A DNA stretch of 64,000 nt from Methylotenera mobilis 13. GTDB lineage: Bacteria; Pseudomonadota; Gammaproteobacteria; Burkholderiales; Methylophilaceae. The stretch lies in NCBI RefSeq assembly GCF_000384255.1, contig NZ_KB913035.1:1525362-1589361 (forward strand). Direction: 5' to 3'. Positions 1 to 64,000 of this stretch are shown here, piece by piece (within the stretch, counting starts at the first letter, position 1; each line of letters begins with the position of its first letter). The notes beneath the pieces are model-generated. The model was given only the letters and a program-made list of their open reading frames with translations. It did not search any database and had not been told where the DNA came from. Both the position numbers and the translations under genes were made by a program.

Positions 1-1
1 G

Positions 2-235
2 ATGGCAAGAGATATGTACAAACGCCGCCGTTACTGCCGTTTTTCAGCAGAAGGCATCAAAGAAGTAGATTACAAAGATGTTGATCTTTTAAAAGACTTC
101 ATCTCTGAAAATGCAAAAATCATCCCAGCACGTATGACGGGTACTAAAGCTCGCTATCAACGTCAATTAACGTCAGCGGTTAAACGCGCTCGTTTCTTGG
201 CATTGTTACCATACACTGACAAACACCCAGGCTAA
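2..235 (+). CDS. rpsR: 30S ribosomal protein S18
   Basis: Small-subunit ribosomal protein S18, which sits on the 30S platform and pairs with S6. The 77-residue product is close to the usual length of about 75. It carries the typical basic N-terminus ([10 protein letters not shown]) and the conserved middle segment around residues 30-60 ([16 protein letters not shown]). The ATG is at the window's second base, so the gene is complete but its upstream partners (usually rpsF and priB) lie outside. It is followed 11 bases later by rplI, the classical S18-L9 pair. Identification is secure. Confidence 0.97.
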
Positions 236-246
236 GGAGATTTAAG

Positions 247-696
247 ATGCAAGTAATTTTATTAGAAAAAGTAGCTAACCTTGGTGTGTTAGGTGATGTT
301 GTTAAAGTTAAAGACGGTTTCGGTCGTAACTTTTTGATCCCACAAGGCAAAGCTAAACGTGCAACCGAAGCTAACAAAGCTGAATTTGCGGCACGTCGTG
401 CTGAATTAGAAAAGCAACAAGCTGCAATTTTAGCTGCATCACAAGCACGCGGCGAAAAACTAGCTGGTTTTGTTGTGACAATCGCTCAAAAAGCTGGTGT
501 TGATGGTCGTTTGTTCGGTTCTGTAACAAACGGTGACATCGCTGAAGCTTTAGTTGCTCAAGGTCATGAAGTTGCTAAATCATTGGTTCGTTTACCAAAC
601 GGCCCGTTGAAAACAATTGGTGACCACGCGGTAACAGTAGCTTTACATCACGACGTTGTTGTAGATATCACTGTAACAGTAGTTGCTGAAGCATAA
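247..696 (+). CDS. rplI: 50S ribosomal protein L9
   Basis: Large-subunit protein L9, which bridges the 23S rRNA near L1 and helps keep the reading frame. The N-terminal RNA-binding domain is obvious ([19 protein letters not shown], then a [13 protein letters not shown] segment at residues 26-38). It is followed by the long connecting helix rich in Ala, Glu and Lys (about 40-75) and the C-terminal domain. At 149 residues it matches E. coli L9. The start is fixed by the Shine-Dalgarno AAGGAGA ahead of the ATG. It is co-transcribed with rpsR and ends at an intrinsic terminator. Confidence 0.97.
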
Positions 697-715
697 CTAA
701 GCAATTCGTTTCAAA

Positions 716-744
716 TAAAGCCGGCCTAAATGGTCGGCTTTTTG
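716..744 (+). terminator. intrinsic terminator after rplI
   Basis: The arms GCCGGCC and GGTCGGC pair (one G-T wobble) around a five-base loop, are flanked by AA/TT, and run into TTTTT. This ends the rpsR-rplI unit. The rest of the gap up to 939 holds no gene that I can support. Confidence 0.85.
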
Positions 745-939
745 CATTTGGGTGCTAGGTTGTCAATTTTCCTTCAATAAGTAACGCTCAAGCATCAGTG
801 AGCTATGATTCGTTGTTCTTGAATCAATTCATTTATCTCTTGCATCAAAAGCCATTAAGTAGCTGTCATTCCGTAAAAAGTAATAATAAAATTTTGATGA
901 TATAAACCCTTAGCGAGTTAATCCTGCACTGATATAATC

Positions 940-2328
940 ATGGCTATGGCTGATAATCAATTAGATGCACTTAAAATCCCCCCACACTCTGTAGAAGCAG
1001 AGCAATCCGTTATTGGCGGCTTGCTACTTGAAAATGAAGCGCTTGATAAGATTGCTGATATTCTTAGCGGTAAAGATTTTTACCGCTACGACCATAAGCT
1101 TATTTTTGAGCATATTTCCAAACTGATTGAGCACAATAAGCCTGCTGATATTGTTACAGTGGCAGAGTCCCTGGAAAATTCCGCTGAACTTTCTGGCGTT
1201 GGTGGTATTGCCTACCTAGGATTATTGGCACAAAACACTCCAACTGCGGCTAATATTCGTCGGTATGCAGAGATTGTGCATGAGCGTTATGTGATGCGCC
1301 AACTGGTGGCGGTTGGTTCAGGCATTGCTGAAAGTGCATATGCGCCAAATGGCCGCGATGCGCAACAGTTGTTAGATGAGGCTGAAGCCAAGATATTTCA
1401 GATTGCTGAAGGTGGTAAGCGTAGCACTGAGGGTTTTATTGATATTAAAGTGCTGTTGCCGCAGGTAGCCGATCGTATCGATCAACTATTCTCACGTGAC
1501 AATCAATCAGATGTCACTGGTATTCCAACTGGTTTTGCAGACTTAGATTCGATGACCTCAGGCCTTCAAGGCGGTGACTTGGTCATTGTTGCAGGTCGCC
1601 CATCTATGGGTAAGACAGCTTTCTCACTGAATATTGCAGAAAACGTGGCGCTTGATACAGGTTTGCCTGTTGCTGTGTTCTCAATGGAGATGGCAGGTAC
1701 ACAGCTTGCAATGCGTATGATTGGTTCTGTAGGTCGATTAGACCAGCATCGTATGCGGACAGGTCGGTTAGAGGATGAGGATTGGGAAAAGCTAACAACA
1801 GCGCTAGGTAAGTTAAACGAGGCACCTCTCTTCATTGATGAAGGAGCTGGTTTGAGCAGTTTTGATGTGCGCGCAAGGGCGAGAAGGCTGCATCGTCAGA
1901 CTGGTAAGCTTGGCTTAATTGTCATCGATTACTTACAGTTAATGACAGCCCCATCAGGTAAACAGGGCGAAAATCGTGCAACAGAAATTTCTGAAATTTC
2001 ACGGTCATTAAAAGCCTTGGCCAAAGAGCTTGATGTACCAGTGATTGCGCTTTCTCAGTTAAACCGTAGTCTGGAGCAACGACCGGATAAGCGTCCTGTG
2101 ATGAGTGACCTGCGTGAATCAGGCGCGATTGAACAAGATGCTGACGTCATCTTGTTTATTTACCGTGATGAAGTTTATAACCCGGATTCTCCCGATAAAG
2201 GTACTGCTGAAATCATCATCGGTAAACAACGGAACGGTCCAATTGGTAGAGTTAGATTGACGTTCCTTGGTCAACATACACGCTTTGAGAATTTTGCTGG
2301 CAGTGGTCACATGGCTGATGAGTACTAG
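940..2328 (+). CDS. dnaB: replicative DNA helicase DnaB
   Basis: Hexameric 5'-3' helicase that unwinds the chromosome at the replication fork. It has the N-terminal DnaB domain (about residues 12-115, beginning PPHSVEAEQSVIGGLL), a linker, and a RecA-like ATPase with Walker A GRPSMGKT near residue 220. The Walker B/H2 region LGLIVIDYLQLM is near 323, and SDLRESGAIEQDAD in the C-terminal half matches the family. Length (462) is typical. Two in-frame ATGs (940 and 946) are possible starts and no strong ribosome binding site decides between them. alr follows 24 bases downstream, and the rplI-dnaB-alr-radA order is common in proteobacteria. Confidence 0.96.
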   Translation: MAMADNQLDALKIPPHSVEAEQSVIGGLLLENEALDKIADILSGKDFYRYDHKLIFEHISKLIEHNKPADIVTVAESLENSAELSGVGGIAYLGLLAQNTPTAANIRRYAEIVHERYVMRQLVAVGSGIAESAYAPNGRDAQQLLDEAEAKIFQIAEGGKRSTEGFIDIKVLLPQVADRIDQLFSRDNQSDVTGIPTGFADLDSMTSGLQGGDLVIVAGRPSMGKTAFSLNIAENVALDTGLPVAVFSMEMAGTQLAMRMIGSVGRLDQHRMRTGRLEDEDWEKLTTALGKLNEAPLFIDEGAGLSSFDVRARARRLHRQTGKLGLIVIDYLQLMTAPSGKQGENRATEISEISRSLKALAKELDVPVIALSQLNRSLEQRPDKRPVMSDLRESGAIEQDADVILFIYRDEVYNPDSPDKGTAEIIIGKQRNGPIGRVRLTFLGQHTRFENFAGSGHMADEY

Positions 2329-2352
2329 TTATCAGAATACTAGAGTGAAGAA

Positions 2353-3441
2353 ATGCGTCCAATCCTAGCTACGGTTTCTCTTCTTGCATTACGGCATAAT
2401 ATAGCTGCTGTAAGAAAATTCGCACCTCGTTCAAAAGTGATGGCAGTCGTTAAAGCTAATGGCTACGGGCATGGTTTAATCAATGTTGCGCATGGATTAG
2501 GCTCTGCTGATGGCTTTGCAGTACTAGGTATTAATGAAGCCATTGATTTGCGTGATGCAGGTTTTCAGCAAACAATTTTATTATTAGAAGGTGTATTTTG
2601 TGAGCAAGAGCTCAATATTGCATCTAACTTTGCCCTTAATATTGTTGTTCATTCTTTACAGCAGCTTGTCATGTTGGAGGGTGCTACCTTAGCTAAGCCA
2701 ATACATATTCACCTTAAAATGAATACAGGTATGAATCGTTTAGGGTTTAAGCCTGACGCTTTTATTTCAGCCTATGAAAGGTTGAAGGCTTGTAAAAATG
2801 TTGCTGATATTACGCTCATGACACATTTTGCAACTGCAGATGATGAGCTTGGTATTGAAAAGCCATTAAACATGTTTAAACAAGTCACTCATGAGCTAAA
2901 TTCACCTATTTCTTTGGCTAACTCTGCCACTATTTTGCGACACTCTAATGCCCATGCAGATTGGGTGCGCCCCGGTATCATGCTTTATGGTGCTACTCCT
3001 GTTGGAAATGTTGCAGCTGCAGATTATGACTTAATGCCCGCGATGCAACTCACTTCAGAAATTATTGGCGTACAAGAAATCCAGGCCGGTGAAACAGTGG
3101 GTTATGGTAGCCGCTTTACAGCCACCAAAGCAACCCGTGTAGGTATTGTAGCTTGTGGATATGCTGATGGTTACCCGAGACATGCTGGTTTGGTAAGTGG
3201 CAATCAGAACGATGGCGCACCAATTGCAGTTGCTGGAAAACTAACCTCCACATTAGGGCGTGTTTCAATGGATATGTTGTTTTGTGATTTAACGAACATA
3301 CCTGAGGCTAACATAGGCTCAACAGTCGAGCTTTGGGGTAAGCAAGTGTCTGTAGATGCTGTTGCAGCAGCTTCTGATACTGTGGGCTATGAATTACTCT
3401 GTGCTGTCGCTCCACGTGTGCCGATGAAGGTAGTTGATTGA
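2353..3441 (+). CDS. alr: alanine racemase
   Basis: PLP enzyme interconverting L- and D-alanine, the source of D-Ala for peptidoglycan. The PLP lysine is K34 in [10 protein letters not shown], and the second catalytic base is the tyrosine of VGYGSRF at about Y251. The family segments [20 protein letters not shown] and YADGYPR are present. The 362-residue length fits. Its TGA stop overlaps the radA ATG (TGATG), so translation of the two is probably coupled. It lies directly after dnaB without a terminator. Confidence 0.96.
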
Positions 3442-4799
3442 TGGCTAAAGCTAAAACTATTTACACTTGTACTGAATGTGGCGCAAGTGAGCCTAAGTGG
3501 CAGGGGCAGTGCCCAAGTTGCCATGCATGGAATACACTAGTCGAATCTATCGCAGAAATAACTAGCGTTAGTCGCTTCGCACCATTAGCAGAAACAGCTG
3601 GTTTACAAAAGCTAGCAGAAGTAGAAGCGGCAGAGGTTCCAAGGCAGCCAACTGGCGTGAGCGAGTTTGATCGTGTGTTAGGCGGTGGTTTAGTAGCTGG
3701 TGGGGTTGTGCTAATTGGTGGTGACCCTGGCATTGGTAAGTCTACTTTGTTGCTCCAGACCTTATGCCATATTGGTGGTGCAAGAAAAGCGATTTACGTC
3801 AGTGGTGAAGAGTCGCCGCAGCAAATAGCCATGCGCGCGAAGCGTCTTGGTTTAGATGCTAGCCCAATATCACTATTAGCTGAAATTAATCTAGAAAAAA
3901 TTATCGGCATGCTGCAGAAGCATAAACCTGATATTGCAGTCATCGACTCTATTCAAACGGTTTACTCCGAGGCACTACAATCGGCTCCAGGGTCTGTTGC
4001 GCAAGTGCGCGAGTGCTCTGCACAATTGACGCGTTTGGCAAAGCAGGCAGGCATTACTGTGATATTGGTCGGGCATGTGACAAAAGAGGGGGCTTTGGCG
4101 GGCCCGCGCGTGTTGGAGCATATTGTCGATACTGTTCTTTACTTTGAAGGCGACCAAAGTTCTAGCTTCCGTCTGATTCGTGCATTTAAAAACCGTTTTG
4201 GCGCAGTGAATGAATTGGGTGTATTTGCGATGACTGAAAAGGGTTTGCGCGAAGTCACCAACCCTTCTGCATTATTTTTATCGCACCACAGCGAGCAAGT
4301 GGCTGGCTCTTGTATTACGGTCACCATGGAAGGTACGCGTCCTCTACTGATTGAAATTCAAGCATTGGTCGATGAGGCGCATGCGCCTAACCCAAAGCGG
4401 CTATGTGTTGGGTTGGAGCAAAACCGTCTTGCGATGTTGTTAGCTGTGTTGCATCGCCACGCCGGGGTAGCTTGTTTTGATCAAGATGTATTTATCAATG
4501 CGGTTGGTGGCGTTAAGATTTCAGAACCAGCGGTTGATTTAGCAGTGCTTCTTTCAATCACTTCTTCTTTAAAAAACAAACCATTAGATAATAAACTTAT
4601 AGTGTTTGGTGAGGTTGGTTTGGCCGGGGAGGTTAGACCTGTACAGCGCGGACAAGAGCGATTAAAAGAAGCCGCAAAGCTTGGTTTTACCAAAGCAATT
4701 GTACCTAAAGCGAATGCACCAAAACAACGAATTGATGGAATAGAGGTTGTAGCAGTTGAGCGCTTAGAGCAGGCACTCAACTATGTAAAGAATTATTAA
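3441..4799 (+). CDS. radA: DNA repair protein RadA
   Basis: RecA-like, DnaB-type ATPase that drives branch migration in recombination repair. The N-terminal zinc finger has four cysteines (CTECG and CPSC, within residues 10-30). Walker A GGDPGIGKS is near residue 93, the RadA-specific KNRFG motif is near 250, and a Lon-like C-terminal domain ends the protein. I chose the ATG at 3441, which overlaps the alr stop, over an in-frame TTG one codon earlier. The last gene of the dnaB-alr-radA set, it is convergent with hpnE, and no clear terminator is visible in the 36-base gap. Confidence 0.96.
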   Translation: MAKAKTIYTCTECGASEPKWQGQCPSCHAWNTLVESIAEITSVSRFAPLAETAGLQKLAEVEAAEVPRQPTGVSEFDRVLGGGLVAGGVVLIGGDPGIGKSTLLLQTLCHIGGARKAIYVSGEESPQQIAMRAKRLGLDASPISLLAEINLEKIIGMLQKHKPDIAVIDSIQTVYSEALQSAPGSVAQVRECSAQLTRLAKQAGITVILVGHVTKEGALAGPRVLEHIVDTVLYFEGDQSSSFRLIRAFKNRFGAVNELGVFAMTEKGLREVTNPSALFLSHHSEQVAGSCITVTMEGTRPLLIEIQALVDEAHAPNPKRLCVGLEQNRLAMLLAVLHRHAGVACFDQDVFINAVGGVKISEPAVDLAVLLSITSSLKNKPLDNKLIVFGEVGLAGEVRPVQRGQERLKEAAKLGFTKAIVPKANAPKQRIDGIEVVAVERLEQALNYVKNY

Positions 4800-4835
4800 C
4801 GATTAAAATTATTAATCCTTAGAAATCGCTGCGTT

Positions 4836-6167
4836 TTATGATGCGTTACTAATAAGGTTAGCACAATAAATGCCACTTCTAACTGCTCCCTCAATCGTTG
4901 CTGGATAGCTAGCATAAGTATAGTCTCCAGCTAGATAAAGGTTGCTTTGTGCTGTTCTGTTAGTTGGGCGTGCCAAATCAGGTAAGCATGAGAAAGTAGC
5001 GCGCTTTTCAGCAATCACTTTATGCCATAAGGGTTTAGGTAGTTGTGGAAAGGCTTGATTTAACTCTTTTGCTACTTTTAATGCAAGATCATCTTGTGTC
5101 AGTTTTTGGTGTTTTCCCTCTGCGCTCACAATAACAGCCAGTAGCCCTTTTTCTCCACAAAGCTCCCCTCGGTCAAATACCCACTGACTTATCGTATTGC
5201 TTAATCCACACATCACTTGTGGTAGTTTTGTTTCTATTGGGTATTGCAAGTAAATTGTGTAAATGGGCTGATATTGATAATGATCAGTTTTATCTCGACT
5301 AGTTTTTAATTTAGGGAGTTGTTCCAATAGCTTATCAGTCCTGGCTGGTGAGGTAGCAACTATCACGTGACTAAAATTAAATGTCCCTTGTCTGGTTTCT
5401 AAATTAAACCCATTGTCCACTTCTACTAGCGTGCGTATGCGATGATTTAACTTTATACTGCCGCCTCTAGCTTGTATGTAATGTGCTAATGGATGCGAGA
5501 TAATCTTTGACAAATCTAGTTTAGGAATTAAAAAGTCGCTATTTTTTTTGTTTCCACTAAACGAATCTCGTAATACATTTAAAAATATTTTGCTGCTTGC
5601 TTTTGCAATAGGAGTATTAAGCGCAGCTAAGCACAGAGGCTCCCATAACATTTGGATTAACTTAGCTGATTGATGATGTAGCTTTAGAAATTTTACTAAT
5701 GGTTTATCATTGATGATTTCATAGTTAGACGATTGTAAATGTCTCATGAATGTTAAAGCAGTTATTCGATCTTTAAATGACAAGCCTTTACAAAATATAA
5801 AACCGACGAGCATATTGAACGGGGCTGGTAAATAATTGACAGATTTTAATGAAAATATGGATTTAGCACTACTGGACACCATGTTGAGTTGTAACGGTAG
5901 CCGCAAAAATGCTTCATTTTCTTTAACACCAGCTTTTTCAAGTAGTGATAAAGTGGCGTGATAAGCACCTAATAAAATATGTTGACCATTATCTAGTAGC
6001 TGTAATAAATCTTTATTTTCAACGACTACCGTGCGAGCGCGCCCGCCTAGCTGAGAGCTAGCTTCAAATAATGTGACTGAGTAACCGCGCTCGGTTAAAG
6101 TTGCAGCGGCGCTCAACCCAGCACAACCACCACCAATAATTGCAATATTATGTTGATGCGTATTCAA
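4836..6167 (-). CDS. hpnE: hydroxysqualene dehydroxylase HpnE
   Basis: FAD-dependent amine-oxidase/phytoene-desaturase-like enzyme that reductively dehydroxylates hydroxysqualene to squalene, the last of the HpnCDE steps. The dinucleotide fold is at the N-terminus (IAIIGGGCAGLSAAATL, with E about 20 residues on and GGRAR). The C-terminal FAD-binding segment LYLAGDYTYASYPATIEGAV is typical. No ATG is available near the expected start. I chose the TTG at 6167 because a GAGA ribosome-binding element precedes it just after the hpnD stop and it gives a short lead before the FAD motif. An upstream in-frame TTG at 6215 would overlap hpnD. Last gene of the minus-strand hpnC-hpnD-hpnE unit. Confidence 0.88.
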   Translation of the reverse strand: MNTHQHNIAIIGGGCAGLSAAATLTERGYSVTLFEASSQLGGRARTVVVENKDLLQLLDNGQHILLGAYHATLSLLEKAGVKENEAFLRLPLQLNMVSSSAKSIFSLKSVNYLPAPFNMLVGFIFCKGLSFKDRITALTFMRHLQSSNYEIINDKPLVKFLKLHHQSAKLIQMLWEPLCLAALNTPIAKASSKIFLNVLRDSFSGNKKNSDFLIPKLDLSKIISHPLAHYIQARGGSIKLNHRIRTLVEVDNGFNLETRQGTFNFSHVIVATSPARTDKLLEQLPKLKTSRDKTDHYQYQPIYTIYLQYPIETKLPQVMCGLSNTISQWVFDRGELCGEKGLLAVIVSAEGKHQKLTQDDLALKVAKELNQAFPQLPKPLWHKVIAEKRATFSCLPDLARPTNRTAQSNLYLAGDYTYASYPATIEGAVRSGIYCANLISNAS

Positions 6168-6183
6168 ATGTGTTCTCAGGAAA

Positions 6184-7023
6184 TTATAGATACTTAAACC
6201 AAGTGCTAAAGGCAATCCATAGCTTACGAAGTGTGCCTAATGATATGCGTGCATTAAGGACTTTTTCTGCACCGTCAGCTTTTATTTCTCGTAGCAATGT
6301 TCGATAAATACCTGTCATGATTAAACCTACGCGTTGACTCTTTTTATCTTCTGCCGGCAGCTCGTTCAGTGCTTTATCGTAATACATCTCAGCGCGTTCA
6401 ATTTGCGCATCCAGCAGTCTTTTTACCGCGTCAGATTCACGGCTTTTTAAAATATCGTCTTCTGTCACATTAAACTTAGCAAGTTCATCTAATGGAAGGT
6501 AAATGCGATTGCGGCGCGCATCTTCCCCAACATCTCTGATGATGTTAGTCAGTTGAAAAGCCATGCCAAGGTCATGTGCGAACTTGAGTGTTTTTCTATT
6601 CTCAAACCCAAATATCTGAGCTGAGAGAATACCAACTACGCTGGCAACGCGATAACAATATAGCTGTAGTTGCTTGAAGTCTTCATAGCGATTAAAATTT
6701 AAATCCATCTCCATGCCATCAATGATTTCATGGAAGTGCTCCTCATCTAATTGAAATTGTTGGATAACTGGCTCAAGTGCCTTTGTCACTGGGTGAATTG
6801 GTTTTTTTAGATATAAGTTGCGCACTTCATCTTTCCACCAGGCCAGTTTTACTTGAGCAACTTTTAATTCCGTAGATTCATCGACAACATCGTCAACTTC
6901 GCGGCAAAAAGCATACAGCGCAGTAATCGCCTCACGTTTCTGTTTTGGTAAAAACATAAAGCTGTAATAAAAACTAGAGCCGCTTTTTGCTGCCTTTTCT
7001 TGGCAATATTGCTTAGGTGTCAT
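6184..7023 (-). CDS. hpnD: presqualene diphosphate synthase HpnD
   Basis: Head-to-head prenyl synthase joining two farnesyl diphosphates into presqualene diphosphate. The two Asp-rich motifs of the squalene/phytoene synthase family are seen: CREVDDVVDE in the first third, and NIIRDVGEDARRNRIYLP in the second half. I chose the ATG at 7023 because MTPKQYCQEKAAKSGSSFYY is the usual N-terminus. An upstream in-frame extension to 7092 would overlap hpnC and is not family-like. Length 279. It lies 29 bases after hpnC, and its partner hpnE begins 16 bases after its stop. Confidence 0.92.
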   Translation of the reverse strand: MTPKQYCQEKAAKSGSSFYYSFMFLPKQKREAITALYAFCREVDDVVDESTELKVAQVKLAWWKDEVRNLYLKKPIHPVTKALEPVIQQFQLDEEHFHEIIDGMEMDLNFNRYEDFKQLQLYCYRVASVVGILSAQIFGFENRKTLKFAHDLGMAFQLTNIIRDVGEDARRNRIYLPLDELAKFNVTEDDILKSRESDAVKRLLDAQIERAEMYYDKALNELPAEDKKSQRVGLIMTGIYRTLLREIKADGAEKVLNARISLGTLRKLWIAFSTWFKYL

Positions 7024-7052
7024 ATGGAGTGGTCGAACCAAATAATGAATGT

Positions 7053-7919
7053 TTATAGCTTTAGCAGCGCTTTTGAAAAGACGATGGCCCAATCTAAGCA
7101 GTTTAGTGTTGGCCTATGGTTAAAAACATCGCCATTCACTGCACTTATCTTATGAATAATTCGCTCCCCGCCAGCAATAATCATGCGCATTTCAAAACCA
7201 ATGCGTCCTTTTAAGATTTTACCCAAAGGCTTGCCCTTGTTAAGCAATGCATGGGTGCGACGTAAGTTAAAATGCATAAACTGATGCCAATGATCATCTG
7301 TCGCTTGCATTGCATTAACATAAGCCCTGATTGTTTGCTCTGATATACCAAAGGCCATCAGCTCATCTTGGCATAGATAAACTCTTTGTTTACCTTCATT
7401 TTTCTTAAAATCAATCGCTATATCTTGCAGAAAGTTAATTAATTGAAGTGCAGAGCATATATGATCTGAATACTGGATGTTTTCAGAAGTTGCTTGCTGG
7501 TACAAATGTAATAAAAGTCGACCGATAGGGTTTGCAGAGCGAGTGCAGTAGTCTAGTACATCTTCATAATCAGCATAACGTGTTTTCGTCACGTCCTGGC
7601 TAAACGCATCAAGTAAGTCATAAAATGGAGCTATTGGTAGCTTTCTCTCACGTATCATTTTCCCCAAGGTCACAAAAAAAGCTGTTTTTGGTTTTATGTA
7701 CGCTTGTAACAAGTCAAGCTCATCGCGAAATTCGCTTAGCAAATTTAATCGTTGCTCAATAGTGAGGTCACCTTCATCAGCAAAATCATCGGCCTGTCTG
7801 GCAAAGCTATAAATTAAGGCAATAGGTTCGCGTAGGTGGTAGGGCAAAAAAAAGGAGGCTACTGGAAAATTCTCATAATGATGACTGGCTAAGTCTAGGC
7901 TTTGTTGAGCCACTGCCAT
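7053..7919 (-). CDS. hpnC: hydroxysqualene synthase HpnC
   Basis: Squalene/phytoene synthase family member that converts presqualene diphosphate to hydroxysqualene. HYENFPVASFFLP at the N-terminus and the Asp-rich FARQADDFADEG are characteristic of HpnC. The second motif, LINFLQDIAIDFKKNEGKQR, is near the middle. Three in-frame ATGs exist (7973, 7955, 7919). I chose 7919 because GGTGA lies seven bases upstream and the product then starts close to the conserved region. First gene of hpnCDE. The 183 bases between it and mtnP must hold both divergent promoters. No squalene-hopene cyclase is in the window. Confidence 0.88.
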   Translation of the reverse strand: MAVAQQSLDLASHHYENFPVASFFLPYHLREPIALIYSFARQADDFADEGDLTIEQRLNLLSEFRDELDLLQAYIKPKTAFFVTLGKMIRERKLPIAPFYDLLDAFSQDVTKTRYADYEDVLDYCTRSANPIGRLLLHLYQQATSENIQYSDHICSALQLINFLQDIAIDFKKNEGKQRVYLCQDELMAFGISEQTIRAYVNAMQATDDHWHQFMHFNLRRTHALLNKGKPLGKILKGRIGFEMRMIIAGGERIIHKISAVNGDVFNHRPTLNCLDWAIVFSKALLKL

Positions 7920-8102
7920 TGATGTATCACCAAACTTTGAGCAATTATTTACCATGGCGTGAGTATGCCACAAAATTAAATCATTTTTGATGGCAAACTT
8001 TGCTATTTGTCATGAACATTTGCTTTTTTTTATTGCGTAAATTTTTTCAGAAAACAATTAAAGCTTTGTTAAAATAAAAAAGTATTCATAAAGAAAGCAA
8101 TT

Positions 8103-8849
8103 ATGTTAGCAATTATTGGTGGCACAGGTCTGACGCAACTAGACAACTTAAACATTACTAGACGTTTAATCGTACGAACACCTTATGGTGAGCCATCACA
8201 GCCACTGATTTTTGGTGAAATTTCTGGACGAGAAGTTATTTTCTTAGCGCGTCATGGAAATGGACACACAATCCCACCACATGAAGTTAATTACCGTGCC
8301 AATATTGCAGCCTTGCATTTGCAAGGTGTGACTGAAATTGCTGCGATTGCGACGGTAGGGGGCATTCATCCCGATTTGTCAGCAGGTAAAATAGTGATTC
8401 CTCATCAGATTATTGATTACACCTATGGAAGAAAAACAACTTTTCATGACGGAATTAGTAACCCTGTTAAACATATTGACTTTACAGAGCCATACTGTCC
8501 CATGCTGCGTGAAAAGTGGAAGAAAGCTGCTATCGCAGTAGGTGAGGAGTTGATTGATCAAGGTGTATACGCAGCGACACAGGGGCCTAGACTTGAAACC
8601 GCCGCAGAGATCAATCGTTTGGAGCGTGATGGAGCTACCGTGGTAGGGATGACAGGGATGCCAGAAGCGGCATTGGCGCGTGAGTTGGGCATCAGCTATG
8701 CCACTATTTGTCCTGTAGCCAATTATGCAGCTGGACGAGGCGATAATTTACATGAAATTAAATATGAAGAAGTTATCTCCAACTTAAATCTCACGATGGT
8801 GCGAGTACGCAACATCATTGCCGAACTTGTAAAACAAAACGGGCATTAG
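8103..8849 (+). CDS. mtnP: S-methyl-5'-thioinosine / methylthioadenosine phosphorylase
   Basis: Purine nucleoside phosphorylase family 2 enzyme that phosphorolytically cleaves methylthio-nucleosides formed from polyamine synthesis, for methionine and purine salvage. The phosphate-binding start MLAIIGGTGLT, the segment FLARHGNGHTIPPHEVNYRA and the purine-site motif VGMTGMPEAALARELGI are clear. The sequence ATVGGIHPDLSAGK resembles the methylthioinosine-specific branch (described in Pseudomonas) more than classical MTAP, but substrate choice is inferred. 248 residues, complete. def follows 51 bases downstream. Confidence 0.85.
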   Translation: MLAIIGGTGLTQLDNLNITRRLIVRTPYGEPSQPLIFGEISGREVIFLARHGNGHTIPPHEVNYRANIAALHLQGVTEIAAIATVGGIHPDLSAGKIVIPHQIIDYTYGRKTTFHDGISNPVKHIDFTEPYCPMLREKWKKAAIAVGEELIDQGVYAATQGPRLETAAEINRLERDGATVVGMTGMPEAALARELGISYATICPVANYAAGRGDNLHEIKYEEVISNLNLTMVRVRNIIAELVKQNGH

Positions 8850-8900
8850 TCGGCGTAATAGAAATCTGTGTAATGTGTGATTGAAAGACTCGGGTGAAAA

Positions 8901-9446
8901 ATGGCAATTAAAACTGTATTAAGGATGGGAGAGCCATGCTTGTTGATGAAAGCAGCTCCAGTAGCTCAGTTTGATACACCGGAGCTGCATCAGTTGATAC
9001 AAGACTTAGAGGATACAATGCAGCACATGAATGGTGCTGGTATTGCTGCACCTCAAATCGGTGTTAGCCTTCGCGTGGTGATTTTTGGGCAAAAAGAACC
9101 AATAGCAATCAATCCTCGATATCCCGATGCCGATACAGTACCTTACACGGTACTAATTAATCCGGAATTAAGATTTATTGGCGATAAAGTTGAAAATGAT
9201 TGGGAAGGGTGCTTGTCAGTTCCTGGAATGCGAGGTATAGTGCCGCGTCATCTGAAACTGCATTACGCAGGATATGATCAATACGGAAATAAAGTCGATA
9301 GGTTAGTGAGCGGCTTTCACGCACGTGTCGTTCAGCATGAGTGTGACCATTTAGATGGTGTTTTATATCCAATGAGGATAAGTAATTTAAAAGATTTTGG
9401 ATATTCTGATGTTTTTTTTCCAAATCAGGATTTTCAAGATGACTAA
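8901..9446 (+). CDS. def: peptide deformylase
   Basis: Metalloenzyme that removes the formyl group from nascent N-terminal methionine. All three signature motifs are present: GAGIAAPQIG at about residue 45, EGCLSVPG (metal Cys about 104), and HECDHLDG (metal His 146 and 150, catalytic Glu 147). Length 181. It is not linked here to fmt, its usual partner. This may be a second def copy (the FGQKEPIAINPR insert after the first motif is characteristic of one proteobacterial subgroup), but a second copy cannot be seen. The tRNA-Ser promoter lies just past its stop. Confidence 0.95.
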   Translation: MAIKTVLRMGEPCLLMKAAPVAQFDTPELHQLIQDLEDTMQHMNGAGIAAPQIGVSLRVVIFGQKEPIAINPRYPDADTVPYTVLINPELRFIGDKVENDWEGCLSVPGMRGIVPRHLKLHYAGYDQYGNKVDRLVSGFHARVVQHECDHLDGVLYPMRISNLKDFGYSDVFFPNQDFQDD

Positions 9447-9460
9447 TTTGTTGTTATAAT
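9431..9460 (+). promoter_or_regulatory. sigma70-type promoter for tRNA-Ser
   Basis: A perfect TATAAT at 9455-9460, preceded by an extended -10 TG (TGT), with a TTTCAA-like -35 about 17 bases upstream. It lies 33 bases before the mature tRNA 5' end and overlaps the end of def. Confidence 0.6.
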
Positions 9461-9492
9461 GCTGACCTCGTAACGCAAGTAACGATTTAGAT

Positions 9493-9582
9493 GGAAGAGT
9501 GGCAGAGCGGTTTAATGCTACAGTCTTGAAAACTGTCGTGGGTTCACGCCCACCGTGAGTTCGAATCTCACCTCTTCCGCCA
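9493..9582 (+). tRNA. tRNA-Ser (UGA anticodon)
   Basis: A 90-base cloverleaf. The acceptor arms GGAAGAG and CTCTTCC are followed by G and an encoded CCA. The anticodon arm ACAGT-CTTGAAA-ACTGT gives anticodon TGA at 9527-9529. A long class II variable arm (CGTGGGTTCACGCCCACCG region) is diagnostic of serine, and the T arm carries GTTCGAATC. It reads UCA and other UCN codons. Confidence 0.96.
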
Positions 9583-9590
9583 AGAATTTT

Positions 9591-9628
9591 AAGCCGCTTA
9601 ACTTTACAATTAAGCGGCTTTGTTTTTT
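9591..9628 (+). terminator. intrinsic terminator after tRNA-Ser
   Basis: A perfect 11-bp stem (AAGCCGCTTAA with TTAAGCGGCTT), an eight-base loop, then TGTTTTTT. It separates the tRNA from the cupin gene and rules out an upstream start for that gene. Confidence 0.92.
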
Positions 9629-9665
9629 AACGTTAGTATCATCAAACATTATCCTAGGAATCAAC

Positions 9666-9941
9666 ATGACTCAAATCATCGTAGAACACAATCCATCAGA
9701 AGAGAAATTAAAACAATTAGGCGTATCAAGCTGGTCTATCTGGGAAAAAGAAGTTTCTAAATTCCCATTAGATTTTGGTATGACTGAAAGTGCTTACTTG
9801 TTAGAAGGCGAAATTCACGTTACACCACAAGGTGGCGAAAAAGTAGTAATTAAAGCAGGTGATTTTGTTGTGTTCCCAAAAGGTATGAAGTCAATGTGGG
9901 AAGTGGTTCAACCATTACGTAAACACTACAAACATAGCTAA
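9666..9941 (+). CDS. small cupin-domain protein (first of a tandem pair)
   Basis: A 91-residue single-domain cupin of the cupin_3 / DUF861 type. Conserved elements are the WSIWEKEVSKFP segment (about residues 20-32), the ESAYLLEGEIHVTP strand (first cupin motif) and GDFVVFPKGMKSMWEV (second). Metal and substrate are unknown; related proteins are often annotated as ethanolamine-utilisation EutQ-like. I chose the ATG at 9666 because longer readings enter the tRNA terminator and the tRNA itself. It is followed by its own terminator and then by a paralogue (10075-10347) with clearly alignable sequence, so the pair arose by duplication. Confidence 0.82.
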   Translation: MTQIIVEHNPSEEKLKQLGVSSWSIWEKEVSKFPLDFGMTESAYLLEGEIHVTPQGGEKVVIKAGDFVVFPKGMKSMWEVVQPLRKHYKHS

Positions 9942-9994
9942 TCAAAACTTAGTCAATATATAGTTGCTAGATTACTATATTAAGTTTTAAAATC

Positions 9995-10020
9995 AAAGCC
10001 TTGATAATTCAAGGCTTTTT
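9995..10020 (+). terminator. intrinsic terminator between the two cupin genes
   Basis: The 10-bp perfect stem AAAGCCTTGA/TCAAGGCTTT with a four-base loop (TAAT) runs into a T-tract. It implies the two cupins are largely transcribed separately. Confidence 0.88.
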
Positions 10021-10074
10021 TATTGGCTGTTGCTTATCATTTGATTCAATATCAGCACGATAATGGAGGATGTC

Positions 10075-10347
10075 ATGAGTAAAATTACCGTAGAAAAACC
10101 AAGTCCTGAAAAGCTCGCTTCTTTAGGTGTGAAAAGTTGGCCTACTTGGGCTAAAGAGGTATCTCAATTTCCTTGGCGTTTTAGCACGCAGGAAATTGCC
10201 TATATTTTAGAAGGTGAGGTGACGGTTCAACCATCGGAAGGTGATCCAGTAAGTTTTACTGTAGGTGATCTGGTAACATTTCCTGCTGGATTATCATGCG
10301 TTTGGCATGTTAAAAAACCACTTAAAAAACATTATCAGCTTGGATAA
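10075..10347 (+). CDS. small cupin-domain protein (second of a tandem pair)
   Basis: A 90-residue paralogue of the cupin at 9666, with the same order of motifs: SWPTWAKEVSQFPWRF, then EIAYILEGEVTVQP, then GDLVTFPAGLSCVWHV. The start is the ATG at 10075, five bases after GGAGG. An in-frame ATG at 10063 overlaps that ribosome binding site and is unlikely. The first cupin motif keeps Glu but shows few histidines, as in its neighbour, so metal binding by the canonical His-His-Glu-His set is doubtful. Function unknown. It is convergent with glnD, whose stop is 27 bases away. Confidence 0.8.
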   Translation: MSKITVEKPSPEKLASLGVKSWPTWAKEVSQFPWRFSTQEIAYILEGEVTVQPSEGDPVSFTVGDLVTFPAGLSCVWHVKKPLKKHYQLG

Positions 10348-10374
10348 GCCGCTTGCTCATGCTTAGTGGTTGAT

Positions 10375-12996
10375 TTAAAGCTCATCGAGCAAAGCCATCT
10401 GCAATGAATTAACATGATTAAAATCTAAGCACTCACCATTTTTAGCTGAAATTAAGAAAGTATCCTCGGCTCGACTGCCTAAAGTGTTTATTTTTGCGTT
10501 ATGAAGCTTAATGTTGTGTTTCAGAAACTGCTGGGCTAGTGTGGCCAGGAGTCCAGGCCTATCGTTGGCAACAATATCGAGCTTATGGTTGCTGTTTTCA
10601 GCTTCTTTGGTGATTGTGATTTGTGCTTGAATCGGCATGTGCTTAACCTGGCGACTAACGCGTCCCTTGAGCGGAGACTCCAGTTGATATTGATCATCTA
10701 GTTGATTGGCAAGCTCCAACTCAATAAACTTCAATAATCCACTATAGCTCACAGACTTGCCCGACTGGTCTAATACAATAAAGCTATTTAATGCGTAACC
10801 ATGTTTGGTTGTGAAGATTTTTGCTTCAACTATGCCATAGCCCATGCGGTCGAAAAAGTTGCATATTCTAGCAAATAAGTCATTCTTGTCCTGAATGTAA
10901 ATCATCACTTGAATGCCGTCCCCATATGGGCTAAGCCTTGCACGTACGATAGGATTTTCACTGTATAAATGAGGTGTTAATAAACGGCTGTGCCAAGCTA
11001 TTTCATCGCTCTCATGACGAACAAAATAGTGCTCCCCGAACTGTTCCCAAAGTTGCTCGTAAGTGTGATTACTTAAACCAAATCGACTCAGCTTTTCGGA
11101 TGCTTCTTTAATTCGTCGTTGTATCGTTTGTTTTGCATGGAATGTAGGATGGGATAATGCGCGACTGGTGGCGGAATACAGGTTTTCTAATAACCTAGCT
11201 TTCCAAGCGTTCCACACGACTGGGCTTGTGCCGCGAATATCTGCAACAGTTAGCAAGTATAGTGCGTTTAATCTACGTTTGTTTTCAACAAAATCAGCAA
11301 ATGACTCAATGACACTTGGATCTGATAGATCAGTCTTTTGTGCAATTGATGACATTTTCAGATGCGCCTCAACTAACCAAGAAACTAAGGCACAATCGGC
11401 TTTAGGTAAGTGATGTAATTTGCAAAAATTGAATGCATCTATAGTACCTAATGCTGAATGATCTCCGCCACGGCCCTTAGCGATGTCGTGAAATAATGCA
11501 GCTAAGTATAGCAAGTGTGGCGAGTCAAACTCTGCAAAAATTTGGCTACAAAGGGGAAACTCGTGTTTAAGTTCAGGCTTTGCAAATCGACGTAAGTTGG
11601 CCAAAACATTAAGAATGTGCTCATCTACGGTATAAACGTGAAATAAATCATGTTGCATTTGACCAACAATTTTCCCAAAAGCAGGGATGTAGCTACCTAA
11701 TATACCGTATCGATTCATTGCGCGTAGCGCACGGTTGACACCACTAGGCTGTGACAATATCTCTATGAACGTTTTCTTGTTTAAAGCACTTTGTCTGAAG
11801 TCTTTGTTGACCAATGGTTTAACGCGTTGTAGGGTGCGTAACAATGTTGCACTCATCCCAGATAGCTCTGGGTGCTGCTGCAGCAATAAAAAGGCTTCAA
11901 AAATTGCAGAGGGGTCTTGTTGCAACATATTCGCCGACTTTGCTTCAAGTAAATCATTACGTGCTTCAAATTTATCATTGATCTTACGCACTGTCGGCGG
12001 TGAAGCAACAATAATCTCTTCAAGCAATTTCAGTACAATCTCATTCATGAGTTCAATAAACTTAACGCTTCTGTAATAGCTTTGCATGAGCTGTTCACTT
12101 GCTCGCCGGCGCTGAGTGTTTGTATAGCCTATGGTAGCTGCAAGATCGTTCTGAAAATCAAACAGTAACCGATCTTCGCGACGGCTACTTAAAAAGTGTA
12201 GATGACTGCGTAATAGCTGTAGTTTTTTCTCATGATGGCGAATGCGTCTTGCTTCTGTCACGGAGATGATTTGATCTTTTGCAAGCGACAGCCAAGGATT
12301 GCTGGGCGCTGCATACTGGTGATTCTTGACTTGTAAGCTGCGTGTTATCCAAATAATCATGTGCAAATCACGTAGACCGCCTGGACTTTCTTTGATATTT
12401 GGTTCTAAGTTATAAGCAGTGTCGTTGAATTTTGCGTGACGTAACTCTTGTTCTTTTAACTTGGCTTTTAGGAAGTCAATCGGGCTGATATTTTTCGCAA
12501 TATTAAACAAGAAGTTTTGATACATCGTATTGTTGCCAGACAATAAGCGAGATTCAAGCACATTTGTTTGTACCGTAATATCTTTTTGAGCTTCGCTAAT
12601 ACACTCTTCAAGATTTCTGACGCTATGCCCAATGTTTAGTCCAAGATCCCACATGAGGCCGATGAGGTACTCAATACTTTTGTTTAATTGGCTGTTCTCT
12701 TGAGACTCTGTCGGTATTAAAACCAGTAGGTCAATGTCAGAGTAAGGGAAGAGCTCACCACGACCATACCCACCAACCGCAATAAGGCAACAGGCTGGTT
12801 CAATGTGCAAGTCTGACCACAGTTCTATGAGCAGATGGTCAATAAATTTACAGTGCTGTTTAAATAGACGAGTGGTGTTAGGGTGTTGTGCGAACTCTTC
12901 TTTTAATGCCAAGAATTGCTTTTTTAAAGTGGTACGTAAAAAAGCAATTCTATCTTTTGAAATTTCGATGGGTTCTAAAAGGTTATCTACTTGCAT
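10375..12996 (-). CDS. glnD: bifunctional PII uridylyltransferase / uridylyl-removing enzyme
   Basis: Senses glutamine and adds UMP to or removes it from PII, controlling nitrogen assimilation. Domain order is complete in 873 residues. The nucleotidyltransferase core has GGYGRGELFPYSD (residues 75-87) followed by DID. The GlnD PII-uridylyltransferase helical region follows, then an HD hydrolase domain with FHDIAKGRGGDHS near residue 500. Two C-terminal ACT domains (about 700-780 and 800-873; NDRPGLLATLAQQF in the second) bind glutamine. The ATG at 12996 lacks a strong Shine-Dalgarno. It follows map on the same strand by 40 bases, a common betaproteobacterial order (map-glnD). Confidence 0.96.
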   Translation of the reverse strand: MQVDNLLEPIEISKDRIAFLRTTLKKQFLALKEEFAQHPNTTRLFKQHCKFIDHLLIELWSDLHIEPACCLIAVGGYGRGELFPYSDIDLLVLIPTESQENSQLNKSIEYLIGLMWDLGLNIGHSVRNLEECISEAQKDITVQTNVLESRLLSGNNTMYQNFLFNIAKNISPIDFLKAKLKEQELRHAKFNDTAYNLEPNIKESPGGLRDLHMIIWITRSLQVKNHQYAAPSNPWLSLAKDQIISVTEARRIRHHEKKLQLLRSHLHFLSSRREDRLLFDFQNDLAATIGYTNTQRRRASEQLMQSYYRSVKFIELMNEIVLKLLEEIIVASPPTVRKINDKFEARNDLLEAKSANMLQQDPSAIFEAFLLLQQHPELSGMSATLLRTLQRVKPLVNKDFRQSALNKKTFIEILSQPSGVNRALRAMNRYGILGSYIPAFGKIVGQMQHDLFHVYTVDEHILNVLANLRRFAKPELKHEFPLCSQIFAEFDSPHLLYLAALFHDIAKGRGGDHSALGTIDAFNFCKLHHLPKADCALVSWLVEAHLKMSSIAQKTDLSDPSVIESFADFVENKRRLNALYLLTVADIRGTSPVVWNAWKARLLENLYSATSRALSHPTFHAKQTIQRRIKEASEKLSRFGLSNHTYEQLWEQFGEHYFVRHESDEIAWHSRLLTPHLYSENPIVRARLSPYGDGIQVMIYIQDKNDLFARICNFFDRMGYGIVEAKIFTTKHGYALNSFIVLDQSGKSVSYSGLLKFIELELANQLDDQYQLESPLKGRVSRQVKHMPIQAQITITKEAENSNHKLDIVANDRPGLLATLAQQFLKHNIKLHNAKINTLGSRAEDTFLISAKNGECLDFNHVNSLQMALLDEL

Positions 12997-13036
12997 GATG
13001 CACCATCGTTAATTTAGAAGTTAGGCATTAAAAGCT

Positions 13037-13843
13037 TTATGAGTTGGTAATGAATGCTGGAGGAGGAGGTGAGCCCGCCGATAACGTCATCACTTCATAG
13101 CCTGTATCCGTTACTAAAATAGTGTGCTCCCATTGAGCTGATAAACTACGATCTTTAGTGACGATAGTCCAGCCGTCAGGCATTTGTTTGATATCGCGTT
13201 TTCCTGCATTAATCATAGGCTCAATCGTAAACATCATACCCGCTTGCAGCTTAAGTCCTGCACCAGGTCTTCCATAATGAAGTACTTGAGGTTCTTCATG
13301 AAACACTTTGCCGATACCGTGACCGCAAAATTCACGTACTACACTGTAACCACTTTTTTCAGCAAATGTTTGTATAGCAAACCCGATGTCACCTAAAGTC
13401 GCGCCTGGTTTAACTTTATTAATGCCTAACCACATTGCTTGATAGGTGATTTCACATAAGCGCTTTGCCTGTATTGAGGTTTCACCCACGTAAAACATGC
13501 GGCTAGTGTCACCGTGGTAGCCGTCTTTAATCACGGTAATGTCAATATTGACGATGTCGCCATTTTTTAGTGCTTTGTCACTAGGAACACCATGACAAAT
13601 TTGCTGGTTAATGGAGGTACAAATAGACTTCGGGTAAGGTTTATGGCCGTCCGGCGCATAATTTAACGGTGCCGGAATCGCTTTTTGTATGTCTACAATA
13701 TAGTCATGGCAAAGTTTATCAAGTGCATCTGTGGTAATGCCATGCACGACGTGAGGTGTAATGAAGTCCAGCACTTCTGAGGCTAGCTTGCCTGCGATGC
13801 GCATCTTTTCGATATCTTGTTGATTCTTAATTGAGATTGCCAT
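13037..13843 (-). CDS. map: methionine aminopeptidase, type I
   Basis: Removes the initiator methionine after deformylation. The dinuclear-metal ligands are visible: two Asp in NIDITVIKDGYHGDTSR, His in CGHGIG, Glu in FTIEPMI, and Glu in QWEHTI. The 268-residue length is typical, and the C-terminal tail has a run of prolines (SPPPPAF). It is first in the map-glnD unit. In many proteobacteria map is directly divergent from rpsB; here an HDOD gene lies between them. Confidence 0.96.
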   Translation of the reverse strand: MAISIKNQQDIEKMRIAGKLASEVLDFITPHVVHGITTDALDKLCHDYIVDIQKAIPAPLNYAPDGHKPYPKSICTSINQQICHGVPSDKALKNGDIVNIDITVIKDGYHGDTSRMFYVGETSIQAKRLCEITYQAMWLGINKVKPGATLGDIGFAIQTFAEKSGYSVVREFCGHGIGKVFHEEPQVLHYGRPGAGLKLQAGMMFTIEPMINAGKRDIKQMPDGWTIVTKDRSLSAQWEHTILVTDTGYEVMTLSAGSPPPPAFITNS

Positions 13844-14047
13844 GAGTTTTATTGAAAATTACTAATATGTCATTTTATCATAGCATATCGAATCTTAACT
13901 GTTGCGCTTGCAGCAATTTGAAAGAGATTGTTTGATCTTTTGTGGCGGCTGGCATAACAGTAAGACGATGTTACTTATATTTTATAAATATTGTTTCAGA
14001 TTAAAAATGTAAGATGTAATATAGCTCAGTAAAAAGGAGGTTGGTAC

Positions 14048-14884
14048 ATGGCAGCGATACCTGTAGATTTAGCGGCAAGAGACTTAAGTGCATGGGTGAA
14101 TTTTTTGAGAACTGCGGAGATACCAGTGCTTAAACAAACCGCTCGAGAAATTGGTCGCTTACAAGAAGATGAGGATAACCTTAGTGCACGTGCTATAACA
14201 AATGTAGTCCTTAACGACCCAATGATGGTTTTTAAAGTGTTGAGCTACGCACAAAAGCATAAGTCGCGCAGCCAGTTACAAGATCTTGCGCAAGTGGAGC
14301 AAGCTATCATGATGATGGGCACTGGTACCTTTTTTAGAAACATTCCACCAGTGCCGCTAGTGGAAGATGCACTTAAAGCTAATTTAACTGCGTTAATGCA
14401 GCTGCTTAAATTGATTAAACGAGCACACAGAGCTGCAAACTTTGCCGTTGAATGGGCTGCACATCTAAACGATTTACATGCAGAAGAGGTGCTTATCGCT
14501 GCATTGTTACATGACTTGTCCGAAATGCTGATGTGGTGTTATGTGCCTGAAAAGATGAATCTGATTCATGCCATGCAAGTTGCGGATAAGGCGCTGCGTA
14601 GCAAGGCTGTTCAGCAAGAAGTGTTGGGGTTTGTATTGCATGATTTGCAAGTCCAGTTGGTTGAAGTTTTTCAGTTGCCGCCATTACTCGGTAAGCTTAT
14701 GCAAGATGGCGCTTCAGATGAACAGCGGGTTAAGAACGTTACACTTGCCGTGAATCTGGCAAGGCATTCAGCTAATGGTTGGAATGATGCAGCGTTACCA
14801 GACGATTATCGTGATATAGCAGAGTTGCTTCGCATTGATGTGGATAAAGTAATGCGTGTGGTTGGTGTGCCTGATGTACAATAA
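14048..14884 (+). CDS. HDOD-domain signalling protein
   Basis: A 278-residue HDOD (HD-related output domain) protein. The domain spans roughly residues 15-215, with IPVLKQTAREIGRL near the start, the AITNVVLNDPMMVFKVL segment, and an HD-like AALLHDLSEMLMWCYVP near residue 155. HDOD proteins usually lack phosphodiesterase activity and act in signalling or regulatory scaffolds. No other domain (GGDEF, EAL or receiver) is attached. The start is fixed by an excellent AAGGAGG seven bases before the ATG. It sits between divergent map and rpsB, about 200 bases from each. Its role here is unknown. Confidence 0.82.
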   Translation: MAAIPVDLAARDLSAWVNFLRTAEIPVLKQTAREIGRLQEDEDNLSARAITNVVLNDPMMVFKVLSYAQKHKSRSQLQDLAQVEQAIMMMGTGTFFRNIPPVPLVEDALKANLTALMQLLKLIKRAHRAANFAVEWAAHLNDLHAEEVLIAALLHDLSEMLMWCYVPEKMNLIHAMQVADKALRSKAVQQEVLGFVLHDLQVQLVEVFQLPPLLGKLMQDGASDEQRVKNVTLAVNLARHSANGWNDAALPDDYRDIAELLRIDVDKVMRVVGVPDVQ

Positions 14885-15082
14885 ACCCTAAATAATATTC
14901 AATAAACCCTAGCGTGCTCAACTGCTTGGTGTTATTATCTCGCCTTTGCAATTTATGCAAAACATTTCCTATTGATTTAGTAAGTGACTAATTTACATAC
15001 AGCCCACTCTAGGGTGCTCAGATTTAGTCTGGGTGTTTCTGGTGCTGTGTGAATTGATAACCCTTTAGAAGAGAGATTTAAC

Positions 15083-15820
15083 ATGTCTGTTACCATGCGT
15101 CAAATGCTGGAAGCTGGAGTTCACTTCGGCCATCAAACTCGTTACTGGAATCCAAAAATGGCACCGTTCATTTTCGGTGACCGCAACAAAATTCATATCG
15201 TAAACCTTGAAAAAACATTGCCAATGTTTGAAGATGCGCTAAAGCACGTGCGTACATTGGCTGCAAACAAGGGTCGTATTCTATTTGTGGGTACTAAACG
15301 CCAAGCACGCGACATTGTAAAAGAAGAAGCGACTCGTGCAGGTTGTGCTTACGTAAATCACCGTTGGTTAGGCGGTATGCTGACTAACTTCAAAACAGTT
15401 AAGCAATCTATCAAGCGCTTGCAAGACTTTGAAACTATGTTGCAAGATGGCAGCCTTGAAAAATTCGGTAAAAAAGAAGCTTTGGGCTACAAGCGTGAAG
15501 TTGAAAAACTTGAGCGTTCAATCGGTGGCATTAAGGAAATGGGCGGCTTGCCAGATGCAATTTTCATTATCGACGTTGGTCATGAAAGTGGTGCGATTAC
15601 TGAGGCTGCTAAGTTAGGCATTCCAGTGATTGGTGTTGTAGATACAAACAACTCACCTGATGGCGTTGCTTATGTAATTCCAGGTAACGATGACTCTAGC
15701 CGTGCAATTCGTTTGTATGCACGCGGTATCGCTGATGCGGTATTGGAAGGTCGTAGCTCAGTAATTACTGAAATTGTTAAATCAGCTACTGAAGAAGTTG
15801 CTGAAACAGCTGCAGAATAA
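15083..15820 (+). CDS. rpsB: 30S ribosomal protein S2
   Basis: Ribosomal protein S2, bound at the 30S head-body junction. It starts [20 protein letters not shown], and the middle segment [19 protein letters not shown] and the C-terminal [19 protein letters not shown] are strongly conserved. Length 245. The Shine-Dalgarno is a GAGAG purine run. It opens the rpsB-tsf-pyrH-frr run. The 198-base leader contains G-rich stretches that might hold an S2 autoregulatory element, but I could not fold a convincing structure by eye. Confidence 0.97.
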
Positions 15821-15833
15821 TTAATTCTGTTTG

Positions 15834-15858
15834 AAAAAGGGGCTTTTAGCCCCTTTTT
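15834..15858 (+). terminator. intrinsic terminator/attenuator between rpsB and tsf
   Basis: The arms AAAAAGGGGCT and AGCCCCTTTTT form a perfect 11-bp hairpin with a TTT loop, and the U-tract is part of the stem. Placed inside the rpsB-tsf unit, it probably lowers rather than abolishes read-through. Confidence 0.9.
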
Positions 15859-15903
15859 AATTTAATAATTTAAATATTAAAAATACAATTATATCAAACT
15901 GTT

Positions 15904-15926
15904 AAATTGCATTTTTAATGCAATTT
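15904..15926 (+). promoter_or_regulatory. 10-bp hairpin just upstream of the tsf ribosome binding site
   Basis: AAATTGCATT and AATGCAATTT form a perfect stem with a three-base loop, ending about ten bases before the AAGGAG of tsf. It could act as an mRNA stability or translation-control element or as a protein-binding palindrome. Function is not known. Confidence 0.5.
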
Positions 15927-15947
15927 ATGAATATTAAGGAGCTTAAA

Positions 15948-16823
15948 ATGGCTGAAATTACCGCAGGTATGGTAAAAGAATTACGTGAGCGCACAGATGC
16001 GCCGATGATGGACTGTAAAAAAGCATTAACTGAAGCTGAAGGCGATATGACACGTGCAGAAGAGATCTTGCGCGTACGTTTTGGTAACAAAGCAAGTAAA
16101 GCTGCTGGCCGTGTTGCTGCTGAAGGTACAGTTGGTATTAGCATTAGTGCTGATGGCAAAACAGGTGCGATGGTTGAAGTTAACTCTGAAACAGACTTTT
16201 GTGCTAAAAATGAAGACTTCTTGAAGTTTGTAAACGAGTTAGCTAGTGTTGTTGCTGCTAGCAATGCAGGCGATATCGCTGAAGTTGGTGCATTAGCAAT
16301 GGCTGGTTCAACTGTTGAAGAAACACGTGCGCAATTGGTAGGTAAAATTGGTGAAAATATCACGCCGCGTCGCTTTGTTCGTCCAACAGTGCAAGGCAAG
16401 CTGACTAGTTACGTACATGGCAGCCGTATCGGTGTTTTAGTGGATATCGTTGGTGGTGATGATGCTTTGGCTAAAGATGTAGCAATGCATATTGCTGCAG
16501 CAAAGCCTAAATCATTAGATGCATCTGGTATTGATGCGAGTCTAATCGAAGCGGAGCGTCGTGTAGCAATTGAAAAAGCTAAAGAAGCTGGCAAGCCTGA
16601 AGCAATGTTGGAAAAAATTGCAGATGGTACAGTGCAAAAATTCTTAAAAGAAGTGACTTTGTTAAGCCAAGTTTTTGTTAAAGATGACAAAATGACGATT
16701 GAGCAATTGCTTAAATCAAAAGGTGCAACAATCGCTTCATTCACAATGTACACAGTTGGTGAAGGTATTGAGAAAGCAGTTGTTGACTACGCAGCAGAGG
16801 TTGCAGCAGCAGCTAAAGTGTAA
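15948..16823 (+). CDS. tsf: elongation factor Ts
   Basis: Guanine-nucleotide exchange factor that recycles EF-Tu. The N-terminal UBA-like domain ([19 protein letters not shown]), the [17 protein letters not shown] segment near residue 80 that contacts EF-Tu, and the coiled dimerisation region are all present. Length 291. I chose the ATG at 15948, preceded by AAGGAGC and starting MAEITAGMV. An in-frame upstream ATG at 15918 lies inside the leader hairpin and is unlikely. It follows rpsB and ends at an intrinsic terminator. Confidence 0.97.
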
Positions 16824-16855
16824 TTAACGATAAGGTTAAATACCTTACAAAATTA

Positions 16856-16890
16856 AAATGGATTAAGCGAATAGCTTAGTCCATTTTTTT
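16856..16890 (+). terminator. intrinsic terminator after tsf
   Basis: AAATGGATTAAGC pairs with GCTTAGTCCATTT (13 bp, one G-T wobble) over a five-base loop, followed by TTTTT. It closes the rpsB-tsf unit, so pyrH probably has its own promoter. Confidence 0.88.
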
Positions 16891-16992
16891 TAGTAAAAAT
16901 AAGCATCCAATTTGTGTCACTAGGGCTTAATTTTATGCCTAAGTGCGTTATTTTATGCTTAAATAAGCAAACTTAAAATTTGAGGAGTCCTC

Positions 16993-17709
16993 GTGTCTGT
17001 ACCAGCTTACAAGCGCATTTTACTTAAACTTTCAGGTGAGGCATTAATGGGCGATGATGCTTATGGCATCAATCGTGCAACGATCACCAGAATTGTGAAT
17101 GAAGTTAAAGAAGTAGTAGATTTAGGCGTGCAAGTTGCAGTGGTCATTGGTGGGGGAAACATCTTCCGCGGTGTAGCACCGGCAGCAGAGGGCATGGATA
17201 GGGCAACCGCCGACTACATGGGTATGTTAGCAACCGTAATGAATGCAATGGCTTTGCAAGATGCCATGAAAAATATTGGTTTAAATGCTCGTGTACAATC
17301 CGCATTAAGTATTGAGCAAGTTGCTGAGCCTTATATTCGTGGCAAGGCTATTCGCTATTTGGAAGAAGGGCGCGTAGTAATCTTTGGCGCAGGAACAGGT
17401 AATCCGTTCTTTACAACAGATACGGCTGCAGCTTTACGAGGCATGGAAATTAATGCAGAAATTGTAATCAAGGCTACAAAGGTTGATGGTGTATATACCG
17501 ATGATCCTAAAACTAATCCAGAAGCAATGCGTTATAAAACGATTAGTTTTGATGAAGCAATTTCAAAAAATTTAAAAGTGATGGATGCGACTGCGTTGAC
17601 GTTGTGTCGCGATCAAAAGCTGCCAATCTCTGTGTTCAGTATATTTAAGCAAGGCGCCTTGAAAAAAGTAGTAATGGGTGAGGATGAAGGAACAATGGTC
17701 TTACCATAG
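16993..17709 (+). CDS. pyrH: uridylate kinase
   Basis: Hexameric amino-acid-kinase-fold enzyme phosphorylating UMP to [18 protein letters not shown] opens the protein, [11 protein letters not shown] binds phosphate, and [15 protein letters not shown] and [14 protein letters not shown] are family signatures. Length 238. The start is GTG with GAGGAG seven bases upstream. The gene order rpsB-tsf-pyrH-frr is one of the best conserved in bacteria and confirms the call. Confidence 0.97.
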
Positions 17710-17853
17710 GCTTTGTTACATATAATTAGTACCAAATGTATGCTTTTGACAGCTTTGTCATGAAATTGATGTTAGTAAATTATTAGGGTGAAGTTGAAGT
17801 AAGGTTAATATATAAATCAGCTTTATTGTATGAAGGCTGTGTTGGAGAAATAA

Positions 17854-18411
17854 ATGCTAGAAGATGTTAAAAAAAATGCTGAATTAAAAATGCAAAAATC
17901 ATTAGAGTCTCTAAAAAATGATTTAGCTAAAGTTCGTACAGGTCGTGCTCATGTGGGCTTATTAGACCATGTCATGGTGGAGTATTACGGCTCAATGGTT
18001 GCTGTTAACCAAGTGGCAAACGTAAACCTGGGTGACTCACGTACTATTAATGTACAACCATATGAAAAAAATATGATTGCTAAAGTAGAAAAAGCAATTC
18101 GTGATAGTGATCTAGGTTTGAATCCAGCCACTAATGGTGATTTGATTCGCGTACCGATGCCGATGCTAACAGAAGAGCGTCGTCGTGATTTAACGAAAAT
18201 CGTTCGTACAGAGGGAGAGGGCGCTAAAGTGGCTATTCGCAATGTTCGTCGTGACGCGAATGATGCGCTTAAGAAGTTAGTTAAAGATAAAGCAATTTCT
18301 GAGGATGACGAGCGTCGCGCACAAGATGAGGTTCAAAAAGCAACAGATAAAGCGGTCGCTGAAGTAGATAAAATGTTGCAAGTTAAAGAAACTGATTTAA
18401 TGGCAGTTTAA
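17854..18411 (+). CDS. frr: ribosome recycling factor
   Basis: Splits post-termination ribosomes together with EF-G. The 185-residue product has the conserved start of domain I ([20 protein letters not shown]) and the [19 protein letters not shown] hinge region. The C-terminal helix follows [16 protein letters not shown] motif precedes the ATG. It lies between pyrH and uppS as usual. Confidence 0.97.
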
Positions 18412-18482
18412 TGCTGTAAATGGTTAAGATAATGGCACATTTTCATTGTAATCTTTTTGTACGTTTAGCCTTGGGTCGCTAA

Positions 18483-19241
18483 GTGGCTTTGTTCTCAAGT
18501 GCAACACAAGGTGTGCCTCCGGTTGCTGAGGTACCCAAACATGTAGCCGTTATTATGGATGGTAATGGGCGCTGGGCAAGAAAACGCTTTTTACCTCGCA
18601 TTGCTGGACATAAACGTGGCGTAGAAACTGTGCGCGATTTAGTGAAAAAGTGTATAGAAATTAAAGTGGAGTACCTCACTTTATTTGCCTTCAGCAGTGA
18701 GAACTGGCGGCGCCCCCCAGAAGAGGTTTCTTTCTTGATGGGCCTTTTTATGGAGGCGCTTAAACGTGAAGTCAGTAAGCTACACCAGAATAATATTAAG
18801 TTGATAATGATTGGTGATCGAAGTCGATTTGATGCTGGATTAATTGAAAAAATTGAATCATCTGAGCAGTTGACAGCCAATAATACTGGCTTGGTGTTAA
18901 CGATAGCAGCTAATTACGGCGGGCGTTGGGATGTGCTTCAGGCAGTTAATAAGCTATATAGGGCAGAACCGGCTCTAGCTGGGAGCTATAACGAAGATCA
19001 TATTACACCTTATTTATCGATGAGTTATGCACCAGAACCTGATTTATTTATTCGTACAGGTGGAGAAAAGCGAATTAGTAATTTTCTATTATGGCAACTG
19101 GCGTATACAGAGCTTTACTTTACCGATACGTTATGGCCAGACTTCAATGAGGCTGCTTTTAATTCAGCTATCCAATCTTATCAACAACGTGAGCGTCGCT
19201 TTGGACGCACTAGCGAGCAACTTTCAGAGCTTCCTCGTTAA
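18483..19241 (+). CDS. uppS: isoprenyl transferase (undecaprenyl diphosphate synthase)
   Basis: Cis-prenyltransferase extending farnesyl diphosphate with isopentenyl units to make the undecaprenyl carrier for cell-wall synthesis. The catalytic MDGNGRWA with Asp26, the [15 protein letters not shown] segment and the C-terminal [16 protein letters not shown] motif are intact. Length 252. The start is GTG with only a weak upstream purine stretch, and the first 17 residues are not conserved. It begins the isoprenoid/phospholipid segment uppS-cdsA-dxr. Confidence 0.96.
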
Positions 19242-19278
19242 AAGTTCTCCGAACTCCAATTAATAAAATGATATAAAA

Positions 19279-20100
19279 ATGCTAAAAACTCGTGTGATTA
19301 CCGCAATTTTGTTGGTTACAGGTCTATTGGTGACTGTATTTTTAGCATCCAAGCAGGTGTGGGCATTACTTACACTGGCTATTTCATTGCTTGCTGTTTC
19401 TGAATGGGCTAATTTAATCAGGCTTAGTCGTGTTCAGTCTTTTGGCTATATTGCGCTGGCTATCTTGGTTGGTGTTTTACTGATGCTACCGTTTCCCATA
19501 TTAATAACATATCAGAATCTTGCTGTTTTAGTTTTGCTGATGCTTTCTGCGCTATTTTGGATATTTGTAGCACCCATATGGTTACATCAGCGGAAATCTT
19601 GTCAAAACACTTTCATGATGAGTCTTGTGGGTATTCTGCTGATTACAGCTACTTGGCTTGCATTGGTTGGTCTACGCGAAATTAATCCGTGGTTGTTACT
19701 TGCTGTGCTGGGTACAGTTAGTTTGGCTGACAGTGCTGCATATTTTGCAGGAAAGCGTTTTGGTCGTAATAAGCTGGCACCCAATATTAGCCCAGGCAAA
19801 ACATGGGAGGGAGTGTTAGGCGCCCTAATTGCAGTCACTGTTTATGGAGGGTTTCTTTGTTTTTATCAACAACTGAATCTTTGGTTAATACCAGCATTGT
19901 GGTTGGTTGTTGGATTTAGCATCATGGGCGACTTGCTAGAGTCTTTAATGAAGCGCCAAGCTGGCCTAAAAGACAGTGGACAGTTGTTGCCCGGGCATGG
20001 TGGTGTTTTAGATAGAATTGATGGTTTCGTTCCAACATTGCCTATGGTTCTGCTATTTATTTATGGTTTACAATTTTCAGGATTAAATGTGCATGGTTAA
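19279..20100 (+). CDS. cdsA: phosphatidate cytidylyltransferase
   Basis: Integral membrane enzyme making CDP-diacylglycerol from phosphatidic acid and CTP, the branch point of phospholipid synthesis. There are about eight hydrophobic segments. The CDP-alcohol cytidylyltransferase signature [20 protein letters not shown] lies near residues 231-250. [16 protein letters not shown] near residue 170 is also family-specific. Length 273. The 3' end overlaps dxr by 14 bases. Confidence 0.96.
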
Positions 20101-21334
20101 TGCATCCGCAGTTGATGGTAAGGGTGAAGACACTCAAGATGTGATACAGCAAGTAACTATACTTGGTGCAACTGGCACAATAGGCACACAAACTTTAGAT
20201 GTGATTAGCCAGCATCGAGAGCGATTTAAGGTGTTTGCTTTAACAGCCAGTACAAATGTGAATGGCTTGTTTGAACTGTGCCTCATACATAAGCCTCGCT
20301 ATGCCGTAATGCTGTCATCTGAAGCTGCTTCGGCGTTATCTAGCCAGTTAAAACAGGCTGGTTTAGCCACGGAAGTCCTTCAAGGAGAAGATGCACTCAG
20401 CGATGTTGCTTCGCATCAGGATGTTGATGTGGTTATGGCAGCCATTGTGGGTGCTGCAGGTTTACATCCAGCAATGGCAGCTGCGCGAGCGGGTAAACGT
20501 ATTTTATTGGCAAACAAAGAAACGTTAGTGTTGGCTGGCAATTTATTCATGCAAGCAGTGATTGATGGTGGTGCGACTCTGTTGCCTATTGATAGTGAGC
20601 ATAATGCAATATTTCAAGTGATGCCTCACCAACGCACGCGAATTTTAGCTGATATGGGAGTAAAGCGTATTTTACTCACAGCATCTGGTGGCCCATTTCG
20701 TAACGCAAGTATTGAGCAATTACATAACGTCACACGTGCCCAAGCGTTAAATCATCCAAATTGGGTGATGGGTCCAAAGATTACGATTGATTCTGCCACA
20801 ATGATGAACAAGGGCTTAGAGGTGATTGAAGCCCATTGGTTATTTAACGCAAGTTCTGCCCAAATTGAGGTAGTTGTACATCCTCAAAGTGTCATACACT
20901 CGATGGTGGAATATAACGACGGAAGTGTACTCGCGCAGTTAGGTAATCCAGATATGCGTACACCAATTGCCTATGGGTTAGGCTACCCTCAAAGATTAAC
21001 AAGCGGTGTAAGCAGTTTAGATTTGTTAAAAATAGGGCGCTTAGATTTTTGTGCGCCAGATCGTAAGATGTTTCCTTGTTTGCGTCTTGCATATGAAGCA
21101 TTAGATGCAGGTGGAACAGCACCAGCTATTTTAAATGCCGCCAATGAAGTTGCTGTCGAGGCTTTCCTCGCTGATCAAATTGGATTTATGGATATTCCTG
21201 CTTTAATTGAATCCGTTTTAACGGCATCAAGTATTGAGGCTGTGACATCGATACCACAGTTGGTCGATGTCGACACGAGAGCAAGATTGTCTGCAAAGTC
21301 ATGGCTCAAGTCTCTATCTATGGTGAATGAATGA
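20087..21334 (+). CDS. dxr: 1-deoxy-D-xylulose 5-phosphate reductoisomerase
   Basis: First committed enzyme of the MEP isoprenoid pathway (DXP to MEP with NADPH). The NADPH-binding [18 protein letters not shown] is near residues 24-40, [11 protein letters not shown] near 143, and the metal-binding [11 protein letters not shown] near 165. The start is the ATG at 20087, five bases after AGGA within cdsA; ATG 20093 is an alternative. The N-terminal 20 residues are longer than in E. coli and acidic. Substrate made here feeds uppS and also squalene synthesis by HpnCDE. Confidence 0.96.
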
Positions 21335-21370
21335 TATGACACTTTTTTTGACAACCATACACACACTTCC

Positions 21371-22738
21371 ATGTTAACAGCGTTCGCTTTCATACTGACC
21401 CTTGGTATCGTCGTGACTGTTCATGAGTATGGACATTTCCAAGTCGCAAGATGGTGCGGTGTAAAAGTACTTAAATTCTCCATCGGCTTTGGACAGCCGC
21501 TTTGGCGTAAGAAGTTTGGTAAAGATCAAACCGAGTATGTGATTGCTGCAATTCCACTAGGTGGGTATGTAAAAATGCTGGGAGAAGACACCTCTTCTGA
21601 CGAGCCTGATTTGAGTGATGAAGACATGTCACGTGCTCTGAACAGGCAAAGTGTAGGAAAGCGGATTGCCATCGTGTTAGCTGGTCCACTTGCAAACCTT
21701 CTGCTTGCGATTTTTCTGTACTGGATTTTATTCATGACTGGTGTTGTGGGTATCAAGCCAATTGTAGGTAAGTTTGTTGAGAATAGCCCAGTTGCTATGT
21801 TGAATATCACTTCAGGTGAGATCATCCAAGAGGTTGGTAATCAAAGCGTCAGTAGTTGGCAAGATGTTCGTTGGGTGTTGTTGAAAGAAACGTTAAAAAA
21901 ATCAGATGTTGCAATACAAACCGTGACTCCTCAGCTTGAGATTAAGTCTTATCAACTAAATGTAACCAAAGTTGACTTTGATGACGAGAAACTGGATATT
22001 TTAGAAAAAATCGGCTTTATTATTGATATGCCTAAAATTGCGCCTAAAATTGGCGAGGTAATTAAAGGTAGTCCTGCAGAGCAGGCTGGTTTAAAAGCAA
22101 ATGATATCGTGCTCGAACTCAATCAAACCAAAGTAAGTGATTGGGATGCATTCGTAAAAGAAATCAAATCCCACCCTGAAGTAGCAGTGACATTGTTAGT
22201 TAAACGAGGCACTCAGTTAGTTAATCTGAGCATTACGCCAGAAGCTATTATTGAGAAAGATAAGAAAATAGGTCGTATTGGTGCTGGATTTAGTATGCAA
22301 CAAAGTGAGCTAGACAAGTTTTTTACTACAACACACTATTCTGTTGCGGGCGCATTCTTAAAAGCAGTAGGGAAAACTTGGGATACTGCAACGTTTAGTT
22401 TAAAAATGCTGGGAAATATGGTGCTGGGTAATGTTTCATGGAAAGGTATGAGTGGGCCTGTTACTATCGCTAACTATGCTGGACAAAGCGCTAATATGGG
22501 TTTAAAAGTCTTTATTGGATTTCTGGCGCTAATCAGTATTAGTATCGGTGTGCTGAATCTCTTACCAATTCCCGTATTAGATGGCGGGCATTTGATGTAT
22601 TATATGTTTGAATTTTTTACAGGCCGTCCTGTACCGGAAGCGGCAATGAATGTAGGGCAAAGAATAGGCGTTTTTTTACTTGCATGTATGATGGTTTTAG
22701 CGCTTTATAATGACATAAACAGATTGATAACAGGCTGA
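21371..22738 (+). CDS. rseP: RIP metalloprotease RseP (site-2 protease)
   Basis: Inner-membrane zinc protease that cuts anti-sigma factors and signal-peptide remnants. The zinc motif HEYGH is at residues 18-22 within the first membrane helix. Two periplasmic PDZ domains follow (about 115-280; the second begins near GSPAEQAGLKANDIVLEL). The third ligand motif NLLPIPVLDGGHL is near residue 398. Length 455. It lies 36 bases after dxr and four bases before bamA, the standard order. Confidence 0.96.
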   Translation: MLTAFAFILTLGIVVTVHEYGHFQVARWCGVKVLKFSIGFGQPLWRKKFGKDQTEYVIAAIPLGGYVKMLGEDTSSDEPDLSDEDMSRALNRQSVGKRIAIVLAGPLANLLLAIFLYWILFMTGVVGIKPIVGKFVENSPVAMLNITSGEIIQEVGNQSVSSWQDVRWVLLKETLKKSDVAIQTVTPQLEIKSYQLNVTKVDFDDEKLDILEKIGFIIDMPKIAPKIGEVIKGSPAEQAGLKANDIVLELNQTKVSDWDAFVKEIKSHPEVAVTLLVKRGTQLVNLSITPEAIIEKDKKIGRIGAGFSMQQSELDKFFTTTHYSVAGAFLKAVGKTWDTATFSLKMLGNMVLGNVSWKGMSGPVTIANYAGQSANMGLKVFIGFLALISISIGVLNLLPIPVLDGGHLMYYMFEFFTGRPVPEAAMNVGQRIGVFLLACMMVLALYNDINRLITG

Positions 22739-22742
22739 TTGA

Positions 22743-25067
22743 ATGGCAATTCAAAATTTGAAACACCCAAAACAAAAACTTAAGTCCATGTTGTTACTTG
22801 TATCTAGCTTATATGCTGGATCAGTGATGGCACTTGAACCATTTCAAGTGAAAGACATTCGTGTAGAAGGTATTCAGAGAACTGAAGCAGGCACAGTTTT
22901 TAGCCACCTACCTGTTAAAGTTGGTGAGATCATGGATGATGATCTTGCTTCGCAAGCCATTAAGTCTTTATACAATACCGGCTTCTTCAAGGATGTGCGA
23001 ATTGAAGCTGAAAATGATGTGCTGATCGTTACTGTGCAGGAGCGCGCTGCGATTGCGCAAATTGACTTCAGTGGTAACAAATCATTCCCTACTGATAAAA
23101 TGAAAGAGGGTTTGAAGCAGGTTGGCATCTCAGAAAGTCAAATTTTCGATAAATCACAGTTAGATCGTGCAGAGCAAGAAATCAAACGTCAATATCTGTC
23201 ACAAGGCAAATACGGTGCTTCTGTGAAAACAGTTGTCACGCCGCTTGAGCGTAATCGTGTTGCAGTCAGGTTTGATATCGAAGAGGGTGCTGTCTCAAAG
23301 ATTCGTGATATTAATATCGTTGGTAATAAAGCGTATTCAATAGAGGATCTTCGTGCACAATTTCTACTGACTACGCCTAACTGGATGAGTTGGTGGAACA
23401 AAGATGACCAATATTCAAAGCAAAAATTAAATGCAGATATAGAAACCTTACGTTCTTTTTACATGAACAAAGGATACCTTGAGTTTAATGTTGACTCGAC
23501 GCAAGTATCAATTACGCCAGATAAAAAAGATATCTACATTACAATTAACATTACTGAAGGTGAGAAGTACACCATTTCAGAGGTGAAATTAGCAGGTGAG
23601 ACTTTGGTGCCCGAAGATGAATTGCGCCAATTGATACAGGTGCAAGCTGGTGACACTTTCAGCCGTGAAAAAGTAACTCAAACAAGCAAGGCGATTAGTG
23701 ACCGATTGAGTAACGATGGTTATGCATTCTCTAATGTCAATCCAGTCCCAGAAATTAATAAAGAGAAACATACTGCAGCTTTTACTTTTTTTGTAGACCC
23801 AGGTAAGCGCGTCTATGTACGACGTATTAATGTCGTCGGTAATACACGTACCCGTGATGAAGTAATTCGCCGTGAAGTACGTCAATTAGAGTCTGCTTGG
23901 TATGCCTCTAATAAAATCGACCGTTCAAAAGAACGTATTGTGCGTACTGACTTTTTCTCAGATGTGAATGTGGAAACGCCAGCAGTACCAGGCACTGCAG
24001 ATCAGGTTGATTTGAATATCAGTGTGACAGAAAAATCGACAGGTAGTGTGCAGTTTGGTGCGGGCTTATCTAGTAATGAGGGGGTTGTTTTCGGTATCAC
24101 CGTGAACCAAAATAACTTTTTGGGAACGGGTAATCGTGTCAGTGCGCAAGTGAACACTGGTAAAGTAAATACAACTTATTCACTTTCTTATACTGATCCA
24201 TATTTCACTCCAGATGGTGTTAGTCGTGGGATTGATGTGTATCGCCGTGATGTTAATACAAGCTCTCTTAATATTGGTACTTACAACACATCATCTTATG
24301 GTGGTGGCGTAAGGTTCGGTATTCCTTTAAACGAAAGAGACGGCCTCAATTTTGGCCTTTCAGCTGACTTTACCTCTGTTGATTTGACTGATGAGAGTCC
24401 GCAGCAATATAAAGACTTTTGTGAAAAAGCAAGTGGTTGTACTAGTAACTCTCTAGTAACTACGGCTGGATGGACGCATGACTCACGTGACAGTATTATG
24501 TTTACGACTAAAGGTGTCTTGCAAAGATTATCAGGTGAGCTTGCGCTTCCAGTGCTTGATTTAGAGTACTATAAAATAGACTACAAGCACGCATGGTTTA
24601 AAGAGTTGTTCACAGGTTACACCTTAATGTTAAATGGTGAAATTGGTTATGCTGATTCTTACGGCGACCGTAAATACCCATTCTTTAAAAACTTTTATAT
24701 GGGTGGTGTGAATACAGTAAGAGGCTATGATAATGGTTCTTTAGGGCCTAGAAGTATTGATGCTGTGACTGGTAATGATTTTGCATTAGGAGGTACTAAG
24801 CGCCTGCTGGGTAATGCAGAGTTGTATATTCCAATTCCTGGATTGAAAGAGTCTAAACAATTTAGACTAAGTGCATTTCTTGATGCAGGTAATGTGTTTG
24901 GAACAGATGCTTCTTACGACTTTGGTGAATTGCGTTACTCAACAGGTGTTGGTTTGAGCTGGATATCACCGTTTGGCCCTTTAAAGTTAGTCTTTGCTAA
25001 ACCATTAAATAGCAAGACTGGTGATGATACACAAGCGATTCAGTTTCAGTTAGGTCAACAGTTCTAA
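22743..25067 (+). CDS. bamA: outer membrane protein assembly factor BamA
   Basis: Central Omp85-family subunit of the BAM complex, which inserts beta-barrel proteins into the outer membrane. The N-terminal signal peptide is cut after about residue 30 (VMALEPFQV). Five POTRA repeats cover about residues 33-430 (first: FQVKDIRVEGIQRTEAG). The 16-strand barrel follows, with the conserved VRGY motif (VNTVRGYDNGSLGPR) near residue 660, and it ends in Phe (FQLGQQF), the expected C-terminal beta-signal. Length 774. It is between rseP and skp, with which it is likely co-transcribed. Confidence 0.97.
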   Translation: MAIQNLKHPKQKLKSMLLLVSSLYAGSVMALEPFQVKDIRVEGIQRTEAGTVFSHLPVKVGEIMDDDLASQAIKSLYNTGFFKDVRIEAENDVLIVTVQERAAIAQIDFSGNKSFPTDKMKEGLKQVGISESQIFDKSQLDRAEQEIKRQYLSQGKYGASVKTVVTPLERNRVAVRFDIEEGAVSKIRDINIVGNKAYSIEDLRAQFLLTTPNWMSWWNKDDQYSKQKLNADIETLRSFYMNKGYLEFNVDSTQVSITPDKKDIYITINITEGEKYTISEVKLAGETLVPEDELRQLIQVQAGDTFSREKVTQTSKAISDRLSNDGYAFSNVNPVPEINKEKHTAAFTFFVDPGKRVYVRRINVVGNTRTRDEVIRREVRQLESAWYASNKIDRSKERIVRTDFFSDVNVETPAVPGTADQVDLNISVTEKSTGSVQFGAGLSSNEGVVFGITVNQNNFLGTGNRVSAQVNTGKVNTTYSLSYTDPYFTPDGVSRGIDVYRRDVNTSSLNIGTYNTSSYGGGVRFGIPLNERDGLNFGLSADFTSVDLTDESPQQYKDFCEKASGCTSNSLVTTAGWTHDSRDSIMFTTKGVLQRLSGELALPVLDLEYYKIDYKHAWFKELFTGYTLMLNGEIGYADSYGDRKYPFFKNFYMGGVNTVRGYDNGSLGPRSIDAVTGNDFALGGTKRLLGNAELYIPIPGLKESKQFRLSAFLDAGNVFGTDASYDFGELRYSTGVGLSWISPFGPLKLVFAKPLNSKTGDDTQAIQFQLGQQF

Positions 25068-25179
25068 AAAGTCCTTTATAAGACAATCCTCTCGAAATAT
25101 AGTGCTGGTCACTTATTTGATTGGGTGTCTTATGGCATAATGATGCAAATATTCGCTGTACAGGGTTAGGAGAAATTAA

Positions 25180-25683
25180 GTGAGTCATTTTTTTAAAAGT
25201 ATATTAGTTGCAAGTTTGATGACATTTGCAATGAGCGCTCAATCAGCAGACTTGAAAGTTGGTTACGTACAAGTAGATAAAATTTTACAAGATGCACCAC
25301 AAACTGCTGAGAGTGGAAAAAAATTAGAAAAAGAATTTAGCCCACGCTCACAAGAGCTTGATCGTATGGCTAAACAAATTAAAGATTTGGAAACAATCTT
25401 AGATAAAGAAGGACTTACGCTTTCAGAGTCTGAGCGTCGCACAAAAGAACGTGATGCGCAAAATATTAAGATTGAGTTTCAACGTAAACAACGTGAATTG
25501 CGTGAAGATATAAACTTACGTAAGAATGAAGAGTTAGGATCTTTGCAAGATCGTATTAACAAAGCTGTTCAATCAGTGTCTGAAGCTGAGGGTTACGACT
25601 TAGTGGTGTACAGTGGCGTTGCTTACGCGAGCAAGAAAATTGACATTACAGACAAAGTATTAAAAATGTTAGGTAAGAAATAA
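25180..25683 (+). CDS. skp: periplasmic chaperone Skp/OmpH
   Basis: Trimeric periplasmic chaperone that carries unfolded outer-membrane proteins to BAM. A signal peptide (residues 1-22, ending AMSAQSA) is followed by LKVGYVQVDKILQDAP and a long charged coiled coil (about 45-125). Length 167. The start is GTG with TTAGGAG nine bases before. The 112-base gap after bamA shows no clear terminator. lpxD follows. Confidence 0.94.
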   Translation: MSHFFKSILVASLMTFAMSAQSADLKVGYVQVDKILQDAPQTAESGKKLEKEFSPRSQELDRMAKQIKDLETILDKEGLTLSESERRTKERDAQNIKIEFQRKQRELREDINLRKNEELGSLQDRINKAVQSVSEAEGYDLVVYSGVAYASKKIDITDKVLKMLGKK

Positions 25684-25722
25684 GTAGTTTGTTTGATAAC
25701 GTTACATTCTTCGAGTTAAAGC

Positions 25723-26757
25723 ATGAGTCATGAATACTCACTTAACGATATCGTCAGTGCGCTAGGTGGTCATATAGTAGGTGATGGCAATGTGTTAATC
25801 AATAGAGTATCTTCTATTGCAAATGCCAAAGCAGGATCCATTAGTTTCTTTAATGATAGCAAGTATCAAAAAGCGCTAGTTGCAAGTGAGGCTAGTGCTT
25901 TTATTATGCGTGATGCGCACGTTAACTTAAGTGCGCGGCCTAAGATCATTGTAGATAATCCGTATGCATATTTTGCAAAACTGTCTGCTTTTCTGAATCC
26001 GCTAGCAGACATCTCTCAGGGAACACATGAAACTGCGGTCATTCATCCAACTGCTCACATTCCTGACACATGCAGTATAGGACCGATGGTTGTGATTGGT
26101 GAGAATGTTACTCTTGGAGAACATGTCGTCATCACTAGTGGTTGCGTGATCGAAAACGATGTATCCATAGCAAGTGGTACACGATTAGAGCCTAATGTTG
26201 TGATCAAACACCATTGTGAAATTGGCGAAAACTGCCATTTGTTTTCAGGTGTAGTGATTGGTTCAGATGGCTTTGGTTATGCTGAAGAGTCTGGAGTATG
26301 GCTTAAAATTCCGCAAGTTGGGCGTGTCATTATTCAAGCTAATGTAGATATTGGCGCAAACACTACAGTTGATCGTGGCGCTATTGATGACACAATTCTC
26401 GAAGAGGGTGTAAAGCTCGACAACTTAATTCAAATAGGACATAACTGTGTAATAGGTGCGCATACAGTCATTGCTGGCTGTGTTGGTGTGGCAGGTAGCG
26501 CGCGTATTGGTAAGCACTGCAAGATAGGTGGCGCTGCAATGATACTAGGGCATTTAGAAGTAGCGGATCATGTCACGATTTCACCTGGCAGTATGATTAC
26601 TCGCTCTTTGCCTGTAGCTGATACATACACTGCATTAATGCCTTTTCAGACACATAAAGCATGGTTAAGTACGGCGGCTAGAATTCGCCATCTAGATGAT
26701 TTTGCAGATAGAATTAAACAGCTTGAACATGAGATTGCCTTGCTAAAAGCAAAGTAG
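25723..26757 (+). CDS. lpxD: UDP-3-O-acyl-glucosamine N-acyltransferase
   Basis: Third step of lipid A synthesis, adding the N-linked hydroxyacyl chain from acyl-ACP. The N-terminal uridine-binding domain (about residues 1-100; SISFFNDSKYQKAL) precedes a left-handed beta-helix of hexapeptide repeats (about 105-310). The catalytic-His region is HNCVIGAHTVIAGCVGVAGS. The C-terminal helix closes the 344 residues. It opens the lpxD-fabZ-lpxA-lpxB-rnhB block. Confidence 0.96.
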   Translation: MSHEYSLNDIVSALGGHIVGDGNVLINRVSSIANAKAGSISFFNDSKYQKALVASEASAFIMRDAHVNLSARPKIIVDNPYAYFAKLSAFLNPLADISQGTHETAVIHPTAHIPDTCSIGPMVVIGENVTLGEHVVITSGCVIENDVSIASGTRLEPNVVIKHHCEIGENCHLFSGVVIGSDGFGYAEESGVWLKIPQVGRVIIQANVDIGANTTVDRGAIDDTILEEGVKLDNLIQIGHNCVIGAHTVIAGCVGVAGSARIGKHCKIGGAAMILGHLEVADHVTISPGSMITRSLPVADTYTALMPFQTHKAWLSTAARIRHLDDFADRIKQLEHEIALLKAK

Positions 26758-26814
26758 TTGAATCACACAAAGATTAACAATAGAACTCTTTAAAAGAAGC
26801 AAATCGAGATTAAT

Positions 26815-27285
26815 ATGACTAATAATGCAACCTCTACTAGCAGTATGGATATTCACGAAATTTTAGAGCACTTGCCACATCGTTATCCATTCGTATTGGT
26901 TGATAGAGTGTTATCAATAGAGTTAGGTAAAGAAATAACAGCGATTAAAAACGTCAGCGTGAATGAACCTTACTTCCCTGGACACTTTCCTTATCATCCA
27001 GTCATGCCTGGTGTTTTGATTATTGAAGCAATGGCGCAAGCTGCTGCAATATTGTCTTTTAAAACAATGGATACTAAACCTACAGATGATTCCGTGTATT
27101 ATTTTGCAGGTATTGATAGTGCCCGCTTTAAAAAACCAGTCTCTCCTGGGGATCAAATTGTACTGAATGTTAAAATTGATCGAATCCTTAAAGGTATTTG
27201 GAAATACTCAGGTGTTGCCACTGTAGATGGAACTGTTGTCGCTGAAGCGCAAATGATGTGCATATTAAAAGCAATTGAAAAATAA
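26815..27285 (+). CDS. fabZ: (3R)-hydroxyacyl-ACP dehydratase FabZ
   Basis: Hot-dog-fold dehydratase removing water from beta-hydroxyacyl-ACP in fatty-acid elongation, competing with LpxA/LpxD for the same substrate pool. [13 protein letters not shown], the active-site-helix segment [20 protein letters not shown] (catalytic His and Glu) and the C-terminal strands are present. Length 156. The ten residues before [10 protein letters not shown] are Asn/Ser/Thr-rich and may be dispensable. Confidence 0.96.
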
Positions 27286-27332
27286 GTAATTTGTCAGCGT
27301 CGTACCACGCATAAAGAATAAGTGAAGTTAAA

Positions 27333-28115
27333 ATGCATAATGCAAAAATTCATCCAACAGCACTCATCGATCCTTCAGCAGAGCTTGACTCTAGCGTTGA
27401 AGTAGGTGCATTTTCTGTGATTGGGCCGCATGTAAAAATTGATGCTGGTACGAGAGTCGCTAGCCATGTTGCAATTAATGGCCCTACAACTATTGGTAAA
27501 AATAACCAAATTTTTCAGTTCTCATCTTTGGGTGAGGCACCTCAGGATAAAAAGTACAAAGGTGAGCCGACTTTATTAGAAATTGGTGACAACAATACTA
27601 TTCGCGAATTTTGTACTTTTAATCGTGGCACTGTCCAAGATAAAGGTACAACAAAAGTTGGTAACGACAACTGGATTATGGCTTATGTGCACATTGCGCA
27701 TGATTGCCAAGTTGGTAATCATACAATTTTAGCAAATAACTCATCTCTAGCTGGTCATGTTGATATGTATGACTATGCAATATTAGGTGGCTTCACGTTG
27801 GTACATCAATTTTGTAAAATTGGTTCCCATGTAATTACCGCGGTAGGCTCTGTTGTTTTTAAAGACATTCCGCCCTATGTGACAGCCGCTGGATATGATG
27901 CTAAACCCCATGGAATTAACTCTGAAGGACTGAAGCGTCGTGGCTTTTCACCTGAAAGTATTTTACAGATTAAGCGTGCCTATAAAACACTCTATCGTAA
28001 AGGCTTAACTTTAGAAGAGTCTAAAGTCGAATTAGAAGCTATGTTATCAAAAACACCTGAAATCGGACTTTTGACTGATTTTCTAAATGTATCTACTCGC
28101 GGTATTGTCCGTTAA
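27333..28115 (+). CDS. lpxA: acyl-ACP--UDP-N-acetylglucosamine O-acyltransferase
   Basis: First enzyme of lipid A synthesis. The left-handed beta-helix starts at IHPTALIDPSAELDSSVEVG. The catalytic His lies in MAYVHIAHDCQVGNH (about residue 120-135), followed by LAGHVDMYDYAILGGFT. The helical C-terminal domain begins near GLKRRGFSPESILQIKRAY. Length 260. It is separated from lpxB by nine bases. Confidence 0.96.
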   Translation: MHNAKIHPTALIDPSAELDSSVEVGAFSVIGPHVKIDAGTRVASHVAINGPTTIGKNNQIFQFSSLGEAPQDKKYKGEPTLLEIGDNNTIREFCTFNRGTVQDKGTTKVGNDNWIMAYVHIAHDCQVGNHTILANNSSLAGHVDMYDYAILGGFTLVHQFCKIGSHVITAVGSVVFKDIPPYVTAAGYDAKPHGINSEGLKRRGFSPESILQIKRAYKTLYRKGLTLEESKVELEAMLSKTPEIGLLTDFLNVSTRGIVR

Positions 28116-28124
28116 TCACACGCT

Positions 28125-29258
28125 ATGGTCAGAATTGGTATCGTGGCTGGAGAAGCCTCAGGTGATTTACTCGGTAGTCACTTAATACAAGCGCTTAAGC
28201 AAAAGCGTCCAGATATTGAGTTTGTTGGGGTTGCTGGGCCGAAAATGATTAGCGAAGGGGCTAAATCACTTTTCCCAATAGAGCGGCTGTCTGTACGCGG
28301 ATATCTTGAGGTGATTAAGCACTTATGGGGGTTACTAAAACTACGTAGAGAGTTGCTGAATCACTTTTTAAGTAATCCTCCAGATCTGTTTATTGGCATC
28401 GATGCACCAGACTTTAATTTTTGGTTAGAAAAGAAACTTAAGAGTAAAGGTATTAAAACGATTCATTATGTGAGTCCATCTATTTGGGCATGGCGTAAGA
28501 ATCGGATCAAAAAGATTAAAAAAGCAGTCACCCAAGTTTTGGCGCTGTTTCCTTTTGAGCCAGCTTTATATAAAGAAAAAGGCGTTCCTGTCGCTTATGT
28601 TGGGCATCCATTAGCTGATATGCTACCGATGGAACCTGATGTCGCTGGCGCACGTGAAATCTTAAAAATAGAAACGTCTTCCTTAGTTGTAGCCATGTTG
28701 CCGGGCAGTCGACAAAGTGAGGTTGAGCAACATGCGGATTTATTTGTACAAACAGCTAAAAATATTTTCGCACAACAACCTAACGCTATATTTTTAGTAC
28801 CATTAATTACACGCGAAACACGTCGTATTTTTGAGTTAGCTATATTTAATGAGCCAGAACAACTGCCTATTCAACTATTGTTTGGTCATGCACATGATGC
28901 AATGGAGGCTGCAAATGTAGTGATTGTTGCATCTGGAACCGCTACGCTAGAGGCCGCATTACTTAAAAAGCCAATGGTTATTACATACCGAATGTCTAAT
29001 CTGAGTTGGCAGCTACTCAAACGCATGCGCTTGCAACCATATGTAGGTTTGCCAAACATTTTGGCAGAAAAATTTGTGGTTCCAGAGTTATTACAAGACG
29101 ATGCAACTCCCGAAAAACTTGCCCAAGCTACGCTTGATCTTATCAATAACAAAGAAATTCTGGCTGAGATAAAAAAAGAGTTTACTAATATTCACTTTCA
29201 ATTGAAGCAAAATACAGCAGAAAAAGCAGCAATTGCTATACTCTCCCATTTGAAATGA
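28125..29258 (+). CDS. lpxB: lipid-A-disaccharide synthase
   Basis: GT19 glycosyltransferase condensing UDP-diacylglucosamine with lipid X. Opening motif [31 protein letters not shown] near residue 88, SPSIWAWR near 120, and the nucleotide-binding LPGSRQSEV near 190 are conserved. Length 377. Its stop overlaps the rnhB start by four bases (ATGA), indicating coupling. Confidence 0.96.
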
Positions 29259-29845
29259 ATCAAAATCAGTTAATCTGTGGCGTAGATGAAGCTGGGCGAG
29301 GCCCATTGGCTGGTGCTGTTTATGCTGCGGCAGTGATACTTAATCCAGAAAAATCTATTATGGGTTTGGCTGACTCTAAAAAACTCAGTGAAAAAAGACG
29401 CGACGCATTAGCGCTTGAAATTAAAGAACATGCTTTTGCATGGGCGATTGCGTACAGCACTGTCGAGGAAATTGACGAGCTTAATATTTTGCAGGCTAGC
29501 TTACTCGCGATGAAGCGTGCGGTTGAGTCTGTTCAAGCAAGCTTGGTTGAGATTGCCCCATTAAACTTACTTGTACAGGTGGATGGTAACCAACGGCCAA
29601 AAATTAGTTTACCATGTGAAGCCATAGTTAAAGGCGATAGTAAAGTACAAGCGATATCTGCCGCATCTATTTTAGCCAAAACAGCGCGTGATGCTGCCTT
29701 GTATGATCTTGATCGGCAATATCCAATGTATGGATTTGCACAGCATAAAGGCTATCCGACGGCTGCACACATTGCACTATTACGTCAGCATGGTGTTTCA
29801 CCAGTGCACAGGCGTAGCTATGCGCCTGTTAAAGCATTAATTTAA
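29255..29845 (+). CDS. rnhB: ribonuclease HII
   Basis: Removes misincorporated ribonucleotides and RNA from RNA-DNA hybrids. The catalytic Asp and Glu are in [16 protein letters not shown]; the other acidic residues are in VDGNQ and ALYDLDR. The segment [20 protein letters not shown] is typical. Length 196. It ends the lpx block and is convergent, four bases apart, with the minus-strand methyltransferase, and no terminator is visible between them. Confidence 0.96.
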
Positions 29846-29849
29846 ACAA

Positions 29850-30566
29850 CTAAGCCAACAATAAAAATACCGTTGGTTTTTTATGTAGGTCTGGTAAGAC
29901 TGACGCTTTCCATTCCTTTATGCGTTTAGTCACGATAAATTCATCAGCTAAACTAATATTACATGCAACACATAATCTTGTTTCCCCATTACAGTTACTA
30001 ATAATATCTTCTAACATGTGCTGGTTACGGTAGGGTGTTTCTATAAACACTTGTGTTTCTTGCTGTTTTGAACGCTTCTCAAGTTCTTTGAGCTGATTAA
30101 TCCTTGCAGCTTTGTCACTAGGTAAGTAACCCAAGAAAGTAAATCGCTGTCCATTGAGGCCGCTTGCCATCAGGCTGAGTAAAATAGATGAGGGGCCTAC
30201 TAGTGGTGCTACGCGAATGCCTTTTTGATGCGCCAGTGCTGCAAGTTTTGCACCCGGGTCTGCAATACCCGGGCAACCTGCCTCACTCATCAACCCAACA
30301 TCTTTTCCTGCGATTAGTGAGTTAAGCAGTGCTGGTAATTCTCTGTCACTGGTATGCTCGTTTAATGTTTTAAATACAAGCTCACGTATAGGCTTGGCAT
30401 GCTGAATTGCGCCTAGAAAATGGCGTGCGGTTTTTTCATTCTCTACAATAAACTCATCTAGTTGTTGGGCAATCTTTACAACCTCTGTGGGTAACACCTT
30501 AGTGATATTATCCTCACCAAGCGTGACCGGAATAAAATATAGGGTCCCTGTCTTTTTGTTAGCCAT
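29850..30566 (-). CDS. SAM-dependent methyltransferase, tetrapyrrole-methylase (RsmI-like) family
   Basis: A 238-residue member of the tetrapyrrole methylase fold. GTLYFIPVTLGED replaces the usual start, and GLMSEAGCPGIADPGA and APLVGPSSILLSLMASGLNG match the RsmI signature region. Known RsmI 2'-O-methylates C1402 of 16S rRNA. This shorter variant belongs to a side branch common in betaproteobacteria whose target I do not know; a true rsmI may lie elsewhere. The ATG shares a base with the stop of the DUF4139 gene upstream, so the two are probably co-translated. Confidence 0.75.
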   Translation of the reverse strand: MANKKTGTLYFIPVTLGEDNITKVLPTEVVKIAQQLDEFIVENEKTARHFLGAIQHAKPIRELVFKTLNEHTSDRELPALLNSLIAGKDVGLMSEAGCPGIADPGAKLAALAHQKGIRVAPLVGPSSILLSLMASGLNGQRFTFLGYLPSDKAARINQLKELEKRSKQQETQVFIETPYRNQHMLEDIISNCNGETRLCVACNISLADEFIVTKRIKEWKASVLPDLHKKPTVFLLLA

Positions 30567-32011
30567 TAATATTTCACTTGTACACGGTAATTGAGTGTGA
30601 TTTTACCTTCTGCAGGTACGTCAATTTTCCAAACCGCAGTATTACTAGTCGCTTTTTGGCTAGGATGACTCTCTTTGATGATTTTCCAATCTGCAGGAAT
30701 CGGCTCCTGTACTGTGACGGAGACGCGCTCTTTTTTTGCATTTTTAATAACAATCTCGTAAGCACTTTCAAACATGCTGCTAGCTTTAGACGGGCGAGGT
30801 AATATTTTAAAATCAGACTGTTTTTTATCAGCCGTGACGTCAAATGCTTCGCCAAGTTTTAAGCGTACAGTTTCATTTTTTGGCGTATGGTCAATACGGT
30901 CTTCACCTACAAACTGAGCATTACCTTGACTATCTTTTTTGTAAACACGCATAATGCCTTTAGGTAATGGCATACCTAATTTTGCAGCTTCTTTATTATC
31001 GAAATCTACAAACACACTTACTTTTAACTTTTGACCTAAGTCACCATAACTTGAGTTGTAGTAGTAGTCTGAGCCACGCAACACTAGCTCTTTGCGAGCC
31101 GGCACTTGCGAAGCAGAGAGTAGGGCTACTTGCTTGGTTTGGTTCTCTTCAATGGTAGTTTGACGATCTAAGCTATATAGATGATATTCAAGCAACGACT
31201 CTTCAGCCATTGGTGCAACTGCTTCTGCAGCCATGGCCAGCCCTTTTCTCATAGTCATCGCACGAGAGTGATCTTCTTGCACACGGTTAACATCACCAGC
31301 TACCAGCTGTAATTTAGAATTCTGATAGCGAGTGCCACTGGTATTGGTCAGGGTTACCCAACCAGATAAGTCAAGGCTGTCTTCTTTAGGACTTAGTTCA
31401 GCCACGTAATCCGCTTTCCAGTCTAGACCACCTGTTAGGTAGCTCAACTCAACGGATTGCTCACCGACTGTTTTATTAATAACTTTAGTAATTAAAGTAG
31501 GGCGGTCACGCAGATTTTCTGGGACATTGTCATACACAATGCGCCCTGGCACCCCTGTTTCGATACGGTTACCGATTTTCATCACAACGCCATTGTTTGC
31601 AGACAATACAGAAGCTTGTTCGCTCGTTTCTATGCCAGTCGCAGGATTTGTGCTAATGACTCGAACCGTTTTACCTACGTATTTTTCGAGTAGCTTCTGT
31701 GGGGTAAGTAAGTCGAAATCAAAGTTCTGCTCTAGAGTATCAAAGCTTCCCTTATGGCTAATACTACGCAATAACGCTGTTTCAGGCCTGATTTGTGCAC
31801 TTACATCACGTAATGCTAAGTGATTAAGACCACTGTTTAATTTAACTTTACGTTGATCTTTGATTAAAGCTAGATTGTTGTTATAAATGGTGACTGCTAT
31901 AGATTGCTGATCATGTAAGCTACTTGTGATTTCATCTGAGTCTGCGGATAGTACATTAGTTGATAGGACAGAGAGTACACAAAGTACGATAAACTTGTAT
32001 TGATTAGGCAT
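30566..32011 (-). CDS. exported DUF4139 domain protein
   Basis: A 481-residue protein with a signal peptide (about residues 1-23, ending VLSADS). A DUF4139-type beta-rich body follows: SLHDQQSIAVTIYNNNLALI at the start, LTGGLDWKADYVAEL near residue 200, and conserved C-terminal strands ending EGKITLNYRVQVKY. The family has no firm function; distant relatives carry mucoidy-inhibitor (MuiA) names. The start at 32011 is chosen for AAGGAG seven bases upstream and because it places the signal peptide at the N-terminus. It ends where the methyltransferase begins. Confidence 0.78.
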   Translation of the reverse strand: MPNQYKFIVLCVLSVLSTNVLSADSDEITSSLHDQQSIAVTIYNNNLALIKDQRKVKLNSGLNHLALRDVSAQIRPETALLRSISHKGSFDTLEQNFDFDLLTPQKLLEKYVGKTVRVISTNPATGIETSEQASVLSANNGVVMKIGNRIETGVPGRIVYDNVPENLRDRPTLITKVINKTVGEQSVELSYLTGGLDWKADYVAELSPKEDSLDLSGWVTLTNTSGTRYQNSKLQLVAGDVNRVQEDHSRAMTMRKGLAMAAEAVAPMAEESLLEYHLYSLDRQTTIEENQTKQVALLSASQVPARKELVLRGSDYYYNSSYGDLGQKLKVSVFVDFDNKEAAKLGMPLPKGIMRVYKKDSQGNAQFVGEDRIDHTPKNETVRLKLGEAFDVTADKKQSDFKILPRPSKASSMFESAYEIVIKNAKKERVSVTVQEPIPADWKIIKESHPSQKATSNTAVWKIDVPAEGKITLNYRVQVKY

Positions 32012-32071
32012 GACAAACTCCTTCTTGGTGAGAGTGGGTAAATCTGGCAACAGTTAAGAACATTTATTCAT

Positions 32072-32653
32072 TTATATCACTGACACGCCTTCTTGGTTAA
32101 GCATATTGATTAAAGCAATCAAAGGTAAGCCAATCAATGCATTGGGATCCTCACCTGTCATTTTTTCGATTATTGCAATGCCCAGTCCTTCTGATTTTGC
32201 ACTGCCAGCGCAGTGATAAGGCTGTTCTTTTAAAAGATAACTTTCAATTTGCGCATCGGTTAGGTTTCTAAATTGCACAATGTAAGGCACAACGGTCGCT
32301 TGCATATGTTTTGTTCTTGCATTGTATAGACATAATGCGCTATGAAAGATAACTTCTCTGCCACGCATTAATCGTAGTTGCTTGGTTGCATTATCATGAT
32401 TCAATGGCTTACCTAATTGTATGTTATCGAGTGTTGCCACTTGATCGCATCCAATAATAAGAGCATCTGCATGGGTAGCGCCTATCTTTATTGCCTTATC
32501 TTTAGCTAGTCTTAAGGCGGTATCTTGGGGCAATTCACCTTCTAGTTGTGTTTCATCAACATCTGGTGAAATGCAATTAAAGGGAATTTGTAAACGTGTT
32601 AATAGCTCACGTCTGTAGATTGAAGATGAGGCTAATATCAAATTATTTTGCAT
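32072..32653 (-). CDS. Maf-family nucleotide pyrophosphatase (YceF type)
   Basis: House-cleaning pyrophosphatase for non-canonical nucleotides. The start [17 protein letters not shown], the acidic [10 protein letters not shown], catalytic-Asp region IIGCDQVA, and C-terminal [18 protein letters not shown] with [11 protein letters not shown] define Maf. YceF homologues hydrolyse m7GTP, and the GLG after the C-terminal Glu favours that group over the dTTP/UTP group (inference). It has 193 residues from the ATG at 32653; a TTG two codons upstream is less likely. yceD-rpmF-plsX, the usual neighbours of yceF, lie 4 kb away on the other strand. Confidence 0.88.
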
Positions 32654-32667
32654 GGTCAATAAAGCTA

Positions 32668-32700
32668 ATAAAAAAGCCGACAGTAGATATCCGTCGGCTT
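32668..32700 (-). terminator. intrinsic terminator after the carboxyltransferase gene (minus strand)
   Basis: AAGCCGAC and GTCGGCTT (8 bp, 11-base loop) are followed on the minus strand by TTTT. It ends the two-gene carboxylase unit and sits just before maf. Confidence 0.82.
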
Positions 32701-32722
32701 GGTTTGTTAATTAATACATTCG

Positions 32723-34570
32723 TTATTCTGGTTGAATTTCAAGTAAAGATTCATCAGGAGTCACTGTATCACCTTTCACAGCGTGCACGGCAACGACAAC
32801 GCCGGTAGTCGATGCTTGAATTTCGTTTTCCATTTTCATGGCCTCAATTACCAGTACTCCATCGCCAGCTTTTACCTTGTCGCCAACTTTTACCTTAACA
32901 GCAACAATTGTACCTGGCATTGATGTTGTCACATGGCCAGCATGTGATGGACGAGGGCGACCGCTACTTGTATTGTTAGCAAGTTTCTTTTTGCTACCAC
33001 TACTTGCTGAGCCATCGTTAGAAATCTCAATTTCACTGAGTGTTTCTACAATCACTTCTTCCGCGATACCATCAATCGACACAAAGTAAGGGCGCTGCTC
33101 TTCACCTGCATGGCCACTGCCTGTAACGTTAATATGGAATGTTTCACCATGCAAGGTCACTTTAAACTCATTCGGCGCAAATCTTGGACCACTAGATTGA
33201 ATAGTATTTTTATCTAACAACACTTCAGGCGTTAATGAACCAGCATTGCGCTCTTGTAGATAAGTTTGGCCAATATCTGGGAACATAGCATAAGTCAGCA
33301 CATCCTCTTCTGATTTAGCAAAACGTTCGGCTTCATTAGTCAGCCTAGCCATTTCTGGCTTTAACAAATCAGCTGGTCTACAGTTTACTACTTCTGCGTC
33401 ACCAACCGCTTGTTGCTTAATAACTTCATTAACAGCTGCCGGTGCTTTTCCGTATTGCCCGAGGAAGTAGTTTTTAACTTCATTCGTGATTGATTTATAA
33501 CGCCCGCCAGTCATGACGTTAAGTACAGCTTGCGTGCCTACAATTTGAGAAGTTGGCGTCACCAATGGAGGATAGCCTAAGTCCTCACGTACTCTTGGTA
33601 TTTCTAGCAATACCTCATCCATTTTATTCAGAGCACCTTGCTCTTTTAATTGGTTAGATAAGTTTGAAATCATGCCCCCAGGAATTTGGTTCACTAAGAC
33701 TCGGGTATCAACGCCAGTGAATTCACTTTCAAACTGCCAGTATTTCTTACGTACTTCCCTAAAGTAAGCTGTGATCTCTTGTAGCGCACCCAAGTCTAGG
33801 CCCGTGTCGTATTCTGTGCCTTGTAATGCAGCTACTAAACTTTCTGTAGAAGAGTGGCTCGCACCTTCACCAAAAGAAGAGTTACATGTATCAATAATGC
33901 TTGCACCGGCTTCAATACCTTTTAGCAGGCTCATTGCAGATAAGCCAGAAGTTGCATGGCTGTGTAATTGAATTGGCAGGTTCACTGAGCTACGCAAAGC
34001 TTTGACTAAGTCACCTGTACTTTGAGGTGTTAGTAAACCGGCCATGTCTTTAATCGCAATCGTGTCGCAACCCATCGCTTCGAGTTCTTTTGCCAAGCCT
34101 ACAAAGTAAGTAACATCATGTACTGGGCTAGTTGTATAAGCAATAGCACCTTCGGCATGTTTGCCAAGCTGCTTAACAGCTTCTACAGATGTTTTGATAT
34201 TACGTAAATCATTCATTGCGTCAAAAATGCGGAAAACATCAACACCATTGTCTGCAGACTTCTGAACAAATGCACGCACAACATCATCTGAGTAGTGACG
34301 GTAACCTAGTAAATTTTGACCGCGCAATAACATTTTAATGCGGCTATTTGGAAGTGCTTTACGTAATTTAGCCAAGCGCTCCCAAGGATCTTCCCTGAGA
34401 AAGCGTACACATGCATCGAATGTTGCACCACCCCAAGCTTCAAGCGACCAAAAACCGATCGCATCAAGCTTTGCACAAATCGGTAGCATATCGTCAGTAC
34501 GCATGCGAGTTGCAATAAGCGACTGATGCCCATCGCGTAAAACTAGTTCAGTAACAGATACTTTTGCCAT
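32723..34570 (-). CDS. oadA: pyruvate carboxylase subunit B / oxaloacetate decarboxylase alpha-type carboxyltransferase
   Basis: A 615-residue biotin-dependent carboxyltransferase. The HMGL-like TIM barrel begins VTELVLRDGHQSLIATRMR. The metal-ligand segment LPIQLHSHATSGLSAM is near residue 200, and a PYC/OAD central domain follows. A flexible Gly/Ser/Asn-rich linker (about 520-545) leads to a biotinyl domain with EAMKMENEI, where the lysine carries biotin. The adjacent upstream gene supplies biotin carboxylase and no OadB/OadG sodium-pump genes are present. The pair is therefore most likely a two-subunit (PycA/PycB) pyruvate carboxylase making oxaloacetate. Confidence 0.88.
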   Translation of the reverse strand: MAKVSVTELVLRDGHQSLIATRMRTDDMLPICAKLDAIGFWSLEAWGGATFDACVRFLREDPWERLAKLRKALPNSRIKMLLRGQNLLGYRHYSDDVVRAFVQKSADNGVDVFRIFDAMNDLRNIKTSVEAVKQLGKHAEGAIAYTTSPVHDVTYFVGLAKELEAMGCDTIAIKDMAGLLTPQSTGDLVKALRSSVNLPIQLHSHATSGLSAMSLLKGIEAGASIIDTCNSSFGEGASHSSTESLVAALQGTEYDTGLDLGALQEITAYFREVRKKYWQFESEFTGVDTRVLVNQIPGGMISNLSNQLKEQGALNKMDEVLLEIPRVREDLGYPPLVTPTSQIVGTQAVLNVMTGGRYKSITNEVKNYFLGQYGKAPAAVNEVIKQQAVGDAEVVNCRPADLLKPEMARLTNEAERFAKSEEDVLTYAMFPDIGQTYLQERNAGSLTPEVLLDKNTIQSSGPRFAPNEFKVTLHGETFHINVTGSGHAGEEQRPYFVSIDGIAEEVIVETLSEIEISNDGSASSGSKKKLANNTSSGRPRPSHAGHVTTSMPGTIVAVKVKVGDKVKAGDGVLVIEAMKMENEIQASTTGVVVAVHAVKGDTVTPDESLLEIQPE

Positions 34571-34626
34571 ATTTTTAATCTATCAATTCAAAGGTTAAAA
34601 TTAATTTTTAATACTTGGAAATCTTG

Positions 34627-36045
34627 TTAAATACCTTCATGCGCAGCAATCACCGCTGAAATCGCTGCCGCAATCAGTTCGGGCGGGATTTCATTAGCAT
34701 AGTTCGCTAATTCAGGGTGTGCTTCTACAAAACTGGTATTAAACTCTGCAGCCCTAAACTCAGGATGCTTAAGAATCTCTTGGTAATAAGGAATAGTGGT
34801 TTTGACACCATAAATAATCATATCGTCTAGCGCTCGACGACCACGTTCAATAACACCTTCCCATGTGAGTGCCCATACTGTCAGTTTTGCACACATAGAG
34901 TCATAGTATGGCGGTATCACATAACCGCTAAATATCGCTGCATCCATACGCACACCAGGGCCGCCTGGCGCATAATACCTTGTAATTTTACCAAAACTTG
35001 GCAGGAATCCATTTTTTGGATCTTCCGCATTAATGCGGAACTCCATTGCGTAACCCCTAAAGGACACGTCTTTTTGTTTGTACTGCAAAGGCAAGCCATA
35101 AGCAACACGAATTTGCTCCTGAACAATATCAATACCTGTGATCGTTTCCGTCACAGTATGTTCCACTTGCAAGCGTGTATTCATTTCCATGAAATAGAAG
35201 GTATTGTCAGAATCAAGCAGAAACTCAACAGTGCCTGCATTTTCGTATCCAACTGCCTTAGCTGCTTTTACTGCCAATCCACCAATATATTCACGCTGCG
35301 CTTGAGAGAGTTGAGGTGATGGTGCAATTTCAATTAATTTTTGGTTACGGCGCTGTATTGAGCAGTCACGTTCAAATAAATGAATGGCGTTGCCTTGTGA
35401 GTCAGCCAACACTTGAACTTCAATATGACGCGGGGAAACTACGCACTTTTCAATAAACACCTCAGGTTTACCAAAAGCTTTACTTGCCTCACTAATCACC
35501 CGATCGTAATTACCTAATAATTCTTTTTCACTATCACAGCGACGAATACCACGACCACCACCACCATTCGTTGCTTTAAGCATAATTGGATAACCAATTT
35601 TATTGGCTAGCGTAACCGCTTCTTCAAGGTCTTTTAAATTGCCATTGCTACCAGGTGTGCATGGAATGCCAGCCTTGGTCATTGCGTTACGTGCTTGAAT
35701 CTTGTCACCCATTTGACGAATTACATCAGCGTTTGGGCCAATAAATTTAACGCCACGACGTTCACAAATCTCAGCTAATTCTGGGTTTTCTGACAAAAAT
35801 CCATAGCCAGGATGTAATGCATCACAGCCCGCAGCAACGGCTAGATTCACAATATTATGTGCATTGAGGTAGCCTGCAACAGGGTCTGCACCAATATGAT
35901 ATGCTTCATCTGCTTTTTTAACATGTAAAGCTTGGCGGTCTGCATCTGTATAAATCGCAACTGATTTGATGCCCATTTCAGAGCATGCGCGCACAATACG
36001 CACTGCAATTTCACCGCGGTTAGCAACTAGAATTTTTTTGAACAC
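34627..36045 (-). CDS. pycA: biotin carboxylase subunit (pyruvate carboxylase subunit A)
   Basis: ATP-grasp biotin carboxylase, 472 residues. It carries KKILVANRGEIAVRI at the start, LHPGYGFLSENPELAE near residue 80, the glycine-rich ATP loop KATNGGGGRGIRR near 159-171, and FMEMNTRLQVEHTVTE near 285. It starts with GTG at 36045. It could be named accC2; the pairing with the carboxyltransferase 56 bases downstream indicates pyruvate rather than acetyl-CoA as substrate. An anaplerotic pyruvate carboxylase would suit a one-carbon metaboliser (inference). Confidence 0.87.
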   Translation of the reverse strand: MFKKILVANRGEIAVRIVRACSEMGIKSVAIYTDADRQALHVKKADEAYHIGADPVAGYLNAHNIVNLAVAAGCDALHPGYGFLSENPELAEICERRGVKFIGPNADVIRQMGDKIQARNAMTKAGIPCTPGSNGNLKDLEEAVTLANKIGYPIMLKATNGGGGRGIRRCDSEKELLGNYDRVISEASKAFGKPEVFIEKCVVSPRHIEVQVLADSQGNAIHLFERDCSIQRRNQKLIEIAPSPQLSQAQREYIGGLAVKAAKAVGYENAGTVEFLLDSDNTFYFMEMNTRLQVEHTVTETITGIDIVQEQIRVAYGLPLQYKQKDVSFRGYAMEFRINAEDPKNGFLPSFGKITRYYAPGGPGVRMDAAIFSGYVIPPYYDSMCAKLTVWALTWEGVIERGRRALDDMIIYGVKTTIPYYQEILKHPEFRAAEFNTSFVEAHPELANYANEIPPELIAAAISAVIAAHEGI

Positions 36046-36370
36046 GTAGGTAAGCCTTAATTTTATTAAATAACGTTACAAAATCGATGCAATTGTAACA
36101 TGGGAGCCTTGATTGCTAAATCCCTAGCGCAAATTTTAGCGCCGAATTAAGCGCTAAAAGTGATTTTCATTGTCTTTAGATCTTTATACTGGTTAAAGCC
36201 TTGTCAAATTTTATATGGATTTATTCTGACGAGTTGTAAATGCAGATGCTCTGAGCGCTTGATATCCGCTGTTTAATTGCGCTCGATACTATAATAGTTA
36301 ACATCTATTGCAAATTATCTAGGATAATTTTACAAACTTTAATCTTACTCATTAACTCAAGAACAGAAAT
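36046..36370 (+). promoter_or_regulatory. 325-bp divergent control region between pycA and yceD
   Basis: No gene is visible. It contains a perfect 9-bp inverted repeat (TTTTAGCGC at 36134-36142 and GCGCTAAAA at 36151-36159), with a further GCGC-bearing half-site TAGCGC just upstream. A perfect TATAAT at 36290-36295 could be the -10 of the yceD-rpmF unit, but no good -35 is at the right distance. The repeat could be a regulator site for the carboxylase unit. Confidence 0.4.
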
Positions 36371-36922
36371 ATGACTAATCAAACCTTTATAATTGACAAC
36401 CTTGCTTTTGCAGCACGTGGTGAGCGCTTGGAGGTTAGTCTTCCGCTAACGGATTTCCCTAGATTGAGTGAGCTAATTGAGTCTCAGTTTGCAGAGGCCG
36501 GTGCGATTAAAAAGCATGCCGATGTTGCTAGCGATAATGAAGAGAGGCATGTGAGCTTTACTTTAACTGGTGAGAAAAATGTACTGGGTCAGTGTTATTT
36601 GCACTTGGCGTTAAATGCAAGCCTAATCACCTCTTGTCAGCGTTGCTTATCACCTATGCCTTTAAGTCTTGCACTCAACTTTCACTATTTAGTCAGTGAT
36701 GTAGAGGCTAGTCCGCTGGATGATGTAGAAGCGTCAATTGGTGATGATTTTGATCTGCAAGAAGCGAGTCAGGAAATGGATGTGAAACTGCTTGTCGAAG
36801 ATGAGGTGATACTGGCACTACCAATAGCACCTGTCCACGACAATGACTGCGCTCCAGTCACAATGCAAAGTGGTGAGAAACCTAATCCATTTGCCGCATT
36901 AAAGGGTTTAATTAAATCGTAA
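36371..36922 (+). CDS. yceD: YceD family (DUF177) large-subunit rRNA accumulation protein
   Basis: A 183-residue DUF177 protein, implicated in 23S rRNA accumulation. Conserved parts are LVEDEVILALPIAPVHD near the C-terminus followed by NPFAALKGL, and a CQRCLSPMP pair of cysteines (CxxC) near residue 95. Acidic in its second half. It is always next to rpmF, as here (154 bases downstream), ahead of plsX-fab genes. Confidence 0.9.
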   Translation: MTNQTFIIDNLAFAARGERLEVSLPLTDFPRLSELIESQFAEAGAIKKHADVASDNEERHVSFTLTGEKNVLGQCYLHLALNASLITSCQRCLSPMPLSLALNFHYLVSDVEASPLDDVEASIGDDFDLQEASQEMDVKLLVEDEVILALPIAPVHDNDCAPVTMQSGEKPNPFAALKGLIKS

Positions 36923-37076
36923 AATATACATTATTGGCTGACAAAACTTATGTTTTGTATTATCATTACGGGTTAGTTATTTAGTGTAATCTTAAATTAG
37001 TGATGCGTTATTCATTTTATTGCATCGATTTACAAGTAATTGAGATGATGTTTTAATCATTTTATTGGAGTTTATT

Positions 37077-37256
37077 ATGGCAGTTCAGCAAAACAAAAAG
37101 ACACCTTCAAAGCGCGGTATGCACCGTTCGCACGACTTTTTGACAAATCCACCATTAGCAGTTGAGCCAACTACAGGCGAGACACACTTGCGTCACCATA
37201 TTAGTCCTAATGGCTACTACCGTGGCCGTAAAGTATTGCCATCAAAAGGCGAGTAA
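37077..37256 (+). CDS. rpmF: 50S ribosomal protein L32
   Basis: A 59-residue basic protein starting [20 protein letters not shown], the hallmark of L32, and ending [21 protein letters not shown] precedes the ATG at 37077; an in-frame TTG four codons earlier overlaps that site and is rejected. It carries no zinc-binding cysteines (a C-minus L32). Followed by a strong terminator. Confidence 0.96.
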
Positions 37257-37319
37257 TTTTACTCGGCTAACAATCTCACTAACAATGTTGGTTTAGATTG
37301 ATTTCTTAGGCAGTACAGG

Positions 37320-37361
37320 AAACATAACGCCGCTCCATTTGTTTGGAGCGGCGTTATGTTT
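37320..37361 (+). terminator. strong hairpin terminator between rpmF and plsX
   Basis: An 18-bp perfect stem (arms 37320-37337 and 37344-37361, core ACGCCGCTCC / GGAGCGGCGT) with a six-base loop, followed by only a short T-run. It lacks a long U-tract, so it could also be an mRNA-stabilising hairpin. Confidence 0.75.
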
Positions 37362-37445
37362 TAATGGTTTAGCCATATTAATCTTGTTGTCAAATCGGCA
37401 ACATATGTCAATTAAAACCTTACTATTTAAGTCGAGAAAAAAGTA

Positions 37446-38507
37446 ATGGATATTACAATTGCAATTGACGCAATGGGTGGTGATCATGGCCCCCACGTCA
37501 CAGTGCCAGCAGCATTAAGAGCATTGGATTCAGATCCTCAGCTAAATGTTGTGCTGGTCGGATTGACTGATGCAATTGAAGCTGAACTCAAAGCACATAA
37601 AGCAGCAGTTAACCCTCGTTTGCGCATTCATCATGCAACAGAAGTTGTCACCATGGATGAATCTCCACAAAGTGCGCTAAAAAATAAGAAAGACTCGTCT
37701 ATGCGAGTTGCCATTAATTTAGTGAAAAGTGGTGAAGCTAATGCGTGCGTGAGTGCCGGTAACACAGGTGCACTCATGGCAACAGCTCGTTTTGTATTAA
37801 AAACTTTACCAGGTATTGATCGTCCAGCAATCGCTTCGGCGTTACCTAGTGAAAAGGGTAACACCTATATGCTAGATTTAGGTGCAAATGCTGATTGTAC
37901 CGCTGAGCATCTTTATCAGTTTGCAATTATGGGAGCAATGCTGGTAAGTTGCGTAGAGCATAAAGAGCGTCCGACGGTAGGCTTACTCAATATCGGCTCA
38001 GAAGACATTAAAGGTAATGAGGTTGCTAAGCAGGCAGGTGAGTTACTTAAAGCAAGTCACTTAAACTTTTATGGCAATGTTGAAGGTGATGATATCTTTA
38101 AGGGCACTACAGATTTAGTGGTTTGTGATGGATTTGTTGGTAACGTATCATTAAAAACCACGGAAGGCCTAGCTCACATGATGGGTAAGTTCTTAACTCA
38201 AGAGTTCAAAAAAAGCTGGTTGACTAAACTAATGGCGCTTTGCGCGATGCCTGTACTCAAAGCTTTTAAAAAGCGCTTAGATCCACGTCGTTACAATGGT
38301 GCAAGCTTCTTAGGCTTGCGCGGCATTGTGGTAAAGAGTCATGGTGGCGCAGATCAAGTTGCCTTTTTCTCAGCAATTCATGTAGCGATAGAAGAGGCTC
38401 GTAGTGGGGTGTTGCGCCGCATTACAGAGCAGCTGGAAATTGAACATTTACAACCGAGTGCTGCTGTAAAAGGCTCGGCTGTAAAACACTCTCAGGATAT
38501 GCAATGA
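37446..38507 (+). CDS. plsX: phosphate acyltransferase PlsX
   Basis: Converts acyl-ACP to acyl-phosphate for phospholipid synthesis. [20 protein letters not shown] starts the protein. [12 protein letters not shown] near residue 100, [14 protein letters not shown] near 143 and [13 protein letters not shown] near 228 are signature parts. Length 353. Its last codons overlap fabH by four bases. Confidence 0.96.
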
Positions 38508-39448
38508 TATTTTCTCGTATAGCAGGTACCGGTAGTTATTTGCCAACCAAAGTGCTTACCAATGCTGATTTAGAGCGTATGGTAGATACCACCGATGAAT
38601 GGATTTTTACACGCACTGGCATCCGTGAGCGCCACATTGCCGCAAAAGATGAGTTTACAAGTGACTTGGCGTTTCAAGCAGCGAAAAATGCGATAGCAAG
38701 TGCTGGAGTTACTGCAAGCGATATTGACCTAATTATTGTTGCAACTACCACACCAGATAAGGTCTTTCCAAGTGTAGCTACGATGGTGCAAAAGAAATTA
38801 GATATTTCTGGATGCCCCGCATTTGATATTCAAGCCGTTTGCAGTGGCTTTGTTTACGCGCTTGCAACCGCTGATAATTTCATTAAAGCTGGTGGTGTTA
38901 AATGTGCGTTAGTGATTGGTGCCGAAACGTTCTCGCGCATCACTGATTATACGGATCGTGGCAATTGTATTCTTTGGGGTGATGGAGCTGGAGCTGTGAT
39001 TTTACAGGCATCTAACGAGCAGGGTGTTATCTCTACGCATTTACATGCGGATGGAAGATACGAAAACATGCTCCATGTACCGCGTAATGAAGATAAGCCT
39101 GATACTGTCGTAATGGAAGGAAATTCCGTATTTAAAATGGCAGTCAATACTTTGGATCAGATTGTTGATGAGACACTTGCTGCGAATAATATGCAAAAGT
39201 CTGATATCGACTGGCTAGTGCCACATCAAGCTAATATTCGTATATTACAGGCGACTGCTAAAAAGTTAGACATGAGTATGGATCGTGTAGTGGTGACTGT
39301 AGATAAGCACGGTAATACCTCAGCAGCTTCTATTCCTTTAGCACTAGATACAGCAGTAAAAGATGGTCGCATCAAGCGCGGAGACGTGATACTGATGGAA
39401 GCTTTTGGTGGAGGATTCACCTGGGGCTCTGCACTAATTAAGTACTAA
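38504..39448 (+). CDS. fabH: beta-ketoacyl-ACP synthase III
   Basis: Starts fatty-acid synthesis by condensing acetyl-CoA with malonyl-ACP. The catalytic triad is visible: Cys in [10 protein letters not shown] (about 112), His in [11 protein letters not shown] (about 244) and Asn in GNTSAAS (about 274). TGIRERHI is the typical N-terminal segment. Length 314. It overlaps plsX (ATGA), which implies coupled translation. Confidence 0.97.
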
Positions 39449-39484
39449 TATTCAATTAACTATATAGATAATATAAAGTAATTT

Positions 39485-40411
39485 ATGAAAAAAACAGCAT
39501 TCTTTTTTCCAGGCCAAGGCTCACAGTCAGTAGGTATGATGAGCGGTTTTGGTGATAATAAAATTATCCGTGATACATTCCAGGAAGCATCCGATGTTTT
39601 AGGTGTGGATTTTTGGGCAATGGCAACTGAAGCCAATGAGCTGATTAACGATACCACTAACACTCAGCCTATTATGCTTACAGCAGGTGTAGCTGCATGG
39701 CGTGCATGGCAGGCTGTATCAGATCAAATGCCATCAGTAGTAGCGGGGCATAGCTTGGGTGAGTACACGGCATTAGTAGCCGCTGGCGTGCTGTCATTTA
39801 AAGATGCATTGCCGCTAGTAAGATATCGCGCAGAAGTGATGCAAAGCGCTGTTCCTGCAGGCGTCGGTGCAATGGCTGCAATTTTAGGGCTAGATGATGA
39901 TGCTGTGCGTGCCGTTTGTTCTGAAGCTGCACAAGGCGACGTACTGGAAGCGGTTAACCTAAACTCACCAGGACAAGTTGTGATTGCAGGTAACAAAGCC
40001 GCCGTAGAGCGCGGCATGGAGGTCGCTAAAGCTAAAGGCGCCAAGCGTGCACTAGCTTTACCAGTAAGTGTACCGTCTCACTGTGCGCTAATGCGCCCGG
40101 CCGCACTTAGACTGGCTGACTATTTAGCGAGTGTGACGATTAACGCACCGCAAATTCCCGTAGTACACAATGCCGATGTTGTGGCTTACAATGATGGTGA
40201 TAAAATAAAAGACGCGTTGGTGCGTCAGTTGTATAGCCCAGTACGCTGGGTTGAAACCGTGCAGTATATCGCAGCACAAGGCATTACACAATCAGCAGAG
40301 TGTGGTCCTGGCAAAGTGTTGGCTGGGCTAACTAAACGCATCGTTACCGAATTGCCATGCGTTGCTTTAACAAGTAACGACGCATTAATTGAATTCAAAA
40401 ATACACTTTAA
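39485..40411 (+). CDS. fabD: malonyl-CoA--ACP transacylase
   Basis: Loads malonyl onto ACP. FFPGQGSQSVGM opens the protein, the nucleophile elbow GHSLGEYTAL is near residue 91, and PVSVPSHCALM (catalytic His) near 200. QSAECGPGKVLAGL closes the fold. Length 308. It lies between fabH and fabG. Confidence 0.97.
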   Translation: MKKTAFFFPGQGSQSVGMMSGFGDNKIIRDTFQEASDVLGVDFWAMATEANELINDTTNTQPIMLTAGVAAWRAWQAVSDQMPSVVAGHSLGEYTALVAAGVLSFKDALPLVRYRAEVMQSAVPAGVGAMAAILGLDDDAVRAVCSEAAQGDVLEAVNLNSPGQVVIAGNKAAVERGMEVAKAKGAKRALALPVSVPSHCALMRPAALRLADYLASVTINAPQIPVVHNADVVAYNDGDKIKDALVRQLYSPVRWVETVQYIAAQGITQSAECGPGKVLAGLTKRIVTELPCVALTSNDALIEFKNTL

Positions 40412-40431
40412 AAAATTATAAGAGGTCGCTT

Positions 40432-41172
40432 ATGTTAGCTGGTCAAATTGCATTAGTCACAGGCGCAAGCCGCGGCATTGGTGCTGCTATTGCTTTAGAG
40501 TTGGGTAAGCAAGGCGCAATCGTCATCGGTACCGCAACTTCAGAGAAAGGTGCGTCAGCCATTAGTGAGACATTAACTGCTGCCGGTATTCAAGGCGAGG
40601 GAATGTCTTTAGATGTGAATGATGCAGCGCAAGTGGAGGCCACGTTAAAAGCGGTTGGCGAAAAATATGGTGATGTGAGCGTACTTGTTAACAATGCCGG
40701 CATTACGCGCGACACTTTACTTATGCGCATGAAAGATGATGACTGGGATGCGGTTATCAGCACCAATTTAACTTCTGTATTTCGCATGAGTCAGGCAGTG
40801 TTGCGCCCAATGATGAAGGCGCGCGTAGGGCGTATTATTAGCATTTCATCTGTGGTTGGTCACATGGGTAATGCCGGTCAAACTAACTATGCTGCGGCCA
40901 AAGCAGGCATGACTGGCTTTACGAAATCATTAGCGGCAGAGGTTGGAAGTCGTGGAATTACTGTAAACTGTGTGGCGCCAGGTTTTATTGAAACGGATAT
41001 GACAGCAGAGCTATCTGAGGATATCACCAATAAAATGCTTGCACGCATTCCATTAGGGAGATTAGGCTCAGTAAAAGAAATTGCAGCAACTGTTGCGTTC
41101 CTGGCTTCACCTAGTGCAGCTTATATTACTGGCGAAACAATCCATGTAAATGGTGGGATGTTAATGGTTTAA
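40432..41172 (+). CDS. fabG: 3-oxoacyl-ACP reductase
   Basis: NADPH-dependent SDR reductase of the elongation cycle. The cofactor motif TGASRGIGAAIA is at residues 11-22, NNAG near 87, and the catalytic Ser and YxxxK in ISSVVGHMG and NYAAAKAGM. AARIPLGRLGS-like C-terminus (LARIPLGRLG) and TGETIHVNGGM are standard. Length 246. AGAGG lies seven bases before the ATG. Confidence 0.97.
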   Translation: MLAGQIALVTGASRGIGAAIALELGKQGAIVIGTATSEKGASAISETLTAAGIQGEGMSLDVNDAAQVEATLKAVGEKYGDVSVLVNNAGITRDTLLMRMKDDDWDAVISTNLTSVFRMSQAVLRPMMKARVGRIISISSVVGHMGNAGQTNYAAAKAGMTGFTKSLAAEVGSRGITVNCVAPGFIETDMTAELSEDITNKMLARIPLGRLGSVKEIAATVAFLASPSAAYITGETIHVNGGMLMV

Positions 41173-41224
41173 TGATCTTTTTATATAAAGACGCCAGTAG
41201 ATTTGCTACTATTAATTAAGTTTT

Positions 41225-41252
41225 TTGTATTATCGTTGAGTTTTGGTAGAAT
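41225..41252 (+). promoter_or_regulatory. putative acpP promoter
   Basis: TTGTAT, a 16-base spacer and TAGAAT match a sigma70 promoter. It lies about 60 bases before the acpP start. A dedicated promoter is expected because ACP is needed in large excess over the Fab enzymes. Confidence 0.5.
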
Positions 41253-41312
41253 GCTGCCTTAGCTGAACTATTTTTTATATTTAAGCTATTTTTTATATTA
41301 AGGGGTATTTAG

Positions 41313-41549
41313 ATGTCTGACATCGAACAACGTGTTAAAAAAATTGTTGCTGAACAACTAGGTGCAAATGAAGCTGATGTTAAAAATGCATCATCATTTG
41401 TAGATGACTTAGGTGCTGATTCACTTGATACAGTGGAGTTGGTAATGGCGCTAGAAGAAGAGTTTGACTGCGAAATTCCTGATGAAGAAGCAGAAAAAAT
41501 CACTACAGTTCAATTAGCGATTGATTACATCAATACTAACCTCAAATAA
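41313..41549 (+). CDS. acpP: acyl carrier protein
   Basis: A 78-residue acidic four-helix carrier. The phosphopantetheine serine is in [18 protein letters not shown] (about S37). The N-terminus [17 protein letters not shown] and the C-terminal DYINTNLK are near-invariant. AGGGGTATTTAG precedes the ATG. Its own terminator follows. Confidence 0.98.
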
Positions 41550-41560
41550 ATTCACAATTA

Positions 41561-41595
41561 GGCAGTTTGCTCATTCCGAGCTTGCTGCCTTTTGC
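41561..41595 (+). terminator. intrinsic terminator after acpP
   Basis: GGCAGTTTGCTC pairs with GAGCTTGCTGCC (two-base internal mismatch) over a five-base loop, then TTTT. It separates acpP from fabF. Confidence 0.78.
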
Positions 41596-41780
41596 CTTTT
41601 TGTTTCCTAAACCTCGTCTTAAAACGCTTTTTTAAAAGTGGCCTTATACTTCAATGGATAAGTGACTTCGGAAGACGCAGGTAATATAGAAACCGAGATA
41701 GTCCTTGTTGTAAAGTGTGGCCGTGGCTGGTTGGCGGCTAATGTAATACACATAGTAAAGAATTCTTAGAGGTATCCTGT

Positions 41781-43013
41781 ATGTCTAAACGTAGAGTTGT
41801 AGTAACTGGTCTTGGTGTTGTTTCGCCTGTTGGTATTGGTGTTAAAACTGCTTGGGATAATTTAGTTGCCGGTAAATCTGGCATTACGCAAATTACTAAG
41901 TTTGACGCGAGTGCATTTTCATCAACCGTCGCAGGTGAGGTGAAAAATTTCAACCCTGAAGACTTTATCACTGCAAAAGATGCGAGACGTATGGATACTT
42001 TCATTCAATACGGCCTCGCTGCCGCTATTGAGGCAGTTAAAGACTCGGGCATAGTTGCTACCGAAGAAAATGCTGAACGTATTGGTGTTTCAATAGGCTC
42101 TGGCATTGGTGGTATGCAACTTATTGAAGACACTGATGTGCTTTACAAAGAGTCTGGACCGCGCAAAATATCGCCATTTTTCATCCCAGGTACTATCATT
42201 AACATGATTTCAGGCAATCTGAGTATCATGTTTGGCTTTAAAGGCCCTAACGTTTCTATCGTCACTGCATGTACTACTGGTACGCATTCGATTGGTGATG
42301 CTTCACGTATGATTGAGTACGGTGATGCAGATGTAATGATTGCTGGTGGTGCAGAAGCTGCAATCACACGTTTAAGCGTAGGTGGTTTTGCCGCTGCACG
42401 CGCACTTTCAACACGAAATGATGATCCTGCAACTGCAAGTCGCCCTTGGGATAAGGATCGTGATGGTTTTGTCATTGGTGAGGGTGCCGGCGTCATGGTG
42501 CTGGAAGAGTACGAGCATGCGAAAAAACGCGGCGCGAAAATTTATGCAGAGCTAAGCGGTTATGGTATGAGTGCGGATGCTTATCATATGACGGCCCCAA
42601 ATATGGACGGTCCACGCCGTTCTATGCGCAATGCAATGCAGAACGCAGGAATTAACCCAGATGCCGTGCAGTATGTAAACGCGCACGGCACATCAACACC
42701 ACTTGGTGATACTAATGAAACTAACGCAATTAAAGCTGCATTCGGTGACCATGCTTACAAGTTTGTAGTGAACTCGACTAAATCGATGACAGGTCATTTA
42801 CTTGGCGGCGCTGGTGGTTTGGAGTCCGTGTTTACCGTACTCGCAATCCATCATCAGTTATCTCCACCTACTATTAACATTTTTAACCAAGATCCAGATT
42901 GCGATTTAGATTATTGTGCGAACACTGCACGTGATATGAAGATTGAATACGCACTGAAAAACAACTTTGGCTTTGGTGGAACCAACGGTAGTTTGGTGTT
43001 TAAAAAAGTGTAA
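41781..43013 (+). CDS. fabF: beta-ketoacyl-ACP synthase II
   Basis: Elongating condensing enzyme. The catalytic Cys is in [12 protein letters not shown] (about 163), and the His residues are in [12 protein letters not shown] (about 303) and [15 protein letters not shown] (about 340). [15 protein letters not shown] opens the protein. Length 410. AGAGG lies upstream of the start. An intrinsic terminator follows, ending the fab cluster. Confidence 0.97.
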
Positions 43014-43037
43014 CTTTCTATTAACTTGCTGATATCT

Positions 43038-43070
43038 AAGCCCGCATTGGTGATCACTGCGGGCTTTTTA
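43038..43070 (+). terminator. intrinsic terminator after fabF
   Basis: A 9-bp perfect stem AAGCCCGCA/TGCGGGCTT with an 11-base loop, then TTT. Confidence 0.92.
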
Positions 43071-43121
43071 TTCACTGTTTTAGGTAGTGTATTTATGGCC
43101 CGTATGGTTTAATTACAACTT

Positions 43122-43958
43122 ATGATCCATCAGCACACATCTTTAATAAACGGCAGTTTTGATCAAGTAATCTCAGCTGCAGACCGTGGCTTTACCTACG
43201 GTGACGGTGTATTTAGGACCATGAAAATTAGAGATGGTCAACCAATTAGCTGGCCTTTTCATTATCAAAAATTAGTGGCGGATTGTGCTGTGATTGGGAT
43301 TGTTTGCCCGAGTGCAGAGTTGTTAATGTCTGATATTCAGCAACTATTTCCGATAGAAGAATTTGATAATGGCGAAGTCTCTGTTGCTAAAATCATTATT
43401 ACTAGAGGTGAGGGTGAGCGCGGCTATGCGCCACCTGCAGTCACCATTCCGACCCGCGTATTGATTAAATCATCCATGCCGACTTATCTGGATGCCCACT
43501 ATTTAAGTGGTGTACGTCTGCATTTGTGTGACACTCGTTTAGCCTTACAACCAAAACTTGCTGGCATTAAACATCTTAACCGCCTGGAAAATATATTGGC
43601 GCGTATGGAGTGGCGTGAGGAATCTATTTTTGATGGTCTCATGATGGATATGCAAAGCAATGTGATTGAATGCACAATGAGTAATATTTTTGCCCGTGTA
43701 GGTAGCCATTTATACACGCCAGATTTAAGCCAGTGCGGTGTTGCTGGTATCACTAGGCAAAGAATACTTGGTTTAGAAAGCCTACTCGGTTTGAATTGCA
43801 GCGAAGTAACAATAACATTGCCGGAGCTATTGAGTGCAGACGAGGTGATTGTCTGTAATAGCCTATATGGCGCATTTCAGGTAACGGCAATAGGTAATCA
43901 AACATGGGAGCAGCAATCGTTGGCTTCTACAATTAGAAATATACTGACTCATGGTTAA
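43122..43958 (+). CDS. pabC: aminodeoxychorismate lyase
   Basis: Class IV PLP enzyme splitting 4-amino-4-deoxychorismate into p-aminobenzoate and pyruvate for folate. DRGFTYGDGVFRTMKI near residue 25 and the PLP lysine in PKLAGIKHLNRLENILAR (about K145) are clear. MSNIFARVGSHLYTPDLSQCG and VAGITRQRIL follow. Length 278. It overlaps mltG by eight bases. The order pabC-mltG-tmk-holB after fabF is the standard one. Confidence 0.95.
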   Translation: MIHQHTSLINGSFDQVISAADRGFTYGDGVFRTMKIRDGQPISWPFHYQKLVADCAVIGIVCPSAELLMSDIQQLFPIEEFDNGEVSVAKIIITRGEGERGYAPPAVTIPTRVLIKSSMPTYLDAHYLSGVRLHLCDTRLALQPKLAGIKHLNRLENILARMEWREESIFDGLMMDMQSNVIECTMSNIFARVGSHLYTPDLSQCGVAGITRQRILGLESLLGLNCSEVTITLPELLSADEVIVCNSLYGAFQVTAIGNQTWEQQSLASTIRNILTHG

Positions 43959-44946
43959 ACGCATTAAAAAATGGCTTCTGATCTGCTTAATTGCTGCTTT
44001 ATTGATGGTCGGCTGGTTGGTGTACTACGCTATTGCTCCTTTAAAGTTGCAACCTAGTAGCCAGGAGGTTGTGATTGCGCCAAATAGCGGGCTCCGAAGT
44101 ATTGCGAACCAGTTGGTAGCACAAGGCGTATTACGTGAGCCATGGCGATTTGTGTTGATTGCCAAGCTTTTAAATAAAGAACAATATTTACAAGCGGGTA
44201 GTTACACCTTAAATAAAAATATTTCACCTTATCAACTGTTACTCTCGCTCAATTACGGCAAGGCTACACAAGGAAGCGTCACTTTTATTGAAGGACGTAC
44301 GTTTGCGCAGATGCGCGAGAAGCTGGCAAATAATGATGCAGTAAAGCAAACTATTACCAGCTTATCTGACCGTGAGATTATGCAATTACTTGGCTCGACA
44401 TACAATGCGCCAGAGGGGCTATTTTTCCCTGATACTTTTTATTTCAATCGCCATACGACAGATATAGCATTATTGAAAATCAGTTACGATGCGATGCAGG
44501 CTAAGCTTGATAAAGCATGGCAAAACCGAGAAGAAAATTTACCGTATAAAAATAGCTATGAGGCTTTGATTATGGCTTCAATTGTTGAAAAAGAGACAGG
44601 TAAAGCCAGTGAGCGTCCAATGATTGCTGGTGTTTTTATCAACAGAATGCGTTTTGGCATGCGATTACAGACTGATCCAACGGTTATTTATGGAATGGGC
44701 TTACAATTTAACGGCAACATCAGAAAAAAAGATCTATTAACGGATACGCCCTATAACACTTATACAAGAAGCGGCTTACCACCAACACCAATCGCAATGC
44801 CTGGTATCGCTGCAATTGAAGCCGCTTTGCACCCAGCTAAAACCAAAGCACTTTATTTTGTAGGCAAAGGTGATGGTAGCCATGCTTTTTCTAATGACCT
44901 GAATGAACATAACCGTGCAGTAGTGCGTTATCAGTTGAAAAAATAA
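43951..44946 (+). CDS. mltG: endolytic murein transglycosylase MltG
   Basis: Membrane-anchored lytic transglycosylase that ends glycan-strand polymerisation. One N-terminal membrane helix (about residues 8-29), a LysM-like region, then the YceG domain. The catalytic Glu is in [11 protein letters not shown] (about 213-219), and [12 protein letters not shown] and [18 protein letters not shown] are signatures. Length 331. It overlaps pabC, and tmk starts four bases after its stop. Confidence 0.95.
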
Positions 44947-44950
44947 AAAT

Positions 44951-45556
44951 ATGAATGCTAAGTTTATTACCCTAGAAGGGATGGATGGTGCGGGTAAAAG
45001 CACACATATCTCTAGTATTATTGAGTTACTGAGTGCTCGTGGCGTAGAAGTTGTTTCAACGCGTGAGCCAGGCGGTACTGAGCTAGGTGAACGCCTGAGA
45101 GAGCTACTGCTGCATGAGGCTATGCATCCAGAAACTGAAACTTTGTTAATGTTTGCAGCTAGGCGTGAGCATATTGCTCAGGTGATTAAGCCTGCGTTAG
45201 CGCGCGGAGCTTGCGTACTGTCTGATCGCTTCACAGATGCAACCTATGCTTACCAGTGTGGCGCTAAAGGCGTAGACGCTTCAAAAATTGAGCTTTTGGA
45301 ACACTGGGTGCAAGATAGCTTGCAACCTGATATGACATTGCTATTTGATGTACCTGTTGAAGTCAGCATGCAACGGTTGTCAGCTGCACGTACGCCAGAT
45401 AAGTTTGAAAGAGAGTCAGCTGATTTCTTCACACGCATTCGCAATGCCTATTTGCAGCGCGCACAGCAAAACCCAGCAAGATTCAGAGTCATTGATAGTA
45501 ATCAACCGCTAGCAGAAGTTGCGAAGTCTGTGGCGGAAGCGATAGCCTCTTTATGA
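44951..45556 (+). CDS. tmk: thymidylate kinase
   Basis: Phosphorylates dTMP to dTDP. The P-loop [12 protein letters not shown] is at residues 8-19, the dTMP-binding [11 protein letters not shown] near 37, and [11 protein letters not shown] near 97. Length 201. It overlaps holB by four bases (ATGA). Confidence 0.97.
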
Positions 45557-46551
45557 ATGATGCTCAGATCTTCCCATGGCAATCCCAGATATGGGAGCGT
45601 TTAGTACATGATAGTCAACGCTTGCCTCATGCTATTCTGCTACATGGGAGGGCAGGCATTGGTAAGTACAATTTCGCATGCAGTTTTAGTCAAGCGCTAT
45701 TGTGTTTAAATAAAATGCCAAATGGAGGTGCATGTAAAACATGTGCTAGCTGTCACTGGTTTAATGATGATAGTCACCCTGACTTTCGTTTGCTGACCCC
45801 AGAACAAGATGCTGAATCTGATGATACCGTATCTAGTAAAAAAACTAAGAAAAAAACACAAATTTCCGTGTCGCAGATTCGAGATTTAAGTGATTTTTTA
45901 AGCTTATCAAGTCATCAAAGTAGTGGTATGCGTATTGTTTTAATCCATCCTGCTGAAGCATTAAATGTCGCCTCTGCAAATGCATTACTTAAAATGCTAG
46001 AAGAACCTGCCTCTGGTGTGATTTTTATTTTAGTAGCTCATCAATTGCAGCGACTATTACCGACCATTATTAGTCGGTGCCAGAAAATAAACATGCCTGT
46101 GCCAAATGAGGAGCAATCACTCGGGTGGTTGGAGGAGCAGGGCGTAAAAAATGCAAAACAACAATTAGCCTATCTAGAGGGATCACCAATTAAAGTACTT
46201 TCTGAACAAATGCAATTTGATCAACTGTCTGAAATTTGGAAGCATCTTGCGCTTGGCCCAAAACTGGAACCATATGTGCTAGCACCTTTGTTAATTGCCA
46301 ATTCAGCTGAAACTGGTGTGATTGCGATTCAAAAATGGATATATGATATGGTTGCTATTAAGTTGGGACAGCAGGTTCGCTATCATTTGCAGTACATCAG
46401 CGCTTTGCAAGCTTTGGCGGACAAGGTAAACTTAAGCAGGTTATTCGATATGTATAAAAGAATGAACGAGTTAAGGAAATTAGCCTCACATCCATTGAAT
46501 CATGAGTTACAGATGGAAGGCCTTCTACTTGAGTACACCAAAATTTTTTAG
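45553..46551 (+). CDS. holB: DNA polymerase III subunit delta'
   Basis: Clamp-loader subunit. The P-loop-like [12 protein letters not shown] near residue 31 has Tyr where ATP-binding relatives have Thr/Ser, as expected for the non-hydrolysing delta' subunit. The zinc-module cysteines are in CKTCASCHW. The SRC-like arginine-finger motif is in ISRCQKI (about 176), and [18 protein letters not shown] is the diagnostic helix. Length 332. The tmk-holB-pilZ-tatD order supports it. Confidence 0.95.
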
Positions 46552-46617
46552 TTTCAATTTGTTTTGTTAGGTAAATAAAACAAATCATTAAGCAGAGTCC
46601 TTCAAAAGAGTTTAATT

Positions 46618-47001
46618 ATGGCTGAAGATATACAAGACGAAATTAAAAATGCCAACACTGTTGCGCCTAAACCAGGTGTTTTGTCACTGGCAATCAAGGA
46701 AAAGGCGGCCCTATATGCAGCATACATGCCCTTCTTAGTGGGCGGCGGCTTGTTTATTCCAACAACGAAATCATTTCAAATGGGCGAAGAAGTATTTATG
46801 TTACTTAGCTTAATTGATGACCCTGTCAAACTGAAGGTGGTTGGCAACGTCGTTTGGATTACGCCTAATACTCAAGGAAATAAACCACAGGGTATTGGTG
46901 TGCAGTTTAATGAAAAAAGCGGTGGCTTAGAAGCTCGCACTAAAATAGAGGGACTTTTAGGTAACGCGCTTAAATCATTACGTGCTACTCATACGATTTA
47001 G
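46618..47001 (+). CDS. pilZ: PilZ-domain protein (type IV pilus-type, atypical)
   Basis: A 127-residue single PilZ domain in the position occupied by the pilus-assembly pilZ gene in many proteobacteria (after holB). GGGLFIPTTKSFQMGEEVF, VVWITPNTQGNKPQGIGVQF and a C-terminal helix fit. The usual c-di-GMP motif (RxxxR with D/NxSxxG) is not seen: the equivalent is GGGLF without an arginine pair. It therefore probably acts by protein contact (with FimX or PilB in other species) rather than binding the nucleotide. Confidence 0.88.
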   Translation: MAEDIQDEIKNANTVAPKPGVLSLAIKEKAALYAAYMPFLVGGGLFIPTTKSFQMGEEVFMLLSLIDDPVKLKVVGNVVWITPNTQGNKPQGIGVQFNEKSGGLEARTKIEGLLGNALKSLRATHTI

Positions 47002-47010
47002 TTGAAAACC

Positions 47011-47781
47011 ATGCTTGTTGATTCTCATTGCCATCTTAATTTTCCAGAGCTACTAGCTAACCTCCCTGCCATTAAACAGGCTATGCAGGATAATCAGGTA
47101 GGGCATGCCTTATGTATTTCGGTGACTTTACCTGATTTTCCTCAAGTGTTGGCACTCGCTGAGGAAAATGAAAATTTTTATGCTTCTGTGGGTGTTCATC
47201 CCGATTATGAGGACATTCAGGAGCCTACCGTCGATGAGTTAATCAAACTTGCCAATCACCCTAAAGTGATTGCCATCGGTGAAACAGGTTTAGATTACTT
47301 TAGACTGACAGGTGACCTAGAATGGCAGCGTACACGTTTCCGTACGCATATACGCGCTGCGATTGCCACTGGTAAGCCGTTGGTGATTCATACACGAAAC
47401 TCACCAGAAGATACCTTGCGTATTATGCGAGAAGAAAACGCACAGCAAGTGGGTGGCGTGATGCATTGTTTTACAGAAAGCTTGGACGTTGCATTAGAGG
47501 CGATTGCGTTAGGATTTTATATTTCATTCTCTGGCATCATCACCTTCAAAAATGCACAGACCATTAAAGAAGTGGCTAAGCATGTGCCATTAGATCGAAT
47601 TCTGGTAGAAACTGACTCACCTTATTTAGCGCCAACGCCTTATCGTGGAAAGACAAACCAGCCGAGCTATGTCAAGCATGTGGCTGAGGAGGTTGCTAAT
47701 CTACGAGGTATTTCTTTTGATGAACTTGCTGCAGCTACGACGGAGAATTTCTTCCGCTTGTTTAAGCATGCTAAGCACTAA
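47011..47781 (+). CDS. TatD family metal-dependent hydrolase
   Basis: TIM-barrel amidohydrolase-like nuclease. The metal ligands are in VDSHCHLNF (His-x-His), GETGLDYF (Glu), VIHTRNSPED (His) and MHCFTES (His). The C-terminal Asp is in LVETDSPYLAP. It corresponds to YcfH beside holB in E. coli. Length 257. I chose the ATG at 47011; an in-frame TTG at 47002 immediately follows the pilZ stop. Confidence 0.93.
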   Translation: MLVDSHCHLNFPELLANLPAIKQAMQDNQVGHALCISVTLPDFPQVLALAEENENFYASVGVHPDYEDIQEPTVDELIKLANHPKVIAIGETGLDYFRLTGDLEWQRTRFRTHIRAAIATGKPLVIHTRNSPEDTLRIMREENAQQVGGVMHCFTESLDVALEAIALGFYISFSGIITFKNAQTIKEVAKHVPLDRILVETDSPYLAPTPYRGKTNQPSYVKHVAEEVANLRGISFDELAAATTENFFRLFKHAKH

Positions 47782-47843
47782 TTTGTCTAAATTTCTGTGC
47801 ATAATGAAATTGTAGACGCAGACATCACAGATAAAGGTTGTCA

Positions 47844-48605
47844 ATGCAATTAACAATGTTAGGGGTAGGTTCAAGTGCTGGTACGCCAATGATTGGCTGC
47901 CAATGCAATACTTGCGTCTCTACAGATAAACGTAACCATAGAACGCGTTGCTCAAGTGCTATCACGTTGGATAATGGCAACGTGATTCTTATCGATACAG
48001 GGCCAGATTTGCGTCATCAAGCTTTGAGAGAAGGTTTGATGAATGTGAATGCCGTGCTTTACACACATACACACGCTGATCATTTACATGGTATTGATGA
48101 TTTGCGCGCTTACTGTCAAAAACAGCGCTGTCAAATTCCGCTATATGGCAGTCCTGATGCAATGCGACATATCGCAGATAAGTTTGGCTATACGTTGCGT
48201 GAAGCTGGTGATTTTTGGGATTTACCCATTCTGAAAGTAAATCCAGTTGTTGCACCTTTCACATTATTTAACCAAGTCATCACACCGATTCCAATCAAGC
48301 ATGGACATAGTGATATATATGGCTACCGGATTGGTAACTTAGTATATTTAACCGATGTATCTGCTATACCTGATACATCGATGGCACTTTTGAAAGATGT
48401 TGATGTTTTGTTATTAGATTGTTTGCGTGTTACCCCACACTATAGCCACATCAATGTGGAACAAAGCCTTGCTTTCCTTAGTCAGATAGGGGCGAAAGCA
48501 ACGTACTTGATTCATATGACGCATGAGTTGGAATACACTGCACTCAGTGCACAGCTTCCTGATAATGTGTTTGTTGGCTACGATGGATTAAAAATTACGA
48601 TTTAG
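47844..48605 (+). CDS. MBL-fold metallo-hydrolase (PhnP-like)
   Basis: Metallo-beta-lactamase fold, 253 residues. GVGSSAGTPMIGCQCNTC at the N-terminus includes cysteines of a PhnP-type zinc site. The metal motif THTHADHLHGIDDLR is near residue 77, IKHGHSDIYGYRIGN near 153, and YLTDVSAIP with LDCLR contribute further ligands. PhnP acts on phosphoribosyl cyclic phosphates, but with no phn genes nearby the substrate is unknown. AAAGG lies six bases before the ATG. It follows tatD by 62 bases. Confidence 0.87.
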   Translation: MQLTMLGVGSSAGTPMIGCQCNTCVSTDKRNHRTRCSSAITLDNGNVILIDTGPDLRHQALREGLMNVNAVLYTHTHADHLHGIDDLRAYCQKQRCQIPLYGSPDAMRHIADKFGYTLREAGDFWDLPILKVNPVVAPFTLFNQVITPIPIKHGHSDIYGYRIGNLVYLTDVSAIPDTSMALLKDVDVLLLDCLRVTPHYSHINVEQSLAFLSQIGAKATYLIHMTHELEYTALSAQLPDNVFVGYDGLKITI

Positions 48606-48684
48606 TAGTAAACCAATTAATCAGTGAGACGTTTGTTAAAGCACCGATAAATGAGATAATAAAGCGTTAATTATGGAGATAGAT

Positions 48685-49065
48685 ATGCAATTTAGTATTA
48701 AGAAATTATTGTTAACCGTCGCGATGGCTTCTTTTTTGGCCACCTCAATGTCAGTGACGCATGCTGCGCCTCCTAAAACATACACTGAGAATGAGTTTTT
48801 GAATACATTTAGCGGAAAAACTAAAAAAGTAATCACCGATAAGTTAGGCGTACCTTTTAAAAAGGAAATGTCAGTTAAGCCATCTGGTGCTAATACAGTA
48901 ATGCTCAAGGCTGGTGCCGATGAAAGTAAATCTAAACCAGTTAAAGTTGAAATGTGGTACTACAAAAACATCGTGAAATATGACCCAAAACGTACTTACA
49001 AAGAAACTGAAATTACATTTGTAAATGACAGAGCAATGAACATTGCGTTCTTTAACAATCGTTAA
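48685..49065 (+). CDS. small exported protein of unknown function
   Basis: 126 residues with a clear signal peptide (about 1-27, ending VTHAAP), followed by a compact basic domain. The shape (LGVPFKKEM then VEMWYYKN then ITFVNDRAMNIAFF) recalls small BamE/SmpA-like outer-membrane folds, but that is only an impression. ATG 48685 is chosen because GGAGAT lies seven bases before it. I do not recognise the family. Confidence 0.65.
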   Translation: MQFSIKKLLLTVAMASFLATSMSVTHAAPPKTYTENEFLNTFSGKTKKVITDKLGVPFKKEMSVKPSGANTVMLKAGADESKSKPVKVEMWYYKNIVKYDPKRTYKETEITFVNDRAMNIAFFNNR

Positions 49066-49384
49066 TTCCCAAATAGCTGATACCTAAATAGCTGATAGAA
49101 GCATAGCTTTGTAGATCGCATAAGTTATGCTTCTTGATGGCTATCCATTTAAAACCTTATTCTATTCTCACCATCCAACCATTAGTCTAGATGAGACTGT
49201 TGGTTTAAATTCTCTTTAGCTTAACGACAGTCTTTGGTTTAAAACTACACGACTTGGTTTAATAAGACACTTAATTTGCGTATTTTTGCGATATTATTGA
49301 TGTGTGAATAGACTTTTATTGCTTCATGTTGTGTCTATCGTCATTGATATCATTTGCTAACCTAGTGTGGAGGTGAAGCCAAAT
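49066..49384. repeat. non-coding gap with direct repeats and a long hairpin
   Basis: No gene seen. It contains AAATAGCTGATA twice (49071-49082, 49086-49097). A 13-bp hairpin with one G-T pair (49097-49109 with 49122-49134) may end transcription from the exported-protein gene. The 9-mer TTGGTTTAA occurs three times (49200-49208, 49234-49242, 49254-49262), two of which directly adjoin the inverted repeat AGACTGT/ACAGTCT (49194-49200, 49227-49233). The arrangement resembles a regulator-binding region upstream of the HAD gene. Confidence 0.45.
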
Positions 49385-50164
49385 ATGAACAATTCGCTAT
49401 CAATTAAAGGTATTTTATTTGATCTAGATGGTGTGCTTTATACTGGCACCAGCCCCATAGAAGGGGCAGTTGATACAATCAAAGCAATACGCACTAGTGG
49501 TATTCCTTGCCGTTTTGTTACTAACACCAGCACATTATCATTAGCTACGTTACACAAAAAAATCAATGCCTTGGGCTTTGATATCCCTGCAAATGAGCTC
49601 ATCAGTGCGCCTCAGGCTACCTTGCTTTATTTAAGGAAGCAACATCACCCTGTATGCCGTTTATTATTAGCCGAAGATGTTAAACAAGACTTTAATGAGT
49701 TTCCACAATCAGAGGCTAACCCCGACTATATTGTGATTGGCGATATTGGTAATGCTTGGACTTATGCGTTACTGAATGACGTTTTTAATGCGCTGATGAA
49801 TGGCGCTAAGTTAATCACCATTCATAAAAATAAATTTTGGCAAACCGAACAAGGGCTACAAATGGACATAGGTGGTTTTGTTAAGGCGCTGGAGTATGCA
49901 AGCGGAGTTAATTCAATGGTTATTGGTAAGCCATCTTCTGACTTTTTTCGAATTGCACTTGATGATATGGGTCTTATGCCTTCTGATGTGATGATGGTAG
50001 GTGATGATATTGATGTAGATGTGGGCGGTGGACAACAAGTTGGCCTAAAAGGGGTTTTAGTAAAAACAGGGAAATACCGCCAGAGTTATGCTGATGCATC
50101 GACCATTAAACCAGATCTCACCATAGATTCAATTGCAAACTTATTAGGAGTAATAGGGTTCTAA
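49385..50164 (+). CDS. HAD-superfamily subfamily IIA hydrolase
   Basis: A 259-residue HAD phosphatase of the IIA (NagD/LHPP-like, TIGR01458) type. Motif I is LFDLDGVLYTGT (nucleophile Asp in position). Motif II is FVTNTSTLS, the cap domain follows, motif III Lys is in VIGKPSSDFF, and motif IV is MVGDDIDVDVGGG. Eukaryotic relatives (LHPP) hydrolyse phospholysine or phosphohistidine; the bacterial substrate is not known. The start is ATG 49385, although a GTG at 49367 is in frame. Confidence 0.83.
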   Translation: MNNSLSIKGILFDLDGVLYTGTSPIEGAVDTIKAIRTSGIPCRFVTNTSTLSLATLHKKINALGFDIPANELISAPQATLLYLRKQHHPVCRLLLAEDVKQDFNEFPQSEANPDYIVIGDIGNAWTYALLNDVFNALMNGAKLITIHKNKFWQTEQGLQMDIGGFVKALEYASGVNSMVIGKPSSDFFRIALDDMGLMPSDVMMVGDDIDVDVGGGQQVGLKGVLVKTGKYRQSYADASTIKPDLTIDSIANLLGVIGF

Positions 50165-50233
50165 GATTGAGTATTTAAAGATTTTTCTATGTATGTGTCA
50201 TCAATAATTCAACCATTCAATGTGGAGTTTAAT

Positions 50234-50440
50234 ATGAACAACGATACTTTCAATATGAGCATTCGCCAGTTTTTGAAAATGGTGGGTATTAATTCCCAGA
50301 GAGAAATTGAGCAGGCTGTGGCGCAAGCATGCGCCAAGCGTGAACTACATGGTAACGAGAAATTGCCAGTAAAAATGATCCTTGGAATAGGCGCGTTGAA
50401 CCTTAATGTTAGCTTTGATGGTGTGGTTGAATTAGATTAA
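50234..50440 (+). CDS. DUF6494 family small protein
   Basis: A 68-residue protein with NMSIRQFLKMVGINSQREIE at the N-terminus, a charged helix, then ALNLNVSFDGVVELD. It matches what I remember of DUF6494, a small conserved proteobacterial family without known function. GTGGAG precedes the ATG at 50234; in-frame sequence upstream to 50189 is not expected to be translated. Confidence 0.7.
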   Translation: MNNDTFNMSIRQFLKMVGINSQREIEQAVAQACAKRELHGNEKLPVKMILGIGALNLNVSFDGVVELD

Positions 50441-50517
50441 TATAATCAATAAGATAATTGTTAAAGTTAAGTAATCACATTGAATTTTTTGCTTAATAAT
50501 TTTAGCTAAGCGTTGGT

Positions 50518-50871
50518 TTATGTAGTGATCTGATTATCGACTAGGGTATTTACTTTAGATGCCATGATAAAGTCATTTTCATGCAGTCCGTTAATTTTAT
50601 GAGTCTGGAAGACAACGCTACAATATCCCCAACCAATAGTAATGTCTGGGTGATGTCCTTCTTTTTCACAAAGATTTCCAACTTGCTGCGCTAGTGCTAA
50701 GGCATCAATAAAGTTTTTAAATTTAAATGTTTTCTTGATTTTTGTTGCATCGTCTCGTAGCTCCCACCCTGGCGCTAAAGGTAGGTACTTATTAGCAACT
50801 TCACTAGTCATTGGTGAAACCCCACCTTGGCATGGTGTACATTGCTTATTGGTCAAGTCTAGTTGGTTCAT
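50518..50871 (-). CDS. phhB: 4a-hydroxytetrahydrobiopterin dehydratase (pterin-4-alpha-carbinolamine dehydratase)
   Basis: Recycles the pterin cofactor, or contributes to molybdopterin metabolism where no hydroxylase exists. The core motif EKEGHHPDITIGWGYCSVVF (His-His-Pro-Asp) near residue 75 is diagnostic. The N-terminal CTPCQGGVSPM is common in bacterial homologues. ATG 50871 has AAGGAA upstream. It is divergent from the suf operon across a 226-base control region, and a phenylalanine hydroxylase is not in the window. Confidence 0.9.
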   Translation of the reverse strand: MNQLDLTNKQCTPCQGGVSPMTSEVANKYLPLAPGWELRDDATKIKKTFKFKNFIDALALAQQVGNLCEKEGHHPDITIGWGYCSVVFQTHKINGLHENDFIMASKVNTLVDNQITT

Positions 50872-51026
50872 GAAAAAATTTCCTTTTCTTTTTTTAATTT
50901 GCACAGTGATATGACAATCATTAACTAAATTAGTTGTTTTATATTCGGAATAGCCAAATTGAACTTAAGTTGGATTTAATAAGTCACATTTTGTGTGGCA
51001 GTAATTTACAGTGTTGTTTATATCTG

Positions 51027-51054
51027 CTAAATCACCGCCAAATAGTTGATTTAG
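51027..51054. promoter_or_regulatory. inverted repeat in the phhB-sufB control region
   Basis: CTAAATCA (51027-51034) and TGATTTAG (51047-51054) form a perfect 8-bp inverted repeat about 44 bases before sufB. A separate 10-bp palindrome AACTTAAGTT occurs near 50963-50972. Neither matches an IscR or SufR consensus that I remember. Possible operators for the SUF operon. Confidence 0.35.
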
Positions 51055-51097
51055 GCACTACTTAGAGCGGTCTAGACAATCAAGTGGTGGTATTTAT

Positions 51098-52543
51098 ATG
51101 ACTACTACCCAACAGTTAAACGAGCTAATTAACCGTGAGTATCAACACGGTTTTTACACTCAGCTAGAGGCTGACACAATCCCCCTTGGTCTGAATGAAA
51201 GTACTATCAGGCTTATTTCTGCTAAAAAAAACGAACCAGCATTTATGCTGGAGTGGCGTTTAAAAGCTTATCAGCATTGGTTAACACTTTCTGAGCCACG
51301 ATGGGCTAATCTGGATTGGTCACCTATTGATTATCAAAATGCTTACTATTATTCTGCACCTAAATCAGAGAAAAATGGTCCGCGCGATTTATCAGAGATT
51401 GATCCTGAACTATTACGCACATACGAAAAGTTAGGGATTCCATTAAAAGAGCAGAAAATGTTGGCTGGTGTGGCGGTTGATGCTGTATTTGATAGTGTTT
51501 CTGTTGCAACGACCTTTAAACAAAATCTATCCACGCTTGGTATTATTTTTTGTCCGTTTTCAGAGGCAGTACAAAAGTACCCTGACTTAGTAAAACAATA
51601 TCTTGGCTCAGTGGTGCCATACACCGATAATTTCTTTGCAAGCCTCAACGCTGCTGTATTTAGTGATGGGTCATTTTGCTACATTCCGCCTGGTGTACAT
51701 TGCCCAATGGAGCTTTCTACTTACTTTAGGATTAATGCAAAGAATACTGGTCAATTTGAGCGTACGCTTATTATTGCCGACAAAGATGCTTACGTGAGTT
51801 ATTTAGAAGGCTGTACTGCGCCAATGAGAGATGAGCATCAATTACACGCAGCGGTGGTAGAGCTCATTGCATTGGAAGGGGCACGTATCAAATATGCGAC
51901 TGTTCAAAACTGGTACCCTGGTGATAAAGAGGGTAAAGGCGGTATTTATAATTTTGTGACGAAGCGTGGTGATTGCCGAGGTGAAAAATCACATATTTCA
52001 TGGACTCAGGTAGAGACTGGCTCGGCGATTACTTGGAAGTACCCAAGTGTAATTTTACGCGGCAATGGTTCAGTGGGTGAGTTTTACTCTGTTGCTTTAA
52101 GCAACAATCATCAGCAGGCTGATACAGGCACTAAGATGATTCATATTGGTCGCGATACTAAAAGCACGGTGCTTTCTAAAGGGATTAGTGCTGGTTATGG
52201 TCAAAATACATACCGAGGTCTGATTAAAGTATTATCAGGCGCAGAAAATGCACGTAACTATACGCAATGTGATTCGCTATTGTTAGGTGAGCATTGTGGT
52301 GCACATACATTTCCATATATTGAAGTAAAGAACCCAAGTGCAAAGGTTGAGCACGAGGCCTCAACCTCACGTATTGGCGAAGAGCAGTTGTTTTATTGCA
52401 CACAACGCGGGATATCACCTGAAAATGCAGTATCCATGATTGTCAGCGGTTTCTGTAAGGCTGTGTTTCAAGAGCTGCCAATGGAGTTTTCTGTAGAAGC
52501 ACAAAAATTGCTTGGGGTTAGCTTAGAAGGTAGTACAGGTTAG
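51098..52543 (+). CDS. sufB: Fe-S cluster assembly protein SufB
   Basis: Scaffold subunit of the SufBCD complex where the Fe-S cluster is built. [20 protein letters not shown] in the N-terminal third, [20 protein letters not shown] (about 235-255), [18 protein letters not shown], and the C-terminal [17 protein letters not shown] and [17 protein letters not shown] match the family. Length 481. First gene of a tight operon; sufC starts 11 bases after it. Confidence 0.97.
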
Positions 52544-52553
52544 GAGAACCATC

Positions 52554-53318
52554 ATGCTATCGATAAAGAATCTGCATGTGTGTATTGATGGCAAAGAAAT
52601 ATTGCGGGGCATTAACCTTGATGTAAAAGCAGGGGAAGTGCATGCCATCATGGGCCCTAATGCCTCTGGAAAAAGTACATTAGCTCAGCTTCTGGCTGGT
52701 AGAGAGATTTACAAGGTAACAGCTGGTAGTGTGCATTATCTTGGACGCGATTTATTAGCCATGTCACCAGAGCGCAGAGCATGCGAGGGTGTGTTCTTAG
52801 CTTTTCAGTATCCAGTTGAAATACCAGGCGTTAGCAATGCGCTGTTTCTTAAAACCGCATTAAACGCCATACGCAAATATCATCGCTTACCAGAACTTGA
52901 TGCGATGGATTTTTTAACACTGGTCCGCGAGCGAATGAAACGGGTAGGCATGGATGAGGCTCTATTGTTACGTGCGGTGAATGAGGGCTTCTCTGGTGGT
53001 GAGAAGAAGCGTAACGAGATTTTACAGCTGAATATATTGCAGCCAAGGCTAGCTATTCTTGATGAAACAGACTCTGGACTTGATATCGACGCGCTAAAAC
53101 TCGTTGCTGACGGTGTAAACGATATGCGAGGGGCTGATCGAGCCATTATCCTTGTGACTCATTACCAGCGTTTATTAGACTATATTGTGCCAGATGCTGT
53201 GCATGTACTATCACAGGGATGTATCGTCAAATCTGGCGGCGCTGATTTGGCTAAAGACTTAGAGCGCCATGGATACAATTGGCTTGAAACTGGAGATTTA
53301 ATCAAACAAATCGCTTAG
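52554..53318 (+). CDS. sufC: Fe-S cluster assembly ATPase SufC
   Basis: ABC-type ATPase that drives conformational change in SufB-SufD. Walker A is GPNASGKSTL (about residues 34-43), signature FSGGEKKRNEILQL (about 146), Walker B LAILDETDSGLD, and the switch His in LVTHYQR. Length 254. TAGGAGAACC lies before the ATG. Confidence 0.97.
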   Translation: MLSIKNLHVCIDGKEILRGINLDVKAGEVHAIMGPNASGKSTLAQLLAGREIYKVTAGSVHYLGRDLLAMSPERRACEGVFLAFQYPVEIPGVSNALFLKTALNAIRKYHRLPELDAMDFLTLVRERMKRVGMDEALLLRAVNEGFSGGEKKRNEILQLNILQPRLAILDETDSGLDIDALKLVADGVNDMRGADRAIILVTHYQRLLDYIVPDAVHVLSQGCIVKSGGADLAKDLERHGYNWLETGDLIKQIA

Positions 53319-53327
53319 GGGGCATCA

Positions 53328-54656
53328 ATGCATGTGCAACCACAATCTTGGCAGAATGTTGAGCTATCGCTAGTGCCAGATGCGTTAGCTGGGCATGACT
53401 CGCCTTGGATATTGGCAGCTAGGAAAACGGCATTCAAACGTTTTTCTGAGCATGGTTTCCCTACTAAACGCGAAGAAGAGTGGAAATACACGGATGTATC
53501 GTTGATTAGTAAGCGTGGCTCGCTAGCTCCCGACAATATTCCACCAGATGCACCTTCAGAGGCAAAGTTGCTGGCATGGGCATTGTCTGGTGAAGGGATG
53601 CATTTAATGGTGTTTGTGAATGGTCATTTTGATTCAGAACTATCTACGATTGATGATTTACCCGATGGTGTACAGTTAAGTAGCTTGGCTGACATGCTTG
53701 ATGGTGATGCTAATCTACCTGAGTCACTGTTTAGTCAGCAGCATGAACATACCATTTTTGCAGCATTGAATAATGCTTTTGTCACTGACGGTGCCGTGCT
53801 GAAAATTGCGCCAGACACTGTGTTGGAAACGCCAATCTACCTTTTTCTGATTGCTAGTGGGCACGGCGTGGCGATTTATCCACACATTATCGTGATGGCA
53901 GGGGAAAACTCAAGTGCTACTGTCATTGAGCATTATATGGGCACACTTGATGCACATAACTTTACCAACGCAATCACACAAATCAACGTAGGCGCTGGTG
54001 CAAAAATTGAACATTGCAAACTTATTCAAGAAGGACCTGCGGCCTTGCATATTGCTGGGGTTCACGCAGAGCAATCAAAAGACAGCAGTTTTACTTCTAG
54101 ATCATTTGTATTTAGTGGGCGCTCAGTTCGCAACGATATTACCTCTAGCCTGAATGAAACAGGATGTTTATGTACCTTTGATGGACTATACCTGTTAGAT
54201 GATAAGCAGCATGTAGACCATCACACACGTATTGACCATATAGCACCATGCTGTACTAGCCGTGAATATTATCGAGGCATACTTGATGGAGAGTCTAGAG
54301 GCGTATTTAACGGTAAAGTCATCGTTCATCATGGCGCTAATCAAACGGATGCTCATCAGACTAACCATCATTTACTACTCTCTAAACAAGCTGAAATAGA
54401 TACTAAGCCACAACTTGAGATTTTTGCAGATGACGTGAAATGCACGCATGGGGCTACAGTAGGTCAGCTAAGTGATGAAGGTTTATTTTATTTACGCTCC
54501 CGTGGCCTAGATGCCGATACGGCACGTTCAGTGCTTATTTATGGTTTTGCTAATGACATTATTAACAGAATAAACACCCCGTACTTACGTCAACGCATTG
54601 AGCATCTTCTGCTAGACCGTTTGCCTCAAGGGGACATGGTCAAGGAGTTACTATAA
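53328..54656 (+). CDS. sufD: Fe-S cluster assembly protein SufD
   Basis: SufB paralogue completing the SufBCD complex. EHGFPTKREEEWKYTDVS near residue 45 is characteristic. The beta-helix core and C-terminal KCTHGATVGQLSDEGLFYL with RSRGLDADTARSVLIYGFAND define the family. Length 442. It lies nine bases after sufC. Confidence 0.96.
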   Translation: MHVQPQSWQNVELSLVPDALAGHDSPWILAARKTAFKRFSEHGFPTKREEEWKYTDVSLISKRGSLAPDNIPPDAPSEAKLLAWALSGEGMHLMVFVNGHFDSELSTIDDLPDGVQLSSLADMLDGDANLPESLFSQQHEHTIFAALNNAFVTDGAVLKIAPDTVLETPIYLFLIASGHGVAIYPHIIVMAGENSSATVIEHYMGTLDAHNFTNAITQINVGAGAKIEHCKLIQEGPAALHIAGVHAEQSKDSSFTSRSFVFSGRSVRNDITSSLNETGCLCTFDGLYLLDDKQHVDHHTRIDHIAPCCTSREYYRGILDGESRGVFNGKVIVHHGANQTDAHQTNHHLLLSKQAEIDTKPQLEIFADDVKCTHGATVGQLSDEGLFYLRSRGLDADTARSVLIYGFANDIINRINTPYLRQRIEHLLLDRLPQGDMVKELL

Positions 54657-54673
54657 AAATAGGTGAGTTTAAA

Positions 54674-55936
54674 ATGAACGCCCATACACATAGTTCGCTT
54701 GAGTCAGACATTAAAAATCACCTTAATGTACAGCGTTGGAGACATGATTTTCCAATACTGCAAACACGCCTGTATGGTAAAACACTCGTTTATTTGGATA
54801 ACGCCGCCACCACACAAAAGCCTTATACAGTGATGGAGGCAGAAAATCACTATTATCGTTACGATAACGCAAATGTGCATCGTGGCATCCATACATTAAG
54901 TCAGCGTGCAACAGAGGCATTTGAGTATGCCCGAGTTGCACTACAACACTTAATTAATGCCCAATACGCACATGAAATAATATTTGTGCGGGGCACGACA
55001 GAAGCCATTAATTTAGTTGCACAAAGCTATGGTCGAAGTAGATTTAAAGCTGGTGACGAGATTATTGTCAGTGGCATGGAGCATCATTCTAATATTGTGC
55101 CTTGGCAGATGTTATGCAAGCAAGTTGGCGCCATTCTACGTGTGATACCAGTGGATGATGCAGGTGAGTTAGATCGTAACACTTATGATGCATTACTTTG
55201 CCAGCGTACTAAGCTAGTAGCAATCACGCATGTTTCCAATACGCTTGGGACGATTAATCCAGTAAAGAGAATGATTGATGCCGCACATGCTCACCATATT
55301 CCCGTATTGCTAGATGGCGCACAAGCCATAGCACATTTACCCGTCGATGTTCAAGATTTAGACTGCGACTTCTATGCCTTCTCTGGTCACAAACTATATG
55401 GCCCAACTGGAATCGGCGTATTGTATGGTAAATCTGCGCTCTTGGATGATATGCCACCATATCAAGGGGGAGGGGATATGATTAGCTCAGTCAGCTTTGA
55501 GGCTACTACTTACAATAAGCTACCCTATAAATTTGAAGCGGGTACGCCGAATATTGCAGGGGTTGTTGGTGTAGGTGCTGCGGCAAATTATCTGAACAGC
55601 ATTGGTTTTGATGCAATCGTAGGGCATGAACAAGCACTATTACGCTATGCCACTGAATTAATCTCTGAAATTCCTGGGTTACGTATCATCGGTAATGCAT
55701 CCAATAAAACAGGTATTCTGTCATTTGTATTGCAAGGACTTCATCCACACGATATTGGCACTTTTCTCGATAGACAAGGTATCGCAGTACGCACAGGCCA
55801 TCATTGCACGATGCCACTGATGGAGCGGTTTGGTGTTCCTGCCACTGTAAGGGCATCATTCGCACTTTACAATACTATTAGTGAAGTTGATAAATTAGCA
55901 GAGGCTATTTATCAAGTGAAGGAGGTGTTCAAATAA
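54674..55936 (+). CDS. sufS: cysteine desulfurase SufS
   Basis: PLP enzyme releasing sulfur from cysteine as a persulfide. The PLP lysine is about K240 in FSGHKLYGPTGIGVLYG, and the persulfide Cys is about C378 in RTGHHCTMPLM, typical of class II desulfurases. VYLDNAATTQKP lies near the N-terminus. Length 420. The stop overlaps the sufU ATG by one base. Confidence 0.97.
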   Translation: MNAHTHSSLESDIKNHLNVQRWRHDFPILQTRLYGKTLVYLDNAATTQKPYTVMEAENHYYRYDNANVHRGIHTLSQRATEAFEYARVALQHLINAQYAHEIIFVRGTTEAINLVAQSYGRSRFKAGDEIIVSGMEHHSNIVPWQMLCKQVGAILRVIPVDDAGELDRNTYDALLCQRTKLVAITHVSNTLGTINPVKRMIDAAHAHHIPVLLDGAQAIAHLPVDVQDLDCDFYAFSGHKLYGPTGIGVLYGKSALLDDMPPYQGGGDMISSVSFEATTYNKLPYKFEAGTPNIAGVVGVGAAANYLNSIGFDAIVGHEQALLRYATELISEIPGLRIIGNASNKTGILSFVLQGLHPHDIGTFLDRQGIAVRTGHHCTMPLMERFGVPATVRASFALYNTISEVDKLAEAIYQVKEVFK

Positions 55937-56376
55937 TGAATGATCTTCGAGAGCTTTATCAAGACCTAATATTTGATCATTATCGCCAACCGCGAAACTA
56001 CGGGCCGTTAGAACACGCAAACCGAAAGGCCGAAGGCTACAATCCACTGTGTGGAGATAAAATATCACTCGCCATGATAGTGAAAGACGGCGTTATTAGT
56101 GATATTCGTTTTGAAGGCGTTGGTTGTGCGATATCTACAGCATCGGCGTCACTAATGACTGAGTCGCTAAAAGGGAAGGATGAAGGTGAGGCGCTTAATA
56201 TGCTAAAAGACTTTCAAGCATTAGTGACTGGTGTTGCCGTACCAGATGCAATGGGAAAGTTAACTGTATTAGCTGGCGTGCAGGCTTTTCCTCAGCGTGT
56301 TAAATGTGCAACACTGGCTTGGCATACGATGCAAGCTGCATTAAAAAACACCACTGAGCCAGTCTCTACAGAATGA
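55936..56376 (+). CDS. sufU: sulfur-transfer / scaffold protein SufU
   Basis: IscU-like protein that accepts sulfur from SufS using a zinc site. The three cysteines are in YNPLCGDKI, GVGCAISTASASLMTE and RVKCATLAWH, with the Asp of CGD. The SufU-type insertion (MLKDFQALVTGVAVPDAM) between the second and third cysteines separates it from IscU. Length 146. Its presence instead of SufE is the Gram-positive-like arrangement. Confidence 0.95.
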   Translation: MNDLRELYQDLIFDHYRQPRNYGPLEHANRKAEGYNPLCGDKISLAMIVKDGVISDIRFEGVGCAISTASASLMTESLKGKDEGEALNMLKDFQALVTGVAVPDAMGKLTVLAGVQAFPQRVKCATLAWHTMQAALKNTTEPVSTE

Positions 56377-56395
56377 AATAGATTGTGAGTATCAT

Positions 56396-56758
56396 ATGAT
56401 GTTTGACTGGAAAAAATTTGCAGATCAACAACAGCAAAGTAAGCCTCCAAGTAAACAGGAACTTGAGTTGCGACTCATTGAAATGTTGCGGACAATATAC
56501 GACCCAGAACTTCCTGTGAATATATACGACCTTGGCTTAGTCTATAAGCTTGAGACAGAAGCATCAGGAAGGGTCAACGTTACCATGACGCTTACTACGC
56601 CCAACTGTCCAGTGGCGCAAAGCTTTCCAGAAACAGTCAGGGAAACACTGCTCTGTGTGCCTGGAGTTAACGCTGTAGAAGTGATGTTAGTGTGGGACCC
56701 ACCTTGGAGCCGTGACAACATGTCTGAAGCGGCAAAACTGCAACTGGGCATGCTTTAG
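56396..56758 (+). CDS. sufT: SUF system DUF59 protein SufT
   Basis: MIP18/DUF59 maturation protein thought to help deliver Fe-S clusters. DPELPVNIYDLGLVYKLE (about residues 40-57), MTLTTPNCPVAQSFPE with the conserved Cys, and VMLVWDPPWSRDNMSEAAK are signature. Length 120 from ATG 56396; a second ATG follows immediately. It lies between sufU and the Rieske protein, ten bases before the latter. Confidence 0.93.
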   Translation: MMFDWKKFADQQQQSKPPSKQELELRLIEMLRTIYDPELPVNIYDLGLVYKLETEASGRVNVTMTLTTPNCPVAQSFPETVRETLLCVPGVNAVEVMLVWDPPWSRDNMSEAAKLQLGML

Positions 56759-56768
56759 GAGATAAATC

Positions 56769-57098
56769 ATGAGTGATTGGGTAGATGTAGCCGCAGTAGA
56801 AGACTTTCCATCAGGTACTTGCCGCACAATAGTGAGTGATGAGGTATCTATTGCAATTTTCAATATTAATGGTCGTTATTATGCGATTGAGAACAAATGT
56901 ACCCATGAAGACGCTGAGCTTTCTAGCGGAAAATTAGAACAAGATGTGATTGTTTGTCCATTACATGGCGCTCGTTTTTCACTGCTCACTGGAGAAGCAT
57001 TAACTGCCCCAGCTTATGAAAACCTACGTACATTTCCAGTAAGGATCAATAACAGTTGGATTGAAGTAGACACTGAAGCAGAGTGGAATGCTGCATAA
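56769..57098 (+). CDS. Rieske [2Fe-2S] ferredoxin-type protein, SUF-associated
   Basis: A 109-residue single-domain Rieske protein. The ligands are Cys-x-His in NKCTHEDAELSSG and Cys-x2-His in VCPLHGARFSLLTGEAL. It resembles small NirD-like / non-heme ferredoxins. As last gene of sufBCDSUT it may act as electron donor or as first client of the machinery (inference). A ribosome binding site AGGAGATAAATC precedes the ATG. Confidence 0.9.
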   Translation: MSDWVDVAAVEDFPSGTCRTIVSDEVSIAIFNINGRYYAIENKCTHEDAELSSGKLEQDVIVCPLHGARFSLLTGEALTAPAYENLRTFPVRINNSWIEVDTEAEWNAA

Positions 57099-57248
57099 TT
57101 TTAAAATGTTAAATATTAAATTCAATATAATTATTTAACAGAAGTACTTGAATTATAATGAATTAGTGCGTAAATTACCGAAAGAAACACAAGATTTAGA
57201 GTTAATGATACATAAGCTAATGACCAATTTTTTTGGGAGGGTAGTTTC

Positions 57249-57830
57249 ATGAGTCTTTTAAATTTATTCTGGATGTTCTTTGTACCAACTAAAGGTTGGC
57301 GTCATCTGGTACAGCGTAAATACTCTATGCACAGGCTATATCTATTGCATGTTGTGCCAATGTCATTAATACCCCCGCTTTTCATCTACTGTGCAGCAGG
57401 TAAATATGCTGGTGATTTGCTTCCCGTTTTATCGAACTCAAAACTATTACTTGTCGCTGTAATTCTGTTTATTATTGAACTAGCTGCCGTACCAGTGATG
57501 GCGTTAATTGTGAGACAACTAGCTGAGGTGGCAGAAATTCACCCAACCTATCATCAGGCATTCACCTTGGCAGCGGTCGCACCCACGCCATTATGGCTAG
57601 CCCCCGTCGTTTTTCTAATTCCTGATATGACATTTAACCTAATTGTATTAACGATGGCGCTAATGGCCACTGTAGGGTTTATCTATTATGGTGTTCCTGC
57701 GGTATTTCATATAAAAGAACGCGGCCATGCAATTCTTTTATTTGGCGCTGTCATGACTGCGGGCGTCATCGGCTGGGCACTTTTAATGATTGTCACCTTG
57801 GTAGTATTGGGTAGTGTGCAAAATCTATAA
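57249..57830 (+). CDS. Yip1 family integral membrane protein
   Basis: 193 residues with about five membrane helices (roughly 30-55, 68-92, 103-126, 132-150, 163-188). The typical start MSLLNLFWMFFVPTKGWRHL and the central EIHPTYHQAFTLAAVAPTPLWLAP fit the Yip1 family found in many Gram-negative bacteria. Function unknown. GGGAGGG lies about six bases before the ATG. It is downstream of the SUF operon but separated by 150 bases, so probably independent. Confidence 0.8.
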   Translation: MSLLNLFWMFFVPTKGWRHLVQRKYSMHRLYLLHVVPMSLIPPLFIYCAAGKYAGDLLPVLSNSKLLLVAVILFIIELAAVPVMALIVRQLAEVAEIHPTYHQAFTLAAVAPTPLWLAPVVFLIPDMTFNLIVLTMALMATVGFIYYGVPAVFHIKERGHAILLFGAVMTAGVIGWALLMIVTLVVLGSVQNL

Positions 57831-58464
57831 CAAATACTGTTAAATGGATAGCGTAGGGTGGTTGTCGCTTCATTTGTAGGCGTCAATAGTTAGTTGCTGC
57901 TTATAACAAAAGTTAGTGGCTAATACCTTGCTATGTCAAAAGGTTTCCGTTTCTAATCGTTATGATGCTCACAACAACAGAGCTCTTTCACTTGTAGATA
58001 TTTCAGCTTTTAGTATCAAAATATATCTTATTAGGCTCATTGATTAGTCTCTAGTTGAGTTTAGAGATTATTGAATATCCGTTAAACTCTATGGTAGCCA
58101 ACATATGGTTAATCAGTAGATGATTGATCAAATTCAAAAAAGTAGAGTGCTCATCAACACCTCTAAAAACCCACCAAAATCAGGCTTTGCATCTAATTTT
58201 CAAGCTACTGAGTTTCATTGCAAGACTTGCTATTATTGAGCAAAGTTTATCGATCTTCTACAGTCTTCAACCTTAAGCATCGTGCAATACATGCCCCTCA
58301 AATAGCTAACTAAACCTTTAAAACAACAGCGTGTATATTTACTCTAGAGTAATAAACCACCCGACGGCCTATGTACGCCAGTGCACGGAGTAACGCACTG
58401 CAGTATGGGATACTTACTTCATTATCTAGGTAATAAGTGCCGCAACTCATACAAGGAGAAATAC
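57831..58464. other. 634-bp gap without a supported gene
   Basis: No reading frame in either direction looks coding. It contains a 14-bp perfect palindrome TTACTCTAGAGTAA at 58340-58353 and, just after it, the repeat CAGTGC/GCACTG around a ten-base loop (58379-58401). Both lie within 130 bases of the lipoprotein start. They could be an operator and a leader hairpin. Confidence 0.45.
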
Positions 58465-58905
58465 ATGGCTAAGACAATACATTTACCAAAGGCAAAAGGA
58501 AGTAACTGTTTTCCGTTACGACTCTCAACCATTCCAGCAAGAAAGTCGATGGGAACCACATTCTTGGCATTGTTGATCCTTAGTGGTTGTGCATCAACGC
58601 CACAACCACCTACATCAGATTTACTAGCAGCTGAACAAGCGATTGCTAGTGCAGAACGAGCACGTGTCGCAGACTATGCGTCGGTTGAACTGAGTGATGC
58701 GCGCGATAAACTATCGGCCGCCCGTAGTGCAGTAAGAGAAGAAAAAATGGTTCAGGCTCAGCATCTTGCCCAACAGGCAAAAGCTGACGCTGAGCTAGCT
58801 TCTGCCAAATCTGAAGTAGCCAAGGCACGTATAGTTAACGAGCAGATGCAAAAAGGTACCGACACACTAAAGCAGGAAATGCAGCGTAAGACAGGAGATC
58901 AATAA
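58465..58905 (+). CDS. DUF4398 domain lipoprotein
   Basis: 146 residues. A basic N-terminus and hydrophobic stretch end in the lipobox LILSGC, so the mature protein starts at about Cys-42 as a lipoprotein. After that comes an Ala-rich helical DUF4398 region (LLAAEQAIASAERARVADYA...). AAGGAGAAATAC precedes the ATG at 58465; in-frame sequence back to 58381 is not used. The TAA stop overlaps the next ATG (TAATG), so the two proteins are coupled. Confidence 0.82.
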   Translation: MAKTIHLPKAKGSNCFPLRLSTIPARKSMGTTFLALLILSGCASTPQPPTSDLLAAEQAIASAERARVADYASVELSDARDKLSAARSAVREEKMVQAQHLAQQAKADAELASAKSEVAKARIVNEQMQKGTDTLKQEMQRKTGDQ

Positions 58906-59894
58906 TGAACACACAAATTAGTAAAACCAAAACACTGATAGCTACCGCAGTAGCATCTGTAATTTTAGTGGCGTGCTCAGCTACACCAATTCAGCCAGTT
59001 CAGGTTAACAATGCTCGCAGTAAGTTGACACAGTTACAGTCTGATCAGCAGCTCGTAAAGCAAGCACCAGTTGCGATTAAGGAAGCGGAGGAGGCTGTGC
59101 GTGCCGCCGAGGAAATTCAGGGGGACAAAGAAAAAGGTGCACACTTGATGTATATTGCAGAACGCAAGGTTGACATCGCTCAGGCACTGGCAGAAAGCCG
59201 CCTGTTAGTAGACCAGCGTACAACCTTGAACCAGCAACGTGAGAGCGCACGTCTCGATTCACGCACGCAAGAAGTTGACATCGCACGCAGCAAGACCGAA
59301 TCAGCACGCATGGAAGCACTTGCTGCAAAGCAAGAAGCTGATAGTGCTCGTAGCAATGCTGAATCAGCACGTATTGAGACACTAGCTGCGCAGAAGGAAA
59401 TTGATAGCGCCCGGAGTAGCGCGGAGTCTGCACGTCTAAACACACTAGCTGCACAACAGGAGTCTGCCAATGCTCAACAAAAGACAGCTGACTTGCAGCG
59501 CCAGATTGCAGAACTTAATGCAAAACCCACTGAACGAGGTCTAGTTGTGACACTTGGAGATGTGTTATTTGACACTGGAAAGTCTGAACTTAAGAGTGGC
59601 GCAGCCACAAATCTCGCCAAACTAGCTAGCTTCCTCAATCAGTATATGGACCGCTCGGTGCTTATCGAAGGTCACACCGACAGCGTAGGCAACGAGGGCT
59701 ACAATCAGGCTTTGTCACAACGTCGTGCAGATTCTGTAAAGGTCTGGTTGATGAAGCAGGGTGTAAATTCGGATCGCCTCGTCACATCTGGCAAGGGTGA
59801 AATCTCACCGGTCTCTGGCAACGATAGCGCATCTGGTCGCCAGATGAACCGACGCGTTGAAGTCATCATTGAAAATACTGATGCGACCCCTTAG
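58905..59894 (+). CDS. OmpA-family lipoprotein with N-terminal DUF4398 region
   Basis: 329 residues. Lipobox LVACSA near residue 22, an Ala/Gln/Ser-rich helical stalk that includes tandem 21-residue repeats (about 132-194), then an OmpA-like peptidoglycan-binding domain. The domain's motifs are VLIEGHTDSVGNEGYNQAL, LSQRRADSVKVWL and the closing GRQMNRRVEVII. It would anchor the outer membrane to peptidoglycan through a coiled stalk. Together with the preceding DUF4398 lipoprotein it probably forms one envelope complex. Confidence 0.88.
   Translation: MNTQISKTKTLIATAVASVILVACSATPIQPVQVNNARSKLTQLQSDQQLVKQAPVAIKEAEEAVRAAEEIQGDKEKGAHLMYIAERKVDIAQALAESRLLVDQRTTLNQQRESARLDSRTQEVDIARSKTESARMEALAAKQEADSARSNAESARIETLAAQKEIDSARSSAESARLNTLAAQQESANAQQKTADLQRQIAELNAKPTERGLVVTLGDVLFDTGKSELKSGAATNLAKLASFLNQYMDRSVLIEGHTDSVGNEGYNQALSQRRADSVKVWLMKQGVNSDRLVTSGKGEISPVSGNDSASGRQMNRRVEVIIENTDATP
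59298..59486 (+). repeat. three in-frame 63-bp tandem repeats in the OmpA-type gene
   Basis: Units at 59298-59360, 59361-59423 and 59424-59486 each encode a 21-residue heptad-like segment beginning ESAR. A shorter degenerate copy lies just before. The copy number may vary between strains and set the stalk length. Confidence 0.8.
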
Positions 59895-59997
59895 TAAAAA
59901 CCAGTTAGATTATTTAACCATTATTAATGATCTAATCATATTAAGATCTAATCTAGGTGTAAATTTTAAATTTCCTGATTCAAACATATAAAGCATA

Positions 59998-60044
59998 AAA
60001 CACCTCGCAACAGTTTAATTGACTAACGACAGTTCGAGGTGTTT
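59998..60044 (+). terminator. hairpin terminator after the OmpA-type gene
   Basis: AAACACCTCG (59998-60007) pairs perfectly with CGAGGTGTTT (60035-60044) around a long 27-base loop. The T content after the stem is modest. It probably ends the lipoprotein operon. Confidence 0.6.
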
Positions 60045-60186
60045 AGTTATATAAGCAATTAAACATGTTCTTTGTACATAAATTTTTCCTAGAGCATGAA
60101 ATTTTTTGTGGATACAATACAGCTAGAAAATTCTCCAACAGTTGAATGACAATGCTTGTTCATGTGTTAATGAAAAGCCATATGAA

Positions 60187-60244
60187 GCCTCTGGAGGCCT
60201 TGTTGCGGTTGTGTGTGACATACTTGACTCCTTGCGTCACACAC
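60187..60244. repeat. two inverted repeats just left of the dif-like site
   Basis: GCCTC-TG-GAGGC at 60187-60198, and GTGTGTGAC (60211-60219) with GTCACACAC (60236-60244), 16-base loop. They end 19 bases before the dif-like sequence. Function unknown; accessory-protein or structural sites are possible. Confidence 0.45.
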
Positions 60245-60262
60245 CAAGTAACTACATACTTC

Positions 60263-60290
60263 ATTTCGTATAATGTATAGGAAATCTAAT
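60263..60290 (+). other. dif-like XerC/XerD recombination site (possible attachment site)
   Basis: The left 11 bases ATTTCGTATAA match the Neisseria-type XerC arm AGTTCGCATAA at 9 of 11 positions (consensus recalled from memory). The next six bases, TGTATA, equal the canonical dif centre. The right arm GGAAATCTAAT matches the XerD arm TTATGTTAAAT at only 5 of 11. A good XerC arm with a degenerate XerD arm is what I recall being described for the attP of the TLC satellite phage. The site stands 80 bases from the first accessory gene. Confidence 0.5.
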
Positions 60291-60369
60291 TCAGTTTTGT
60301 AGATTGAAACTTAGCTTTACGTTTTAATTTAATTTTGTTGGATACTGGATATCAACCAATGAAGGATTT

Positions 60370-60612
60370 TCAAACCTCGCTTTCATGTTTTATGAGTGCA
60401 GTTTTTTTAATATTCCCTGACTGGCTAAACTTACGCAAAGGCGCGCGCAAGCCAAATGTACATTGCAACGGCCATTGAATTTGCCACTCAGTGCCGACCT
60501 TTTCACCAGTAATACGACCTTGTGAGAGCAGGGCACGAACACGACGAGTTGAACAACCTAAGAAAGAGGCCGCGCGTTTAGTATCAACAAATTCAGGATT
60601 GCTTTTACTCAT
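60370..60612 (-). CDS. small helix-turn-helix (excisionase/MerR-like) DNA-binding protein
   Basis: 80 residues from the ATG at 60612. FVDTKRAASFLGCSTRRVRA is a typical HTH_17/excisionase-like recognition unit, followed by LLSQGRITGEKVGTEWQIQW, the wing. A basic tail follows. Its ATG overlaps the stop of the ribbon-helix-helix gene upstream by eight bases, so the two are translationally coupled. The in-frame extension upstream (to 60756) overlaps that gene and is rejected. Likely a directionality factor or repressor of the accessory element (inference). Confidence 0.72.
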   Translation of the reverse strand: MSKSNPEFVDTKRAASFLGCSTRRVRALLSQGRITGEKVGTEWQIQWPLQCTFGLRAPLRKFSQSGNIKKTALIKHESEV

Positions 60613-60916
60613 TAGGCACAAACCTACCATTAAGAACCAGCTTTCCATCAAGCATAGAAACAACACCACCATGCAAATTAACTGATTGTACAAAGTCAGT
60701 GATAAGCTCATAAGCCTGTTGGTATTCAGGATTCTGCATGGCGCGGAACGCTTCACCTCTATCAGTTGCTAAAGTAACGTGATACTCCCTGACAGTTTTA
60801 CGAAGAGCATGACGCACAACTTGAGAGATAGTTGTTCCTAAATACTCACATGCAATATCAGCCTCCTTTTTCTCCTTAGGATGAATACGAACAGTTAAAT
60901 TAATCAAATCAGACAT
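60605..60916 (-). CDS. ribbon-helix-helix (CopG/RelB-like) DNA-binding protein
   Basis: 103 residues. LINLTVRIHPKEKKEADIAC plus LGTTISQVVRHALRKTV form a strand-helix-helix unit at the N-terminus (about residues 3-45). The rest is a helical extension and NLHGGVVSMLDGKLVLNG. ATG 60916 is chosen because AGAGG lies six bases upstream; ATG 60919 is too close and an in-frame start at 60940 lies upstream of that site. No toxin gene is adjacent; the coupled partner is another DNA-binding protein. A palindrome upstream may be its own operator. Confidence 0.72.
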   Translation of the reverse strand: MSDLINLTVRIHPKEKKEADIACEYLGTTISQVVRHALRKTVREYHVTLATDRGEAFRAMQNPEYQQAYELITDFVQSVNLHGGVVSMLDGKLVLNGRFVPNE

Positions 60917-60928
60917 CATTTTCCTCTC

Positions 60929-60941
60929 TGTGCATTGCACA
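60929..60941. promoter_or_regulatory. palindromic operator candidate upstream of the RHH gene
   Basis: TGTGCA-T-TGCACA, a perfect palindrome with a one-base centre, ends about six bases before the RHH gene's ribosome binding site. RHH repressors often bind such short palindromes and autoregulate. This assignment is inference. Confidence 0.4.
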
Positions 60942-61028
60942 TAATTATTTTATTATCTTTACAATATAAAAAAATAATAAAGCCATATATAACGGGGTTT
61001 CCAATACCCTGTTACATAATTTTTGATT

Positions 61029-61237
61029 CCCCCCGTGTTACTAGGGGGGGTGACTCACTGAGCAGCTAGCTAATGCTAAGATGCTCAGTGAGTCAGCAAC
61101 ACAGTAAAAACCATTTAAAACCATGTCTACAGGGCGCGAAATCACCCTTAGTGAGCTATGAACATTAACATCACGCGATAGACGGCTTAGAAATGGGATA
61201 GGGTGCGTGTCTACATGGGGGAAGCGAGTTCCCCCAT
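61029..61237. repeat. cluster of three strong inverted repeats (hairpin-rich segment)
   Basis: (1) CCCCCC/GGGGGG with a nine-base spacer, 61029-61050. (2) A perfect 14-bp stem TGACTCACTGAGCA (61051-61064) with TGCTCAGTGAGTCA (61082-61095), 17-base loop. (3) A perfect 9-bp stem ATGGGGGAA (61215-61223) with TTCCCCCAT (61229-61237), five-base loop. Such density is typical of single-strand or double-strand origins and attachment folds of filamentous or rolling-circle elements. Confidence 0.65.
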
Positions 61238-61289
61238 ACCCCATAGAATGAGAAGAGGCGATTAAAGGCGTTTTTAGTGCATTAATCAT
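61041..61289 (-). CDS. possible small ORF overlapping the hairpin cluster (doubtful)
   Basis: An 82-codon frame whose ATG overlaps the stop of the XafT-like gene by eight bases (ATGATTAA), which suggests coupling. The peptide (GGTRFPHVDTHPIPF near residue 18) has no domain that I recognise, and two of its stretches are imposed by the inverted repeats. It may be a genuine small element protein, or non-coding origin/attachment DNA that stays open by chance. Confidence 0.35.
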   Translation of the reverse strand: MINALKTPLIASSHSMGYGGTRFPHVDTHPIPFLSRLSRDVNVHSSLRVISRPVDMVLNGFYCVADSLSILALASCSVSHPP

Positions 61290-61716
61290 GCTTACCCCCT
61301 GACACCAAGCGCAAAGTAGGTTTAATGCGGACTATTTGCGCCTCTTGTGTTGTTGCATTTCGGCGTTCATAATCAGCTTGCCAGTAACGTGCCATTGTGA
61401 AGTAGTGCGTTAGATATGTAAGTTCATGTTGTCGGAAGGGTCTGCCCACGGGTGACCAAAGGGTGTCGCCTTTGATTACCCAACCTTTCCAAGCCTCAGG
61501 CAACATTTCACCGTTGGCGAGGTAGCGCAGTAGCTTAAAAGCGGAATAGGGAATGCGGGTCACACCGCTTTCCCAATGCGCTACCGTTCTACTGGTGACC
61601 TGTAATAGCTTAGCCACCTGCTCAACGCTCAATCGGTTTATTTTCCTAAGTTCCACGAATTTTTCTCTATCAATAGGCTTGTATGGCTTGCGCTTGTATT
61701 TCTTAAGCCGTGGCAC
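61282..61716 (-). CDS. VC1465/XafT-like (DUF3653) Xer recombination activation factor family protein
   Basis: 144 residues. A basic start (RLKKYKRKPYKPIDREKF) precedes an Xre-like HTH (LSVEQVAKLLQVTSRTVAHW, about residues 29-48). A region typical of the DUF3653/VC1465 family follows: PEAWKGWVIKGDTLWSPVGRPFRQHEL, here split as PEAWKGWVIKGD and LWSPVGRPFR, about residues 77-100. In Vibrio TLC phage the VC1465 product activates XerD-mediated recombination (recalled). Related genes occur in Xanthomonas filamentous phages. It overlaps the upstream small gene by 14 bases. An ordinary element-borne repressor is the alternative. Confidence 0.68.
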   Translation of the reverse strand: MPRLKKYKRKPYKPIDREKFVELRKINRLSVEQVAKLLQVTSRTVAHWESGVTRIPYSAFKLLRYLANGEMLPEAWKGWVIKGDTLWSPVGRPFRQHELTYLTHYFTMARYWQADYERRNATTQEAQIVRIKPTLRLVSGGKHD

Positions 61717-62005
61717 TTACAGACGTTGACAATATGGGCATATTGTCATTGGCAGAAAGATGTTCGTAATGAAGCATCAAGGCATCAATCAAAGGATTAA
61801 GTAAATCACCGCTGTATTGAGTTGGATCATTTACAAGCTGCCGCTTGTTTAATGGGTTATTAAAAGCGAAATGCTCAAAAGCATAATCAAAATCAACAAT
61901 TGTTTTAGCAAGATTGTTAGAGCCAGAAAGCTCAAAACTGGCGAAAGCAATTGACGCCATTAAAAGTTCGAGTTGTTGCTTATTGAATTGCGGAAATTCT
62001 TTCAT
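61703..62005 (-). CDS. hypothetical protein, first gene of the XafT-like cluster
   Basis: 100 residues, acidic and helical, starting MKEFPQFNKQQLELLMASIA; no recognisable domain. AAGGA lies seven bases before the ATG, so translation is likely. It overlaps the XafT-like gene by 14 bases. Its promoter faces away from the TnsA-like gene. Confidence 0.6.
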   Translation of the reverse strand: MKEFPQFNKQQLELLMASIAFASFELSGSNNLAKTIVDFDYAFEHFAFNNPLNKRQLVNDPTQYSGDLLNPLIDALMLHYEHLSANDNMPILSTSVSATA

Positions 62006-62193
62006 TTTTTGTCCTTTTAGCTAAGAGCCAGGGAGAGTACGCGCGTTCAGGAAATACTGACTACATGTATGGGGTAATAAGTTGCTGATAGTTAATGATA
62101 ATGAATAATTTGTCAGTATTTATCATGAGGGATTTTAATATGATAATCCCTTTTATGATTGCAAATACAATAGATTAGGTTCACCATGGGCAT
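62006..62193. promoter_or_regulatory. divergent control region (possible transposon end) between the XafT-like cluster and tnsA
   Basis: A perfect 10-bp inverted repeat AAATACTGAC (62052-62061) / GTCAGTATTT (62112-62121) marks both sides. On the plus strand TTGTCA (62110-62115), an 18-base spacer and TTTAAT form a fair promoter. On the minus strand TAGTCA with TACTCT 18 bases away is a weaker mirror. A 7-bp perfect stem AGGGATT/AATCCCT (62128-62134, 62145-62151) overlaps the plus -10. Since tnsA in Tn7-like elements lies close to one transposon end, the end repeat may also be here, but I could not define it. Confidence 0.5.
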
Positions 62194-62898
62194 ATGGGTA
62201 ATCTTGGCAATAATATTAGCCTTGAAGAACTACTAACACCTCAGCCATTTGAGCGGGAGAACTATTGTTCTCATCTTTATGCTCCGTACTCCGCAAAACT
62301 TCATCGTCGGGTGAATTTATATACACATGATAGTTATGATCTGTGGGTAAGGCTTGAGAGTGACCAAGACACCATCCAATTTAATGAAAGCGTTCCTGCC
62401 TTTCCAATAAGCCTTCAAGATGGTCGAGCAATTGCCACATCGCCCAAAGCAATTTCCGTAAAAGCAGATGGTGCTGTTCTCATTCATACCTTTAGCACTG
62501 CATATATTGACGACCAATCCAAAAAATCTGAGTCCAAAAATATTGCTTGGCAACAATGGTGTGATATTTATGGCTTTCAGCATAAAGAATGGACTACTGA
62601 TTTACTAAAAGCCAATCCGATCGAACTGGCTAATTTGAAGCGGTTGCTGAGATTCGTGAGCGTTGCAGGATATATTCCTGATTACGCTATGGAGCGCTCG
62701 ATCCTTGCTGAATTAGAAAATGTTCGCAAGATTACGTTTGTTAAGCTGGTTCAACAATTTCCTTTGTCAGATCCAGAAGAAGTACAGACGTCACTTGCGA
62801 GACTGATAATTAGCCGTAAAGTCTATTCTGACATTCACATCTCTCCGTTAAGCATGATTACCGAGATTTCTGCATATCATGAGTTATCTAAAAACTAA
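62194..62898 (+). CDS. TnsA-like transposase endonuclease subunit (divergent)
   Basis: 234 residues. The stretch YDLWVRLESDQDTIQFNES (about 47-65), followed by ISLQDGRAIATSPKAISVKA and DGAVLIHTFST, resembles the catalytic core of TnsA-like proteins of Tn7-type elements (Glu in LESD, Asp in ADG). The Q-x-K pair expected next is not obvious. The C-terminal third is helical with a winged-helix look (FVKLVQQFPLSDPEEVQTSL). The call rests largely on position: the transposase gene starts inside its last 20 bases. TnsA cuts the 5' ends during cut-and-paste transposition. If the missing lysine is real it may be a non-catalytic partner. Confidence 0.6.
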   Translation: MGNLGNNISLEELLTPQPFERENYCSHLYAPYSAKLHRRVNLYTHDSYDLWVRLESDQDTIQFNESVPAFPISLQDGRAIATSPKAISVKADGAVLIHTFSTAYIDDQSKKSESKNIAWQQWCDIYGFQHKEWTTDLLKANPIELANLKRLLRFVSVAGYIPDYAMERSILAELENVRKITFVKLVQQFPLSDPEEVQTSLARLIISRKVYSDIHISPLSMITEISAYHELSKN

Positions 62899-64000
62899 TC
62901 GCAGAAATTATCCTGGACTCGAGAATATCGACGTCTGGAAAGTTCCAGAAATTCTAGGCCTGAACGATGAGACAAGACAGGACTACGAAAACAAGAAATC
63001 TGCGATTGATCAATTTAGCAATGGAACCCCTCTAAATGAAATTGAAAAAACAACGGGAATCTCAAGGCAATATTTACATTATTTGTTGAAACGTTGTACT
63101 TCACCAGATAAAAACGGTAACCCAATTGGATATTCCACTTTAATAAAAGGAAAACATACAGGCCTTCATCGGCGTAATTCGCTAGAAAAGTTAGATTCAG
63201 GACAAGCATTACCTGGATCTCTGCAAGCACTTTTTGTCAAATACCCAACATTATATAAGACGATGGACAAACTGATTGTGCATGGGATTTCTCCTGAGTC
63301 TAACCGAACCAATTCACGGCTGACTTGGCATCACATTCACGAAATTTTCTTAAGTCAATGTAATTCATTGGGAATATCCCCACCTTCATATCCTTTTTGT
63401 AGCAATTCAAACGGTAAATTTGCCCTAACTAGTTGGGGTAAGAAAATACTTGCAGAAAGTAAGATTCTAAATGTGGCATCGAGGGAGACTCTGGATCATT
63501 TACATGAAAACCTTAGGGCTCCACCTAGTCGATGCTATGAGCGAGTTGAGGCGGATGGACATTACGTAGATGTCAATTGGACGTTAGAGGTTTCAGGTCT
63601 GAATGGCGAGGGCGTTGTATATTGCAAGGTTGCTCGTCTGTGGTTGATCGCTTTGCTGGAAGTCAAAAGCACAGCTGTTATTGGATATAGCATTTCATTA
63701 GGTCGCAATTACAATGCTTCAGATGTAACCAGAGCCATTCGAAGTAGCCTAGTGCCATGGCAACCTCGAGAGTTAACTGTATCAACAATTTCATACAAAC
63801 CTGGGGAATGTCTACCGAATGCGCTTATGTCAGAACTCAGTTATGTATGTTATGACGAATTATGGATCGACAATGCAAAAAGCCATTTAAGCAGCATATT
63901 TTTTACGATGCTAGAGCGCAGCGTAAATGCGGTTCCTGTTTTTGGTCCAAAAGAATCACCCAATGTTCGTCCGAGAATAGAGCTGTTATTTGATTTGCTT
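62879..64000 (+). CDS. TnsB/TniA-like DDE transposase, 3' part beyond the window
   Basis: 374 codons are open to the right edge, so the protein is incomplete. The N-terminal HTH is GTPLNEIEKTTGISRQYLHY (about residues 48-68). The retroviral-integrase-type catalytic core has Asp 226 in VEADGHYVDVNW, Asp 331 in WIDNAKSHLS and Glu 368 in RPRIELLF, with about 36 residues between the second and third, as expected for DDE enzymes. VIGYSISLGRNYNASDVTRA between them is the usual TnsB-type segment. ATG 62879 overlaps tnsA by 20 bases. TnsC and targeting genes should follow outside. Confidence 0.82.
   Translation, partial: MSYLKTNRRNYPGLENIDVWKVPEILGLNDETRQDYENKKSAIDQFSNGTPLNEIEKTTGISRQYLHYLLKRCTSPDKNGNPIGYSTLIKGKHTGLHRRNSLEKLDSGQALPGSLQALFVKYPTLYKTMDKLIVHGISPESNRTNSRLTWHHIHEIFLSQCNSLGISPPSYPFCSNSNGKFALTSWGKKILAESKILNVASRETLDHLHENLRAPPSRCYERVEADGHYVDVNWTLEVSGLNGEGVVYCKVARLWLIALLEVKSTAVIGYSISLGRNYNASDVTRAIRSSLVPWQPRELTVSTISYKPGECLPNALMSELSYVCYDELWIDNAKSHLSSIFFTMLERSVNAVPVFGPKESPNVRPRIELLFDLL

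Follow-up and report, generated by a model that had tools for sequence, protein, structure and literature searches.

A probable XafT-encoding, Xer-exploiting element split by a Tn7-like transposon near dif in Methylotenera mobilis

Genes and features beside a dif-like half-site

We analysed a window of 64,000 nucleotides (C1:1525362-1589361) from the genome of Methylotenera mobilis 13, which is a single contig (C1) of 2,803,787 bp. Towards the right edge of the window a chromosomal gene, a partial copy of dif, four small minus-strand genes and the beginning of a Tn7-like transposon follow one another:

58905..59894, plus strand: ompA-type gene, a chromosomal landmark; the half-site lies 374 bp downstream
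60165..60262, no strand: left flank, similar in sequence to a right end from a different Xer element; left limit 60165 set by eye
60263-60290, plus strand: attL-like half-site with XerC arm, centre and degenerate XerD position
60370..60612, minus strand: excisionase-like helix-turn-helix protein, 80 aa; TIGR01764 23.6 bits (cut-off 28.8) and HTH_17 18.3 bits (cut-off 27), both below
60605..60940, minus strand: ribbon-helix-helix RelB/DinJ-like protein, 111 aa; TIGR02384 25.9 bits (cut-off 45.65) and RelB 18.3 bits (cut-off 22.4), both below
61117..61242, no strand: conserved noncoding region with a box near 61117-61150 and the hairpin GTCTACATGGGG-loop-CCCCATACCCC at 61209-61242; filamentous phages have it too
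61282..61716, minus strand: XafT (VC1465/DUF3653 family), 144 aa
61703..62005, minus strand: small protein, 100 aa; no family over cut-off; its position is that of the 88-96 aa ORF of sister elements
62040..62124, plus strand: left end of a Tn7-like transposon (element 1), with CGCGCG at 62040-62045 and TnsB-type repeats AAATACTGAC at 62052-62061 and, inverted, GATAAATACTGACA at 62111-62124
62194..62898, plus strand: 234-aa protein where gene order places TnsA, and named on that basis; unmatched in Pfam and NCBIfam
62879..64000, continuing past the window, plus strand: TnsB-like transposase, 642 aa in all; profile match to TnsB

The half-site consists of the XerC arm ATTTCGTATAA (60263-60273), the centre TGTATA (60274-60279) and, in the XerD position, GGAAATCTAAT (60280-60290), which matches the host XerD arm at 5 of 11 letters. 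Arm and centre are identical to those of the host dif, with 15 identical bases common to the two sites, and the XerD arm has been lost. The first-pass annotation had described the same near-perfect XerC arm, TGTATA centre and poor XerD arm, and the minus-strand accessory ORFs that it placed beside the site are present. Searching the 2.80-Mb genome with TTCGTATAATGTATANNANNT at ≤2 mismatches returned two places, the half-site and a full dif, GCTTCGTATAATGTATATTATGTAAAAT, on the minus strand at C1:1656118-1656145; TTCGYATAATGTATA at ≤1 mismatch found the same two, with one match for the backward control pattern, and a reversed-sequence control gave no match at ≤2 mismatches in 637,759 bases from 48 loci of relatives. 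A second XerC arm with TGTATA, which had been expected beyond the accessory genes, was therefore found, 70.5 kb away at dif, but it is inverted relative to the half-site (half-site on the plus strand, dif on the minus), an arrangement that we attribute to a Tn7-like insertion and an inversion. A full-length element with a directly oriented attR beyond the window was considered and rejected, the only other site being the inverted dif. The genome thus holds a better dif elsewhere, yet mobile elements fill its surroundings, and its existence does not refute an integrated element because integration of the type known from the TLC phage predicts a regenerated full dif at the far end.

Comparison with relatives supplied the empty site. 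The congener G026 has an intact dif 433 bp downstream of an ompA gene that shares 88% identity with 58905-59894; homology between the two genomes extends up to ompA and then ends, and the G026 sequence beyond dif maps to 1716771-1724481 in M. mobilis 13, 131 kb downstream, so the two sides of the ancestral dif now lie about 131 kb apart with dif inside. At E ≤1e-30, three of 52 Methylotenera genomes have a match to ompA, one of the matches being weak and partial, and the empty site of the window element therefore comes from the single genome G026. To the left of the half-site, the stretch 60214-60275 aligns with 86% identity over 63 bp to sequence on the left of the att site of an integrated filamentous phage (L088), and the region 60165..60262 is also similar to the sequence left of dif in G072. 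Another genome, G025, has two dif-like sites on separate contigs (L100 and L101), one with a changed XerD arm.

Resemblance of the gene at 61282-61716 to VC1465/XafT, proposed from the sequence alone, was borne out by profile search: the product scores 88.4 bits against NF040522 (VC1465_fam; cut-off 70) and 36.5 bits against DUF3653 (cut-off 22.4), and because the VC1465 family cut-off is passed it is not a generic Xre repressor. An ORF at 61041-61289 overlies the stretch conserved as DNA and is for that reason probably no gene. No replicase match was obtained among the window ORFs at E ≤1 or in eight sister proteins at E ≤0.01; coat or morphogenesis genes were likewise absent from the window ORFs and the eight sister proteins, no integrase occurs among the satellite ORFs of the window, Rfam gave no match in 59900-64000, and PADLOC found no defence genes among four proteins.

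We are confident, though short of certain, that a Xer-exploiting integrative element (IMEX) of about 1.83 kb lies in the window with one of its ends (60263-60290) and almost all of its interior (up to 62039), a judgement that covers the whole explanation including the mechanism, helper use, transposon insertion and inversion developed below. This restored length adds the CG run and the 44 bp beside dif to the 1775 bp that precede the transposon tip, and is similar to that of the sister elements; the right end of the window copy is reconstructed from two separated flanks. We found no clear target duplication, and the data showed neither an excised circle nor a recombination product of the window copy.

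XafT elements in Methylotenera and the Burkholderiales

To place the window element among its relatives, we searched 52 Methylotenera genomes for XafT. Matches at E ≤0.001 occur in 19 of them, and 11 genes in 10 genomes exceed the NF040522 cut-off; among 14 control genomes, four match at the loose threshold and none over the cut-off. The XafT genes have dN/dS values of 0.16-0.25 in all five pairs compared, with the G028 pair near saturation (dS 2.6). A half-site element surrounds 10 of the 11 over-cut-off genes: that of the window, two in G007, and one each in G024, G028, G031, G066, G070 (core with one mismatch), G071 and G003, where the element spans a contig break and the half-site lies with the remainder of XafT on a second contig. 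The exception, G072, has a XafT gene shortened beside a transposase-like ORF, on a contig without a half-site. None of the dif loci without XafT that we examined contains the half-site at 0-1 mismatch; two of them (L100 and L114) contain the core at two mismatches, taken as chance. Separately, G013, G020, G021 and G031 encode a longer XafT-like form (frames of 231-236 aa, 56.7-68.8 bits, below the cut-off), with no core at ≤2 mismatches on the stretches examined.

Seven complete sister elements in Methylotenera, 1.4-2.7 kb from core to core, are bounded by such sites, each with a full dif or the next element as its far boundary. G013 provides the empty site for the G028 element, both flanks aligning at 94-96%. 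Across the order, XafT at E ≤1e-12 is present in 8 of 300 sampled Burkholderiales genomes, M. mobilis 13 included. Eight XafT loci of the order outside our genome comprise four with two exact cores, one with a single core and three with none, so that half-site and XafT are paired at five of eight; a backward control on these loci gave two matches at ≤3 mismatches. Core-to-core lengths are as follows:

Within the genus: G007, 1721 and 1720 bp (in tandem); G024, 1706 bp; G070, 1694 bp; G071, 1519 bp; G066, 1433 bp; G028, 2716 bp
Outside the genus, two-core elements: G099, 1556 bp; G166, 1772 bp; G205, 2031 bp; G332, 1986 bp

The sister elements encode XafT and small proteins, and their right-end sequences vary. 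The G028 and G031 satellites each contain an extra gene (L067:7916-8914 and L075:2061-2672) with no Pfam or PADLOC match.

These counts bear on whether the half-site could be dif-like through chance or decay, with an unrelated Xre-type regulator as its neighbour. Its poor XerD arm and the splitting of the copy by a transposon would suit such an origin, but we consider it very improbable: the site shares 15 bases with the host dif and occupies the position of dif in G026, the neighbouring protein scores above the VC1465 family cut-off, and the pairing of half-site with XafT recurs around 10 of 11 genes in the genus and at five of eight loci beyond it. The half-site is accordingly not ordinary intergenic DNA, and half-site, XafT, sister elements and the empty site in G026 together support the earlier proposal of one end of a TLC-like element.

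Midonet et al. (PNAS, 2019) reportedly described XafT-encoding IMEXs in gamma- and betaproteobacteria, which contradicts the first-pass statement that no such element was known in this group; the elements found here likewise combine a XafT-like gene with dif usage in betaproteobacterial hosts. The window element fits the IMEX definition, as it occupies dif by way of a dif-like site and has no integrase of its own, its second end being deduced. The TLC satellite phage of Vibrio cholerae integrates at dif through a site whose XerC part and centre are nearly identical to dif and whose XerD part is degenerate, has no morphogenesis genes and possesses an autonomous replication module, according to PMC4246890. 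It encodes XafT, whose role in TLC phage is treated in PMC9765430. The window element resembles TLC in its location at dif, its XerC arm and centre matching the host dif, its degenerate XerD position, its XafT and its lack of morphogenesis genes. Unlike TLC it has no detected replication module, so we do not class it as TLC phage proper; the XafT elements found here measure 1.4-2.7 kb. A literature search returned no minimal XafT satellites by title, which is weak evidence of novelty given that most subscription papers fall outside its coverage.

Shared hairpins and tandem arrays with filamentous phages

The hairpin of the window occurs in 5 of 11 elements (the window, G007 twice, G024 and, with one change, G070) and again in a Zot-encoding contig of G031; it is absent from the remaining six, two of which have another hairpin. 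Folded as single-stranded DNA, the region has a z-score of -2.21, with 4 of 200 shuffles folding as well, and we regard the conserved noncoding region with its hairpin as a candidate origin or packaging signal. XafT itself has only weak matches among cultured phages (five Vibrio phage records: Vf33 twice, Vf12 twice and Vaf1) and plasmids (three), and a protein search of IMG/VR returned a single relative. A pattern scan of IMG/VR for the hairpin returned 14 contigs, 11 of which encode Zot (10 by phmmer and the eleventh by Pfam) and one of which, L163, encodes XafT. The three contigs with the pattern and no detected Zot (L154, L158 and L165) are viral contigs of 4.4 kb, possibly another kind of small single-stranded DNA phage. 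The second hairpin is exact in the G003 and G031 elements, in a phage beside dif in G022 and in five IMG/VR contigs (L172-L176), which encode Zot and a G2P-type replicase; in four of these five, L172 being the exception, a XerC arm follows the hairpin after 49-63 bp.

Two arrays place a XafT element directly before a phage. In L163, whose ends are equal over 17 bases, a 1.57-kb XafT element precedes a 6.25-kb phage, with cores at 3, 1572 and 7817. In G332, from another genus, a 1.99-kb XafT element is followed by a phage and then a full dif (L192, sites at 8827, 10813 and 17552); Zot and a G2P-type Rep lie between the last two sites, and XafT is confined to the first part, with none in the phage part. 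As only the first part of each array encodes XafT, the arrangement suggests that XafT may serve both satellite and phage. No filamentous-phage Zot was found in the M. mobilis 13 genome.

From these shared hairpins and arrays we infer that XafT elements are probably helper-dependent satellites of filamentous phages, to which they would supply XafT. An alternative is that a single larger filamentous phage has an integration module that can detach or be deleted, and that the small elements are this module, solo copies being remnants left after Xer recombination removed the phage part. L163 and L192 do contain both parts with three sites, their phage part has no XafT of its own, and hairpins are common to phage parts and solo elements; nevertheless, the solo form is the commoner (seven complete elements in the genus and three of the four two-site elements outside), G007 holds two elements in tandem without a phage, the right-end sequences of the elements differ, and L159 and L162, relatives of the L163 phage, are phages of its group without XafT. 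The last two have no XerC-plus-centre core at ≤3 mismatches and are not independent, since they share 3391 identical bases. We therefore consider a deleted module unlikely, although it is the most serious of the alternatives weighed here, and favour helper-dependent satellites.

RS1, the satellite of CTX phage, has its own replication gene and follows the CTX-type, XerC-first route. The elements described here are like RS1 in being small, probable satellites that can stand beside a filamentous prophage at dif, and would differ from it in both of those respects. Table 2 of PMC4246890 gives RS1 as a relative of CTX.

Tn7-like transposons around an inverted dif

Element 1 is a Tn7-like transposon with TnsB, a TnsC ATPase, TniQ and ends made of TnsB repeats. 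A profile built from four TnsB-like proteins matches solved TnsB chains in the PDB at E 3.5e-4, and downstream of TnsB lie a TnsC-like AAA_22 protein (43.2 bits; cut-off 27) and a TniQ-like protein (20.6 bits, below the cut-off of 27). Its repeats stand at window position 62111 and again 44 bp from dif, on the XerC side. Another such element (element 2) has its tns genes at 1711163-1716349, with AAA_22 over the cut-off and TniQ and Mu-transpos_C below; its repeats occur both near 1716.4 kb and next to dif, on the XerD side. The TnsB proteins of the two are only 23-26% identical. Both lie in a 131-kb insert at the ancestral dif (C1:1585626-1716771), facing dif from both sides; element 1 carries copper/heavy-metal-type cargo genes, recognised by visual inspection of the ORF sequences, and element 2 nitrate-reductase-type genes.

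The transposon tips are swapped, each lying across dif from the position expected for its element: the type GATAAGTACTGACA of element 1 is on the XerC side and the type AATTAGTTCG of element 2 on the XerD side. Around dif, pairs of XerC/XerD-like integrase and kfrA genes mirror each other (C1:1653578-1658585), and the mirrored arms, otherwise about 52-92% alike, contain 638 identical bases (1654200-1654837). With the XerC model the integrase reaches 98.5 bits, well short of the cut-off of 335. A single inversion between the mirrored integrase genes, which would have turned dif round, accounts for all three features: the exchanged tips, the reversed orientation of dif and the tract of identity. 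Had dif not been flipped, the tips near it would belong to the neighbouring element of the same side. Orientation alone is compatible with a right end of element 2 at 1656.2 kb, and the shortness of AATTAGTTCG is a weak point, since 10 matches at chance level occur in 126 kb with ≤1 mismatch. We nonetheless find this improbable, as the repeat types on the two sides of dif are those of the opposite elements, the 638 identical bases mark a recent exchange between the mirrored arms, and G019 has element-1-type repeats on the XerC side of its dif in the expected orientation.

In G019, these repeats and a CG run lie 45 bp before the XerC arm, with tns genes on another contig. In G012, which has the same kfrA/integrase pair (L104, ~9996-12444), a CG run lies 41 bp before the XerC arm, and the sequence abutting the transposon tip is of the kind seen at satellite right ends; searches of the G012 genome for TnsB and TniQ gave no match. 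Three genomes thus suggest, rather than prove, Tn7-like targeting of dif in Methylotenera, since the tns genes are off-contig in G019 and undetected in G012. TniQ genes occur at 35 places in 15 of 52 genomes of the genus, mostly away from dif, and only the two elements of M. mobilis 13 and, with its dif on another contig, that of G019 are linked to it. No dif core was found in G068, which has TniQ; the left flanks of G019 and G068 gave only self-matches in blastn against the dif loci, and a protein in the G019 flank shares 38% identity with the protein next to the G026 dif. Among 399 genomes, our own included, TnsB relatives (29% identical) occur in two others, both outside the genus, with no dif core at ≤1 mismatch on stretches ending at contig ends, which leaves dif targeting unconfirmed beyond Methylotenera.

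A broader reading, which we hold tentatively and place just short of an even call, is that dif serves as a docking site both for XafT satellites, as the detachable integration half of filamentous phages (the satellite bringing XafT, the phage replicase and coat), and for a lineage of Tn7-like elements whose attachment site is dif, the right end being inserted 41-45 bp from the XerC arm; the XerC/XerD-like recombinase gene with KfrA at each inner end would then be a candidate target selector. The whole word 'dif' is absent from the accessible parts of two Tn7 surveys (PMC10293859 and PMC8649781), and a literature search by title returned no report of Tn7-like insertion beside dif, which looks newer than XafT elements in betaproteobacteria. 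The Tn5053 family, called 'res site hunters' in the title of a paper, similarly places transposons beside a site-specific recombination site; it uses the res sites of resolvases, whereas here a TnsB/TnsC/TniQ element lies beside the Xer site dif.

We propose that the satellite circle would carry a site with the XerC arm and centre of the host and without the XerD arm. As in TLC, XafT is predicted to activate XerD, allowing XerC/XerD, with XerD acting first, to insert the circle at dif without FtsK, so that a half-site and a full dif would come to bound the insert. Because the satellite has no detected replicase or coat genes, replication and packaging would probably come from a co-resident filamentous phage through the shared hairpin. 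A Tn7-like transposon then probably entered the right end of the satellite, 44 bp from dif, with the second Tn7-like element on the other side of dif, and recombination between the mirrored integrase genes probably flipped the short dif-bearing segment. Such an insertion and flip would account for a half-site and dif 70.5 kb apart in opposite orientations, and for a copy now trapped.

Exploiting chromosome dimer resolution would take very little DNA: two sites, XafT and a few small genes. Such elements are tied to specific filamentous phages by the hairpins they have in common and by the tandem arrays, and helper dependence is therefore testable. As a landing place for Tn7-like transposons with metal-resistance cargo, dif may in addition be parasitised in a second way.
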